Source: Trametopsis cervina
Lineage: Eukaryota > Basidiomycota > Agaricomycetes > Polyporales > Irpicaceae
Reading direction: 5' to 3'
DNA length: 64,000 nucleotides
Assembly: GCA_022385755.1 (NCBI GenBank)
Contig: MU278349.1
Coordinates: forward strand, 1,302,001 to 1,366,000
The notes under the pieces were generated by a model, which was not told the DNA's origin, searched no databases, and saw nothing but the letters and a program-made list of their open reading frames with translations. Of the stretch, positions 1 to 64,000 are shown one piece after another (the first letter of the stretch is position 1; each line of letters opens with the position of its first letter). Made by a program: the position numbers and the translations under genes.

Positions 1-78
1 CCGGTCCCAATTCTTTCCGTCAAGTAGAATCGGCACGATTGGCTCTGAGCACTGCTATAAGCGTGAAAAAAACACTGG

Positions 79-526
79 ATGGGCATTCTTGGTGTTGGTG
101 TGGACGTCGTTCACCTGCCACGTATTGCTGCCCTCATCAACCGCAGAACGGCGCCCCGCCTTGCTTCGCGCATCCTCAGCACGACAGAATTGGAACAATG
201 GAGGGACCTAAGTGGTGCAGATCCTCAGCGTCAAACCTCTTTTTTAGCCGTGAGGTAAGCCACTTTTTTCTCCTTTATTGAAGTAGCTCTTTACTGAAAC
301 AGGCAGGTGGAGCCTCAAGGAGGCTGCTTACAAGGCCGTGTTTCCCCACGTACATCCTACCTGGAAGGAGTTCACCTATCACGGACTTAACAATGAATCA
401 AGACTTAAGCCGACACTTGCGTACCATCCACTGTCACGCATTGAGCACAATGTTGGCAAGATACATTGTTCTGTCAGTCACGACGGGGAGTACGTATTCA
501 CGACTGTGCTAGTAGAGGGATGTTGA
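79..526 (+). CDS. PPT2: Holo-[acyl-carrier-protein] synthase, AcpS type (mitochondrial PPT2-like)
   Basis: Exons 79-254 and 307-526 with a 52-base GT-AG intron give about 131 aa, the usual AcpS size. It transfers 4'-phosphopantetheine from CoA to a serine of mitochondrial acyl carrier protein, activating it for type II fatty acid and lipoate synthesis. Seen: the N-terminal strand GILGVGVDVVHLPRIAAL carries the metal-binding Asp of the family. The exon junction restores RWSLKEAAYKA, the second signature with the conserved Glu and Lys, followed by the C-terminal strand KIHCSVSHDGEY. The ATG at 79 lies directly before the first motif, leaving no room for a targeting peptide, so an upstream exon outside or at the edge of the window is possible. 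It converges with IBA57 (stop at 708). Confidence in the family is high; mitochondrial location is inferred from the family. Confidence 0.88.
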
Positions 527-707
527 GGCCATTTATGGCCCACGCCATATGGCTCAAGTGGAGGCCAACGCACAGGAATCACGTAGCTTGCATTGCAGGT
601 GGCCCACCATCCACCAGCCAAGGCGGTAGTAACATGCCCTCGGTTCAGCCATCGCCATCCCGTCAAGACTGACTCTATCCATCGGCTTCAATTGCGATTT
701 CATGAAT

Positions 708-2037
708 TTATTCCTCTTTCATCGAAAGGTCAGGCCACCACTCGGGCCTCCAAGGCCGCACAACCCAGCTGTTTACGCTGCCGTCACCGCTCTCTACATA
801 CATCTCCAGTTGGGCAGTGCCTTGCTCTACCGCCGCAACTTGCTCCAACCTCAGTAATGCAAGCCCAGCACCGCCTATATTACTCAGCAGCTTCCCTGTT
901 CCTCGGGGTCTTACTTTCGCGGAGCCCTCCGTCGGCGCGTTCTGAACGAGGCGGATGTCAATGTCGGTAGGGAGAGATGTGGGTAGTGCGCTGGACCTAT
1001 AATGATCTATGTGAGCAGGAGCGGTACAGCAGGCGAGGGCAAGAAGCGTACGACGAGGGTGTAGCCGGTAGGATATGGACGGGGAATATTCGTTTGCGGA
1101 TGAGCCCAGTGTGATACGTGCGCACAGTCAGTTCTTGTCCTACATAGCACCCTTTTCTGAAGTCCACTGCGTCACCGAATAAGCTATGCACACCACTCTA
1201 CGAAATTGGAATACTTACATGCACCCATTATGTCCATATTTGAGTCCATAGGGAATGAGCGCATTGGTACGATATCATTCACCCCTTCCGGAACACCGTG
1301 TAGTATTCTGTGTAGAACATAATCCGTAGCACCAGCAGTATCGTGTGTCGCAGTCTGAGCAGCTGTAAAGCAGATATTGAATACAGCAAATATCCAATAA
1401 GCAGGGAACGCACGTTTATCTCCCTTGCGAACCACAACCCTCTCGCCCATCCCCACCGCCCTTCGGTCCCGCAACGCGGACCCTCTCACACCCCAATGCC
1501 ACTCTTTCTGCTCTTCTCCCTCGACATTCCATACTGGCTCAACGACCCCGCTCCTCGCGCCTGCCCACCTTCTCTCGCCCTCCCACCTCTTCTCCGCCTC
1601 GGACCCCCACACGCCCCAAACATCAAACTCGTCGGAGACGTCGCTCAGCTTCACCTTCGAGCGCAGCACGTACCGCTTCAACATCGCAAGAAGCGGCTGC
1701 GCCTCGGACGCATGCGCGTCGAACTCGAGAAGGTATCCTGGTTTACCGTCCGACGTGGTATGTGCGTGGACGAAGGCGTCATACATGACCCTGCCCTGCC
1801 GTTGAGATGCATTTGTCAGAACACGAATGAAGAGATGAGATGGCTGCGTGGACTCACCTGTGCATGTAGGAACGCCGTATAATAGTGCCCTTCTGGGGGT
1901 GGAACACCCGACGCAACGAGTCCGCTCAAGAATTCGGACGCTTGGCTGCCTCTGACAGATAGCAGGGCGCGACGTGGGATTGGAGCGAGGGTAGGCGTTG
2001 TGCGCACGAGTGCGCGTAGGGCCGATGGTATTGTCAT
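708..2037 (-). CDS. IBA57: Mitochondrial iron-sulfur cluster assembly factor IBA57 (CAF17/YgfZ family)
   Basis: Five exons on the minus strand: 2037-1858, 1795-1414, 1362-1219, 1166-1052 and 996-708, 369 aa. The family is a folate-dependent fold related to GcvT. It acts with ISA1 and ISA2 in the matrix to build [4Fe-4S] clusters for aconitase and lipoate synthase. Seen: an Arg/Ser-rich N-terminus with [19 protein letters not shown], then [11 protein letters not shown], and the family signature [21 protein letters not shown] assembled across the intron 1167-1218. The C-terminal barrel segment [19 protein letters not shown] is in the last exon. Splice choices were fixed by phase: each alternative introduces a stop or loses the signature. 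It is divergent from the COA5 gene, with only 263 bases between the two starts, so the promoter is probably shared. Confidence 0.9.
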
Positions 2038-2300
2038 TGCAATGTGTTATGCTTCACTATTGGCAGAGAATGTGCTGCATGAGAACGTCCGGGTACAAGA
2101 GCCAACTCGGAGGTGTCGCGCTGAGAAAGGACGTCGATCAACGGAGCAGGCACCGAAAGCCCGAAAACTTGGCGCCAATAGATCTCCGAGCCTCAGTCTG
2201 TTCCTCCCCATCTTTGCCACCACCGCATCCTCCTACCCCCTTACCACCCATTCCTCAACTTCCTAGGCCTCATCTCCGGACACCAAGGGGCGCACAAGCA

Positions 2301-2723
2301 ATGTCAACCTACTGCGACCCGCTCCTCGCCGCGCTCAAAGACTGTCTCCTGCAGTCAGACTGCGTGGTCCAACAGCGCCGGCTCCCGTCCGAGTGTCTGC
2401 GCGAGCACACCTCCGAGCTTCCCGAGGCGTGTAAGGCGCTGCGCCAGGCGGCGTTCGAGTGTAAACGCGGTATGGTGAGTTGCCTCGTCTTTCTTTCGCT
2501 CGCTCGCTCGTCCAGCTGCAGTTGGGTTAAGTGGGCGGGAGCGAGGGTGGAAGTGGGTGAGAGGGGCGTGCGCTGATATTTTCGGTTTCGGTTCTGGTAG
2601 CTCGATATGAGGAAACGGTTTAGAGGGAACAACGCGGGCGCCGTCGCGCAAAAGTTGAGCGAGGGTACAGGTACACAGGGACAGGACGCGCCTGTGCCTG
2701 CGGTCGGGGAACGCGCGCACTGA
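2301..2723 (+). CDS. COA5: Cytochrome c oxidase assembly factor PET191/COA5
   Basis: Exons 2301-2474 and 2601-2723, 98 aa. It is a small soluble protein of the mitochondrial intermembrane space needed to assemble complex IV. Seen: regularly spaced cysteines in the first exon (CDPLLAALKDCLLQSDC, then ECLREHTSELPEACKALRQ and FECKRG), which is the twin CX9C pattern of PET191, and the downstream LDMRKRFRGN that closes the conserved domain and joins in frame over the intron. The last 30 residues are low-complexity and specific to this species group. No cleavable presequence is expected, because such proteins are trapped by disulfide relay. Confidence 0.9.
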
Positions 2724-2999
2724 CACCACCGGGCTACGAACTGGGCTTTACTTTATGGGTTCACGGCTTCAAAATATCCATGGGTGGACAACGCACAGCA
2801 CACAGCACACTTCCGCCTCTCGCGCTTCTCCATCTCGCAATACACAGTGCAGGACACGACACTGCGGGTACGTCGCATACATCTCCTTCAAACGGAACCG
2901 TGTTCATGATGCATTATTGTTAATCGTTCAAGATGGCCAAGACGGTTGGTACGAGGCATAGCTGTGGAACACACCATAGAGTCGTCATCTATTGTGTAT

Positions 3000-3300
3000 A
3001 TGGATGTAATATATACGTTCTCCCCCCTCTCTTTATCAGAAACCGCACATGACTCACCTGTCACTCCGGGATGTTCACAGACCGCTCCCTCTGAGACTAC
3101 TGTACGTCGTGTAAGCACCTCCTTGCATTCATTTATTTAATGACGAGTTGGTGAGCGTGAGCTTCACTAGTGGCCTGTCAGCCTTTGTCGGCTGCCAGCT
3201 CGCTTCCTCGGGCGAGCGGCGAGCGAGCGTGGGGTTGACACTCGACCCACCCACCGGATGCAAGCGTGCCCGACCTTCACGGGTTTCCGACTTGACTTCG
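3000..3300 (+). repeat. Dispersed repeat, copy A
   Basis: Shares ordered blocks with copy B (about 3480-3790): acgttctcccccctctctttatcag / gttcttccccctctttttc, ccggga-gttcacagacc / cccggacatccacagac, tgtacgtcg, gcttc...ggcctg, ctcgtcggctgc, ctcgg-gagcggcgagcg and cgacccacc. The two copies are direct repeats about 500 bases apart. It carries no coding potential that I can see. It could be an old element or a segmental duplication. Confidence 0.6.
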
Positions 3301-3479
3301 AAGAAGCCGTGGATGGATAAGACACACTACATCTCGCGCGTCAGCACACAAGCCCGCGAGTCCATCCCGACAGTCAAATTGCTCTCCAGAAGGGTGGGTG
3401 AATACGGGGCATAGCATAGCCATAGCCATACCCACAGCGTCAACTTGTCTATGTTATGTATCGGGTATGGCTATAACAT

Positions 3480-3790
3480 AACGTATGTTCTTCCCCCTCT
3501 TTTTCATTTTCAGAATCGCACACAGCCCACAACCCACCTCTCCCCCACCTCCTCAACATCCCGGACATCCACAGACAACGCGGATCTTATCTTCCCGCTC
3601 ACATCGAGATATAACAAAATGTACGTCGCGTGCACCCCTTCCAATTTAACCAGTGCTAACGGTGCAGATAGAACAGCGCCACACCCGTGAGCTTCGAGCT
3701 TCGTTGGCGGCCTGCCTCTCGTCGGCTGCACACCTCGGGAGAGCGGCGAGCGTGCGATGCCATTTGACCCGCTAGTCGCGTCCGGCCTTT
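3480..3790 (+). repeat. Dispersed repeat, copy B
   Basis: Diverged direct copy of the unit at about 3000-3300. It shares gcgccacaYccgt, agcttcgagcttc, ctcgtcggctgc and gcggcgagcg with the inverted copy C near 7370-7560. The left part (pyrimidine tract followed by cag) resembles an intron end, so origin from a transcribed sequence is possible. Confidence 0.55.
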
Positions 3791-4206
3791 ACGGATTCAC
3801 GGGCCCACAGCGTCCTTGGCTTCTAATTTTCCAGCACCTAAAAGAGTGTATCACGCTCAACCGCGAGGTTACGTCCCATATCTCAATCCTCAATCTCTTG
3901 AAGGCAGAGGTGCATTCGTGATGGTGATGATTTTTGTCAAGGTGGCTGACTGGGAGGGAGCTGATACGGTCAACTGCGTAGAGTCGTCATGTTCTGACAT
4001 ATGCATATGGATAATATTATCGAAGCTATAATCGTATTCGCTATGATACAAGACAGGACAGCAGCCAGTCAGGTAGGAGGGGGCATAGCTATAGTTATAG
4101 TTATGTTACAGTTACACAGCGTAGCGATGTTGAAATTACGTTCGGGTATAACGATATTATTGTATACGAGCTCACTCAGAAACCAAAACCACTCTGTCCT
4201 CACCGC

Positions 4207-6367
4207 TCACTGGACCCCATCGACCTCCCGTATAAGCGCCTCCGCCCTCACAGACCTCGGCCTAATCGCAAAGCTAAACGGTTTCGGATGGCTGCCACCC
4301 CACCCCCAAAAATCCCATCAGCCCTCCCATTCCTCGCAACAAAAAAAACACGCACCTAACAGCCTCACTAGTATACTCCACCCGCGGCTCCACCACCTTC
4401 CCGCCCACGACCTTCTTCCCCACATCAAACACCGCCAACAGGCGCACACACGCCATGAAGAGCGACGCCTCTGCGAAATGCATGCCTGGGCAGAGACGCC
4501 GGCCGTACCCGAAGCAGGCTGTGTATGGGTCTGGTTGTACGCTGTTGTTGTTGTTGTTTGAGGTAATAGGCTCAGAGGGAGAGGAGGAGGAGGAGGAAGG
4601 GGAGGAGGAGGAGGAGGAGGAGGAGGAGGAGAGGAAGCGGGAGGGGTCGAAGGAGAGCGGGTTGGGATAGTCGTGCGGGTCGTGCAGGATGCTCCAGAGG
4701 TTGGCAAAGACGATCGTGCCGGCGGGGAGGAAGTAGCCGTCGTGGATGTCGTCTTCCATTAGTCTGTGTGGCAGCGCTGTCGTCATCCCATTATCATTAG
4801 TATTTCATTTTTACGCACGAGAGGGGAAGTGGAAGGGGCAAGGGGAGAAGAGAGGAGAAGGACGTACTCAGCGGCGCAACAGGACTCCACCGTAACGTCT
4901 CTTTAACAATAGCCTCGACATACGGCAACTGCTCGCGGTCCGCGAACGTCGGGAGCCTGTCCGTGCCGACGACGAGGTCTATCTCGGCCTGGGCCCGTTT
5001 TTGGACGTCTGGGTAGAGCGCCATTGCTAGTACGAAGGAGTGGATGGCTGATACGGTCTGTTTCACGTGTTAGCGTCAGTGTTGTGTGTGGATGGGGAGA
5101 GGGGGGTGAGGGGGAAAGGAGAAGGGGGGAAACTCACGGTGTCGGCGCCGCCTGAATAGAGCGAGGCGGCGGACCACTTGATGTTGTACTCCTTCTCCTC
5201 GTCGAGCTCCTCCGACTCCAAAAGGTCCGACGTATAATTCGGCACGTTCGTCTTCTCAGCCTACCACCATTACCACAACCTCATCAGCATCCCTTCCACT
5301 TCCAATTCCCTCCCCAAGGAACAAAAGCAAATCCCAAAAAAAAAAGTGCCCACTCACCATCCTCCTCTTAACAAACTCATACGGCTCATCCGCCATACGC
5401 TCAATCACCTCACGCATCTCCGCCGCCGTGCGCTTAAACCGCGCACCAGGCACCCACGCGGGCACGTGTCGCAGGAAGGGCAGGACGTCGACGAGCCACG
5501 CGCCGGGCGTCGTCGACGTCGTGAGCGTCTCGACGGCCGCGTTCACTGCGCTCACGAGCGGGTCCGGGGAGGAGCTGGAGATGCTGTAGCCGTAGGCGAG
5601 CTTGAGGATTATCGCGCCTGCGTTCCTGGTGCGGTGTTAGCTATCGGGTCATTTGTTCAATCCCGGTAGGACCGGAGGAGAATAGGATAGGGATAGGATA
5701 GGGAGGAGGAGGAGAAAGAAGAAGGAAGAAGCAGAAGAAGGGGGAGGGAGAAGGGAGAAGGAGGGAGGACCCACCTGCGGATCTCGACGCCAATATCATC
5801 CGTGCTCTCCAGCACGCGTCTCAAAAACTTATGCGTCTCGTCCTCAATGAGCTCGTGGTGGTTCTCCACGAGCGCCTTCGTGCCCATGAAGCGGTGCATA
5901 TAGCGGCGATACTCGCGGAAGCGGTGCGTATATCTTGAGAGCGCGAGCACCGCGTTCCACCCGACGAGCTCGCCGCCCATCTGCAGCACCGGCCGGTCGG
6001 AGTAGATGCCGCTCTTGCGGTCGAGCATTGCTGTGGCTTGTTTTGCGGAGTTGAGGATTACGGTGGGTTGGCCGAGGATGTTTAGGTAGATTATGTCGCC
6101 TGTTGTGCGGGAGATTAAGATGGTATGTTAGAGAAGAGAGGTGAAGATGGAGAGAGGGAGGAGAACTGTACCGAAACGGTCGCCCCAGTCGGTGAAGGTG
6201 CGCCAGGGGTATAGGGCGGGCATGTCGAGCAGGTTGCCGATGAGCGGGTAGCCCTTTGGGCCTGGTGGGTAGGGTGCTGGCTGCTTTTTCCAGTTCGCGA
6301 ATGTCCTCAACACGAGGACAGCGACGAGGAGGAGAGCGGCGTCGAGGAAAATCTTGGTCTCTGGCAT
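4207..6367 (-). CDS. Cytochrome P450 monooxygenase, copy 1 of a tandem pair
   Basis: Seven exons: 6367-6172, 6099-5775, 5625-5358, 5260-5138, 5057-4868, 4776-4356 and 4291-4207, 535 aa. It is a membrane-anchored haem-thiolate monooxygenase of the large fungal microsomal group. Seen: an N-terminal membrane helix ending in WKK, the proline hinge YPPGPKGYPLIGN, the I-helix segment [14 protein letters not shown] split by an intron, the ExxR motif KETLRW, and the haem loop FGYGRRLCPG with the axial Cys. Oddity: a homopolymeric serine run with a few prolines, then asparagines, sits between the PERF-type motif (SRFL) and the haem loop. It is encoded by GGAGGA repeats at about 4580-4632. The substrate cannot be told. 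The paralog lies 2.8 kb away on the same strand. A TATA-like element is at 6447-6453. Confidence 0.92.
4580..4632 (-). repeat. Coding triplet repeat (GGA/GAG on +) in P450-1
   Basis: A purine triplet run on the + strand is read on the coding strand as a polyserine tract in an external loop of P450-1 before the haem-binding region. The paralog has only a short SSS run at the corresponding place, so the tract has expanded in this copy or contracted in the other. Confidence 0.8.
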
Positions 6368-6446
6368 ATCGGATGAGATGAGATGTGAGGTGCGATGAGG
6401 ATGGGTAGGTTCAGATAATGCAGAAAACACGTCTCCTACCGCGCCA

Positions 6447-6453
6447 TTATATA
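6447..6453 (-). promoter_or_regulatory. TATA-like box of P450-1
   Basis: TATATAA on the minus strand, 80-86 bases upstream of the chosen ATG (6367), in an otherwise GC-rich stretch. The position fits a core promoter. Assigned from sequence only. Confidence 0.5.
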
Positions 6454-7369
6454 GTGCACGAATTCCGGCCGCTAGAGCTTCGTTGTCATTTTCTGTAGTC
6501 GACAGCCCGGTGACATTCGTCTATACAAATTGATGTCGTAGTGGGTATAATTGTGGCGCGACAGTGTGGCGTCCTCTGGCAGAATTTGGAGTTGCAATAC
6601 AAAGCCCATCCGCGGACGAGCGACGAATGCAGGAATCGGCATGCCCTGACGTGGTTGGACCGACCGACTTGAGCAGGATGCATGAAGATGTCACGGGTGG
6701 AGCCAGAGATGTCTAGCGCAGTCCGGCACGGGTGAGCTTGGACAGTGCAATTCTGGCGCGTCCGCAGAAATCGGGGGTACCAGGCTTTCGTTTGCGGCCG
6801 ATTCGATGCGCTGTGTTTCTCGCTATAGAGTGGGTCCCGTTGATTCATTGGGCGTTCTTCTTGAGGAAATACAGTAGGCAGGACGCAGCGATGCACGTGC
6901 ACGGACGATCACTAGTGCGCTGTGATTGATGAGGGAGATACAGGCCCTACGCCTCCTTCATCTACCGCCACTGACCGGATCAGCTACTGCACTCAACGCC
7001 AGCCACAATCCACACAACCTACTCTAGCATTCACGCGCCAGCTGCGAGGCGCGTTATCTCCTTCTCCTAAACGTAATCCACTCGTGCGTCGATGCACGGC
7101 AGCTTCAGAGTGCCCCGGTGTGTCGCCGAGGGCATCAAGCACAGATATTACAGCCAGGAGTTCTGCAGTGCCAGCAGGAGCCCGGAGTGAGATTCTGTGC
7201 TCCTCTGCAGGCATCGCATCGTGTTCTCACGTTCACATACACTCCCGACAAGGCCGTGCACATGACGTTGCCACCAACGCGTGATATTACGGTATGTTTT
7301 CCGACATTGGCTGCATGCAGACAACACAACACCAACACGTCCTCGAGCGCGAAAAGGACGACGCATCAC

Positions 7370-7560
7370 ATCGAACGCGCAGCACGTGCACGCGTGGTGT
7401 GGGTCGAGTGTCAAAGCCCACGCTCGCCGCTCGCCGCACTCCCGAGGAACTCTGGCAGCCGACGAGACGCAGACCACTAGTGAAGCTCGAAGCTAAAAGC
7501 CCACGGGTATACGGATGTGGCGCTATTATTTCATCTCTGCCGTTAGCACATCCAGTTCGT
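7370..7560 (-). repeat. Dispersed repeat, inverted copy C
   Basis: Read on the minus strand, this segment gives ctaacgg-agat, gcgccacatccgt, agcttcgagcttcactagtgg, ctcgtcggctgcca, ttcctcggga, gcggcgagcg and gacactcgacccac in the same order as copies A and B. It is closest to copy A at the 3' end and to copy B at the 5' end, so all three descend from one unit. Confidence 0.6.
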
Positions 7561-8091
7561 TCATTAAATGCGAAGGGAGAAGAAGGTCCTCACACGACAT
7601 AGAGTACAGTATGTCCCAATGGGAGCGGAGAAGATCCCGCTGTATGCGAGCGGCCGAGCTTGTATTGGTTGTATTGGTGCTGCAATGAGACGCGACGATT
7701 GAGTTCGAGTGTAAGGTGTGTGTGACCGGACGTGGTAAGTTCAAGTTCAAGTTTGGATTGGATCAGTGCGGTGTGATGGTGATGGGCGGGAGTTGGAATA
7801 GCGCAACACCGACTCCGCCCGCCCGCCTTTTAGCTGATCCGCGAAAGCGCCGATCCGCACCTCCCATCAACTCCGCGTCCCCTTCCAACTTCCCCTTCCA
7901 ACCAAGTTCGACTGTACAGTCCAAATGCTACCCAGCCAATAAATCGATCCGTCCCCTCCCCCCTCTCAGCACCCGCACAGCTTATCTCATTCACCGCACG
8001 GACCTTCCAACAAACCTCCTATACAATAGCGCACGAGCACTCTCATTGAATTGAATGGCATCGCTCTCGATCCTGATACCAGGTACCGATG

Positions 8092-8117
8092 ACTGGCACT
8101 GGCACTGGCACTGGCAG
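8092..8117. repeat. Hexanucleotide tandem run
   Basis: About four copies of a six-base unit (ctggca in one phase) in non-coding DNA. It looks like a simple microsatellite. Confidence 0.7.
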
Positions 8118-9167
8118 CTGTACACCCATCCGATCATCACAGCCCAGAAGTCGCAGGGCAAGACAAGACAAGGCACTATACTGAAGAAGACACCCGATCG
8201 CGCTCATACGTCCTCGTACCTCGTGCTCTTCGACGGAGATGAGATGGATGGCAAGAGGGCTTGGCGCCACTGCGCATGCTCTGACATATCAATCGAAACC
8301 GAAAACATGAACATGAACACCGCACCGTCCTTCTTCTTCTTCCTGCCTGATTCCTGATTACTGATTCATCCATCCCGAATGCGCTCATCTCATACAGTTC
8401 ATACAATACATCTCATACATATGTCATCTCCGCTATCTGATACGGCTCTGCTAAAACTCTCCGTATGGCCTCGTGCCGGTTAGGTTTTCTATGACGAAGG
8501 CGCCACGCGGAATATCGCCATGCTATGCTATGTCATACAGTAAACCCACGACGGCGCTCGCGCTCGACACGTCTGAGAACACCGTATTCATATTGTATTC
8601 GTATGATGCAAAGATGGAAGATGGAAGATGACATGAGTTATACGGAAAAACATAGAATCCAACGTGCCGTGGTGGTGCTATCCATCGACCATCGAACTAT
8701 CGGCCTGATCTCACGTTCATTTCATCTCCATCTTCATCTCCTATTTCCATCTTCTCTTCGTTCTTCGAGCGGTATGTTCTGCCTGATCCTGACATAGCAC
8801 GGCTGCTCGGCTGCTGTGCTCTGCCGTAACGCTGTCTGTCTTTTCTTTCTGCACACAAAGAAGGGATCGCGTGCTCAGGCAGGCGATCCGTCGATACGCA
8901 TCGCATCAATTACCACACCTCTTCCCATTTTCCACATCTTACAGTATTCGTATTCGTCCTCGTATTTGTAATACGACGCACTATCATATCACAGCACTAG
9001 TATAGTATACAGAACCGATTCGATCCACTTAGCGTTAGCTTCTTTGTTTGTTTGCCTGTTTGTACAATCCGCGAATTAAGCTTCCGTTTCTTCATCGTCT
9101 CCACAACACTCCTCTCCGGCTCTCCCTCCCTCGCACGACGTTGAATGAGCTCTACGTTGGATGAGAC

Positions 9168-11532
9168 CTATGCCTCCTCGGCGTCGGCAAAGACCAACGC
9201 CTCGGCTTTCGCAGAACGCGGCTTGATCGTACACGCAAACTCTTCCGGGTGACTACAGTACCATCCACACCATCAGTCCCATCCACACCCAAAGGAAAAG
9301 AAGAAGAAGAAGGAACGCACCTAATAGTCCCACTCGTATACCCAACCTGCCCCCCAAGCGGCCGTCCATCCGCGCCCACAGGGTCCGAAACGTCCAGCGT
9401 AGCAAGCGTCATCGCGATCGTGATGAAGAGCGACGCGTCGGCGAGGTGCAGGCCTGGGCATATCCTACACCGCACCATCATGATTAGCACACCGACGGAG
9501 GTAGGATATGGAAAAAACGCGCACCGACGTCCGAATCCGAAACACACATCCCGCGGGTCCATGATCCCAGGCTCGCCCTGCGCGTTGTTCTTGTTCGAGC
9601 CGGAGGAGGAGGGGAGGAAGCGCGCGGGCTCGAATGTGAAGGGGTCGGTGTATGTGGTTGGGTCGTGTAGCATTTTCCTATCCCGTGCGAAATTAATTGG
9701 AGAAAGAGGGGGAAAAGCGGCGGGAGGGACGCACCAGATGTTGGGTATCACGATCGTGCCCTTCGGGATCCGATACCCCTCATGCACGTCCTCCTCCTGC
9801 AGCCTATGCGGGATCCCTATCCTCTTATCAACACAACCCTCCCCCACTCCCCTTTATAAATATCTTGACACTCACCAAGCGGCACCACAGGCCCCCACCG
9901 ACACACCTCCTTCACGATCGCGTCCACATACGGCAACTGCTCGCGGTCTTCGAACGTGGGGAGTCGGTCGGGACCTACGACGGCGTCGAGCTCTGCTTGG
10001 GCACGCTGCTGGGCGGAGGGGTGGAGGGACATTGCGAGGAAGAATGTGCGGATCGCTGAGACGGTCTGTGCGCGTGCGGCGTTAGCTGCGCGCAAGGAAA
10101 ATTGGGAAGGGGGAAGGAGAGGGAGAAGGGAAAAGGGAGAAAGGGGGAGAAGGGGAGGGAGAGAGAGGGAGAGATGGAGGAGAGCTTACGGTGTCTGCGC
10201 CGCCAGAGTAGAGCGATGCGGCGGACCACTTGATGTTGAACTCTTTCTGCGCACTCATCTTTTCGTTCTCGAGCAGCTCGGACGTGTAGTTCGGCACGTT
10301 CCTGTTCTCGCGCTATCCCATCCATCCACCCCCACGCCACTTCCATCAGCAACACGCTCAATTATGCAGAAACCCCATAGAGAAGAAATTCGGCAGGAAG
10401 GAAGAAAGCAGCTCACCATGTTGCGCTTAACCATCGCATGCGGCACCTCCGCCATCTCCTCAAGCGTGTCCCTCCACTCCCTCGCCGTGCGCTGGAACCG
10501 CGCGCCGGGCACCCACCGCGGGACGTATCGCAGCAACGGGAACACGTCGACGAGGTACGCGCCGGGCGAGGTGGCAAGGGAGAACTGCTCTGTCGCAAGG
10601 TCGACGAGGTCGACTATCGCGTCGGACCCGGAGGGGTGCACGGTGTAGCCGTGGGAGAGGCGTAGGATTATCGCGCCTGCTGTTCTGTAAAGAACGGACG
10701 GGGAGAGAGGTGGTTAGTATTAGTAGCGGTAAGTAAGGCGGTAAGCGGGGAGCAAAGGGCCCACGTTCGGGCATAAGGGGAATCGTGGAATCATGGATGG
10801 AACGGTGGAATGGACGGACGGGGGCAATGGATGGACATGGACGGGACGGTGGTAGTAGTGTAGCGGCAGCGCCATATCTCGCGGAAACGATGCGGAAAGA
10901 GATTGAGCGGTCTCAAACTAAACAGGTGCTCACTTTCTAATATGGCCCGCAAGGCCCTCCGGCCTCCTAAGCACTCTGCCTACAAACCTCTTCGTCTCCT
11001 CATACTCCAGACTATGGAACCGGCGCATCTGCTCCTTGCCGCCGATGAGCCTGTGTATGAAACGGCGGTACTCGCGGAAGCGCTCGCCGTACGGCGTGAG
11101 CCCGAGTGTGCGCTTCCAACCGATGAGCTCGCCGGCCATGATGAAGGAGGGGCGGTCGGAGTAGATGGAGGATTTTTTGTGCAGGAGGGCGGTTGCGTGG
11201 GAGGCGGTGTTGAGGATTAGGACGGGTTGGGAGAGGAGGCGTAGGTAGACTAGGTCTCCTGTGGTGAGGTGAGTGCACAGTCATGGTTAGTATGTGATGG
11301 AGGAGGAGGGGGAGGGGGAGGACGCACCGAACTTGTCGCCCCATTCGGTGAACTGGAGCCATTCGTGGTGAGGGGGCATATCAAGTAGGTTGCCTATTAT
11401 GGGCATGCCCTTCGGACCCGGGGGAAGTGGCAGGTCTGTAGCGCCACTCCGCTTGAACCAGCGGCGGAGGAGGACGACAGCGACGGCGATGCCTACGACG
11501 TCGAGGAGGAGGAAGAGTGTCTGCGAGGGCAT
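9168..11532 (-). CDS. Cytochrome P450 monooxygenase, copy 2 of a tandem pair
   Basis: Nine exons: 11532-11328, 11258-10934, 10684-10417, 10312-10190, 10065-9876, 9816-9735, 9677-9525, 9464-9321 and 9252-9168, 524 aa. Seen: an N-terminal membrane helix followed by RRWFKRSG, the hinge [15 protein letters not shown], the I-helix [14 protein letters not shown], ExxR as KEVCRW, and the haem loop FGFGRR|ICPG assembled across an intron. It shares the first five exon boundaries and phases with P450-1, so it is a tandem duplicate. Two extra introns (9678-9734 and 9465-9524) split what is one exon in copy 1. Both are multiples of three and free of stops. The product of the pair is unknown; no backbone enzyme of a secondary-metabolite cluster is next to it. 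Confidence 0.92.
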
Positions 11533-11622
11533 TGGTATGTAAGTGTGTGGGTTAGAAACGCAGCTGGGATCTGAGGTTGGTACGCTATCGATTGCATGGT
11601 ATACGGACGGACGGACGCTGGG

Positions 11623-11630
11623 CTTATAAG
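11623..11630 (-). promoter_or_regulatory. TATA-like palindrome upstream of P450-2
   Basis: CTTATAAG, about 90 bases upstream of the ATG at 11532. It is a plausible core promoter element, judged by sequence and position only. Confidence 0.4.
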
Positions 11631-11639
11631 CACGCCTGG

Positions 11640-12930
11640 AGGAGTCGCGCCGGCCAACAAATTTTAGTGTAGGCGGTTAAGGTCGGAGCTACAGTATGGA
11701 CTGACGGACAGCGCGTACGACACCGAGGATCAGTGCCCACGCCATGAGGCCTGCTAGTCCACGTAAACGTAATGGAGGTCGACTGCAACGTGTTGGGATG
11801 CGGCGAGTGCAGATCGTCCCGGTGGTGGTGGTGAGTGGTGGATTGGTAGGCTCCTCAGGCAGGGAGCAGACCGAGTGCGGCAACGCGAACTCCTCCTGCG
11901 GGTGTGGCGACGGGTGGTGTGCACGTCCGGTACGTCGGCAGAAGCTGGTGGGGGGTGCTCGGTGTCCGCGGAGAGGCACGCTTGGTGCATTGTTGCGTTC
12001 CTGCGGGAGAAGGACGAGGGCGAGGGCGAGGGTCTGAGTGTGATGAGGAAGACAACTGGGGAGGACTCACTCAGCATCTCACTCATCCTGTGGCGGGGCG
12101 CGCGCTCGTTGGTGCTATCTCCGCGGAGGTTGGGAGATAGTTGCGTCCGAGCGTGGTCCGAGCGGGGAGAGGTGACGGGTGGGCGTGCAGCTAGAAGCCA
12201 TCACGGTGATGGACGGGGGTGGTAGCGGTGGCCTGGACGCGTCGGCATGCCGTGAGCAGAGCAGCTGGCACAGACATATGTCGAGTTGTCTCGCGGCTGC
12301 ACTCTCGTCGGATAGGGTGCTGTCGTGCTGTCGCTGGCTGCGGTTGCGGAGGGGAGAGAGTCGAGTTGGGTCTAGCGGGAACAGTCGTCTAGCGGGGACA
12401 ACGCATACAACGGCGGAAGAACACCTCGGCGAACGGACGCGTGCAGTCGTCTCTTTCGCTGCTGCAGATCCCATCTCCGGACGCGCCATGACGTCATCCT
12501 GCCGTTTCGTAAAATGCAACCCTATCAGCTCCCGTGCCTGGCGAGACCTTTGCCATTGCGAGTATATGCGCTGACTATATGCACTCAGCATGCACTGAGT
12601 ATGCCCGTAGCCCTTCGCGTCGCCACCGCCACCGGAAGTGATAGTGATATCGCAGCGTATGAAAGCAGGAAACAAGCAGCGTGAATCGGCCTCGTCGTGC
12701 CCATGCAGCACCCTTCTTCCGTGTTGCACGGACACGGATGTCGACCTCGTCCTTGTCCCTTCGCCCAGAGCCATGAACGTGTCTGTTGCCCCAGCAGCAC
12801 CACCCCCACCCGTCTCCACCGCCTACGTCTCGATATCAAGCATCGCATCGCATATGCAAATACGGCCCAGCTCAATCTTCTCTGCAACTCTCCCCAATAA
12901 TAGCACTCACGTTATACCCCCGCCGACCGA
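11640..12930. other. Interval between P450-2 and the GH128 gene without a supported gene
   Basis: GC-rich with long open frames on both strands, including a 234-codon frame at complement 12115-12819 and a frame ending at complement 11689 whose last 25 residues are hydrophobic. None has a recognisable domain or an exon chain with consistent phase, and the amino acid composition is Arg/Ser/Pro-rich as expected from chance reading of GC-rich DNA. A small uncharacterised gene cannot be excluded. Confidence 0.45.
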
Positions 12931-12933
12931 CCC

Positions 12934-14172
12934 ATGTTACGACACACGCTAGCCCATCCTATCATCATTCTTACATTGGCCCTGATATCCATCTGCGCTG
13001 CGGCACAGCAGCACCCACATCGTCGCGCCGTATCCAGCACCGCTAAGGCCGGTTTGGCCTGGCCAAACGGACCCTACGCGGATATCGACCAATTCACGAC
13101 CACAGGCAAGGTCCAATGGTGCGCCCACCCTCCCCTGCCCTCCCCTCCTCCCACTGATGGCGCCTATGCAGGTACTACACCTGGAGCCCTTCCGGCTTCC
13201 CCAGCACCCTCGAATTCGTCCCAATGCTCTGGGGCCCCTCCCAACTCTCCTCCTGGACCGCCAACATCAACCACACCATCTCCCAACTACACATCTCCTC
13301 CGTCCTAGGGTTCAACGAACCCCAAGAGGTCTCCCAATCGAACATAAGCCCGACGGACGCAGCGGCGCTGTGGGCGCAACATATAGAGCCGCTGAAGGCG
13401 CAGGGCATACGGCTGGGCAGCCCTGCGCCGAGCTCGGCACCGTCGGGAAAGACGTGGTTGATGCAGTGGCTCGATGCGTGTGGGGCGGTCGGGGGGTGTA
13501 CAGTGGACTTCGTGGCGCTGCATTGGTATGATATCAACTCCACAGCGTTTATCGAGTACCTCCAAGACTTCCACGATACCTTTCAACGGCCGATATGGGT
13601 CACCGAGTGGGCGTGCCAGGTATGTGATGTCCTCCTCGATTATGCAGAGTGCAAGAGGAGGTAGAAGGAGTGACTTGAACTGACGCCGGTGGCGGGCACA
13701 GAACTTCAATAAGGCGGATGACCAGTGCTCGCCGCAGGACATCGTCAACTTCATGAACGCCACGCAGGAGTTCATGGACAACACGGAGTGGGTGGAGAGG
13801 TACGCGTGGTTCGGCGCGTTTATGGATCTGCAAGGCGTGAACCAGGTGCGTCTTCATCCCCTCTCCTTCCTCCATTTCCTCCCTTCTTTCCCTTTCTCAC
13901 GCGCTCTTCACTGATCGTGCGCAACTCGCTGCTCGTAGGACGACGCCCTCATGACCTCCTCCGGCGGCCTCACGACGCTGGGAAAGCAGTACATCGGCGC
14001 TGTCGTGCCCAACGTCACTAACACCATGCCTGGTGTGGTTACTGGTGGGAACGGCAGTGCTCGACCTGCGCCTGGGAGTCCTGGATCTTCCTCGAATGCT
14101 GGTCGTGCGATGAGCGTGTGGAAGGCTGGACTCGTGGTGGCTGTAGGGGCGTTGTTGATGTTGAGCATCTAG
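12934..14172 (+). CDS. Secreted, probably GPI-anchored glycoside hydrolase family 128 beta-1,3-glucanase
   Basis: Exons 12934-13118, 13172-13619, 13702-13845 and 13939-14172, 336 aa. The family cleaves beta-1,3-glucan; GPI-anchored members act on the fungus's own wall. Seen: a signal peptide of about 23 residues ending near ICAAAQ, then a TIM-barrel sequence with WYYTWSPSG, the acid/base motif LGFNEPQ, the loop ALHWYD, the nucleophile motif WVTEWACQ, and NTEWVERYAWFG near the end of the barrel. A Ser/Gly/Pro-rich linker and a terminal hydrophobic segment (GLVVAVGALLMLSI) without a charged tail indicate a GPI-addition signal. Three introns of 53, 82 and 93 bases are all at GT-AG sites. Close relatives are the Asl1-type wall proteins. 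Confidence 0.9.
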
Positions 14173-14743
14173 AAGATGACGTGTATCTCTAAGTGTATGA
14201 TCTAGTAATATGTGCTGCATGCTGTACGAAGTAGTAATGAGACGTGAACGAACAAACACGAGCGCAAAAACATACGAATGGTGCCCAATATCATGTCCTC
14301 ACCCTACCAGAGACCTCACGCAGTCAAAAAGGAACCCACAAAACGGAAATGTCAAACTCAGGACGAAGCTGAGAGCTGAAAAATTGGTAATGCGGCATTG
14401 ATGTGGGGGCAGAACACGGAACGCCCTAGTAAAAGGCGAGGGCGTTGTCTGATTGCACTGCCCCCTGCCGCTGTCTATGTATGATGGTAGGTGAAGAGGC
14501 TGGTGCGGGTTTTGCATTTTGTTCAAGTCGCGGGGTATGGGCGGCTATGAACGCGTGTGTGGGCATGGGAGGGAGGCTTGACTAATTACAGTACTGTATA
14601 CCTCTGCAACCATCCTGGTCTTGTGTTGAGCACTCACAGGCCGACCGCTCGAAATTACAGTGCGCAATAACTACCTTGATCCTGTGTATCAAGTATCACA
14701 ACCACACATCGCGTCCTCAACAGGACACACATCCGCAACCACG
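14173..14743. other. Intergenic interval between GH128 and METTL3 genes
   Basis: Presumed 3' flank of the glucanase gene and 5' flank of the methyltransferase gene. I see no gene in it. Confidence 0.5.
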
Positions 14744-16850
14744 ATGTCCACAGACGACCGCCTCAAACTCGCCACATCCACCGCCCTGCGCACGCTCTTC
14801 TCCTCCAGCAAAGCAAGCACGCCCATCTCCTCATTCGACCTCCTAGCACGCGTCATCACCACCCTCCCTTCAGGCCCAACCGCCCCCCGCCTCCGTCTAA
14901 CCGACCTACGGCGGTTCGAGAGCATCCTCGAGGGCCTCGCTGCAGAATGGGACGCGGGGCGTATCATTGTCTCGCGCGAGTCCGACGGGGAGATGACGGT
15001 GCTGGATGTGACGATTGGAGAGGTGGGGAGGAAGAAGGTGGATAGTGGGCCGGTGGTGGTGGGGAGGAAGAGGAAGAGGGTCGTTGATGAGGATGCGGAT
15101 TCGGCTGCGGGGAGTGAGCACGAGGAGGAGGATGAGGATGAGCAGGGGGTGGGGAGTGGAATGGGGAGGAAGCCGGCGCCGTCTACTGTGGATAGTTTGA
15201 GTAAGGATATGAAAGAGGTGTATGCGCTTCTGCAGCGCGGGACTGCGAGGGGGCGGTTGCTCGCCGAACAGGTGCGTACATAGACGTTCATTCGTTCATC
15301 CTAAGTCGTTACTGATCTCATGTTCGTAGTTCCGTTCCCTAAACCCAACCTTCGAGCCAATCTGCGCCCAAATCACAAAGGAAGAATGTCTCAAAGCCCG
15401 TCGCGCCCTCTGCACAACCGCCGCCTCCTTCGCCTCTCTCACCATCTGTTCCCGCGTCCACTTCCGCCCGCTCCTGCGCCCACACACCGACCCAACACTG
15501 GGCCACTGTTCCTACCTAAACACGTGCTACTCCGAGCCGACATACGCGCAGTCTCCCTCGATCCCGCCTCTGCCGTCGCATCGCCAGTTTGGGACGCAGG
15601 GCCAGGCGAGCGTGAGTCTGCCTAGTGGATTGGGCGCGGGGGGCAGGGGGAAGGAGAAGGCGCCGTGTCGGTATTTGCATTTTGAGGTCGATTGGGAGGA
15701 GAGTGATGGAGAGAATAGGAGGGGGAAGGAGGGGAGGAGGAAGGGGTATAAGCTTGGTATTGGGATGGGGCCGGGAGGGAGGGAGACACAGGTGGTATGT
15801 TTTGTGCGGATGTTCGAAGCGTGGTGTCGGGTTCTGACGATGGGAGGTTCTGTGTAGCTACCGCCGCAGTGGATCAACTGCGACGTGCGCCGGTTCGATT
15901 ATTCGGTGCTGGGCAAGTTCCACGTTATAATGGCGGACCCGCCGTGGGACATCCACATGAGCGTACGTTTCTTCATTATCTCCTCCCGTTACCGCCAATT
16001 TAATATATCTTTGCATACAGCTGCCGTACGGCACGATGACGGACGACGAGATGCGCGCCATGCCGATTCCGATGCTGCAGGACGAAGGCCTGCTCTTCCT
16101 CTGGGTGACTGGGCGCGCGATGGAAGTCGGCCGCGAATGTTTGCGCGTATGGGGGTACACGCGCGTCGACGAAGTCGTCTGGGTGAAGACGAACCAGGTG
16201 CGTACATATTCCTGGCCTAAACCTTGCCCTCGCATCCTCTCTTCCCCACTAACACGCCCCAAACAGCTCCAGCGCGTAATCCGCACAGGCCGCACCGGCC
16301 ACTGGCTAAACCACACAAAAGAGCACATGCTAGTGGGCGTGAAGACCGTCACAGACTCCTCCGGGCAGCTCAAGATGCCCGCATGGGCGAACCGCGGGCT
16401 CGACACGGACGTGATCGTGTCCGAGGTGCGCGAGACGAGCAGGAAGCCGGAGGAGGTGTATGGGCTCATTGAGAGGATGTGTCCTGGTGGAAGGAAGATT
16501 GAGATCTTTGGGAGGAAACATAATACGAGGCCTGGGTAAGTGGTTTTTGTTTCTGAGTTTGGGGATGTAAGGAGGATGTGTGCTGATTGGGGTGTGGGTG
16601 TGTAGGTGGTTGACGCTTGGGAACCAGTTGGGTCCGGACCAGATATACGAGGAGGATTTGGCGGCGAGGATCAAGGCGAGGTGTGTTTGTTCTCTGTATT
16701 GATATCGACGTCAGCACTGATTTTGTATGGTGTAGGTACCCCGAACGGTCTGCCGGTCTGCCTCAGAACCCCACCGCAGAACGGGCTGCTGGTCTCCCGC
16801 AGAATCCCAATCTCAACCGCCAGCACCAGAATCAGCATCAGCGTCAGTGA
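14744..16850 (+). CDS. IME4: mRNA N6-adenosine methyltransferase catalytic subunit (METTL3/IME4)
   Basis: Seven exons: 14744-15271, 15330-15794, 15858-15962, 16021-16197, 16267-16535, 16606-16680 and 16736-16850, 577 aa. It methylates N6 of adenosine in mRNA using S-adenosylmethionine, in the nucleus, normally as a heterodimer with METTL14. Seen: the catalytic tetrad ADPPWDIHM (about residue 358), [44 protein letters not shown] and [17 protein letters not shown], all in family order. The N-terminal half has an acidic/basic low-complexity stretch ([11 protein letters not shown], then EHEEEDEDE) and a CCCH-like cysteine region. The C-terminus ends in a short duplicated motif ([10 protein letters not shown] / [10 protein letters not shown]) and a Gln/Asn-rich tail. 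An in-frame upstream ATG at 14660 would add 28 residues. It converges with the dehydrogenase gene. Confidence 0.95.
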
Positions 16851-17029
16851 AAGCGGCCCATCGCACTCGTGTTCTCGTTCGCTTTTCTCTTTGTTGCTCT
16901 CTTGCGTTTTGTACAACAGTTTGTATCTATAGCTTACATACGGGACCTTTTGAATACAGGATATACAGGACACTTGAATGCTGGTATACGGGATCCGAAT
17001 CGTGAAGTGTCATCGCTCGCTCGGTTCGC

Positions 17030-17809
17030 TCACGGCACCACCTCCTTCCCCGCCCAATCCCAGACTCTCCCCCGCTGCGCCGTCTTCAAGCCGCCAACAA
17101 CGCCCGCGAGCAGCTCAGCAGCATACTCAGGCTCGAACAGCTTCTCCTTCGGCACGCCTCCCCAAAAGTCCTTGCTCAAGTCGGTCTTGACCGTCCCAGG
17201 ATGGACGCCAACGCACATCGCGCGCGCCCTCTTGTTCTGCAGGTGGATATCGAACGTGCGGATGACCTGGTTGAGCGCGGCTTTGGACGCGCGGTACGCG
17301 TACCACCCGCCGAGACGGTTGTCTGACACGGAGCCGACGCGAGCAGAGACGTGTACCCACTTCGCTGGCGCGTCCGTGGTGTTTGCTGCGCGGGGTCCGG
17401 GGAGAAATTGCGAGAAGTACTTGATGCAGAGCAGGTGGGAGGTGACGTTCGTCGCGAACGTCTGTGCGATATTTGTCGCGTCGAGGTCAGCGGGCTGGCG
17501 CTCGGGGTGCAGGACTGCGCCGGTGAAGAACGCCGTGTGGATGTATGCGCCGTCCTTCGCGTCGAATGACTGCTTGAGCTGCTGAGCCGCGTCGGCGATG
17601 CTGTCCTCTGACGTCAGCTCCATGTGCAGGAGACGCACCCTTTCGTGGTCGACATCTGGCAAGTCTGCGAGGATGCTCGCGCGTACAGACGCGTCGTCTG
17701 TGCTGCGATGGGTGGCATAGACGGGGAGACTGGTCGTGCGGAGGTAGTATCGCGTGAGGGCTCTCGAGAGGCCGCGGGAGGCGGGTGCAATGAGCACGAA
17801 GGGCGGCAT
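17030..17809 (-). CDS. Short-chain dehydrogenase/reductase family protein
   Basis: Single exon, 259 aa, which is the usual SDR length. Seen: an N-terminal Rossmann start (FVLIAPASRGLSRALTRYYL) in which the usual TGxxxGIG is replaced by APASRGLS. The active-site Tyr-Lys pair is in GWYAYRASKAAL, with a preceding Ser (HVSARVGSVSD), and VHPGTVKTDLS closes the cofactor pocket. This glycine-poor start is typical of a fungal branch of SDRs related to bacterial C-factor. An earlier ATG at 17914 would add 35 residues without a recognisable signal; the ATG at 17809 starts directly at the fold and is preferred. Substrate and pathway are unknown. Confidence 0.85.
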   Translation of the reverse strand: MPPFVLIAPASRGLSRALTRYYLRTTSLPVYATHRSTDDASVRASILADLPDVDHERVRLLHMELTSEDSIADAAQQLKQSFDAKDGAYIHTAFFTGAVLHPERQPADLDATNIAQTFATNVTSHLLCIKYFSQFLPGPRAANTTDAPAKWVHVSARVGSVSDNRLGGWYAYRASKAALNQVIRTFDIHLQNKRARAMCVGVHPGTVKTDLSKDFWGGVPKEKLFEPEYAAELLAGVVGGLKTAQRGRVWDWAGKEVVP

Positions 17810-18426
17810 GGCGTCGATGATGGTGGTGGTCGGTGGCTCATCACGGTTTAGGATGCGGTTGGAGCCCAGACCTCGAGGGGCGGACTCTCTCTTGCTTGAT
17901 CGGTACGCGAGCAAAGCTTATCGCGGAGAAAGGTCGTCGCGCGCGCTCAATTCTGCCTGCCGAAATCGCACGTGGCGACGAGGAACGTCCCAGTCGGTGT
18001 GTTCATTTCACGCGGACGGATTGGGGCTGATCCGCCGGGAGAGCTCGAGTTATCGGCGGTGGTGATGTTTTTCTGCTCAACAAGCCAGCGGATATTTTCG
18101 AGCCGCGAAAGGTGACTAGCGTGCTCCGGGCCTCGACGCATAATTTGGCACAAGTGCGTCGTCGTTAGCGCAACCAGGAGGGCGGGTAAACGAGAGGCGG
18201 TAGCGTTGGCCTGTGTGCGCCCTGATATGTGGCGTGTCAACGGATGCTTACATAAGAGGCGGATCGACTGGTCAAAGTTCAAGACTTCCAGATAGAATCG
18301 TTCCGAAGAAGCAACACGAGCAGGGATCACTGATGGTATTAAGAGGGTCCCTCGAGCCCATTTCCCCTTAGTCTTCATACCAGGGATGAGAACGACGCCC
18401 GACAGAGCACCTCTCTCCCTGCAACT
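17810..18426. other. Intergenic interval, divergent promoters of the SDR and membrane-protein genes
   Basis: A long minus-strand frame (17947-18789) covers part of this stretch and runs antisense through the first exons of the next gene. It has no recognisable domain and is treated as chance. No other feature is seen. Confidence 0.5.
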
Positions 18427-20070
18427 ATGGCCGACCAGCAGTCTGACGACGAACTGCTTCAGGCCTTTGGACGCAGCGCAATCCGCAACTTCGTAGCCGT
18501 TGTTGTCTCCACATGGGTCATGGGTCAGTGTCTCAGGTTGTCTACCCACTATAAAACCTTTTCTAACCGTCGCACAGGGCTCTACACCTGGCTGGTCATA
18601 AAGGCGGGCACTATCCTTCTGTAAGACACCATCTGTGCATTTTTCGCGCACATCCTGCTTATGCTGCCTCTTCTCTTGCAGGCAGAAGGAACGGCGGCGG
18701 AGGCGGACAGCCATCCTCACATGGAGTGTCGTCCTCGCCATGTACCTCATCAAACTCACCCTGTGGTTTATCGACGCGCGACAAGTCATCGCATCCTATA
18801 CCTTTACACTCGTCGACATATCCATTCCTAGTCTCGCTGCGCGACAACGAAGGTCGGACGAGTCCCTACTGAGACTGAGTGTCGTAGAAGATGTACTCTA
18901 TGCGTACATGGTGCGTCCGCTCAGTGTGTTTTTCTCCTCTCGTTACTTACATCGTACCGCAATATTCAGACCGTGCTCGGCGATGCCATCGTCATGTGGA
19001 GAGTGTACGCCTTCTGGCGAGGGAAACTGGAGTTCTACGCTCTCGCTCTCCCCGGAATTATCTACCTCGCATCCATCATCTGTGCCGGCCTGGTCACATA
19101 CTGCGCTGCACAGTCCTCCGCCGATCTTTTCTTCGGGGCCTTCTCGAATCCCCATTTCTGCAGAAACATCCAGGCCACGTCTTACTGGGTCCAGTTCAGT
19201 ATGGCTATGGTTGCTACGACTTTGATCGGCGTGAAAACCTGGTAAATTGGAGATCGACGTCATTGTGCTTTGTACTCGCGACTAACGATTTTATGTTTGA
19301 ATTTTAGGAACCATAGGCGGATGGTCAAGACATTGATCGGCAACCAGGTATCCTGGCGTTCGCCTGTGAACAGGGCAATGCTGATCATGCTCGACTCGGG
19401 CGTACTTTATTCACTGTTTTTCGTGAGTGGCGGGTCCCGTACACAATGCTGTTGCCATACTGAGCGGCATCACTCAGCTCGTGGAGGCTGTTCTTGGTGT
19501 TGTCGATTTAAGCGACTTCGTGGCCGATAATCCAGCAAGGCAATTTGTTACGGAGATATACCAATACCAGACCAGCACTATTGTCGTACGTTCCACACTC
19601 TCTCCCTGACACCCACCACGAACTGACCGCGTTGGCTCTCACAGGGCATATACCCGACGATCATCGTCATACTCGTGCACTCGCATACCCAATCGCTGCT
19701 CATAGACTCCGACGGCAGCTACGCCGTCAGCACGCTCCAATTCGAGTCCTCCCGCTCGCAGCGCGCAACCGACATCAACTTCAACTCGACGCGCGCGACA
19801 GGGTGGACGCACGACGACAGCACAGGCGACGCGATCGAGGTGCGTTCGCGTCGCGCGAACGGTGGGTCGACGGGCAAGTACGGCGGGCACCATCATCACC
19901 AGCGCGGACACAGCCACCCGCCGGAGATCAGTCTGCACGAGCTGCGCACGATGCGCTCATCGGCGGGCGAGGACGAGCATGAGTACGACGAGGAGGAGGA
20001 GGTGGAGTCCAAGGACGCCGTGAAGGTCACGGGGCTCCCGCGTCTCCCTGGGCAGGAGGAGGGCCCGTGA
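18427..20070 (+). CDS. Multi-pass integral membrane protein of unknown function (basidiomycete seven-helix type)
   Basis: Seven exons: 18427-18523, 18578-18620, 18682-18910, 18970-19241, 19308-19422, 19478-19585 and 19645-20070, 429 aa. Seen: about seven hydrophobic segments (NFVAVVVSTWVM, AILTWSVVLAMYLIKLTLWF, TVLGDAIVMWRVYAF, FYALALPGIIYLASIICAGLV, WVQFSMAMVATTLIGV, ML-IMLDSGVLYSLFF and TIIVILVHSHTQSLL). A charged, His-rich and acidic C-terminal tail follows. Lys/Arg-rich loops follow helices 2 and 6. The architecture matches the many 'integral membrane protein' genes expanded in agaricomycetes, for which no ligand or activity is established. A GPCR-like role is only a possibility. Confidence 0.85.
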
Positions 20071-21091
20071 GTGAGTTTTGCTGATTTGCTGCGCTGTGCT
20101 GCGGCGTAGACAGGCGCGCTCTGCGTTTTCTGCGGCCGCAGATTTGGGATGTAGATACCTGGGATGCATACGGTACTTTCTGTAGTAGTCGGGATTAATG
20201 TAGATTAGTAGATTTAGCTCTAGTTGGTTGTAGACTCTCGGACGCTCTTTTACGACGCTTCTTTCGTATGGCGCTTTTGGATGGACAACAACGCGAGTGA
20301 GTGCACATCGCGCTTCAGGTGAGCGCGTGTCTTCAATTTCGCGTCGTAGCTACGGTGCCGCCGGGCCTCGAAGAGAGCTGTGCATGCAGAAAAAAAGGCA
20401 CCCGCGGTTTGTCCGGATTCGCCTGCACCGGCGCAAAATATAGCCTGCAGATCAGTTGCAGATCCCACGTAGATTATGTTTCTGGTGGCATCTGACGAAC
20501 CCTCGTGGCCGCCACGCACATTGGTCTGTGGCACACAGTTCTCCCAGATTTTTCATGAACCGTTCCAACTTCTAGCTTGAGGACTTGAGGTCCTAATCTC
20601 ACCTAAAGGAATCGCGCTATCTCCGGGTTGCCACTTGCATTTTTAGACTGGTAACTTACTGTACCTCGTATATGGATATGTTTTTAATCTACGCTGTGTC
20701 GAATCTAAGCTAATAAGCATAGCATCGCCCATGTCAATCATCAAAATTCTGTTGGGATGTTTTCTAGCGACTGTGTCCAGTGTTTTCCAACGCTACTTGA
20801 GAATTGCGACACTAGGAACACCAATGTGACGATCCCATCAGTGGCGTGACAAAAACAGGAACAAACCACCGGATAACCATTACACGACGTACGTCGCGAC
20901 GACGACATAGTTCTTGCTCTTGAAACCCTCCGCAAAGATGAAGATGTTAGTATTTTATTGACCGAGAATGCGCGTTGTGAATGACCAGCTTAAGCACTAC
21001 CGACAGCGCCCACACGTGATCGCGTCTAATTAAGCACTTTAGGGCAGGCGCAAGCTCCAAATGGTAACGCGAACTTGATGGTTCGATTTTA

Positions 21092-21326
21092 CAGCCGTTT
21101 ACCAAACGATAGACGGAGGCGATGAAACACACACACAGCCGGAATTTGGCTGAGTGAGGCTGAGCGATCAATTTGGCTTCGAAATCAGCTTCTGCCGCTG
21201 CCTGCCGCCCCTACGGACGAATGAGAACGCCCCGATACACGCGAGCACGTGATAATATTCTCACACCGACTGAGTCCGTCTGTGTATGTTTTCATCACGA
21301 CCCGTCTATCGTTTGGTAAACGGCTG
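21092..21326. repeat. Inverted repeat with 25-bp perfect arms
   Basis: The arm 21092-21116 (cagccgtttaccaaacga...) is the exact reverse complement of 21302-21326, with about 185 bases between. Weaker complementarity continues outwards on one side and inwards on the other (acacacacagccgg / gtccgtctgtgtatg). It would fold into a long stem. The structure resembles a foldback or MITE-type element, but no flanking target duplication was identified. Confidence 0.75.
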
Positions 21327-21437
21327 TACCTCCGTTTCCTCCCCAGCGACGCGTCGTTTGTTGGCGGCGAGTGCGCGGTACCCTGGCATTCCCATTCCTC
21401 ATGTGTGGTTCGGCGTGATTACACGGGCCTCCATGGA

Positions 21438-21551
21438 TATTCGACACGTCTGACAAGCTCACTCGACACCGACCGATAATTTCACCCGACAACGCCCGGG
21501 AATTTCACTCGACATCGTCTGACAATATCACTCGACACCGTCCGACCACCT
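21438..21551. repeat. 23-base tandem repeat, five imperfect copies
   Basis: Successive units start at 21438 (22 bases), 21460, 21483, 21506 and 21529. The core is cactcgacaccgtc-gacaa, varying at several sites. It lies in non-coding DNA just right of the inverted repeat. Confidence 0.8.
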
Positions 21552-22101
21552 CGACGACTGCGACCACCGCGCTCCCACCCGCAAATACCACCGGGGTGGT
21601 CACTCACTGTGTGCATCAAACCGTGTCTCAAACCGTTCAAACCTCAAGTACACCATTTCACACGGGCCTGATTAATCAACGTGGTTCGCACTTCCTTTCC
21701 TATTGTGCTTTGATATTTTGCAGTCGTTCTACCGTTTCTTTTTCTCTTTTCTGTTTTTCTCTTATGCACTAAACATAGAATTATTTCTATTGATTATGAA
21801 AGCGAAAGCTTCATGTTGTGATTGTGATAGTGAATTGAAGACAGAAGACCTACAGTATCGCTGTGAACAAGAACAGAAAGCAAAAGTGTGAAGAGAAAAC
21901 CAAGAAATACGAAGAGAGTGACGAAAATTCAACATTACTTTATACGACCGAGCAAAACGAGCGAGAAGCGAACGACGGCATCGATGTCGCCTGAATATTT
22001 TGTGTTCCAAGACTGAAGAGCGTGAAGATGTGCCGCAAGCAGCTTCAGCAACGCGTGTGCGATGTAATAGTGTGCAAGACGAAGTGTGCAAGATTCTTCG
22101 T

Positions 22102-22755
22102 TCATCGCGAGAGCTTCAAGCAGCGCAGAGAAGAGGCAACAGTCTGCCATGCGCCCTTCAAGATATCGTCTAGATGACGCGTAAACTTGCGTGACTGTAT
22201 CAAGAGGAGAGCGTTCAGCGATTGCGTTTTATTGACTTCAGTATTGAGTACGGCGAGGATTTACCTTTGAGACGAGACCCATCCTAAACAGCCTGCTGTA
22301 GCCGTTCTCATCTAAGCCTTGCGTCGTCGATTCGTCTGACGGAAACACGAAGTCTGGGTCGACAGTGAAAGTCGGAGAGAGGCTCTGCAAAAAAGAAGAC
22401 ATCTGAGCTCGCTCAAGCGTTGCGGATCGAGAAAAACGAGAAGCACGCACCAGAAGTTGCGAAGGCCCGATCTCCAGCACTTCCAGCTCATCATCGGTGG
22501 TGTCAGACCCAAGCTCCAGCGGTGATATGGGCTGTTGAGCCCGAGAAGATAAGCGTGAGAGCAGGAAGCAGCAAAGAAACAAGAGGACAGACGCACCTCG
22601 TCCGAATAGTCAGAGTCCGCTGGCATCAACACGCCATGCGACGACGACGGCCAGTAAAGGTACACGTCGTAGTCATATTCTTCGAGTTCGTCGTAGCCAT
22701 AGTTTTGAGTTGGTGGATTGCCTACGAGCCAAAAGTCGCCGTGGCACGGGTACAT
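22102..22755 (-). CDS. Hypothetical acidic protein, unrecognised
   Basis: A consistent four-exon model exists: 22755-22597, 22531-22451, 22384-22265 and 22194-22102, all junctions in phase 0 with good GTGCGT/GTAAAT donors and pyrimidine-rich acceptors, 150 aa. The N-terminal half is rich in Tyr, Asp and Glu (YDELEEYDYDVYLYW), the middle is acidic (SDTTDDELEVLEIG), and the end is basic. I do not recognise any domain. No signal peptide or membrane segment is visible. A reading-frame alternative for the last exon would give a longer helical tail (ending at 21935) but breaks the phase. A TATA-like run lies at 22914-22920. It is a lone gene in a repeat-rich region, so it could be lineage-specific or spurious. 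Confidence 0.45.
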
Positions 22756-22913
22756 GATTGTTTAAGGAGAGTCGTCGCGTCGCCTGGTTGTCGCGTCGTC
22801 GAAACCGTGCTCCTGAGCAGCAGAGCAACGCAGCGCGCGCAGACTTGAGAGCCGTCGCGTGGTGGGGTGGTTAAAAGAGAGATAGGGCCCCATTAGAGCG
22901 AGCATCAGCTGGA

Positions 22914-22920
22914 ATATATA
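22914..22920 (-). promoter_or_regulatory. TATA-like box
   Basis: A TATATAT run about 160 bases upstream of the hypothetical gene starting at 22755, flanked by GC-rich DNA. It is the only evidence for a promoter there. Confidence 0.35.
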
Positions 22921-23770
22921 GATGGGCGGGACGGGGGCTTAGGTCGAGCTACGCGAGGGTCGTTGACCAATAAGGCATCTCATTGGCAGGGAGGGAAGCT
23001 CCCTGACACGGTTGTAGCCGTCGCTTTTCTGGGCGTGTTACGGCATCCACCCTCATTGTCTGTGTTTCTTTGCGCGCGTGCGTCGCGTCCTGGGCCTTCG
23101 CTGGGCGGGTCTCCGAGTCTTGAGCTAAAAGAGGGCGGTGGGGTGACGGATAAGGATGCTTGACTCGTTTCTCAGCGCGCGCCCGAATGTAGAACCGTGT
23201 ATACGCAGCGCGCGAGGCGTTTCCGGTGGACAGATGCGTATACTGACCCCGAGCTTCAGACGTCGACAAGTATGTAGTGCAGTCCCGCCAGGGTGGATTG
23301 AGGCGATGGTCGTACAGTATTCCCTCGACGTCTCTTGTGTCGTATCTTCACTGAGAAAGGCGTACCACAGGTCCAGGCCTGCGCACAGAAGACTGTCGGC
23401 TCGTTCAGTTTTGGACTCCAAGTGCAACTTCTGATCCTCGAAGCTTGCGAATCCTCTGCGTTCTCTCAGACTGGCAAACTGGCTGCACAAAAAGCAAGCG
23501 GATTTGTGCCCCAGATTGATCACTTTGATACCCAAGTCTTCGCCCCGACCCACCGTTCTCGCTACCGCACGTAGACTGTTCGCTATGGCACGGTCACGAA
23601 GCATGTCACGCGTGCGTGACATACGTGACATAGTGGGTGACCGTGACTGGCCAACAGCCCCGATAGCCAATTCGCAAGAATCACTGGGTGAACGGCTAGG
23701 GATCTGTGGAAAAATAGGAGATGAGCCTACGAGCCTTTGCAGCAGTGGAAAGTGCACCAACGATGAAATT
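22921..23770. other. Interval with long minus-strand frame of unknown status
   Basis: A 248-codon open frame at complement 23125-23871 overlaps this stretch. It begins inside the decayed gene described next. Parts read like protein (ERADSLLCAGLDLWYAFL) but no domain is recognised. The frame also reads through the nested palindrome at 23589-23645. I do not call it a gene. Confidence 0.35.
23589..23645. repeat. Nested palindrome
   Basis: Outer arms cacggtcac (23589-23597) and gtgaccgtg (23637-23645) enclose a perfect inner hairpin, atgtcacgc-gt-gcgtgacat (23603-23622), plus one more gtgaca copy. It would form a cruciform or an RNA stem. The function is unknown. Confidence 0.7.
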
Positions 23771-23771
23771 T

Positions 23772-25370
23772 TACTGGACCTCTTGAAGATGTGGCCACAC
23801 CGGCTGGTCTGAATCTGCCCCGTAAACCTCGTTGAGATCGTGGCGAATATAGAGGCCAGCAATCGAGGCATGCGCTGCTACAAGCCCTTCATCCCCGAAG
23901 TCAATCCAATTTCGTTGTGAACGCCGTTGCCGAGTTGTCTTCCCCACGTCTGCTATTTTCACCATTGTCGAAGGACAGAATCCTGCAACGTTAGGCGTCG
24001 CTGAACGGATGGAGTACAAACTCTTCGCAAATAGCATTGCAAAACTTCTTCAAGGCGAGCTGCAGGAAATGAAGGCGAACGGACCGCTATCATGTCCACT
24101 GCTGTCCTAAGTTTCCGCGAACATATCAGCATGAAACAAGACGTCTAAGCAACCTACCTGGTCGTTTCTTGCGCACAAACCCTGTCTATGCCCATTCTTC
24201 CTCGCCACCTCAAGTCTCATGACGATGCAGCCAAACAGCACCCGATGGCCACCCGCTGCTCCCGCCCGTGTACTACAATCGAAGATAACTTGCGCCCTTC
24301 CATCGATCCAGATTCGAGACGGTTGAGACGTATTGACCAAGTGTCGCACAAGAGGACTGGGAGAATACAGACCGACTTTCAAGTATCTTTCCTATGCGGC
24401 TCTCAGTATACCCTCCAACAGGGGTGCCCATGGAAGACCTGAGTAGTCCAGACCAGACCAGAAGAATACCGAGAGGCGCATTACACCAGAATCAAGAAGA
24501 CCAGTAAAAGACGAAGATGGTGATGACTGTGTGAAAGATTCAGTCGTGCGCAAGAGGTCTCCGGAGTTCGCAGGCGACAAAGGTTGTATCTGGCGCACAA
24601 AACACGCGACGTTCACTCCAGGCAGTTTGGAGCGCTGGATTCCAACGAGGTCATCTTGTATCGCAGCAACGGCACCAGCATATACTAGGAGCTCAGTCGT
24701 CGTCGCAGTCGTCAGTGCATGCAGAAGGATTTGTGCGTAGAGGAGGTCGATCGGCGAACTCAGATACGGTTCGACGATTTCGATCGAGCGGTTCGAATCC
24801 CGCCATCTCAAACCCCGACGCCTCGATAGCCCGTTCCACCAATAGCTCATGTTCTACAGCAAGCCTCGTCTCTATTCTCTTCCTCTGATTTTCAGTCAAA
24901 TACGCTAACTGCGAGGCCGACCTCTCGCATCCGCAAGAGCGTACTCAGGGAAAGACGCCACCGAGCACTCGCGCACTCGCGAAACCCCACAATCCTTGCA
25001 TCAATAATTCTGGCAACCCCGACCGATACATATGCATTTTGTCAAGTGTCGGTGCCACTTCACCCTGGACGACCCGTGTGAACCCCTCTGTCGCAATATA
25101 GTTTGTCCTCGAAGATTCTCTGATGACTTCAGTTTGATATGTGAGAATCTCGAACGGCGACGTTGTCTCCTTCAGTAACTACCGTGTAATGAGCTGAATC
25201 TACAGGACACGCGGTCATACGCATTACCGGCGGGGATTTCTTAAACTGCGTACATACGTCAGGCAGGTGCCGCATTTTGACTTTTTCCACGTCTTTCACT
25301 CTATCGCGGCCTGATGAATATCTGACAGCAGATCGCCGTGACCGAGATTCTTTTTCCTTGCAGAGATCAA
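23772..25370 (-). pseudogene. Unrecognised gene, probably decaying (several frame breaks)
   Basis: Coding-like sequence runs leftwards from about 25370. A first stretch ends MRHLPDVCTQFKKSPP before a clean 53-base GT-AG intron (about 25190-25242). An exon of more than 80 codons follows with LLKETTSPFEIL, TNYIATEGFTRVVQGEVAP and LLMQGLWGFASARVLGGVFP. Continuity then needs a frame change near 24910 (to LTENQRKRIETRLAVEHELL) and again near 24815 (to LRWRDSNRSIEIVEPYL and DLLYAQILLHALTTATTTE). Further pieces occur at 24107-24382 and 23772-24037 (NWIDFGDEGLVAAHASIAGL). I recognise no family. Frame breaks could be missed introns or sequencing errors rather than decay. No start or stop can be assigned with confidence. 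Confidence 0.4.
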
Positions 25371-26283
25371 TCTGCCACCTAGTTCACACTACAGATGCAT
25401 CTGTATGTGCTCGAGTCTTCTCTGTTGTCATCTAGCCTAATCCTCTCGCCCTTTAGGATATTTTTGCACAGCGATTACAGATAGATTGGCATGGTTTACC
25501 ACAACTGTGGAACCCACAAGGCACAGTACCACCTGGATACGGCTCCGCGGGCGTAGAACTTTGGCTGCTGCAGTCACAAAGTCGCAGATAAACTTTCCCT
25601 ATGAAACACTCGACGACTGGTCCCATTCAGGAGACCGGCGCAAAGACGGCCGACAGCGCCACCTCGAATGAGAGAACGGGTTCGAACCCCTATCAGTGCA
25701 AACCTTATAGCGGTTTTGTATCCACGCAAGTCCTCCGAATTGCGATCAGCTGGCTGTACCACAGACTTCGAGATGAACAGCGACGTTCTCGATAGAAACA
25801 GGGAACGCATGACAAGACCCAACTGATATCAGGCAGACAGTGCATAGCGAGCGTGACCTCAGCGTCGGAGATTGCTACCAAAGGCGTGTCAGACGGTGTG
25901 AATAATGTGCGACGTTTTTAGGGCGCAGCGACTTCTGGCGTAGTGGTACACATGCACTAGGACAACTAGAAATAGACGGGTTCCTCCAAGTTTACGTGTA
26001 CAGATCAGTGGACCTCCGAGTGCGATTTTGCTCACTGTACTGGTATTAAATCAACGTGATTTCTCCTATCAAAGTGTGATAGCGAGTAAGATTTCACTGA
26101 CCTGACTATGGCCAGCTGTCAATACACCGCTTGCCTAATTCTGTGTGATCGTGTCTGGTCACGTGCCCAGTGTCACTTCTCTGCGGCGTCCGATCTTTTC
26201 TCTTCAGATAATGAGATCTATCCTGACTTTCAAATCATAGGTTGTGCTGAAGTCCGGCTGCTACAACTTTTGATTCCTTCAAG
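25371..26283. other. Interval upstream of ELP2 without a supported gene
   Basis: Short frames only. A tRNA-like GGTTCGAACCC box at about 25680 has no cloverleaf around it. The right end is presumably the ELP2 promoter. Confidence 0.5.
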
Positions 26284-29200
26284 ATGGAAGGAGACACAGT
26301 CAAAACAGCTTACATTTCGGCAGCAACGAATAGATTCCCGTACGCAGCGGCTGCGCGAAATTCATTGATTGCTTTCGCGTCCTCAACGTATGTTGCGTTA
26401 TGGAACACAGAGGTCGGTATTTCGCTTCGTAAAATTGAAGTGAGGAAGGCTGATTACGTGTATGTATAGGACGAATATGACGCTGGTGCTCATTGCACAC
26501 TACCAGGCCACGAAGGAACAGTGACCGGGTTGAGGTTTATCAACGATGGCCTACTCCTTAGTGCAGATGACAGAGGACTCATCGTTCTGTGGCGGAACAA
26601 AGATCAAAAGGTAGGGCTAGGTCTCCATTGTATCTGTATCATTCTAAATCGCGCGAACTCAGTGGCTCAAAGTCACGAGCATACAAGCACATAGCAAGGC
26701 TATTACTGCCATTGCGGTATATGGCGAGACAATCGTCACAGGAGCCTCTGATTCTCTCGCAAAAATATGGAAGGTGACTCCTAATGGTAAACATTTTTCG
26801 AGCATTTTCGTGCTCCCGTTTCTCAATTCATTATCCTAATATGACTGCTCTAGGCGAGATTTCCGAGCTTCAGACTATCAATCTGAAGAACCGATATCCT
26901 CTCTCAATTGACATCTCCCGGCTGCCGTGTTCGCAAGGTAAGCGATGAGCTGCTGCACTCCACATTCTTTCAACTTATATCAAATATAGCGTTGATACTC
27001 GCTGTGGGCGGGACCGATCGAAGTATACAGATATGGACCCGCTCCGATCAAGAGGTACACCACTCTTTGAAGTGATTCTTTTTGATGTTTCCTGATGAAG
27101 CCCTTCTTTGTAGTTTGTATCGTCCGCCTCCTTGTCAGGACATGAAGACTGGGTGAAGACACTCGCGTTCCGACAACTTGAGCTCGAGGATGAGAACGTG
27201 CTGGTGCTCGCCTCGGGTTCACAAGACTCCACGATCCGTTTGTGGAACATCGAGCCATATTATAAGCAAACGGCTGCTTCTGCCACGTATGAATCAGTGA
27301 ATGCCCTCAGCGATGATTTGTTAGACGCGTTTGAAGCATCACTTGGGGACCTTGCGGATGCGGAAGAGGGTGGACGCCAAATATCACTCAAGAGGCACGT
27401 CCTGACTGTTAGAAACAGTGAGCAGAGGTTAGTGATTCCCTCAATGGTTTCGACATTCCGGCTCAGTTTTCGCGAGAAAGTCAGCAGCAGTTCACTATTA
27501 CATTTGACGCACTGCTCGTTGGCCACGAGGCCGGAGTGACAAGCCTGTCCTGGAGGCCTTCCTCATCTGCCTACCCTGAACCTACTCTCCTCTCAACCTC
27601 TACAGATTCTTCACTGATTCTCTGGTCTCCGTCTACAATACTTGGGTCTTCTCAAGACACAAACACAACGTTGTGGATCAATAGACACCGCTTCGGAGAT
27701 ATCGGTGGTCAGCGCTTGGGTGGCTTCGTCCTCGGTCTGTGGAGTGGAAAAGGCAAAGAAGCACTGGGATGTGGATGGAGTGGAGGCTGGAGACGATGGC
27801 GTTGTACGTCCACTACTGACGATTCGTCCTCGATAGAAGATTGGCAGGAGGTAGGTGCAATTGGCGGGCACAGTGGTCCTGTAAAAAGCCTAGCTTGGAG
27901 CCCTGGGGGTGAATACTTGATCTCCATAGGGTATGTAACCACTGAACATTATATGTGTTGACTTCCCCTGACCAGTTCTCGCAGTCTCGATCAGACTACC
28001 CGAATACACGGAGATGTTCATCTAGCAGACGCGGGTGTCAAGGTTTGGCACGAACTCAGTCGCCCTCAAGTTCACGGCTACGATTTACTCGATGCTGCAT
28101 TCCTTGATCCCCTCAAGTTCGTCAGTATCGCAGACGAAAAGGTTGCTCGTGTATTTGAAGCGCCGCGGGAGTTCGTCGATACCGTGAAGAATCTTCAGGG
28201 GGCACAAGTGTCCACCGATGCAGTGAGCACTGTCAGCCACGCATCAGGATGCCTCACTCACATTCCCCATAGTCGGAAAGACCGCGGGCAGCCACTGTGC
28301 CTCCTCTTGGCCTATCAAACAAGGCTGTCAGCGATGGTGAGTCAGCCCTGTGTCTTGTGTACTAGCCGAGCTTATCAATGTCTGACATAGCGAGCCCCCA
28401 AACTGCCTATGATATCGAACGAACGGAGCGTTGTCCCTTTGAGGGTGAACTGGCTGCATTTACATTATGGCCAGAAATTGATAAGGTTTTCGGGCACGGA
28501 TACGAGGTATGAATAACGATTGATCTCGGTACGCATCTAATTACTTGCTAGTCGATTACTTTAGCGGTTTCCTCGAGTAAACGGCACGCTGCAACTGCGT
28601 GTAAAGCGACCACAGCTGACCATGCCGTTGTCCGAGTATACAACACGACAAACTGGCAACCATTTGGAGCACCACTCGCAGGACATAGTCTGACAGTAAC
28701 CGGGGTGGCATTCAGCCCCGATGACAAACATGTAGTCACGGTCTCGCGAGATCGCTCATGGCGACTATTTCGAGCGAACGATTCTGGCGGTGAGCTCAAA
28801 TGTCCCCGGATCCCGGGGGTGAACACTGACAATAAGTTAGATGGGTTCGTGCCCGTAGCTGCTGATAAGTCGCATGCCCGGATCATATGGGACTGCTGTT
28901 GGGCAAATGAAGGGGATGTTTTCGCGACGGCCTCTCGAGATAAAACCGTAAGTGAGAAATGGCGATACGGCAAGGCTATAACTCAATGTCCGTGGCAGGT
29001 GAAAATATGGCACATACGGAACCTGGAGGGATCATCAAAATGGTCTCCTGAAGCGACGCTCAAGCTTCCAGAAGCTGCCACAGCAGTTGCGTTTACATCT
29101 GAAGCTGATCATGATAGGTGCGTGTGTATGTTGTCAAATACCCGAAGACACCCCTGATTGACCACGCTGAGGCAGGCGGTACCTGGCGGTTGGGCTGGAA

Positions 29201-29451
29201 TCTGGGGAGATCGTTATGTATTCCAACGAGCCGTCGTCCCCAACGAAGTGGCGAGAGGACCTGCAAATTTCTTCACAGTACGTAACACTCTAACGCAAGT
29301 AGGCCTTATCTCACCTCGTGTCAGATTTGCACATACCGGTCAAATTCACCGGCTGGCGTGGAGGCCCGGCCAATCAGGACCAACTAGACAGCTGGCGAGT
29401 TGTAGCGAAGACGGTGCATTGAAGGTATTAGAGGTCCATATCAAGAAATAA
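26284..29451 (+). CDS. ELP2: Elongator complex subunit ELP2 (WD40 protein)
   Basis: Fourteen exons: 26284-26412, 26470-26610, 26663-26786, 26854-26937, 26990-27054, 27114-27427, 27481-27930, 27985-28222, 28273-28336, 28391-28506, 28552-28947, 28999-29117, 29176-29277 and 29325-29451, 822 aa. ELP2 is the double seven-bladed propeller that scaffolds the ELP1-ELP2-ELP3 lobe of Elongator, which modifies wobble uridines of tRNA. Seen: WD repeats such as GHEGTVTGLRF and GHEDWVKTLAF. Also seen are the ELP2-specific block WINRHRFGDIGGQRLGGF, then GGHSGPVKSLAWSPGGEYLIS, TTRIHG, WHELSRPQVHGYD, ATVPPLGLSNKA, LWPEIDKVFGHGYE and the C-terminal LASCSEDGALKVLEV. The acceptor at 27480 is aaag, chosen by phase. 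The length matches the family. Confidence 0.95.
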
Positions 29452-29699
29452 TCAATGGACAGCAGGTTGTATAGATCAGATGACAGAGAAGCTATGAGTA
29501 TACAGTGTGCAAAGACAGGGCCCGTGCCCAGCTCGCGATAGGGAAACATTCGGTAGGATGTGGGTAAGAGGGGTATAACACAGTGAAGTACGTATCGCGC
29601 GTCTTGACGTAAAAGCAAGCAACTAGCAGAGTAACGACATAAACAGAACGGAAAGCAGGCAATAGGGATACAAAGGTTTAGGGAACATGAACCATCGGG

Positions 29700-32600
29700 C
29701 TAGACAATGTCACGGAGGCTGACCGGGACTTCGGGCTTAGGGTAGAACAGTGTTAGTCGTCAGACAGTGAGTTGAACTATCAAGGGAACTCACGCATTTA
29801 ATCCTGAGAACGGGTACCATCAGTAAGGTCGTCGGCCGGGCGGTATAGACAGGACTCACTTGTAAAAGCACTCTATGGAGCGTAACATTTCGACGTCGCC
29901 ACCGGTAGCGGTGACGAAGTTGATTACGACTCCGGCACGAGAATAATTGGATGCCATAGCGGGAGCAACTCTGATAAAGCTACGGTCAGCGCTGAAACAA
30001 TAGGACTGACAAATAAGTTAGCTTACCTGTGAGCATATTCTTCCACAGCTTTTGGCAAATCTGATGGGGTATCGGTTATTATATGTGAGGCGGCCACAAT
30101 GCAATGCATACCATAGTTGATGACAAGCGGCACCTGCTGGACGTCAGGAGCCTTCACTACCACATCGTAAACGAGCAGGACTTTGGTTGATGGCGGGCGC
30201 ATTAGGCCATCTGAGGGATTGCGGAATTTGTTGAGAGCGGCAAGTTTTGTACCGGCATTCATATCGCTATGCTGGTGGGATGTAAGCCATCAGGTTCAAG
30301 ACATCGGCAGTTAACTGTCGTACCAAGGGAACCACCTCCATGCCACGGGTGCTCAGTTTATACATGACGGCCTCCAAAGCCGTGCTACCGCCGACGTGGA
30401 TAATTGCATGGGACACGCCCAAGTCATCGAAGAGGTCAGCAAGGGCATCCAGTTTCCACTCGCGAGCCTGTGTCGTCTCTGCGCTCGATGTGGCACCGCG
30501 ACCCGATCCGATTATTCCCAAACCCTGCTGTGGCAGAGACGTGTCTGCTCTACCACCGCCTGCCGTGAACGCCAAGTAGAGGTAGAATTGGCGTAAGCCA
30601 CGAGCTCCTGACCCGCTGTCTGAATGCGTAACGTTGCCATCCCGGCGCACTAGAACGCGAACCGGTTCCCTCAGTTGGATCGTCGTCGCAAGGTTGAGGA
30701 CGTCCTGTGGAACGGTATTCGAGAAGAGAGCTGTTTGACGATCGGCGGTTTGCGAAGCACCAGGGTTATCAAGCGAAGGAGAAGAGCCAATTGTAGAGAG
30801 TCTTCTATTCAAGCTCAAAGTTGAAGGGTTGAGTGACGAGGAAGACCCGTTGCCGTCAATGACGGAATACAGAGAGTGTCCGTTTCCGTTCGCGTTCGGC
30901 GTTCCCGGAGAAAGCGTGCGCGAACGAGGAGGAGGTAGCAGCTTGACGATAGTGAAGACGAAGTCTTGCAGATTGCGCGCAATCAACTGATCAACTTCGT
31001 CCAGAACCAAGAACCGAACTTCGGCCCCGGAGATCCCTCCGGGGCTGGTGAACAGCGCATGGAGCTTTTGAGGGGTGCCGCAGAGGATGTGGGGCATGTT
31101 CTGATGCAAAAGACGAAGTTCCTGACCGAGTTCGCTATTGGCCGATGTCGCACCGACGCCCAGCGCGGATCGTACACCTATAGGACCTCCGAGGTCACGA
31201 ATCATCCTCTGCGCCTGAGTAGCCTGGTCCACTGTGGTCGATATCATTATCACTAACGGCCCGCGCAGAGGGACGCGGGGAGCGGCGTGCGTGAGGGCGA
31301 TGTGGATAGCCGGAATAACATATGCTGCAATTCGTTCCTGCGTTGGTGGCGCTTGTGCAATGATGTCGGCACCCCGGAGGAGGAAGGGCAGAGCACGCTG
31401 CTGAATCTTGTTCGGCGGTCCCACACTGTGTGTTACATATATTTCAGTACCACCACCATCAGCTAAAGATTAGATGGATCGAACTTACCCAAAAGTACTC
31501 AACGAACGTAAGAGATCAGGTGCAAGAGCCAATTGATCCCATTTAGAGATCACTGGCCCACTCTCACGAGACGATGTCGACATAGCCTCCGTCTGCCAAA
31601 GATGTCAGACGTCAGATAACATTAGGTCACAAGAAAACTCACTGCCACTGAGTCTCTGCGCATCATTCCAGTCACTGAACGCCGTTTATCACGGAAGGCA
31701 GAGTCAGGCCGACCCATACTCCCATTGGGCGAGTCATTGGAGGCTCGCATTGCGAGATCCAATGCGCCAGCAGACCATGTACGATTCGGCGGACCAGGAA
31801 CGCGAGGCGAAGGTCGACTGGGAATGCCGTGTCCAAGTACGCCAGGACCTGTCCCAGGTGGGACAAGGCTGCCTCTGGGGGCCAGGTCGCCTGGTGATAA
31901 GGTTTGAGCAAGAGATTGAGATGGATGTCCGTTGGCCTGCTGCATAGCAAGTAACTGATCGACAGATGTAGAGAGCGAAGTCAGCCTGTGGGAGATGAGG
32001 GACATGTCGTCAGGAGGGCCTGTTTGGTTAGGAGGGATGTTTCCTATGATTGAGCCGCGAGGCCCACTGAATCCGTTGAGGTTCGGGGCAGAGAACGATG
32101 GGGCTGATGAGGGAGCGAAAGGATTACTAAACTCTGGCACCGCGGGAGTGGTTGCGCCCAACGTCCTGTCCACCAATAAATCCACCTTGCGAGTTACGTC
32201 TACAAGATCCCGCTGTATATCTCGCGCTGTTGCCTCATACCGTTCTAAGCGGCCGAACAGCTCGTGGATGAGCGGCGATGACTTCAACTGTGTCTCAAAA
32301 CTTGCTGACAGCTCAAGGCTGGGTGTGAACATACTCCCCGAGCCCAACGACGAGGCCGGAGAGGAGGAGAGAAAATGATTGTTGGCTCCTCCAAACGAGG
32401 AGGTTCTCGAGCTGATCTCCGTCGCAACGGGCGGAGTGTTCAGCCTGTCTCTTGCTCGACCCATCACGCTGGTGTAGTGCCCGTTGAGATGTTGTAAGCC
32501 ATTGGTCATTACGGGGCGTGCGGTATCTTCGTGGTCTTGGGGCACCTCTGGAATAGCAGACATGCTTGATTCCCTTGCGAGCTGCCGCTGCAGGTTGGGG

Positions 32601-32911
32601 AAACCCCTCTCCGCGTCCATCTGTCCCATGGTGGGAAGCTGACGAGCTACGTCTGCGACCTGAAACTCGTGTCCGTCCATACGATCGAGTCCTTCCTGAG
32701 ACGAAGGGCTCGGAGACGACTTGAGGGACCGATATTCAGTAGGAGAAACCGAAAGACTGCTGGAGGTAGTAGAAAACCTTTCACGACTGCTACGACGGTG
32801 GAAGCCTAGCCCGAGACCTCTATTGTCGTCCTCTTTGTATTGGCCTCCTCCTCCAGGGAAGAAAGGCGACGACGTAGGGTCGAGCGAGGGAGTGTTCGAA
32901 AGGGTATCCAT
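29700..32911 (-). CDS. eIF4A-like DEAD-box protein with degenerate helicase motifs and long N-terminal extension
   Basis: Eight exons: 32911-31643, 31592-31489, 31425-30324, 30271-30112, 30060-30027, 29970-29860, a 10-base exon 29803-29794, and 29735-29700, 941 aa. Residues 1-420 are Ser/Pro/Asn-rich with one predicted helical stretch (LIHELFGRLERYEATARDIQ). From about residue 455 the sequence follows eIF4A: IQQRALPFLLRGADIIAQAPP, VLDEVDQLIARN, TALFSNTVPQDVL, REPVRVLVRRDG, REWKLDALADLFDDL, PLVINYDLPKAVEEY, RAGVVINFV and the ending PEVPVSLRDIV. Motif I (AxxGxGKT) is AQAPPTQE, DEAD is DEVD, SAT is SNT, and HRIGR of motif VI is gone, so ATP hydrolysis is unlikely. A 65-residue insert (about 624-690) interrupts the first RecA lobe. 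The first ATG was taken as start; an upstream exon is possible. Confidence 0.85.
29794..29803 (-). other. 10-base microexon of the eIF4A-like gene
   Basis: The ten bases gattaaatgc are flanked by ctcag on the 5' side and gtgagt on the 3' side. They are needed to join FYK to PEVPVSLRDIV in frame, and they supply IKC, which matches the spacing between the last beta strand and the C-terminal tail of eIF4A. Confidence 0.7.
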
Positions 32912-33417
32912 GCTGCGTAGGGGCTTGCTACGTCGGACTGCAAGACTCTGACGACTTAGAAAGTGACTCGGAGGATGTTGAGTGCTGCTATGTCGCACCT
33001 GTATACAAACGTTCTAAAGGTCAGCTCCCATCCAGAAAGACTCGTATGGACGGCAGCGAGTAGAGAGGCGGCCGACAATAACGAACGAGGGCGGGGATGA
33101 CTTTGACTTGGGCCAAAGAGGTTTCGGCCAAGCTCAACTGCCACCTGTGCTCGGGTCAACGTCTGAATCAGGCCTCGATTGATTGGCGAAGGCAGATCTA
33201 TTAGCGCTATATATTAGCACTCACACTCAAATAACTCATTATAACCTCATCAAACGAGTGTAGTTCTCCTGTCCTACGTAAATACAATGGTGTAGAAAGT
33301 GCAATTATTGTGTGGGTGTAGAAGCGCAAACGTATGTGACAGAAAAGAATGTGAATATCCTTCCGACCCAGAGAAGCTGAAATGATCGACGGAATAAATG
33401 GTAGCAATATTTACTTA
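32912..33417. other. 5' region of the eIF4A-like gene and 3' flank of the RRM gene
   Basis: Contains an acceptor-like gtatacag at about 32999, consistent with a 5' UTR or short coding exon further right. I see no separate gene. Confidence 0.45.
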
Positions 33418-34442
33418 TTATCGTTTCTTTGTGGATTTCGTGTTTGGCCTCTGTTGACCCCCATTCGCACGCGAACGGAATTGGTATGCGATACGGGCGT
33501 TCGTAGACTGGCCCTGTAGACGTGACGAACTAGTCTTTGACGAACTGGCATGTTTCGCTGCAGTCCGTGAAACAGGTCTTTCAAGACGTGCAATCCGTCA
33601 GATACGCGCCGGAGACATGTACAGGTAGGCACTCACTCTCGTGCTGTCAACGCAGCTTCCAGTCGTGACCGTGGTTCAGCAGGTTCGGATTTGGTGTAGC
33701 CAGAGACCATTTGCGTGAACTCTGGCAGATCGAGCGCGTCGCGGGCAACCTGGAATGAATTGGCACGACTGGCCACAAAGCGGAGGACAATAAGAAACTC
33801 ACCACAATCTTCTTCCCGTTGACTTCTCTACCATTCATCTCCATGGCCCGAAACACAGCACCCGCATGCTTGAATTCCACCGACGCGTACACCTGGTTCT
33901 CAATAAGCCGCTCTTTGCCTGTGGCGTTGGTTCCTGGCCTGAAACTCCTCGGGTACCCGCGCGCAGAACGCATAACAACAGATTGAACGGGTCCAAATAT
34001 TTGGAAGACTTCCTCCAGCTGTAACTCGGTGATTTCTGCCGTCAACTGCACGTATGTTAATGGAGGAATTTGCAGTCGAACGGAGATGACTGACATTGCC
34101 TACGTAGATGTACTTCTGGTGGAACTGTTTCAGCACTGAGCGCACCCTCTCTTTCTTCTGCGCAATCCTCTTCTGATCCTTTATCTTTGTCTCCTCTGCA
34201 GCCTTGGGGAGAACAGCGGGCTTTACTCTATGTTTGGCCTTGCGCGCACTGTGTGGAGGGGGAGTAGCGGGAGCAGGTTCAGCCCTCTGTTTCCCCTTCG
34301 AGGATCCCTTGGCTGCACCCTACGAACCAAGCTCAGTGGACATCTTTGGAATATGGGGCCTACATACCTGAGACGAACTAGCGGCCTGGCCAGCAGAGCC
34401 GACCTCCTCGTAGGATACACTCGGGCAACGATATCGCCCCAT
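33418..34442 (-). CDS. RNA-binding protein with one RRM, function unknown
   Basis: Five exons: 34442-34368, 34319-34095, 34045-33803, 33749-33637 and 33577-33418, 271 aa. Seen: a Lys/Ala/Pro-rich basic N-terminal region with KRIAQKKERVRSVLKQ, then a single RRM. The RNP2 strand is KYIYVGN, broken by an intron, followed by LTAEITELQLEEVFQIFGPV. The RNP1-like strand is VYASVEFKHAGAVFRAMEM, and the last strand is NGREVNGKKIVVARD. The C-terminus is Ser/Arg/Lys-rich (KTSSSRLQGQ, ending KSTKKR) and probably nuclear. RNP1 has Tyr-Ala-Ser-Val-Glu-Phe, an acceptable RNA-binding strand. The protein is not PABPN1, which lies at 61 kb. It is divergent from the FMC1 gene. Confidence 0.8.
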
Positions 34443-34870
34443 CCAGGAAGAGACGGTAAGTATAGGAAGGTGTTTGTGGGAGAGTTAGAGTATGTGTGCG
34501 CCTCGAGGTATATAAGCTGAAGAAGACGTCTTGAGATGGCCCACATTGAAGCCCTTGTTCGAGGCTGGAGTTATATGTTGCAATCCCAGTGGCCAGCGCA
34601 CTTGACGGCCGCGTCATGTCAAAATGGCCACACGGAAATTAAACTCTTTCTACGGCCATAATGCCTTGTTGAGTCGTGGTGTATGCGAAAATGTGAATAT
34701 CCATGAAATAATATCTGCCACCCGCGATGGCCACGCGGCTTTGTCATTGTATTTAGATTTAATCCCGAGCAATTGTGACTGTCACGATGATCCGCCACTG
34801 CGCCTGAGCACAGAAGTGTCACACATCCTGGCCGCTAAGCTCGAGTTATTCCTCATCAGCTTACCGTGTC
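34443..34870. promoter_or_regulatory. Divergent promoter interval between RRM gene and FMC1
   Basis: 428 bases between two divergent starts, without coding signal. It is assumed to hold both promoters; no specific box is convincing. Confidence 0.4.
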
Positions 34871-35298
34871 ATGGCCTCAACAACCTCCGTCTACCGCTCG
34901 GTCGTCCGTGAAATCAACAGGTCGGTAAGTAGCATCAACCCAGCGTTCGTAGGTGTGACTGACTCTCATCTGTTCAGGCAACATCTCCACGCGTCACTAG
35001 AAACGCGGTTGTTACAGCAAACTTCCGTGCGCTATTCGAAAAACAACGTAGTGGAGAGGACAAGGAACGCTTTGACCATGATATTCAGAATGCCATAACA
35101 TTCATGAGGTCGCAACGAACGCACAAAGTGAGCCTTTGTTCAATCCCTGGCCATGACTGCCATAACCTCCTTGTCCTTTAGGAACTCTTAGACCGTTACA
35201 ACCCCTTACACGACCTGACCTCTGAGGAGAGAATCAGGGCTACAGCACGCCGCGTCGGTCTCGACATGCCGCTCAAGGGCGGAGACTCCGACAACTAG
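34871..35298 (+). CDS. FMC1: Mitochondrial ATP synthase assembly factor FMC1 (LYR-like)
   Basis: Exons 34871-34924, 34978-35127 and 35182-35298, 106 aa. FMC1 acts in the matrix with the Atp12 chaperone to assemble F1-ATPase. Seen: VYRSVVREINRS at the start (LYR-type helix), then TANFRALFEKQ, a charged helix, AITFMRSQRTHKELLDRYNPL and RIRATARRVGLDMPL. The order and length match the FMC1 family within the complex 1 LYR-like fold. No presequence is visible. Confidence 0.85.
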
Positions 35299-35651
35299 GC
35301 TACGCGCAATGGCCCACTTACCGGTGTGCTGCTGGCCACCATCCGTTCCGGGCTCCGTGCACCAAACTCCGGGATATCGTGCTTGTGCCAATGGCCTTAC
35401 ATTGCGTCAGGCCCATGCGGCGAGGCACCCCAAGATGTGTGATTGAGGGTGCTTGCTGATAGAATGGCTGTACATACAGGTGGTACAAATAGAACGTACA
35501 ATGTGATGGCCACCTAATTATCATGAGCGAGCTCGTTGGATAATGGTGCTTATGACGCGCACTCAATTCTCACACCAGAAAGCTTGAGGCCCTGTATCCC
35601 TATACCATCTGATTACAAGTGAAGCAACTTTTATGAACGGCTGTTTTGAGT
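35299..35651. other. Convergent 3' region between FMC1 and SmF
   Basis: 353 bases between two stops. Nothing else is seen. Confidence 0.5.
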
Positions 35652-36142
35652 TTATTCGGGCGGTGCCTCTCTGTATAAACGGAAATGATGTTAGTATGCG
35701 GCCTATCCGGACATGGTAGGAAGGACTTATAATGTAGAGCACATTATTGCACCTTTAAGGAAGAAAACAAAGCTATCAGCAGATATCTTTGCTATGGCTA
35801 GGATCATTTCTCACCGTATGAAGACTTCACCGAGCGCGCCGTTGGATTTGCCATCTTGGAACTCCTCAGTGTTAGCGAGCTGAGTCCGGATGTCAGCTTC
35901 CTTGCTTTACTGCTAAATAGAAAGTGTATTACGCACCTGGAGGTTCATGTAGCCATCCGTGCTGACCAAGAAGCCCTTGTACTCTAACCCCCATTTGAGC
36001 CTAACATATACTGGCTTGCCAGTAAGCTCCTGCATGAAGGGCTTGGGGTTGACCGGGTTGACCTAAAGCACGGAAAACAAACACAAAACGTGAATACCGT
36101 TGCTCAGCATTTCGTGTAGATGTCTGGACTTACGGAGGACAT
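35652..36142 (-). CDS. SMX3: Small nuclear ribonucleoprotein F (SmF)
   Basis: Exons 36142-36134 (9 bases, MSS), 36062-35937, 35879-35815, 35752-35731 and 35672-35652, 80 aa. SmF is one of the seven Sm ring proteins of U1, U2, U4 and U5 snRNPs. Seen: Sm1 motif [40 protein letters not shown], and Sm2 motif [15 protein letters not shown]. The last intron is unusual: the register that restores the family ending LYIREAPPE begins with ATAAGT and ends with TATAC. A shifted GT-AG register would give LYIIKAPPE with the same length. A TACTAAC branch site is present. It is divergent from the NC2-beta gene, with 174 bases between starts. Confidence 0.93.
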
Positions 36143-36316
36143 GGTGGTGGTCGTACAAGGGTATGCGATACACGTGCCGCCTTGCAAATGAAAAGAAGCG
36201 CGGAAGCACATCCTCCCAGTATATAGGTCGCCTCCCGCATGCGGACGAAATAATTGTACATTCCTCCTCCCCGCCTCCCACAATATTGACTCTCCTCCCT
36301 CCACCGCCCACACAAC

Positions 36317-36999
36317 ATGTCTGACAATGAAGGGCATGGCGGGATGCCGCCTACGGACGACGATCTTTCGCTCCCAAAGGCTACAGTCGCGAAAATGATT
36401 GCAGGTACGGCGGGTCTCCGCTATCCTTCGCGTCGCGCGTAGCTAAACGTATGCACAGAATACCTCCCTAAGGACGTGGCATGTGCTCGCGAAACACGGG
36501 ATCTCATTATCGAATGTTGTGTAGGTGAAGCTATTTGATTGCTCTCTCTGCAGTCAATTCGTACTCACGAATGAACTTGTTCGGTTTTAAACATAGAATT
36601 CATACACTTGATTTCATCGGAAGCCAATGAAATATGCGAACAAGAGTCGAAGAAGACTATCGCTCCTGAACATATAATCAGTGCTCTCAAGGTCAGTACT
36701 TGCGCGAACGGCTGTGTAAATCGATGGTGCATGCTCATTGCTCTATTCGTTTATAGCGACTAGGCTTTGAGAACTTCACGGAGGAAATACAGGACGTATT
36801 GAAGGACCACAAACAGCAGCAGAAGGTGCGCAGACCTTGCACCCGTTTTCTGTGACCGACTCACATCTTGATGTTGCAGGACCGAGAGAAGAAAGTCTCC
36901 AAGTTCGAGAAATCCGGCCTCACAGAGGAGGAGCTTCTGCGACAGCAAGAAGAGTTGTTCGCAGCGAGTCGAGCAAAGTTCCAATCTACGCAGCAGTAG
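36317..36999 (+). CDS. NCB2: Negative cofactor 2 beta subunit (Dr1/NCB2), transcription corepressor
   Basis: Exons 36317-36404, 36459-36524, 36597-36691, 36757-36825 and 36880-36999, 145 aa. NC2-beta forms a histone-fold dimer with NC2-alpha that binds TBP on DNA and blocks TFIIA and TFIIB. Seen: the histone fold DDLSLPKATVAKMIAEYLP, ARETRDLIIECCVEFIHLIS, SEANEICEQESKKTIAPEHI and ISALKRLGFENFTEEIQDVL, followed by a Gln/Lys/Glu-rich helical tail. The order and spacing are those of Dr1 rather than of histone H2B or NF-YB. Confidence 0.92.
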
Positions 37000-37232
37000 C
37001 TTGCTTACTGCCTCTTTACCCGCGCATACAACGCGCTCCGGCCTCGCGATTAGCTACGAAGACCGAATGGTCCCATCACCCAGCTCTCATACCACGTTGA
37101 CGTTGTTTGTAATTTTATCTTTATCTGCACCTGTATCGAGTAGTCGGTTATATGTTGTTTTCACGGACCTATACAATGCGAACATACGGGTTGTCCTTAC
37201 ATTAGTACTACTGAAGTTTCGCGTTTATTCTA

Positions 37233-38641
37233 TCACACCTGCAGTCGCGCCCTCATCTTCTCTAACCGTGCATACTGCGAAGTCTCGTTCCAGAATTCTT
37301 CTCCGCCTGGTTGGGGCGTTAGCCTCGGCAAACCCTCCTGCTCAATGGTGTACGATGCGGATACGGTGGCATATAAAGCAGCTAAGAGCGATTGGATCAT
37401 AAACCGACGGTCATACAGATCGGATGAACATACCTTCGAACACATCTCCATTGGTGATAAGAAGGCCGGCTGCTAACCCTCCCAAGAAGGCGTTGCCTGC
37501 GCCTGAGAGGTGATAAGTCGGGTAAGCAACTGGAGTTGAGTGATACTAGGATGGTCTGCTGGGACATACCGGTCACGTCGACCACTTTATCTGCATCTTC
37601 AGGGCCCCAGAATGCGGGGATCCATCCACCAGATTTGGATCGTGATGCCACATACGCTCCTAGGTGTCCACTGCGAATAATGACAGTCCCACTCCCGTTT
37701 GGACCTACACCCAAATCAATGAAACGTTGGCATGCCTGTTCTATGAGCTCCACGGTTGGGGTGCCCGTCATTGAAAGGAGGGACAGGGCTTCATCCGCGT
37801 TCGGGCTAGATAAATATAAGTTTTGGGGCCGATATTCATCTTATATGTGACTTGCCTGAGAATTGAGATCGAAGGCAGCACCTCAATCAAGGCGGGGAGC
37901 TCAGCGGGCACACATCTGTCCTTGCTTCTCTTTATCAGCATATTAATGTACAACGACTGGGTGATTCAACTTCTCACAGGTATAGGTTCGTAGACCGTGA
38001 TAGGGGACCATCCCTCCACAGGCTTCACTTCGGACAAGATCTCTGCTGCTCGAGTAGGCGAGCATATGAAATGCAGAGCGGATGGCTGTTTATACGGCGT
38101 GTCTGCGAGGTCTTTGGGTGTAAGCCGGACACGCGGAGTTAGGTACTTGAAGCTTGAATCATAGGTCAGCTACCTATGAGTAGGGATTAGCAAGGATGCG
38201 ACATACCCTCGGACCTCCCCTCTGTACTCGTTCAATGCTCTTGTAGTTCCGCGTGAGGGGTCGTCGCGATACAGCCACATCTCAGGCCCATATTCATCGA
38301 GCCTGTGCTGGATCTCTTCTGGGAAGTCGTGCCCGCGGTCAACAATCATACCGAGTTTGGAGGGAGGCACCCTTCACCACTGAAAGCATGAGTTTCGCGC
38401 CACAGTCGGGTTGTAGTCCACCGTATTTACCAGATTCGTGCCCCGACATTAGCGTATGTGCCACCACCACCGATCTGAAAGTGTTACACAACATTGAGTA
38501 CAGAGCAAACAATGAGGGCAATTGGGTACGAACTTGAGCAGAGGGTGCTTTCCCAGTCGGAGTGCCGTCCTCCGATAGGAACGAGAACTCATCTATAATG
38601 AACATACCCAGCGTCACGAATCCTCTTTTCTCACTCGCCAT
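37233..38641 (-). CDS. PfkB-fold carbohydrate kinase-like protein (Mak32 type)
   Basis: Eight exons: 38641-38534, 38474-38431, 38371-38207, 38152-37978, 37929-37856, 37805-37570, 37502-37434 and 37381-37233, 339 aa. Seen: an N-terminal strand VTLGMFIIDEF, the PfkB glycine patch IGGGGTYANVGARIW, a central NADEALSLL, then the C-terminal signature VVDVTGAGNAFLGGLAAGLL. The catalytic Asp of the usual GAGD is Asn here, so phosphotransfer may be weak or lost; this is familiar in the fungal Mak32-like branch. The intron 37806-37855 uses a GC donor (GCAAGT). The substrate is unknown. It converges with NC2-beta. Confidence 0.82.
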
Positions 38642-39010
38642 CCTATACAGTAGACTCTGCGGGGATTTGGAAACAAAGTGATAACGGAGGCGGGATCAAT
38701 ATGCAAGATGAGATTCGCTACCAAACAGCACAAGCGCCAATAAACTTGGATGGCGGGTCAGAATCCTCGTTTGAATATACTACCACGTCTGCTTGTCTGA
38801 TTATCATCTACTGTACAAGTTGACAGGGTGCGTGCTATGATTGTGTATGGAGCAGTGGCAGTAGAACCCATCAAGTTAGGTATACTGATTACACAAGTAA
38901 CAAAGTCCGTACAGAGAAATGAAAGGCGCAAAGGGTCATGGAAGCGAGATGCTACAACATATATTATTATGTCCATGATAATCCGAGTCATAGGCATAGG
39001 TTCAGGAACA
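38642..39010. other. Intergenic interval upstream of the PfkB-like gene
   Basis: Presumed promoter of the PfkB-like gene plus the 3' flank of the next gene. No gene is seen. Confidence 0.5.
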
Positions 39011-40467
39011 CTACGTTCCATGATTGAAGATGACACCAGGAAGCGGTCGTGCAGGAGGCGAGTAACTGGGCAATGCCTCGTCTGCTTGATGCATACGTAT
39101 TTCGTCAATTTCTGCGCGCAAGACCGCAATCTCGTGCATGAGCTCTGTAGTCCCTGTCTGTGGAGTGGTCGGAGATGTAGAGGTGCCTTGTTCTTGCTGC
39201 GCGCGCAACACCTGCACTTGCTTGCGTAGATCGTGCACTTCTTCTTCGAGTGCAACTGCTCTCGCAGTTCGGGAGGAAGCCGCATTGGATTCTCCGGAAG
39301 CAGACCCTTCAGCTGCTGGCTGTTCTGAACGCAGAGCCGCCAGTTGATCGCGCAGGATCTGGGCACTCTCGCGTAACTGATTGTCGGAGGTAATTGCGGC
39401 AATGTCGGAGGGAGGTGAGATACTTGATGAAGGGGCATCGGAGACGCTATATGTCAAAGGCACCACGGAGTCCTCGCGCACATAGTCTGAGCGATTCTTT
39501 TCGCTGGTCTTCGCCAGGGTCTCTTCATCGGCCTGATTGGAGATCACATCGCGACGGCGGGGATCCTCATAAGGGGTTACGGTCGAAGGTTCATACCTGC
39601 GACGTATCCACCAAAATGCCAGTGCGAGGATCAAAATAAAGAAGATAATGCCGCCGGTTATGCCTCCTACGATCGCGCCAATATTAGGCTTATGGGACGA
39701 CGACCCGGTGATACTGCCAGCCCCTGCAGTAGTGGGAGCTGAGGTTTGAGCTGAGGTTGGTGAGGCAGACAATGTGGGGACAGCCGTCACGTTAGGGGTG
39801 CTGCGGACTCGACGATTAACACTGGTGATGAACCCGTGCAAACTTGTACTCACGTATACATCGCATAGTCAAATAGCACGATGGTGTAATTGGACCTAGA
39901 CGCGCTCAATGTCACCGTGTGTTCCCCATAATCGAGACTATCTAGGGCAAAGACCGGGACATTGTACTCGTAATATTCGTCTATATTAGGGATTATTGTG
40001 AAGCGGGTCGGAGGACGCTCGTCCACGATAACGTTGACGTCGGTGAGGACCAGTTTGTTAAGGACATTGAACAGATAAACCCCAGTTCCTATCAAGTCCG
40101 GTTCGATAAGCCTGGGTCGCACTCGAAACTCAAGCGAAGAGAGTACCATTAAATTTGAACGTCAATGTAAGAGGCTGGATGTCCCGTCCCGGACTAAAGG
40201 ACCCATCGTGCCAGGTATCTGTGGACAGTCAAAGCCCGTCCGATCATTTCCCAGGATAGGAACGCACTACGGAACGTCGAGTTAGGGTCCGGTTTGGCAG
40301 CACAACCCGCACAACCGTTTCCCTGCGACCATCGGGATGCCGGAGAGTATTCAACCTGGGACAAACGTCAGCGAGACCTGCAGAGGCGAGCAGCCACTCT
40401 TACTCACCAAACGGCCTGTAATTTCGTCGCCGTATTGGTCGTCAATTGTATAATTGACCGATACCAT
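39011..40467 (-). CDS. Single-pass membrane protein, extracellular beta-rich domain and coiled-coil tail
   Basis: Five exons: 40467-40408, 40355-40268, 40218-40147, 40088-39854 and 39821-39011, 421 aa. Seen: an extracellular region with NTWHDGSF and GTGVYLFNVLN, and N-glycosylation-type sites, resembling the jelly-roll domains of many agaricomycete surface proteins. A Ser/Thr-rich stalk (SPTSAQTSAPTTAGAG) precedes a clear helix GIIFFILILALAFWW and the stop-transfer RRRY. The cytoplasmic tail has two heptad-like stretches (ESAQILRDQLAALRSEQ and LEEEVHDLRKQVQVLRAQQ). No signal peptide is visible at the chosen ATG, so an upstream exon is likely. The role is unknown; a sensor or wall-linked protein is possible. 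Confidence 0.75.
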
Positions 40468-40868
40468 CTTGCAATGATCTCAAACGTTGCTTGCGGCTGT
40501 CTATCTTGACATGGACGTCTTGTCCTATGAGATAAGTAAGTGAGAAGGAAGGGGGAGGAGAAGCGATTTCACCGGAGGCATTAGCGCGGCCAGCGACTTT
40601 TGCAGGTCTTTTTTACGCGCAAACGTCAGGCTCACACATGAATGCAATGTGAACATCACGGTCTGATGTTGTATCATTTGATTCTGGGAGGAGATCCCCT
40701 GCAATTGGCCTGTTGATTGATGCTCGGCAGAATTACAATATCATGTGACCGAGTAGACGCTAAGACCTCGGACGCGACGCAGCATGGGCGCCTCATATCA
40801 GCATACCTGTCCACCGTACACACACTCTTCGCTCGCTTCCACCCGACGCGTTTTAGTGCTAGCAAACC
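40468..40868. other. Divergent interval between the membrane-protein gene and DPB2
   Basis: About 400 bases that may contain a missing first exon of the membrane protein as well as both promoters. Confidence 0.4.
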
Positions 40869-43028
40869 ATGGCCGACTCACGGCAAAGGGCAATCATCAA
40901 GGTTGGCTCTGCCGACGACTGTTTTTGCGCTGCGTCATTGACGGTTCGCAGGTGTTTCGGAAGTACAGCCACTCACTGGGTCCAGAGGCTCTTGAGTTCC
41001 TGGAAGATATTCTGAACAGGCACGATGTTGCGGACGAAGATGTGGAATACTCGGTGGAATGGATTGCCAAAGAATATAACATGCAGGATGGTCGGTGAAG
41101 CGAGCTGCGTCTCTGCATCTTCTGTGCTAAACACGCGTGCAGACGCCCAGATGAAAGTCTCGTTGGACGTTCTGAGACGAGTGTACGACGCGTTCCAATC
41201 AAACGGAGATACAGGTGGAGCTGGGGACGACGACTACCTCGACCCGGACAGCCACTTACATTTCATCAACGCCTACGATATGCCTCTGTGGCATTGGTCG
41301 ACAGAAAGAACCGCATTCGAACGGTAAGGATGTTGATCCATTCGCGGCGTATGGCATTAATTTTATTGGCGCCAGCGCGAAAGAACAACTTACAATATCT
41401 GGCTCAGCAGACTCACGAGTAGCGGCCGTCCGAAATCGCCTCAATATCATCAAGCAGACGGTTCTGAGGAACGACCATTTCTCTCCTTCAACATTGCCTT
41501 CAAAAGACCGACAGAACCTTTTGACCGTACGCCTACCACGGATCCACGCTTTTGGCTCGCTGACATAAGTGTTACAGCTGAGGTCGACTAAACAACTGTT
41601 GGGACGAGCGGGGGAACGATTCCTCTTGTTCGGGATGCTATCACATTCGAAGGAAGGAAAGCTGTGCTTGGAAGACGAAGATGGTCCTGTTGAACTGGAC
41701 TTTTCCCAGCTCGTCAGTCGGCTTCTATGCTTCCGGTTTGGAGGAATCAACTGATCTAATTCATATAGCTAGGACCAACCTAGTGAAGGTCTTTTTACAG
41801 AAGGCTGTTTTGCCTTAATCGAGGGTGATTACACGGAGGACGCAACTCTAGTGGTGATTGCTATTGGCCATCCTCCTTGTGAAAGCCGTGATGCCGCAAG
41901 ATCCGTGTATGGCCATATTGACTTCCTGGGAAAGGGTGCAACGACATTGGCAGAAGATGTAAGTAGCAACAATTCATCGTTCGGAAACGCTGTGATATTG
42001 AGAGACCTCTTAGACCCAACTTGCCACTCGTTTACGCTCGGATCTTCCTGACCTTCGATTCTTCGTGCTCTCTGATGTCTGGCTAGATCACCCGGAGACA
42101 ATGAACGGCTTAGGCAAGATGTTTGACAACTGCGTCGAGAACAATTTCATACCCAAGGTCATCGTACTATGCGGCAACTTCAGCTCCCAAGGAATCGCTC
42201 AAGGTGCTGCGCGGGACATTAGACGCTACCAGGGTATGTGCAGTCCATTTACACCTCACGACGGAAATGCCTGACATATCCTCAGATGGGTTCGACAACC
42301 TCGCTGAGCTGATAGCCTCGTACCCGGCCATCTCTCGAAGTACCCATTTTGTCCTCGTGCCAGGTCCTGCAGATATAACGGGAAACGCCGTTCTACCTCG
42401 CCGTCCGCTCATGTCGTCGTTCACACAGAAGATGAAGTCTCGGGTCCCAAATGTTCATCTCGGTACCAATCCATGTCGGATAAAGTTCTGTGATCAAGAG
42501 ATGGTTATATTTAGGGAGGACTTGATGGCGCGTATGCTGCGCAACCTTGTTGGTGTGAAACCAGATGTTCGTGAGGACGACCTCAAACGATATGTACGTG
42601 TAGCAAATGTCGTTATAGAAAAAGCTTTATTGACCTTCCCGTAGCTTGTCCAATCAATATTGGACCAGAGCCATCTGATACCTCTATCAACGTCGATATA
42701 TCCCGTGAACTCCGAATTCGACCACACCCTTCGTCTGTACCCGTTACCTACAACAGTATGTCCCTGATTTCACTCTTTAATGAGCTACCTATTGATTTCA
42801 ATGCTATTCAGGTAGTCCTAGCTGACAAGTACGAACGGTATCAAATGACATACGAAGGTTGTCACGTATTCAACCCGGGAAGCTTCATCGGTAACTCATT
42901 CGGGTTTACCGCGTATATCCCTGCCCAGCGCGGCTCAGAAGAATGGTGAGTGGCCTATTGAACATACATCATCACCTTTACACTGATATGCTATTCATAG
43001 TATACTAAGGATGGATACGGATGATTGA
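40869..43028 (+). CDS. DPB2: DNA polymerase epsilon subunit B (DPB2/POLE2)
   Basis: Eleven exons: 40869-40901, 40952-41090, 41143-41323, 41376-41526, 41578-41712, 41773-41958, 42014-42233, 42286-42593, 42645-42755, 42812-42945 and 43001-43028, 541 aa. It is the essential accessory subunit that links Pol epsilon to the CMG helicase at replication origins. Seen: an N-terminal helical domain ([18 protein letters not shown]), the OB-fold region [19 protein letters not shown], and the inactive calcineurin-like phosphoesterase domain with [55 protein letters not shown], and [22 protein letters not shown]. The last intron (42946-43000) replaces an apparent stop directly after EEW by a short CILRMDTDD tail. 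Confidence 0.94.
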
Positions 43029-43236
43029 AGTATCACCAACATGCTAATATCATTCGGTAGAACAACGGCATGTGAACACGCATCGTAGACCTCATAACTA
43101 GATACTCATTTATCCGCACCACGACATCACTAACCTCACCTCACAATCGTGTTATGTGAGCTATTCAGCATGGAGTGGTTGCTACCACATGATGGCCAAA
43201 TATGGAAGTGCACCACGTTGTGGCGCTCACCTCTCC

Positions 43237-43302
43237 CACTGTATCTGTTACTCATGCGCCCAACTCACACACTGTATCTATTACTCATGCGCCCAACTCA
43301 CA
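43237..43302 (+). repeat. 33-base tandem duplication
   Basis: Two copies (43237-43269 and 43270-43302) that differ at one site (tctgtta / tctatta), upstream of the 2H-phosphoesterase ATG, so probably in its promoter or 5' UTR. Confidence 0.85.
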
Positions 43303-43352
43303 CACTGCGTCACCTCCAAATATCTGGTCATCGTGCCATTGAGCGACCCCAT

Positions 43353-44684
43353 ATGTCTGTCCCATTTGTAACATACTCAATCCCGCATCCGGGAGACGGT
43401 CGTGGCCCAGGCGGGGCAGGCCGCGGACGCGGGCGTGGGCGCGGAAGAGGTGGTACTAATGCTCGCGGCGGAGCAGCGCAGGCCTCGAGAGGCCCACCTG
43501 CGATAATCGCTAATCCTCAAAATGTTCCCCATACAGGCGCAAGAGCGCCTGAGGCTAGGGTCCGGCCTACACATTGTAAGCTCTTCTGAGCTCCGTTATG
43601 CGACGATCCGCTCACGAGGATTGGTTTGTATTTCAGTTCTTTCGCTTCCCATCGTGAGTCTCAGATATTTACTGCCATAAACCTTTCTGAAGCGCTGTAC
43701 ATTAAAGGGACACCATGCAGGGCTGCGTAAGCGAATGGGCGCGTTTGAGAACGCTTTGCTGGATCATTCGCCCAAAATTCCGGGTCTCGACGAAGGAATC
43801 GTGGTCTCTCCTCGGCGCATGCACCTCACACTGGGTGTCATGAACCTCATAGGATCTGCTGGTCCAAGTACGTATCCTGTAGGCATGCCGGTGCCGCCCC
43901 CGCCTATCCCCGGCCCAAATACGTACGCTGTAGGCATGCCTGTAATACCTCCACCTATTCCCGTTCCAAGCACGTATACTGCAGGCATGCCTACGCTGCC
44001 CCCGCCTGTCTCCGGTCCAAAGAGCGTCCAGTCTGCAATTGACTTCTTACACGCCCTGCGTCCTAGAATACTAGAGAAGATCGCTGGCGAAGAGCTTCGG
44101 CTTGGTCTGGACCAGATGGACATCATGCGACCAGAGCGAGGCGATCTTACCAAGGCGCATATTATGTGGGCGGGCCCTTCGTACGATTCTCATTCTGCTC
44201 GGCATTTGAAACGAGTGTGTGGTGAGCATGCTTATATCGTTCAACGGATGTAATTATTGACAACATCCCACATAGAATTTATCCAGCAAGAGTTCAAGCA
44301 GGCGGGATTCGTCGTAGACGAAAAACGCCCTTTGAAGGTAGCGTCCTGCCCTCGAGTGCTTTCGTTGCTTCAGCTCACGCTTTTCAATGACCATTGAAGC
44401 TACACTGCACGGTCATCAACACATCTCATCGAAAAGGCCGCCGTCAGCCCTTCTCATACGCAGACGTGATCGCTTCAGCTCCTTTCCGAGCCATCGAGGA
44501 CCGACGCGCCGTCGCCCCCGGTGCCCGCCAAGGCTCTGTCGTGCCTGTAAGGCAAGTCAGAGGGTCAAGACCAATCCCGGTTGACCTCGGCGAGTGGGGC
44601 ATCGACGAGCTGCAGATCTGCAAGATGGGCAGTTGGGGCCCGCAGGGCGAATATGTTGCTGTTGGAAGGATACCGCTGAGATAG
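43353..44684 (+). CDS. 2H phosphoesterase superfamily protein (AKAP7/ASCC1-like) with internal peptide repeat
   Basis: Exons 43353-43575, 43637-43653 (17 bases), 43708-44221, 44276-44337 and 44400-44684, 366 aa. The fold comprises 2',5'/2',3'-cyclic phosphodiesterases and RNA ligase-like proteins. Seen: an RGG-rich start (GRGRGRGRGRGGTNARGG), THFLSLPI with the first conserved strand, catalytic HxT motif 1 in RRMHLTLGVM, and HxT motif 2 in LHCTVINTSH. The end is ICKMGSWGPQGEYVAVGRIPL. A Pro-rich 17-residue unit is repeated three times between the two motifs (residues about 132-182). Both His residues are intact, so activity is plausible. The RGG tail suggests RNA binding. Substrate unknown. 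Confidence 0.85.
43861..44013 (+). repeat. 51-base tandem repeat, three copies, in frame
   Basis: Units 43861-43911, 43912-43962 and 43963-44013 encode three copies of a 17-residue peptide of the form GPSTYPVGMPVPPPPIP, with drift between copies. The insert sits in a loop between the catalytic strands of the 2H domain. Confidence 0.9.
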
Positions 44685-44949
44685 GATAGAATGGCCGCAC
44701 GCTGTTTGATTACAAAAATTGCGATGTGTCGCAATATGTTATAGTATGTGGCTGGCAGTTGGGGTGTTCATGACCCAGGATTCCTATAATTTAGAAGACA
44801 AATCTACCGACGTGACCGCGACGGTGCCCTGCGCGGCGATCCGGTCCGGTTTTCCGAAGATATGCTTCATCTCTGCATCTCGTCCACCGATCGGCTCTCT
44901 GCTGTTACCACATACCACTGTACCTGTATCACCTCTCGCTCTGAATATC

Positions 44950-46004
44950 ATGCGAGTATGGGTCACCACATTCGATGTTAACAGAGTAGATGAACTCAAA
45001 CAAGTATGACCCCGCACCGAGGCTGCATACACTCACCTAACATATGAAGGCAGTTATACGAACAGGCCCTCCCTATCCTCGACGCGGATGCAAGAACGCA
45101 AGTGGAGAGATACTACCATTTCGTGGACTCCTTCCGTATGATACCGCCCTCTCTGTTAGAGATTGATGCGAACCATTAACTGCACACCCAGGAGGCCTCG
45201 TCGGCCGTCTCCTCATCCGCAAGCTCCTCAAAGACCACGGGGTCCCCCTGCACGCCATGACTTTTGCAACCACGTCCGCGCGCAAACCATACATAGTAAG
45301 CACTCTCCCCTTCTCCTTGAACTGCACTATCTCCTACGCTAACACGTCCCACAGACAACCGCCGCGCTACCCACCCCCATCGGCTACAACATCACGCACG
45401 ACAACGGCGTAGTCGCGATGGCATACGCCACGGGCCCCGAGCTCTCGCCGCACCCTCCCACGTACCGCGTCGGACTCGACGTCATGCTGCTGCAGCTCCC
45501 GCGACGCGTGGGCTACGCCGCCTTCGTCGAGAGCGTCAGCGATCAGGTGCGCTTCGCCCCCTCCACCCCGTCCTCTCATACTATCCCGCGCAGCTCACGC
45601 GAGGACGGTAATAGCTGACAGAACGTGAGCGACAACTGCTGCAGCTCAGTGCGGACGTTGGGTTGGAGGAGTCCCTGCGCAAGTTCTACCTCATCTGGAC
45701 GCTGAAGGAGGCGTATACGAAGGCTTTAGGGCTTGGGCTAGGCTTCGACTTCAGCAGGATAGAATACGACGTCCCGCGGGACGTCGTGCGCATCGACGGT
45801 GTCGCGCCCGAAGGCTGGACGTTCGTGCGGTTCGACCTGCAGAGGGCGGAGGACGCGTATGTCGGGGTCGTGGCACAATACATCGGCGACAAGGCCGTCC
45901 CGAGTGCTGCGGGTACCGTGGAACACCGTGAGGCGGGTGAATGGATAGAAGTACACGACGCGTCTGAATTCGTAGAACGTGCAATACATGAACTGAAACC
46001 ATGA
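44950..46004 (+). CDS. 4'-phosphopantetheinyl transferase, Sfp type (LYS5/NpgA class)
   Basis: Exons 44950-45003, 45054-45135, 45192-45295, 45355-45546 and 45615-46004, 273 aa. It adds phosphopantetheine to carrier domains of polyketide synthases, non-ribosomal peptide synthetases and alpha-aminoadipate reductase in the cytosol. Seen: MRVWVTTFDVNRVDELKQL, RYYHFVDSFRGLVGRLLIRKLL, then YNITHDNGVVAMAY, the metal-binding strand VGLDVMLLQ (GVD-type), and the catalytic WTLKEAYTKALGLGLGFD. The length is right for the family. It lies in tandem behind the 2H gene (265 bases) and converges with the FAD monooxygenase. The broad fungal enzyme is usually single copy. Confidence 0.92.
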
Positions 46005-46150
46005 TATGCGAGTGAGAAACTAGAGTACAACAACAAGTATAGTTAAAACATCGTTCCCTAACCTACATTGAGTAACTGCGTCCACCCCAAAGATGCACCG
46101 ATGAAGCATACAAAACCGCCTCCCACCACCTAAAACCTAAAGTCACACAC

Positions 46151-47770
46151 CTACAAGTGGCTATTCACCCTCCCCGGCCCTCCAAGACTCCCAATCGTCT
46201 TCTCGCCCTCCTGCGCCCAATACCTATCCGCCTCAACATCCGCATCATACCCAAACTGCAGCCTATTCTTCGTCCTATCCGCCCACTGATTCGAGTTCCC
46301 CTCGCTCGTCACATCCACCTTCTCGCCCTTCAACAGCCTCAGCTCCGCCTCCATCGCCTCGCGCATCGACCGGTCGCGCGCCTCCTGCTCGGGCCCGTCG
46401 GGCAGATGGAAGATCCACTGGTTCAGCCGGGACGACTTTTGGGTGTCGGCTGTGCGTGGCAACCGTAGTTTCTCGTAGGCGTAGAGGAGGGGTTTGATCT
46501 GGGAGGGGTGGGAGAGGCGCGAGAAGAGGTTTCCGAGCACGGCGGCGTCTTCGATCGCCATGGCTGCGCCCTGCGCGCGGTAGGGCTGGAGAGATTGGGC
46601 GTGAGACCGGTTATGTCTACCCGGAGTAGATGGTAAGTGAGAGGACGTACGAGCATAGGGTGGCAGGCGTCGCCCAGGAGCGCGACCCGACCAGACTTGT
46701 GCACCCACGTATCCAACGGCTGGCGGTCCATCAGTCTCCATTTCAGCGTCGACGTGACATGCGATAGTAGTTTCTGCACGCTAAGTGTAATATACATGCG
46801 ATGAGATAGGGACACCAGACATGAATCCCGAAAGCACTCACCGAGGCTCGAAATCAGCAAAGTCGGCGCGCATCTTATCTGCGCTACCCTCGGCAGTCCA
46901 GGACTCTACAGACCCATCGTCAGGATGCAGGAGGACCATATTGTATTCTTTCATCGAGCGCTGCAAATGATGCGCGTGAGCCCGGTACTCACGGAGAGAG
47001 CTTAATGAAATACGTACGATAGCATAAGCCATCAAATGGCGACGAGGGGCCATCCAGCCCGTCATCTCGGGGTTATCAAGGAGTGGTTTGAGCTCTGGAT
47101 CCGCTTGCAGCACCGATGCCGGTATGATTGCGCGGTAGGCCGCATCTCCTGTCGCCTGGGCGGGGTTCACGTATCCTAGGACGACCTGCTGGGTGTAGCT
47201 CTTCACGCCGTCCGCGCCGATGACCAAATCCCCCTTGATAACTTCTCCTGACGAAAGGGTGACTGACGGGGCGTCAGGGTCTACCCCGACGACCGTCGAG
47301 TTGAGGCGCAGGGTGACGCTGGGCGCCGCAAGGTCGAATAGGAGCTTATGGAAGTCGGCACGGTGAATGTGGTAGTACGGCGCGCCGTACTCCTCCATAT
47401 TCTCTCCCCACTTCGTCCATCCGACCCTTTCGCCCGTCGAGTACCGTCTAAAGCAGATCGCCTCCGGTCTCACAGCGACCTTCTCGAGTGCCTCGCCGAG
47501 ACCCCAGCGGCGCAGGAGGCGTGTGACGTTCGGCGAGACCTGTATGCCAGCGCCGACCTCTCCGATCGCTGGTGCTGATTCTATCAGCGTGATCTTGTGT
47601 CCCGCGTGCGCGAGACAGTGTGCGGCGGCGAGCCCGCCAAGCCCGCAGCCGATGACGAGGATGTGTAGCTTGAGAGCGGCGCGGCGGCCGCCGTAGAGGT
47701 TCACAGTGGCCGCGATGCCCTCTGCGTTAGCGTGTTGGTCTGCAGCGGCGTACGGTAGCGGCGTCGACAT
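46151..47770 (-). CDS. FAD-dependent aromatic-ring monooxygenase (salicylate hydroxylase-like)
   Basis: Exons 47770-47018, 46960-46842, 46780-46651 and 46585-46151, 478 aa. Class A flavoprotein hydroxylases use NAD(P)H and oxygen on aromatic or related substrates. Seen: the dinucleotide fold LHILVIGCGLGGLAAAHCLA ending in an acidic residue (TLIES), GAGIQVSPNVTRLLRRWGL, the DG motif VIGADGVKS, and the GD motif GRVALLGDACHPMLPYRAQG. The ATG at 47770 is preferred to one at 47905, because the extra 45 residues are low-complexity. The substrate is unknown; it may act in aromatic catabolism or secondary metabolism. Confidence 0.9.
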
Positions 47771-49182
47771 CGTGTGTCGTGTGTCGTGTGGGATAGAGGG
47801 GTAGAGATGGAGATTGAGGAGAGCAGCGGCGTGCGGCGTGGTGGGATATGTATGAGTGTGGGGGAAAACGATTGAGCCCCGCCTCAGTTCGGAGAGACTG
47901 TTCATGCGTCATCTGAATACGTGAGCGCTAGGGGCAGGGAAAGTCGATACCAAGTATGTCAAGAGCGACTGCCTCCTGTACTGGACATCCGTCCTAACCG
48001 TTGGAACCCATTGGTCAGGCCTGTTACGCGTGCGGGGCTGACTTCAGCTCGGGATGGTCCAAGTCGACCATGGAGAATTTGCGTAAAGAAGAGTGCGTAG
48101 GGTAACGTGTGACCGCGGATTTGGCACAAGTTGGCTGCATAAGCCAGGATGGCTATCAGAGAGCAGTGAAGGCGGAGTGGGGGGAGATGCGGGAGGCGCC
48201 CAATTTCGCACAGCTGCATACGGGTAACGGCAGGTGATAACCGTGTAGCGCCAGCAATGGAACTTGGGTTCGGTTGGCAGACTGAACTCTTTTGCCACAC
48301 ACTTGCTATCTTTTCTTGCACACCACCGTTTGTCGTAAGCAAAGCCCCTTCAGAAGATGCGATGCGCAAACCGAGAGACGAGTACGAGGAGATATGTTTA
48401 AGCAGCAAGCGAGGGTTCCCCGAGGCGAGTTGCTTTGCAAGGAGGGCACTAGGATACACCCGGTGATAGCCATAGCCAGAACTTTTGGACACGAGAACGA
48501 TGGTCCGATGGTTGGTGTGGGGTCATTGCGCTCGCCAAAGCGGCCTGCAACAACACTCGTGACAGCCAGATACAGGGATGCCGCTATGCGCGGGTCACGT
48601 CAGCGCAGACCCAGAACTTGCGGCGTGCAGTGCGAGCATCGCTGTCCACCTGTTTTTCGTGATTGATGCACGCGTTATTGCGCCAGGTATAATGGATTCT
48701 CCGGTACAGATAGCAGAGGTGGTTTGGCGGCGACTTGAGCTCTCAGTTAGGACGCGCAGTGATAACAAACAGCGAGGTGTCGTGAAGGGAATCTTGCGTA
48801 GTGAAGTTGCAAGAAGGCGCGCAGATGAAGCGCTGCGTGAGGGCCAGAAGTCGAGACTGAGGCGATGGTATGGGAAGATGAAGCAATGCTCAGGTCGCCG
48901 CAAACCGACTTTGACATTTTGACTCGTCGGTGCACTCAGATCTTACAGGCGTCTAACTGGCACTCAAACTCCAGTTCCCAAGAGAAGAAAAATAACACAA
49001 GAAAGTAGAGACGCTAGAGATAAAATTGTATCTAGGTCGTCTTCCCCAGTCCGAGTCCGTATCGTGATATATATGTACAGTCGTATACACTTGTAAGTAA
49101 GTAATGTAGAAAAACTTAACGTGCGAATAAGTATGAACAGGAACAATCATGAAAACCTATCAAACAAGAAAGACCGCCACAC
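47771..49182. other. Interval without a supported gene between FAD monooxygenase and SNG1-like genes
   Basis: A 178-codon minus frame (47959-48492) and a basic 76-codon plus frame (48692-48922) are present. Neither has a domain or an exon partner. I call nothing here beyond the monooxygenase promoter and the 3' flank of the next gene. Confidence 0.5.
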
Positions 49183-51495
49183 CTACTTCACCTCGGGAAG
49201 CGGCGCCGCGAGCTCCCTGGAGAGGCGTTCCGGGATGGACGTCGTCTCGTCCAGTTGCAGGGCCCTGAGCTCCCGCCGCCGCATCCACCATGTGAAGATC
49301 AAGGTCGTGAAACATGATAGTGATATCCACCCGACCATCACACCCGCGTTCTGGCCCAGGTTGTCCTGTAGGTCAAAGAAGATCGTGCGGACTGCTTGTG
49401 AACTGCGCGGAAAGGCGTATCAGTATATGCAACAGCGAGAAGGCGGGAGGGATGAGCACTTACAGGTTCCTATTTGCACAAAACCAGTACCAGTACAAAG
49501 GCGAGTCAGGATTGCATACGACAAGTTTTTGTTTGAAGCTACGCACCAGATAGGAAACCCTGCACCATAGTAATAGATGCTGTTAAGCAACTCCGGAGGC
49601 AGAAGTATCGGCGCAACATTGAAGATGATCTATAGTTGACATATGTGGGTTCATCCCCGAACCAGCAGGGCAAGACAAGAATAGGGGCTTACCAGCGGGA
49701 ACAGAAAATAGGGAATAAACTTTGGCGTGAGGAGCGTAATCATGGCCTCGAGCGACAGCCCGAGTGCCGTCATGCCCAGGTAGACGAATAAGAACGTCAT
49801 GAAGAAGCCGCCTACATAGGAGTATCTGGGAGACGTGATGAGTGCATGATGGGGCAGAGCTGGGAAGGAGGGGTGCTTACTTTCCGCCGAATGGCAGGCC
49901 GAATGCTACGCTGACGAGGGTGTAGCTCAAACTGAGAGGCAGATATGCCAGGGTGGGTACGATGAGGCGGAGGGCGAGGTAGTCGGAGAGCTTCAGGCGG
50001 GGAGCGATAATCGTCCTCGCGGCTGAGTGCGCCATTGTCTGGGGGTTATGTCAGAAACGGCATGCTTACGTCTCGAATACAACTTTACCATCATGAACCT
50101 ATTTCGCAATGTCAGTTTCGGTCACATCGACATTGCAAACGTGGTACTCACGCAAATATAACCAGGAAGATGTTTCCGACAAGGGTGACTGCCTGGACCG
50201 CCGGGGCGCTGTAACGAGGAAACATTAATCAAACATCCTCCTACTAGCACGAACGGACAGGAAGCTCACGTATATGGACGGAGGTTGACCATCCGCCACG
50301 CAATGCCCGGACTGATCGTCTGCGGCGCCTGCGATAACAGATTTGCAGCAGTCGCATTGACAGAGTCCCCAGGGGTGATCTGTGCAAAGTACCGCTGCGC
50401 ACTAGCGGTAGCATACGCCGACACGCTCGTCGACAGCAGCTGCTGCGTGATGGGCAGGACGTAGTTTCCGACCGCCACCTCCTGGCGCGCCTGTTGGGAA
50501 TCATTTTAGCTCCTAAGCTCATTTCCGGAAACGAACGGCACGAGGCAAATCCTTACCTGAGCATAGTAGACGGTGATAGCACCGGTAGGGTCGTACGCTG
50601 CGTCGCCGTTAATGCGAGCCGTGCTGAGCCGGGTTGTCGCATTCGCCTCGACTGCCAAGAAGAAGCATCAGCTTGTTATTTGTCCTCGAGATGCCGGTGC
50701 AGAAATAGAAGGGAGAGCCCACTACATACCGACGACCGCGATCCACGCGCGTTGCTGGATTATCGCGTCCATGATCTGCTCGTCGGTGCCCGCGTCCGCG
50801 GCGGAGAGCAGCGCCCAGCCGAGGTGCTGGCCGGGCGTGGAGGTGTTGGAGAAGGACTCCCAGAGGTTGTTGCCGACACGCGCGCCGTCGCGATTGACGA
50901 ACCATGCGTCGAGGCTGGAGGTGCGGGTCCCGGATGTCGAGAGGGCGCCCCAGAAGCTGGAGATGGAAGATGCGATGGATCAGTATCGAGGCGTGGCGGA
51001 ACAGGAGGGGATGGGGGGGGGCGCTTCGAGGAGAACCACTCACACCGGAAGGCACGACCATATCATCAGTGTTATGAGCACCAGCGGCTTCATCACGATG
51101 TGCAGATAAGCTCTGCGCTCGCGTAAGAGCTCCTTCGAGAAGACTGTGGGTGCGAAAACGGAGGCCGTGCTCAGTATGTGCTGGCCCGACGGAGGCGAGT
51201 TTTTTTTGACATAAACGGAGAACGTACAGCCATAACACGACGTAAAGTCGAGCGCATCTGCGGGCTTGGCCTCCAGTTTCTTGTCCATGGTACGAGCCGC
51301 CGCGTCTTCCGCCTTTTCTGCCGTCTCGAGATCTGCAAGTCCGGCGTAGGGCAGCACGTTTGGCTGGACACGGTCTTCCACCAGCACCTCGGCAGGGCGT
51401 GGTGCCGAGCTTCGGCACTTGGACGGCAGGCCTGCCGAGAGTGACCCGGTGTCATCGACGCCCGCCGTCGGCATGGCTAACGATTCGGTAGACAT
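49183..51495 (-). CDS. SNG1-family membrane protein (DUF3533)
   Basis: Twelve exons: 51495-51228, 51143-51044, 50956-50730, 50651-50557, 50490-50270, 50208-50152, 50098-50089 (10 bases), 50038-49881, 49825-49693, 49629-49547, 49469-49464 (6 bases) and 49402-49183, 525 aa. The family includes yeast SNG1, linked to drug resistance and membrane asymmetry. Seen: an N-terminal Pro/Ala-rich cytosolic region of about 90 aa, membrane helix 1 (PLVLITLMIWSCLPV), and FWGALSTSGTRTSSLDAWFVN. A luminal domain with ITPGDSVNATAANLLSQAPQ follows, then a C-terminal group of about five helices (LVGNIFLVIFA, LAYLPLSLSYTLVSVAFG, FFMTFLFVYLGMTALGLS, YFLFPLIIFNVAPILL and VMVGWISLSCFTTLIFTWW). It ends in a short charged tail. 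Transport function is not established. Confidence 0.88.
49464..49469 (-). other. 6-base microexon of the SNG1-family gene
   Basis: The six bases gaacct lie between a tgcaaatag acceptor and a gtaagtgc donor. Including them changes FPIC-SQAVRTI to FPIWNLSQAVRTI. It splits a 144-base gap into introns of 77 and 61 bases, which are normal for this genome. Skipping it keeps the frame, so both isoforms are possible. Confidence 0.6.
50089..50098 (-). other. 10-base microexon of the SNG1-family gene
   Basis: The ten bases gttcatgatg (AFMM after joining) lie between a gaaatag acceptor and a gtaaag donor. Skipping them would shift the frame before TMAHSAARTII, so the exon is required. Confidence 0.75.
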
Positions 51496-53911
51496 CCCCG
51501 CCCGCGCTGAATGAGGAATGTCTTGTGGATGGAGGGCTGCTGCAGACCGCGGGCTGCCCGAGAGAAACGATGCGGGAGGTCACTCGCTAGGCGTCTAGGG
51601 CGACGTGCATTGATTCCGTAAGAAAGACGCTGTAAATAAGGCACCTCCTATGATTTTTCGTTCGCTCTCCGACCTTATGCCTGGCTCGGGTGCACCTGGA
51701 TCGTGGGTCTACTGTGAGGGATTTACGCCTACCCACCTTCGCAGCTGCGGTCACGAATATGCTTTGTGTTTATATTATCTGAGGGAAATCATCCGTCTTA
51801 TTTCCTTGCGAAGAGTGTGGAGACTGTGCGAGTCACTGGCGTTGACAGACTTGACAGGTGCAGTATTATGTAATACACGCGCCCACGTGGCCACAGCACA
51901 ACGCGACGCTACATGGCCTGCAGTCGCGGTCGCACTCAAAATATAGCAACCACCTCACACCAACCCTGCACACCTCTGTCAGTTCATCATATTATTTTCC
52001 GCATTTCTGGTTCACTAACAATCGCTCAGCAGCTACACTCGCAATATCTGTACAATCCTCACGTCATGTCACACACTACGTCGCAGAAAAGCAACGTCGC
52101 ACGGACTCGCATCGAAATGCTCTGCCTCGCCCAGAAGAGACTACAGTATGCACACAGGATCCACGCACCCCTCATCCAGGCGGCGCCCCTCGAACTGCCC
52201 CAGACCGCGAGAAGTCGGCCATCTCAGGGCTCTTACGTTTAACGAGCACCACAGGCGCAAACATTTTTTCTTTGCCTATCTCCTGGGAAGCCGGAAACTG
52301 CTCAACGACCTTCGCGCCCGGGTACTTTTCATTTTGGGCGAGGAAGATTCAGGCGACGTCTGGGCCATTGCGCACCCGGTTGGGTGTGCGTTTGAACTCT
52401 GCCCTCGACTCCCCTTATCCACCTGGAGAACATTCGCTGCGGGGTTATAGCATTAATCCCTCGAGTCTATCTGGGTTGAAGGTTCTAGTGTCTGCATCTA
52501 TATCTGCCCCACACCGAGTAGGCATGAGGACACTCATGCCCAACCCAGCCCCTCGAGGTCCGTCTCATCAAACCAAGGCATGAGACTGACGCGCTATCTT
52601 CTGCACATACCTGGGTGAACCCTCGCAGTGCAAACGTTCCTCGCCGAACAACGGGTGCACCTTTGAACCGTCTCTTCGTCAACTCCGCTCGCAGAAGCAC
52701 AATTGAAGAAGTCTAAGACGGGCGGATACATTGCAACCCATGGTCGGAGCCTGACTCTAGGCGGCAGGCGCTGCCGCGCGTCCAATTATGCGGTGAATTA
52801 TGCATTGGTGAGCGGGTATCTTTTCTTTGTGGTGTATCTTAAGTTATATCTGCTCTAGAGTCTTAGGCGAGATTGACCAGCCCAGCCAGCTCGTCCTCGA
52901 TTCCTAGCACATTGGGATACTCGCTGAACCACTCTGCGATGCTTTTATTGGATATGATCCCAACTCGGCATACCCCGCTCAACCTAATAATACCGAAGAT
53001 GCAAGACGCACATGATAGCCTGCGATTCGTGCATCGCAGAGGACGTATGGCCTGCGAGAGGTAAAAGCCTGTCTCTGGACGAACTGGTACCGGGCGGAGT
53101 GGAATGAGCGGGAGAGCCGGGTGCAAATGTACCGCGCGCTGCAGCGTAAGTCAGATATATCGAGGCTGGTTTGTCAGAACTGGTGCTGTACCCTGGAAAC
53201 TTGTTGTACCAAAGATGCTGCTCATCTGCCGCGAGCCTTTATGATGCTGACCGGAGATCACCCCTCTTCGTACAGGGGGACGCGATTGCTACGTGTTACG
53301 ATGTTTACCTTCATCGCGATTCGGATCTCTCGGCAACTCCACTTCGTCACAGTATGTATGAGTGCAATCCCAGAAGAGAAAAAACGTCTCTGCGCTGAGT
53401 TCGGAATATGACATACGGTACACATGGGTCTGCGATTATAGATAGTCGGAGCTGCAGAAGGACACAGAAGGGGCGCAAACGTGCGGGTGAGAGGAAAAGG
53501 GGGCGAATGACTGAATGTGAATACATCGCAAAGAGAGAGAGATTGAGATCGACGTCAGCAACGAATTGATGGGGGGATGGGTATGATGAAAGCAGGGGCA
53601 CAGAGACGAAAAAATGCATGCGTGGGCGTTAGCTGGTATTAATGCTGCTAAGGGGCCGAGATGATACAGCGGAAGGAGCTTATTATCGCGATGGATGATA
53701 GAGGGGCGAGCGGGCAGCGTATGTCCTGAGTAGCCCCGGCATTAGCTGAGATGATCGCATCTCGAGGTGCGAGATTAGGGACCGTATTAACACTAGTAGA
53801 GTACGTGCGGTGTTCCGATAGCGAAGTTAATCCAGGGCGGGTGGAAGAGCGGGATGTGTGTGTGTGTGTGTGATGCAGAGGGTGCCGCCGGGCGGGTGTG
53901 TGTGGACGAAA
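51496..53911. other. 2.4-kb interval with gene fragments but no complete gene
   Basis: Contains a possible + strand exon pair (about 53035-53400, see next entry). Minus-strand coding-like pieces also occur at 52180-52560 (EKYPGAKVVEQFPASQEIGK in one frame, with an in-frame stop nearby). Long frames such as 51858-52583 have no domain. The region looks like decayed genes. Confidence 0.4.
53035..53400 (+). pseudogene. Possible gene fragment, unrecognised
   Basis: After an acceptor-like gcatcgcag the frame reads RTYGLREVKACLWTNWYRAE and continues WNERESRVQMYRALQ up to a good GTAAGT donor near 53144. In another frame SLYDADRRSPLFVQGDAIAT continues with CYDVYLHRDSDLSATPLRH up to a GTATGT donor. 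Both read like real protein but I find no start, stop or further exons, and the phases do not fit simply. It may be a decayed gene or part of one I cannot assemble. Confidence 0.25.
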
Positions 53912-55070
53912 TCAATAGGCCCATTCCATGAACGCCTCTTCAAAGTCCAAGTCGTTGTTCGTGTCGAGCTCGACGCCGCCGTGGCGCGGCGTGACGGGCG
54001 GCGATATCCACTCCTTCTCGACGCAGATGCCGTCGGCCGTGAGCGTCGACTTCGGCCTGAACTCCCAGTGCATCCCGGAGAGCTCGAAGGAGAGCAGGCG
54101 GGGCATGAGCGATAGCGCGCTCCCGATGCGCGCGTAAAAGGCCTGGTGGGGCGAAGAGCACGGTGCTCAGCACGGCGCATCCGCGGGGAAAGCATGCGCA
54201 AAAGAGAAAAAGACTCACCATGTCCAGCGTCTGCCAAAAGGCACAGGTCGCTATCACCTGCAGCGAGACCAGGTTGGGGCAGAACTGGCCCAGGGCCTCA
54301 ATGACTGCGACGGGCTCTGCGCTTGTTATCGTGCTCAGCGTCTCGATTGTGGTGTTTGCGACGATGCCGGTGCGCGGGAATGGCGGATGTCGGCGTGCGG
54401 CGGGTATGGGCTTGGTCGGGGCGTCGGTGGTCTGCGCAAAGTGCTCGATGTCGGCGAGGGAAAGGTCTTCGGAGAGGTGTAGCGACGTGAGTCGTCTGGA
54501 GGGTAATAGTTGGGCCAGAAGATTCGGAGGGCCCGTGTACGTGGTGAGATTCGGAATGACAGATTGAGGAAGGTCGACCCAGGCCGGCGAGGACGCCAGC
54601 TGCAGTGAGCGCAGCGAGGGGGTGCTCGAGAGAAAGCGTGCGACATGTTTGTCGAGACCGAATGAGCATGCAAAGTGTTCGAGCGGCGAGGGACACTTGG
54701 ACGGGGCGGGTTTGGGCAGTATCCAGCTGAGTCTGGCGTCAATGTGCACCTCGAGAGTGGAAAGACCTTTCATGTCATTGAGAGCCTGACTCAGCTGTGT
54801 GTAGTACCCGGAGTCGATCCCTTCTGCTCCATCCTCCACGGTGATGGCGAACGTGCGCACAAGGGACGACAGGTGGGGACGCGAGGCGAGGGTGGAGACG
54901 GCGGAGAGGTTGCGGGTGACGGAGGAGAGCGAGACATGGCGGTAGAGCAGGCGACTGGCGCTCGGGTTGAGGTGCTCGTTTGTGCGTGCGAGGGCGGCGA
55001 GGGTGTGTGCGGGCAGGGGCGCGAATATCACGTCGAGGACTTCGACCGGGAGGTGGACGAGGGACAACAT
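53912..55070 (-). CDS. F-box protein
   Basis: Exons 55070-54219 and 54142-53912, 360 aa; an upstream in-frame ATG at 55100 would add 10 residues. Seen: an N-terminal F-box (LVHLPVEVLDVIFAPLPAHT, then LAALARTNEHLNPSASRLLY) followed by RHVSLSSVTRN. Leucine-rich, irregular repeats follow (LSSLVRTFAITVEDG, LSTLEVHIDA, RRLTSLHLSEDLSL, CPNLVSLQVIATC) and an acidic C-terminus ends in EEAFMEWAY. Such proteins recruit targets to SCF ubiquitin ligases through Skp1 and are strongly expanded in agaricomycetes. The target is unknown. Confidence 0.85.
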
Positions 55071-55100
55071 GGGCGGAGGATGTTGCAGAGAGAGGGACAA

Positions 55101-56128
55101 AGACGCGCGCGGTGAAATTTGAGGATGCAGAGGTGCGCGGGAGAGGCTAATATATGAGCGAGGGGCGCATGTGGCACAGATGGGGATGCAGAGGATGCGA
55201 GAAGGATGAGGCAGACGGGGGTGCGAGAAGAAGAGGAGGAAGTAGTAGCAGAGGTGGTCGAGGGTGTTCTGAGAGGATTAGCCGAGGATTGTTTGGGCTC
55301 GGCTGGTGGTTGGTGGTGGTAATTAACAGGAGGCGTGGGCAGCAGGGTTGGCGATACGAGATTGATGGCCTGCGCAGAGTTGCGGGCGAGGAGGGGTATT
55401 CTGGCGTTGGCTGCAGACGGCGAGAGACTGAGGGGAGGGCACACGAGGCGTTTATAGCACAGCGTTTATTGGGACGAGATGGATCTTGCAGGTCCTGAGT
55501 TAGAGACGAGCTCAGATGCATACAAGATGTATCAAAACGTGGCCTCTATCGATTCTTGATGAGCCTTGGCCACCGGAATTCAATCTACGGCGTCCAGATG
55601 ACCATCTGAAACTTTCCGTTGCAGGGGTGCGGTAGGAGAAACATACACGAGAAATGAGTGAGCGAACACAACGACTTCGCTGCATCTCGCACGAATCTCG
55701 CAAACCACCACTGCTCCCGAGCGCTTGCAACACGTGCTCGCCCTTGCGCGTCCGACGCGTCGAGCAGGCAGCGCTCTCCTCCCTCCCTCATCGTCGTCCC
55801 TCATCGTCCTCTGCAGCAGCGAGCACGTCTCGCGATACAGCTCGCACACCTCGCAGAACACGCCCGCGTCCGACACATGCGCGGCTGCCTGCTCCCCAGC
55901 TCCCGCGTTCTGTCAAACCGTGTCATCACACGTACTATACGCTCTCCGTCAGCACGGAAGCTCAGCAGCAAGTCAGCGGGTTCATCTCCCAGCGACACGC
56001 TCCAGACTTCGATTCCCCGCAGTCCATCCCAAACCGTCCGTACCGTTCCCAACACACTTCTGGGGCATTGCGGCAAGCGACATTCAGTTTATCATATGCA
56101 CGCCCACTCAATTGACGTCCTCCCCCAG
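55101..56128. other. Interval upstream of AspRS; holds its missing first exon and unassigned frames
   Basis: The AspRS N-terminus needs an upstream exon ending in phase 1. Plus-strand frames from 55654 onward are Arg/Ser-rich, as a mitochondrial presequence would be, but no convincing donor was fixed. On the minus strand 55580-56076 reads protein-like stretches (TVWDGLRGIEVWSVSLGDEP; EGGERCLLDASDAQGRARVA), so a small antisense gene is also possible. Confidence 0.4.
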
Positions 56129-58796
56129 CGCCGTTCCCTGCAAGGACACATCACTGCGCTGCCCTTTCTGCGAAGAATGCCGGCTCCAAAGTGGTCCTAG
56201 CGGGCTGGCTCTTGCCTGGCCGGTCAGTGTCCTCTCAGCACGTATAACCACCGTCTGGGGTCTAACAGATATCGCCTTCTATCCGGAATTCTGCCGCTAC
56301 AGGAAGGTCGGAAAGGGTTTCTATTTCTTCCCACTCAAGGATTCCTATGGCACCGTCCAGCTGGTGGTACAATCCGATGCTGATCCTGACATGCTCGCGC
56401 TAATGCGTGATGTCCCAGTCGAGTCCACCGTAGTAGTCGAGGGTGTCGTTCACGAAAGACCGTCTAACCAGAAACGGCCAGTGAGTTCCGTTCAACGCAC
56501 TCCCACACCCATCAATCACGCTCATTGTACGGCACCTCTCACGTGTTAATTATAGAACCCAGGTGGTGATATTGAGGTGGCGGTGTCATCGTTCACACTC
56601 CTCAACAGGGCGGACTCGAATCTGCCCTTTGTGCCATCTGACCCACGAAACCTAGTAGGCGTCTACGTCTGTTCGCTTCCTTCTCAAGCCCTCTCAACGC
56701 ATCCTTGCAGCCGGCAGAGGATTTTAGACTCCGGTATCGTTACCTTGACCTTCGCCGGTCTATTCTGTCAAGCAACTTGCAGAAGAGAAGCAGGGTGGCA
56801 CATATCATCCGGTCAACCCTGTACGATCACAGTACGTACTGCCTTCTCTTCAATATTTCAGGGTTAACGTACAGTTATATTGATGAAACTATGTCATAGG
56901 CTTCGTTGAGGTAGAGACACCCATCCTGCTTAAGTCCTCACCGGAGGGTGCTCGCGAGTTCCTGGTTCCGACTCGATCGGCTAGTTCGGTGCCGCCATCC
57001 GCACCCACAAACAATGTACTACCGCATCGCCCAACGCCCGAGCCCTTGTTCTACGCCCTGCCCCAATCACCTCAGCAGCCGAAGCAGCTGCTGATCGCGT
57101 CCGGAGCAGTCGACCGCTACTACCAGATCGCGAAATGCTTCCGCGACGAAGACGGCCGTAAGGACCGTCAGCCAGAGTTTACACAGGTGGATCTCGAGAT
57201 GGCATGGGTCTCGTGGGGCGACAGTGATCGACAGCCTGCAGCCGGGCAGCCAGATAATTGGCGGATTGGTGGCCGGGAAGTGCGCGAGATCATCGAAGCC
57301 GTGATTCGCAAGATCTGGTATGGGATTGAGGGCGTCGAATTACCCATGACATTCAAGGTCATCACGTACGCGGAAGCCATGGACCGCTTTGGGAGCGACA
57401 AACCGGATGTCCGGTTCGGTCTCGAGGTGTGTTGCACCCCCCTGCACCGGATGTCCTGTCCGTAACCCCATCTCACGCCGTCTAACGATCGCCCTTATTA
57501 TCCGTGGCGCCAGCTGAAGGATGTGACCGCCCGTCTGCCTGCTTCCGAACAAGCCCTGCTGTCCGAACGCGACGAGGTCGTCGAGGCCCTCGTTTTGCGC
57601 GCACATTCGAGCCAGTTTGCACAAGCGGCGTCGAGGAAGACGGTGCTGAAGGCTGCAGGCGCGGTGAGTACCGGTCTCTTGTTGCCATAGGAATTTTACG
57701 CGCTCAATTTGCGGCCTCTTAGGACGGAATACACTTAATTCGACAGGCAGCAGGCAGCGCACACTCAACGAGGAGCACAGATGACCTCCTGGCTTCCCTC
57801 GATCCGGACCACGTGAGCGCCGCCTTGGACCTGCAAGACGGCGAGGGTGTCTTTTTGGCGAGGCGAACACGCAGAGCTGAGGTCCGTCAATATACACACG
57901 CATTCACGGATGTTTAGCTTATCCATATTGCTCGCTCACAGGGTGGGTCAACACGCCTTGGTCGACTTCGCCTGGCGATAGCGAACGAAGCCCGCTCGCT
58001 GGGCGACTTTGAATTTCCGACCAACCCGCATTTTCTCTGGGTCACAGAATTCCCTCTGTTCACGCACGCAGATTCTGACAAAGACTTCCTTGCGCACGGC
58101 CGATGGAGCAGCTCGCACCACCCGTTCACGGCGCCTATGTGGGAAGATATAGACAAGATGTACGAGGGAAAGATAGCAGAGGTGCGTCCAGAGCGGGTCT
58201 ACTTTTCTGTTTCCGCACGCCCCCAAAAATCTTTTTTACACACTCCCGTGCGCGCACAGTTCCCGCATCTAACAGCGCATACACAGGTCCGGGGCCAGCA
58301 CTACGACCTCGTGCTAGATGGGACCGAGATCGGGGGAGGTTCTGTACGTGTGCACGACGCAGCCATGCAAGAGTACATCTTCTCCAACGTTCTACAGGTT
58401 CGCCATCGCCCTCTTTACTCTCCGATCCCAGTGCCTGATTGACGAATGTATTCGGCGAACCTGCTTAGCTGGACGAGGCCGAAAAGGCTTCTTTTGATCA
58501 CCTTCTGCACGCCTTGAGGTGCGGAGCTCCGCCTCATGGGGGCATCGCTCTGGGTGCGCATGACTCCATTCGTGCGATACGATACATGGGCCTGTCAACT
58601 TACACAATTGTCGCCGCTGGCGTATACAGGTTTCGATCGGCTTATGGCAATACTCTGCAAAGCCGAGTCTATCCGCGATGTCATCGCATTTCCAAAAACC
58701 GGAGCGGGTACTGATCTGTTGTTCAAGAGCCCCGCTCCAAGCACGAGCGACACGCTCGCCATGTACGGTCTGCGGCCGCACTCGCAGCAACAGTGA
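56129..58796 (+). CDS. MSD1: Aspartyl-tRNA synthetase, mitochondrial (bacterial type)
   Basis: Eleven exons seen: 56129-56222, 56303-56480, 56556-56654, 56711-56831, 56900-57426, 57514-57663, 57723-57881, 57942-58181, 58288-58398, 58469-58553 and 58630-58796. That is 643 codons plus two bases, so the 5' coding exon with the presequence is missing from the model. It charges mitochondrial tRNA-Asp. Seen: the OB-fold [20 protein letters not shown] then GWLLPGRKVGKGF, motif 1 [33 protein letters not shown], motif 2 [20 protein letters not shown] then [10 protein letters not shown], the GAD-type insert of bacterial enzymes, HPFTAPM, and motif 3 near [13 protein letters not shown]. The large insert and motif order mark the bacterial/mitochondrial class, not the cytosolic one. 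Confidence 0.94.
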
Positions 58797-59010
58797 TGAA
58801 GTGCGATGCTGCTGCACTTACGGAATTCCAGTGGATTAGGATGGCGACATATATACACAAAAGTAATTTCCCATATGCTGAACGCTGAATATAAAGGAAC
58901 CTGGAATAATGATAGCGCGGCCTTAGACGCGACGTCGAGCCAAATAGGAACCATGGGTATTGCATAGAGTCCGAAAAGGTGGGTCATATCGAATCACGTC
59001 ATAGCTCATG

Positions 59011-60751
59011 TCATGAGAGCGGTACTGCCGGCGGTGTCGCGGTCTCATCTGACTGTGGACTACGGCTGCGCTCGCCGGGCGGCGTGTCGTGCGGGCTTGG
59101 CGAATGCAGCACTGAATTCCGAGGCGTCGTGTCGTCGATCCACGGCGACGGCTCTGATAATTCCACGCTCTGGCGTCCCCTGGACGGTGTTGAGTGCGAG
59201 GGAACCGGTGTGCGTTCGCCATCGCCAAGCGAGGTCTGCGCCGAGCGGCTTTCGTCGATGACGGCCAGGACGCTGCGCAGCTTGGAGTCCGATTTCCGGT
59301 GGGACGACGAGCCTAGAATCGAGGGGAATGAATGCTTGCGGGAGCCTACGGGTGGAGATGAGGATGGAGAAGCGAGAGGTGGGGACGCCGGTGGTGAGGC
59401 TGAGGTAGGAGAGGAGACTTCCGCCCAGGCCGCGCTGGCTTCTGGGAAGAAGCCGCCGACAGGGTTCGTCCAGGAACTTTTGTTAGAGGCAATGCCGTCG
59501 CTGCTGCTCTCGAGCTCTGGTGTGGAAGACGTCAGCGGACTTGGGCTGGCGGATGGGGTATTTGCGATGACGGAGAGGGGTGGGAGGATAGAGAAGATCT
59601 TGTCCTCTTCTGGTGGCGGCCCATATGAATCGAACGGATCTGGAACTGCTTGTAACATCGGTTCAATGACGGGGTCGGACCTGCGGGCGCACGGGTGAGT
59701 ATCATTGAATGCAGCAGATGGATTGAAAGAGTGCACTGACGCTTTGGCAGTAAGCCTGTCGAAAACGTCAAGGGTAGAACGGACTACGAGGCAGGTTTTG
59801 CCTTGTACTACGTCCCAGACTTCCTCTTCATGTACCAGGATCTCTTGATAATGCTGAGATTTCAGATCGTCCAATTCATCCACTTGGCGTTGTAGGACTG
59901 CCAAAGCTTCGCGGAAGCTTTGCAGATCTGGGATAATGCAGAAGCATGAGAATGTAATATTAATTCCGCCGAGGAATACTCACTGCGACCCTTCTTCTGC
60001 ATGTTCTCTCGTTCTGTTCGTCTAATAGCATTGCTTCTGTCCCTCAAAGCTTTCTCGTACGTATTTGATCGTTCCTAAAGGCGTATTTAGGCTTGAATGA
60101 GTGCGTGAATTCATGGGAACCCACCGTAACGACCGAGCGGTATGTCTCGAGGTGCTGCCGCAGTGGCTTCTCGAATTGCTTATCAAGGGTATCCGCCTGG
60201 ATGGGGACCGAATATTGACGACGTTAAACTAAGAATCTGCGAAGTACATACCATAACGTGCCAATGGTTGCTCATCAAGTGATGCAAGCCCGACGCGGCT
60301 TGCATTCGAGTCCCAGCCTCGTAGTTTGGTCCCTTCAATCTGGAATACGAGTAGACTTAGCCAGTAAGAACGCCTTCAGATGATGACAACTCACAGTGAA
60401 CAGGATGTCATGGCATCTGCAAAACCCGCAGATGCTCTCGACATTGCCATAAGTGCGGTGCGATAGGCAGCGCACTTGTTCAGTAGCTGCAAGGTGTATA
60501 ACACGTAATCAATACCATGCAATACGAGCCTGCAGGCCGGAAAACAGCCTTGTCTCTATGCGTACGTCTTCATATGCTTGCACACTAGCCTTGAGGTCGG
60601 CACGAGTGACGATCTTGTCCGGTCCATCTGGACCAAAGTTCATAGCTGAAGCGTTCGTCGCTTCTGAGAAGGTGGGAGACGGAGGGCCTGGGGAAGAGTG
60701 CCGCCGCTTGGGGGAGATGGCGAGAGAGCGCAGGGAGCGAGCTGAAGGCAT
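59011..60751 (-). CDS. Ivy1-like phospholipid-binding (I-BAR type) protein
   Basis: Six exons: 60751-60566, 60486-60395, 60339-60252, 60196-60125, 60074-59984 and 59927-59011, 481 aa. Yeast Ivy1 binds phospholipids and the Rab Ypt7 at the vacuole. Seen: KIVTRADLKASVQAYEDLLN and AAYRTALMAMSRASAGFADA. Also seen are LHHLMSNHWHVMADTLDKQF, LRQHLETYRSVVTERSNTYE and LQSFREALAVLQRQVDELDD then HEEEVWDVV. Together these are long charged helices that form the BAR-like dimer. The C-terminal 220 residues are Ser/Pro-rich and probably phosphorylated. It converges with AspRS and is divergent from the PABPN1 gene. Family assignment rests on helix pattern and order rather than on a short signature. Confidence 0.72.
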
Positions 60752-61049
60752 TTTTGTCGTGTGTGCCGGTGGGGTTCGTCGGAGGTGCTACGCAGGTCGT
60801 GCTGGAGTGTGTAGTAGCGAAGATGATAGAGTATCTCTGGTACCCTAGAGCCAGGCACGAGGTCAGGCTGCATGAACTGGGAAAGTGATGGCGCTGCGCC
60901 GCAGACGCGGGAGGCGCACAGTCCAAGAATGGAAAAGTACGGGCGCCATGTGCTCGGCGCTCAGGCGTTTATTGAGTGACCTCAGCCACGAAACTTTAGC
61001 TCTACCACCAACAAGGCTCGCGTCCTCCTCTGTGTAGTGTCCGAACACC

Positions 61050-61944
61050 ATGGCCGACGTTACTGAAACCACACCGACGCTCAACGCTGCGGATTCGCTA
61101 GTAGACGATGCGGAGGAGGAGGAGAACAAGGTATGTGAGAACAATGACACTGCTTTCAGTTGCTCACTGGGTTGTACGTTGCGTCATTTGCGTGTTGTAC
61201 AGGAGATCCTGGCTATGAAGCAGCGCGTGGAGGAGATGGAGAGAGAGGCGAACAAGCTGAGAGAGCTGCAAGCTGCAGCTGAAAAGCAGGAGAATGGCAG
61301 CGAGACCGGTGGCGATGGCTCCGCGGCTATGGAGACGGAAGATGAGAGAGCACTTGCGGATAGTCGGAGTATATACGTTGGAAATGTGCGTTATATTGCA
61401 ATGGCTTTCATCCGCACAACGCTTAAGCATATATTGACCGCAGGTTGACTATTCGGCCACCCCAGAGGAGATACAGCAACACTTCCAGGCATGCGGTGTA
61501 ATCAACCGCGTAACAATTCTGTGCGACAAGTTCACTGGACATCCGAAAGGGTAGGTCACAGTGCGCTGGATTGTCTTGCTGGATAGCAACTCATACCTTG
61601 TAGATTCGCATACGTTGAATTTACCGACGCAGAGTCGGTCGATACTGCACTCGCGATGGACAATTCTTTGTTCCGTGGCCGCCTGATCAAAGTTTGTCCA
61701 TTTTTCCAGCTATCGGCTCTCTCCCTAATTTGTAACTTAGGTAACATCAAAAAGAACCAACATCCACGGTTTCAACCGTGGACGTGGGCGAGGAGGCTAT
61801 CGCGGTGGATACCGAGGAGGGTTCCGCGGAGGTTCGGGTGGCTACTCTCCATACCGCGGTGGCCGTGGAAGGTGAATATGATCTATTGTCACCATACGGC
61901 ATATTGTCTGACTTCGTGAAAGGGGACGAGGACGAGGCTTCTAA
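61050..61944 (+). CDS. PAB2: Nuclear polyadenylate-binding protein 2 (PABPN1/Pab2)
   Basis: Exons 61050-61130, 61203-61385, 61444-61550, 61604-61691, 61741-61871 and 61923-61944, 203 aa. It binds nascent poly(A) tails in the nucleus and controls tail length and RNA decay. Seen: an acidic start (DDAEEEENK), the coiled coil [20 protein letters not shown], then one RRM with RNP2 [27 protein letters not shown]1 KGFAYVEF, and [20 protein letters not shown]. An Arg/Gly-rich C-terminus ([15 protein letters not shown]) follows, as expected for a methylated RGG tail. The length matches fission yeast Pab2. It is 233 bases upstream of bL19m in tandem. Confidence 0.95.
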
Positions 61945-62176
61945 ACCTGCTTAAAACTTTATGATTTCTTTTGTGCGTCAAACGCCACACTGGCAAACGC
62001 TCTGATTGTATTTTGTAAATCTCAGTCTCATTCCTTCGTATTTTATTTGCACTTCCTTCTACTCTAATAATACGGCCACTATACGTGGAAGCATATTGCA
62101 CTGGGCGTGAAAAGTACCGTAGTGTAGATAAGACGCGCGCTAGCCGCTGGTCGTCTGCAGCTTGCTTCCGACGTCC

Positions 62177-62707
62177 ATGCTGGCCAATACGTTGCGACAA
62201 TGGACGAGGTCCATGGCCACCTCGGCCTCCAGTTACCCTTTCGCTAAAGTAATAATACCACCAACACCAGCGGCGCCGCCCACACCCTCTCTTTTGAAAG
62301 GCAAGGGCATAATGGAACACGTCCGCCACCACATATTGTCACCAGAAAAGCAGGAGCTGCTTGCTACTCTATTCTCCAGGCATTCGGCCAACCGTATATC
62401 ACCTGGTGCTATCCTCAAAGTGACCATGAACCACGCACCAAACGTGTTCTCTGGAGTAGTGTTGGGTATCCGACGTCGTGGCCCAGACACGTCTTTCGTC
62501 CTTCGCAATGTAGTCAATCGAACCGGCGTGGAGATGCAGTTCTTCCCTGCGTCACCGCATATCACCGCGATTGAGGTTCTGAAGAAAGAGGGTACAGGAG
62601 GTGGAAAGGCTGGAAGGAGGGCTAGGAGAGCGAAGTTGTTCTATCTCAGGGACTCGCCCGAGAAAATGACGAACGTCTCACAAGGCGTAAAGGGCGTGTC
62701 TGCCTAG
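62177..62707 (+). CDS. IMG1: Mitochondrial large ribosomal subunit protein bL19m
   Basis: Single exon, 176 aa. bL19 sits at the subunit interface of the bacterial and mitochondrial ribosome. Seen: an Arg/Ser-rich start usable as a presequence (LRQWTRSMATSASSYPFAK), then the bL19 barrel ISPGAILKVTMNHAPNVFSG, VVLGIRRRGPDTSFVLRNVV, GVEMQFFPASPHI and the basic GGGKAGRRARRAKLFYLRD. The ATG at 62177 starts the presequence-like stretch. Confidence 0.9.
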   Translation: MLANTLRQWTRSMATSASSYPFAKVIIPPTPAAPPTPSLLKGKGIMEHVRHHILSPEKQELLATLFSRHSANRISPGAILKVTMNHAPNVFSGVVLGIRRRGPDTSFVLRNVVNRTGVEMQFFPASPHITAIEVLKKEGTGGGKAGRRARRAKLFYLRDSPEKMTNVSQGVKGVSA

Positions 62708-63882
62708 TGCGTTTCTCATTCCATTCTGAACTTTCCAAAGTTTCTGACCAGTGTTGACTTTTACAACGATGTAGATTCACTCTATTCTCACAAGTAGATA
62801 CCGCGTTAATGCTATCGCGTCCAGAGCACTGCATAGAATACAGTACGTCTGCGCGGGGGTGCCGAAGCTCGCAGGCCCCTATAATTTGGGCGGACCCGAG
62901 AGTGTTCTGTAGGGCAATTCAGACGTGTTGTCCCAGTATGTGTGAGCTGCTCTAACAGAAAACAGCATAGAGCAGATTTAGCCACCGGATGCGCAGCCAG
63001 AAAACTTCGGACGGACGAATGCTTGGTGTTCTAGGTGAGTCTATGGGTTGCTAGTGCATGCCATGGACCTATTGGGAATCATTACACTCGCTCGATGATG
63101 TTTGGGGTCCAAGGAAGTACTTATCTGCCCACACACTCTACGTCAGAATGCGCGCCAAGGGCTCAAGAGTCTGTGCCTATGGATAGCTCTGAGAAGGGCG
63201 AGTCCTGGGTCTCAGAAAAGGAGGCACCCACGACGATTCTGTTGCGAAGATACGGAGACACCCAGCTACAGGTTCTCATCTTCTTGTCTACAGCACTCCG
63301 ACACTCACACGGCGCCGCAAACTCACGTTAACCGGCGGTCGGATGTGATGAGTCCATGGCATGGGTGATATCGTTGCTGTGCTGTATTTCCACTGGAGGA
63401 CATTGTCTTCCGGTTATTACTGCGTACAGCCACGTGAGTAGAATTACGGAGATGGCCACGGCCGACACGGGTAGGCACGGCTATAAGAGGCATGTCGAAG
63501 GGAGGCAGTGTCCCGTCCTTACGTGGCCAAGTAACTCTGCGTGCTTGTGTCCCCGACCAGGCGTTGTGGTCGCCGGAATCTAATGTGGTGTGGCCTGTAG
63601 CATCGTCGGTCAGACGCTTGTACCGCCCTATAAAACGGTTGCCCGCCTGAAACCCTTATATTCTACTTTTTTTCTCCTTCCGCCCGCCCAACGACCGCAG
63701 CCGAGTTCCTTGCTAAACAAGTACAGCGTACTTAAACTTGAAAGCCTGCTGGCCACAATAGTTTGTAGCCTTCCCCCATCGGGTGGTGTTTGGTCAGCGT
63801 CCGTGACAAACAACCGCCGCGTTGTGATCTCAGCGAGGGATCTCGTCCATCGCAAGCCGCACTCTCTTCCTCCCTATATACT
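62708..63882. other. Interval before the last partial gene
   Basis: Short frames only. A TATA-like ctataaaa lies at about 63629, some 250 bases before the next ATG, and ctatatac directly precedes that ATG. I see no gene in between. Confidence 0.5.
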
Positions 63883-64000
63883 ATGACCGAGACGACCACC
63901 ATGGCAGACAACCCCGAAAGGCAGATAAATCAATCAGCGAAAAAGAAGAAAGCAGACGAACCACTTCCCCCAGACGTCGGCCTGAAACCTGTGCAATTAC
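63883..64000 (+). CDS. Start of an unidentified gene, cut by the window end
   Basis: An ATG after a ctatatac run opens a frame of 39 codons to the window end: a Thr-rich start, a second Met at residue 7, then a Lys-rich, charged stretch (SAKKKKADEPLPPDVGLKPV). This looks like a cytosolic N-terminus in front of a later domain. The product cannot be named from this piece. Confidence 0.5.
   Translation, partial: MTETTTMADNPERQINQSAKKKKADEPLPPDVGLKPVQL

What the first reader, a model, noticed from the sequence alone, without database searches (positions are those of the whole stretch)
29700..32911. eIF4A-derived pseudohelicase with a 420-residue extension
The C-terminal half keeps the eIF4A backbone from the Q-motif region to the last strand (REWKLDALADLFDDL, PLVINYDLPKAVEEY, RAGVVINFV, PEVPVSLRDIV), yet every catalytic motif is altered: motif I reads AQAPPTQE, DEAD is DEVD, SAT is SNT, and the HRIGRxGR arginines are missing. 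The reading frame, eight-exon structure and ends are intact, so this is not simple decay. Inference: a non-catalytic eIF4A relative that may bind eIF4G, RNA or a regulator through its long Ser/Pro-rich N-terminus. I do not know a characterised counterpart.
Basis: partly seen in the sequence, partly recalled or inferred. Interest (0 to 1): 0.75.

Follow-up and report, generated by a model that had tools for sequence, protein, structure and literature searches.

The report
Phylum-wide dead eIF4A-like helicase
This mushroom gene makes a relative of the translation helicase eIF4A whose ATP-using motor looks broken, yet the broken site is kept almost unchanged in club fungi from mushrooms to smuts and red yeasts, which suggests that the dead motor was given a new, still unknown job.

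Summary
Eight GT-AG exons on the minus strand (32911-29700) encode 941 aa: a ~435-aa extension, then two eIF4A-like RecA lobes. Motif I reads AQAPPTQER instead of AQAQSGTGK, DEAD is DEVD, SAT is SNT, and the GRxGR arginines are gone. It is neither decay nor an assembly error. Of 306 proteins retrieved in three searches, 299 carry QAP[PAS][TI]QER; of the other seven, three are fragments starting after motif I and four are ordinary helicases. Named members span Agaricomycetes, Dacrymycetes, Tremellomycetes, Ustilaginomycotina and Pucciniomycotina and branch accordingly. In 61 members the altered motifs II, III, I and Ia are among the most conserved windows of the core. Intact eIF4A, eIF4A3 and Dhh1 lie elsewhere in the genome (Trametopsis cervina); the pseudohelicase is single-copy. 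Lobe 1 of the predicted fold matches human eIF4A (1.7 A over 206 residues). I read it as an ATP-independent, eIF4A-like adaptor, probably in mRNA-protein complexes; the extension carries a conserved helix pair, an RRxS site and, in Agaricomycetes, a PAM2-like tip. Its partner is unknown. A 2025 paper lists an uncharacterised basidiomycete-specific Ustilago helicase that may be the same family; my searches found nothing in print on its dead motifs.

The parts
29700..32911 (-). whole gene: eight exons 32911-31643, 31592-31489, 31425-30324, 30271-30112, 30060-30027, 29970-29860, 29803-29794, 29735-29700; 941 aa
   Evidence: single copy in the genome
32855..32884 (-). N-terminal short motif LDPTSSPFFP (residues 10-19), PAM2-like spacing; LNPxSxPFFP in Agaricomycete relatives
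   Evidence: 119 of 148 retrieved Agaricomycete/Dacrymycete rows of 780 aa or more, 0 of 72 other rows; Pfam PAM2 not matched
32150..32311 (-). predicted long helix, residues 201-254, in the otherwise disordered extension
   Evidence: pLDDT 80-89 over residues 211-250; E226 100%, L246 96%, R249 95% in 61 rows
31937..32008 (-). second predicted helix, residues 302-325
   Evidence: pLDDT 54-67; L313 98%, L320 91% in 61 rows
31649..31660 (-). RRDS (residues 418-421), PKA-type RRxS just before the core
   Evidence: RRx[ST] within 100 aa upstream of KW[DE] in 152 of 154 Agaricomycete/Dacrymycete rows and 25 of 71 others
31332..31358 (-). altered motif I AQAPPTQER (residues 481-489)
30990..31001 (-). 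altered motif II DEVD (residues 600-603)
30714..30722 (-). altered motif III SNT (residues 693-695)
29952..30031 (-). altered motif VI HR|VAPAMA, split by intron 5
29794..29803 (-). 10-nt exon giving the IKC of the C-terminal tail; missed in the public model

Best explanation
It is the Trametopsis cervina member of an ancient Basidiomycota family of eIF4A-like pseudohelicases. The two RecA lobes still fold, but the nucleotide site is rebuilt: P-loop GxGKT became TQERI, SAT became SNT or SCT, and the arginine fingers are gone, so ordinary ATP binding and hydrolysis should be impossible (inferred from sequence). The rebuilt site is among the most conserved parts of the protein, so it probably serves as a fixed structural or ligand-binding surface. 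Most likely mechanism (inferred): an ATP-independent adaptor in which the lobes hold an eIF4A-type partner, such as a MIF4G-type HEAT domain or RNA, in a constant state, while the disordered extension with its helix pair, RRxS site and (in Agaricomycetes) PAM2-like tip adds oligomerisation, phospho-control and perhaps contact with poly(A)-binding protein. Shown: gene, fold, family, conservation, loss of motif residues, coexistence with intact eIF4A. Inferred: lack of ATPase, adaptor role, partners.
Against: No biochemical data. Q-motif Gln and the D-E-D of motif II are invariant, so some residual nucleotide contact is not excluded. Three of 81 rows have DEAD. Sister group unresolved. The PAM2-like tip is absent in 72 of 72 non-Agaricomycete rows and Pfam's PAM2 model does not match it, although it matched a control peptide. 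The RRxS site is weak outside Agaricomycetes/Dacrymycetes, 25 of 71. eIF4A contact residues for eIF4G could not be mapped; the structure papers are not held.
Confidence: 0.5

Rival explanations
1. Nucleotide-binding but non-hydrolysing switch: the rebuilt pocket still binds a nucleotide or another small ligand and reports it by moving the lobes.
For: Q-motif Gln466, D600, E601 and D603 invariant in 61 rows; motif I Gln, Glu and Arg (Q487, E488, R489) also invariant.
Against: GKT lost (K to R, T to I) and no arginine fingers in any of the 74 rows with motif VI aligned.
Confidence: 0.2
2. Dominant-negative decoy of translation: it occupies eIF4G (or PDCD4-like) sites of eIF4A and lowers initiation in a regulated way.
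For: eIF4A-I is the best profile match, an eIF4G-type MIF4G domain is present in the genome, and the C-terminal EWKLD, VINYDLP and E-x-P tail of eIF4A is kept.
Against: Lobe 2 is only about a third identical to eIF4A and the MIF4G-facing residues could not be mapped; no interaction data.
Confidence: 0.2
3. RNA-remodelling-free RNA or ribosome-assembly scaffold, working like the pseudohelicase Utp25.
For: Same design: dead DEAD-box core with an N-terminal extension (PMC9539457, abstract and figure legend seen).
Against: No Pfam match other than DEAD and Helicase_C; RNA-contact motifs Ia, Ib, IV and V are also altered.
Confidence: 0.1
4. Pseudogene or assembly or annotation artefact.
For: Many helicase motifs differ from eIF4A.
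Against: Open frame, consensus splice sites, same motif changes in hundreds of independent records.
Confidence: 0.01

Closest known systems
eIF4A (DDX2) and eIF4A3/Fal1 (DDX48)
   Same: Two RecA lobes, EWKLD linker region, VINYDLP, C-terminal tail; best sequence and fold match.
   Different: P-loop, SAT, arginine fingers and RNA motifs altered; ~435-aa extension; low-complexity insert in lobe 1 between motifs II and III and a longer stretch between the lobes; true eIF4A and eIF4A3 lie elsewhere in the genome.
Utp25/Def pseudohelicase
   Same: DEAD-box fold with dispensable or lost motifs; called the first fully validated pseudohelicase (PMC9539457, abstract and figure legend seen).
   Different: No Utp25 Pfam match here; the parent here is eIF4A-like and the family is so far found in Basidiomycota.
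UMAG_05873, 'basidiomycete-specific' DEAD-box protein of Ustilago maydis (PMC12511879; sections 5 part 1 and 14 and passages read)
   Same: Basidiomycota only in that study, uncharacterised, STRING links to translation. Smut relatives retrieved here are named 'related to TIF2 - translation initiation factor eIF4A' (P0283, P0284).
   Different: The paper says the core holds several canonical motifs (data not shown) and does not report dead motifs. That it is this family is inference; no sequence was at hand.
PAIP1/PAIP2-type PAM2 proteins
   Same: N-terminal LNPxSxPFFP has the spacing of PAM2, xxLNxxAxEFxP (PMC9249222, passages).
   Different: Ala and Glu of the consensus are replaced; Pfam PAM2 not matched.

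Membership tests
DEAD-box RNA helicase (active) | Walker A / motif I with GKT | tested here: not met
   AQAPPTQER; QAP[PAS][TI]QER in 299 of 306 retrieved proteins
DEAD-box RNA helicase (active) | motif II DEAD | tested here: not met
   DEVD here; in 81 rows 57 DEVD, 21 DECD, 3 DEAD. DECD is known from active Sub2/UAP56 (recalled), so this alone does not show loss of activity.
DEAD-box RNA helicase (active) | motif III SAT and motif VI HRxGRxGR | tested here: not met
   SNT 61, SCT 20 of 81 rows; GRxGR in 0 of 74 rows with the stretch aligned
DEAD-box RNA helicase (active) | Q motif | tested here: inconclusive
   Gln invariant in 61 rows, but the GF before it is GV or GI
DEAD-box fold | two RecA-like lobes | tested here: met
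   Pfam DEAD and Helicase_C over cut-off; model and alignments
eIF4A family | closest by sequence to eIF4A | tested here: met
   eIF4A-I 243 bits against Dhh1 130 in the profile search
eIF4A family | groups with eIF4A in a tree | tested here: inconclusive
   support 71/13; grouping with Dhh1 not rejected, p-AU 0.31
eIF4A family | is the genome's eIF4A ortholog | tested here: not met
   separate intact eIF4A on C5 and eIF4A3 on C2
pseudohelicase | conserved protein with helicase fold and lost catalytic residues | tested here: met
pseudohelicase | no ATPase activity; function independent of motifs | not testable with these tools
   needs purified protein and mutants
PAM2 motif protein | matches PAM2 profile | tested here: not met
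   five N-terminal pieces without a match at E up to 10; control peptide E 5.8e-9
PAM2 motif protein | binds MLLE of Pab1 | not testable with these tools
   needs peptide binding assay

The most novel reading that the evidence does not exclude
Basidiomycota carry a dedicated closed-loop regulator: an ATP-blind copy of eIF4A, tethered to poly(A)-binding protein by a PAM2-like tip in Agaricomycetes and gated by RRxS phosphorylation, that clamps an eIF4A partner independently of ATP. The dead P-loop (TQER) would be a new protein-binding surface, the first case of a DEAD-box catalytic pocket turned into a phylum-wide docking site.
Probability: 0.15. Interest if true: 0.85.

Novelty: new variant of a known kind. 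Interest (0 to 1): 0.64.

Why it matters
Pseudokinases showed that dead enzymes can be regulators; validated pseudohelicases are very few. A family of eIF4A relatives that lost the motor before the three basidiomycete subphyla split, and then froze the dead site, would show that a DEAD-box core is useful without ATP. It would also give mushroom and smut biology an unstudied candidate in translation or mRNA control, and it shows that database names such as 'eIF4A', 'FAL1' or 'RNA helicase' for these proteins are misleading.

Tried and rejected
Pseudogene, assembly error and mis-splicing were considered and rejected. dN/dS was not computed: no ortholog DNA was fetched, and the genome collections on offer are prokaryotic or viral. 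Mapping the eIF4G (MIF4G) contact residues of eIF4A onto the family failed: three structure papers are not held and the passages of PMC5096884 that I saw give no residue list. A PAM2 identity for the N-terminal tip was tested with Pfam and not met. A tree to fix the sister group stayed unresolved. A first version of that script stopped with an error. In one search my count of motif III hit the wrong place and was redone. Paper searches for a description of the family gave only PMC12511879 as relevant; supplements could not be opened. No list reaches past the best 120 rows (370 hits; 523 hits), so short relatives outside Basidiomycota are not excluded; (106 hits, all listed, 965-3071 aa only) the four non-family rows start at E 8.7e-12.

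Full report
What is there. The window lies on contig C2 of an unnamed 29.4 Mb, 59-contig genome. A protein identical over the aligned stretch, P0001, is labelled Trametopsis cervina (Polyporales, Irpicaceae).

Is it a dead helicase? Pfam finds DEAD at 463-626 and Helicase_C at 782-891, both over cut-off. Against human eIF4A1, motifs I, Ia, Ib, II, III, IV, V and VI all differ. Gln of the Q motif and the D, E and D of motif II stay. In the P-loop, GTGKT became TQERI (K to R, T to I), which by established knowledge of P-loop enzymes should remove phosphate and Mg binding; the GRxGR arginines that close the site are absent.

Is it a family? Three protein searches were run. Searches (core of the window protein; 370 hits, best 120 listed; core alone; 523 hits, best 120 listed) gave Agaricomycetes wherever the label names a fungus, and one Dacrymycete (Calocera, P0183). 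One search used a query set to longer proteins and gave 106 hits, all listed: Tremellomycetes (Phaffia 49%, Naganishia 46%), Ustilaginomycotina (Meira 42%, Exobasidium, Tilletia, Testicularia, Sporisorium) and Pucciniomycotina (Sporobolomyces, Rhodotorula, Microbotryum 38-39%). Scores then fall from E 9.8e-37 (P0302) to 8.7e-12, where ordinary helicases begin. Lineages of five species were checked. Of the 306 proteins retrieved, 299 hold QAP[PAS][TI]QER: 278 AQAPPTQER, 17 AQAPAIQER, 2 SQAPSIQER, 1 AQAPSIQER, 1 VQAPPTQER; three of the rest are fragments that start after motif I, four are generic helicases. In the 120 rows, IIAQAPPTQER, DEVD and SNT are each 120 of 120. In the 81-row cross-phylum alignment motif II is DEVD 57, DECD 21, DEAD 3, motif III SNT 61, SCT 20, and GRxGR is found in 0 of 74 rows with that stretch; seven rows lack it or are not aligned there.

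Is it under constraint? Over 61 members, 30 from Agaricomycetes/Dacrymycetes and 31 others, the most conserved of 392 nine-residue core windows lie in motifs II, III, I and Ia (motif I windows rank 6 and 8). 27 columns are fixed (95% or more) for a residue other than the one shared by human eIF4A1 and the two Trametopsis paralogs, 38 for the same. A decaying site would be the least conserved part. A codon test could not be run.

Where does it come from? All pseudohelicase rows form one clade (100/100), and within it the subphyla come out in the expected order. Profile search of the PDB ranks eIF4A-I (243 bits), eIF4A-III (214) and yeast eIF4A (210) above Dhh1 (130). The tree alone does not settle the sister: 71/13 for eIF4A, and joining Dhh1 is not rejected (p-AU 0.31); outgroup branches are long. 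Intact eIF4A (73% to human eIF4A1), eIF4A3 (65% in the main piece) and Dhh1 lie on C5, C2 and C3. The pseudohelicase itself has no second copy: next matches are the ordinary helicases at 30% or so, and its motif I DNA pattern occurs once.

The extension. It is mostly disordered but not random: E226, L246, R249 and L313 are 95-100% conserved in 61 rows. RRx[ST] occurs within 100 aa before the core in 152 of 154 Agaricomycete/Dacrymycete rows but 25 of 71 others; in an earlier, narrower count (60 aa) 125 of 126 and 2 of 33, with 31 of 980 background windows. The tip LNPxSxPFFP occurs in 119 of 148 Agaricomycete/Dacrymycete rows of 780 aa or more and in 0 of 72 others (one search gave 120 of 221 with the window included). 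Its spacing equals PAM2, xxLNxxAxEFxP (PMC9249222, passages), but Pfam's PAM2 model did not match five such pieces while it matched a control. So a poly(A)-binding-protein link is a lead, not a result.

How it most likely works. I think the lobes act as a fixed, ATP-independent docking module for an eIF4A-type partner and the extension adds oligomerisation, phospho-control and possibly Pab1 contact. Shown are gene, fold, family, constraint and loss of motif residues; lack of ATPase, partners and process are inferred. About 0.93 for 'conserved pseudohelicase', about 0.5 for the adaptor reading as a whole.

What is known. Utp25 is called the first fully validated pseudohelicase (PMC9539457, abstract and figure legend). 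Seto and Saville's 2025 inventory (PMC12511879, sections 5 part 1 and 14 and passages) lists UMAG_05873 as a basidiomycete-specific DEAD-box protein with STRING links to translation and 'several canonical' motifs. Smut members here are named 'related to TIF2 - translation initiation factor eIF4A', so I suspect that it is this family, but no sequence was compared. I found no description of the dead motifs, in a library without most subscription papers.

Surroundings. Upstream on the same strand lies a small RRM gene (about 33420-34450). In nine Agaricomycete gene models an RRM is fused in front of the pseudohelicase, most simply read as two neighbouring genes merged by annotation, hence conserved order.

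Noticed in passing
window 33420-34450 (-): Small RRM gene directly upstream on the same strand; nine Agaricomycete models (P0037, P0057, P0110, P0213, P0215, P0216, P0218, P0224, P0230) list an RRM together with the pseudohelicase, in Cantharellales one that resembles Pab2/PABPN1 (resemblance recalled). Suggests conserved gene order.
   Followed up: partly
window about 27100-29451 (+): WD40-repeat gene ending tail-to-tail with the pseudohelicase; looks like Elongator subunit Elp2 from memory, Pfam says only WD40.
   Followed up: no
P0238: A protein labelled as the fern Adiantum nelumboides aligns with Exobasidiomycete members and carries AQAPPTQER; probably fungal contamination of the fern genome.
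   Followed up: no
P0302 (collection tag lgn): Very divergent, unnamed member with VQAPPTQER and DEAD; long branch in the tree. May come from an unsampled lineage.
   Followed up: no
P0001 against window 29794-29803: Public gene model misses a conserved 10-nt exon; 10 of the 120 models end right after IECF[YH]K.
   Followed up: yes
P0025, P0044, P0056, P0081: Members annotated as eIF4A, FAL1 or eIF4A-3 although catalytically dead and not orthologous to those genes.
   Followed up: no
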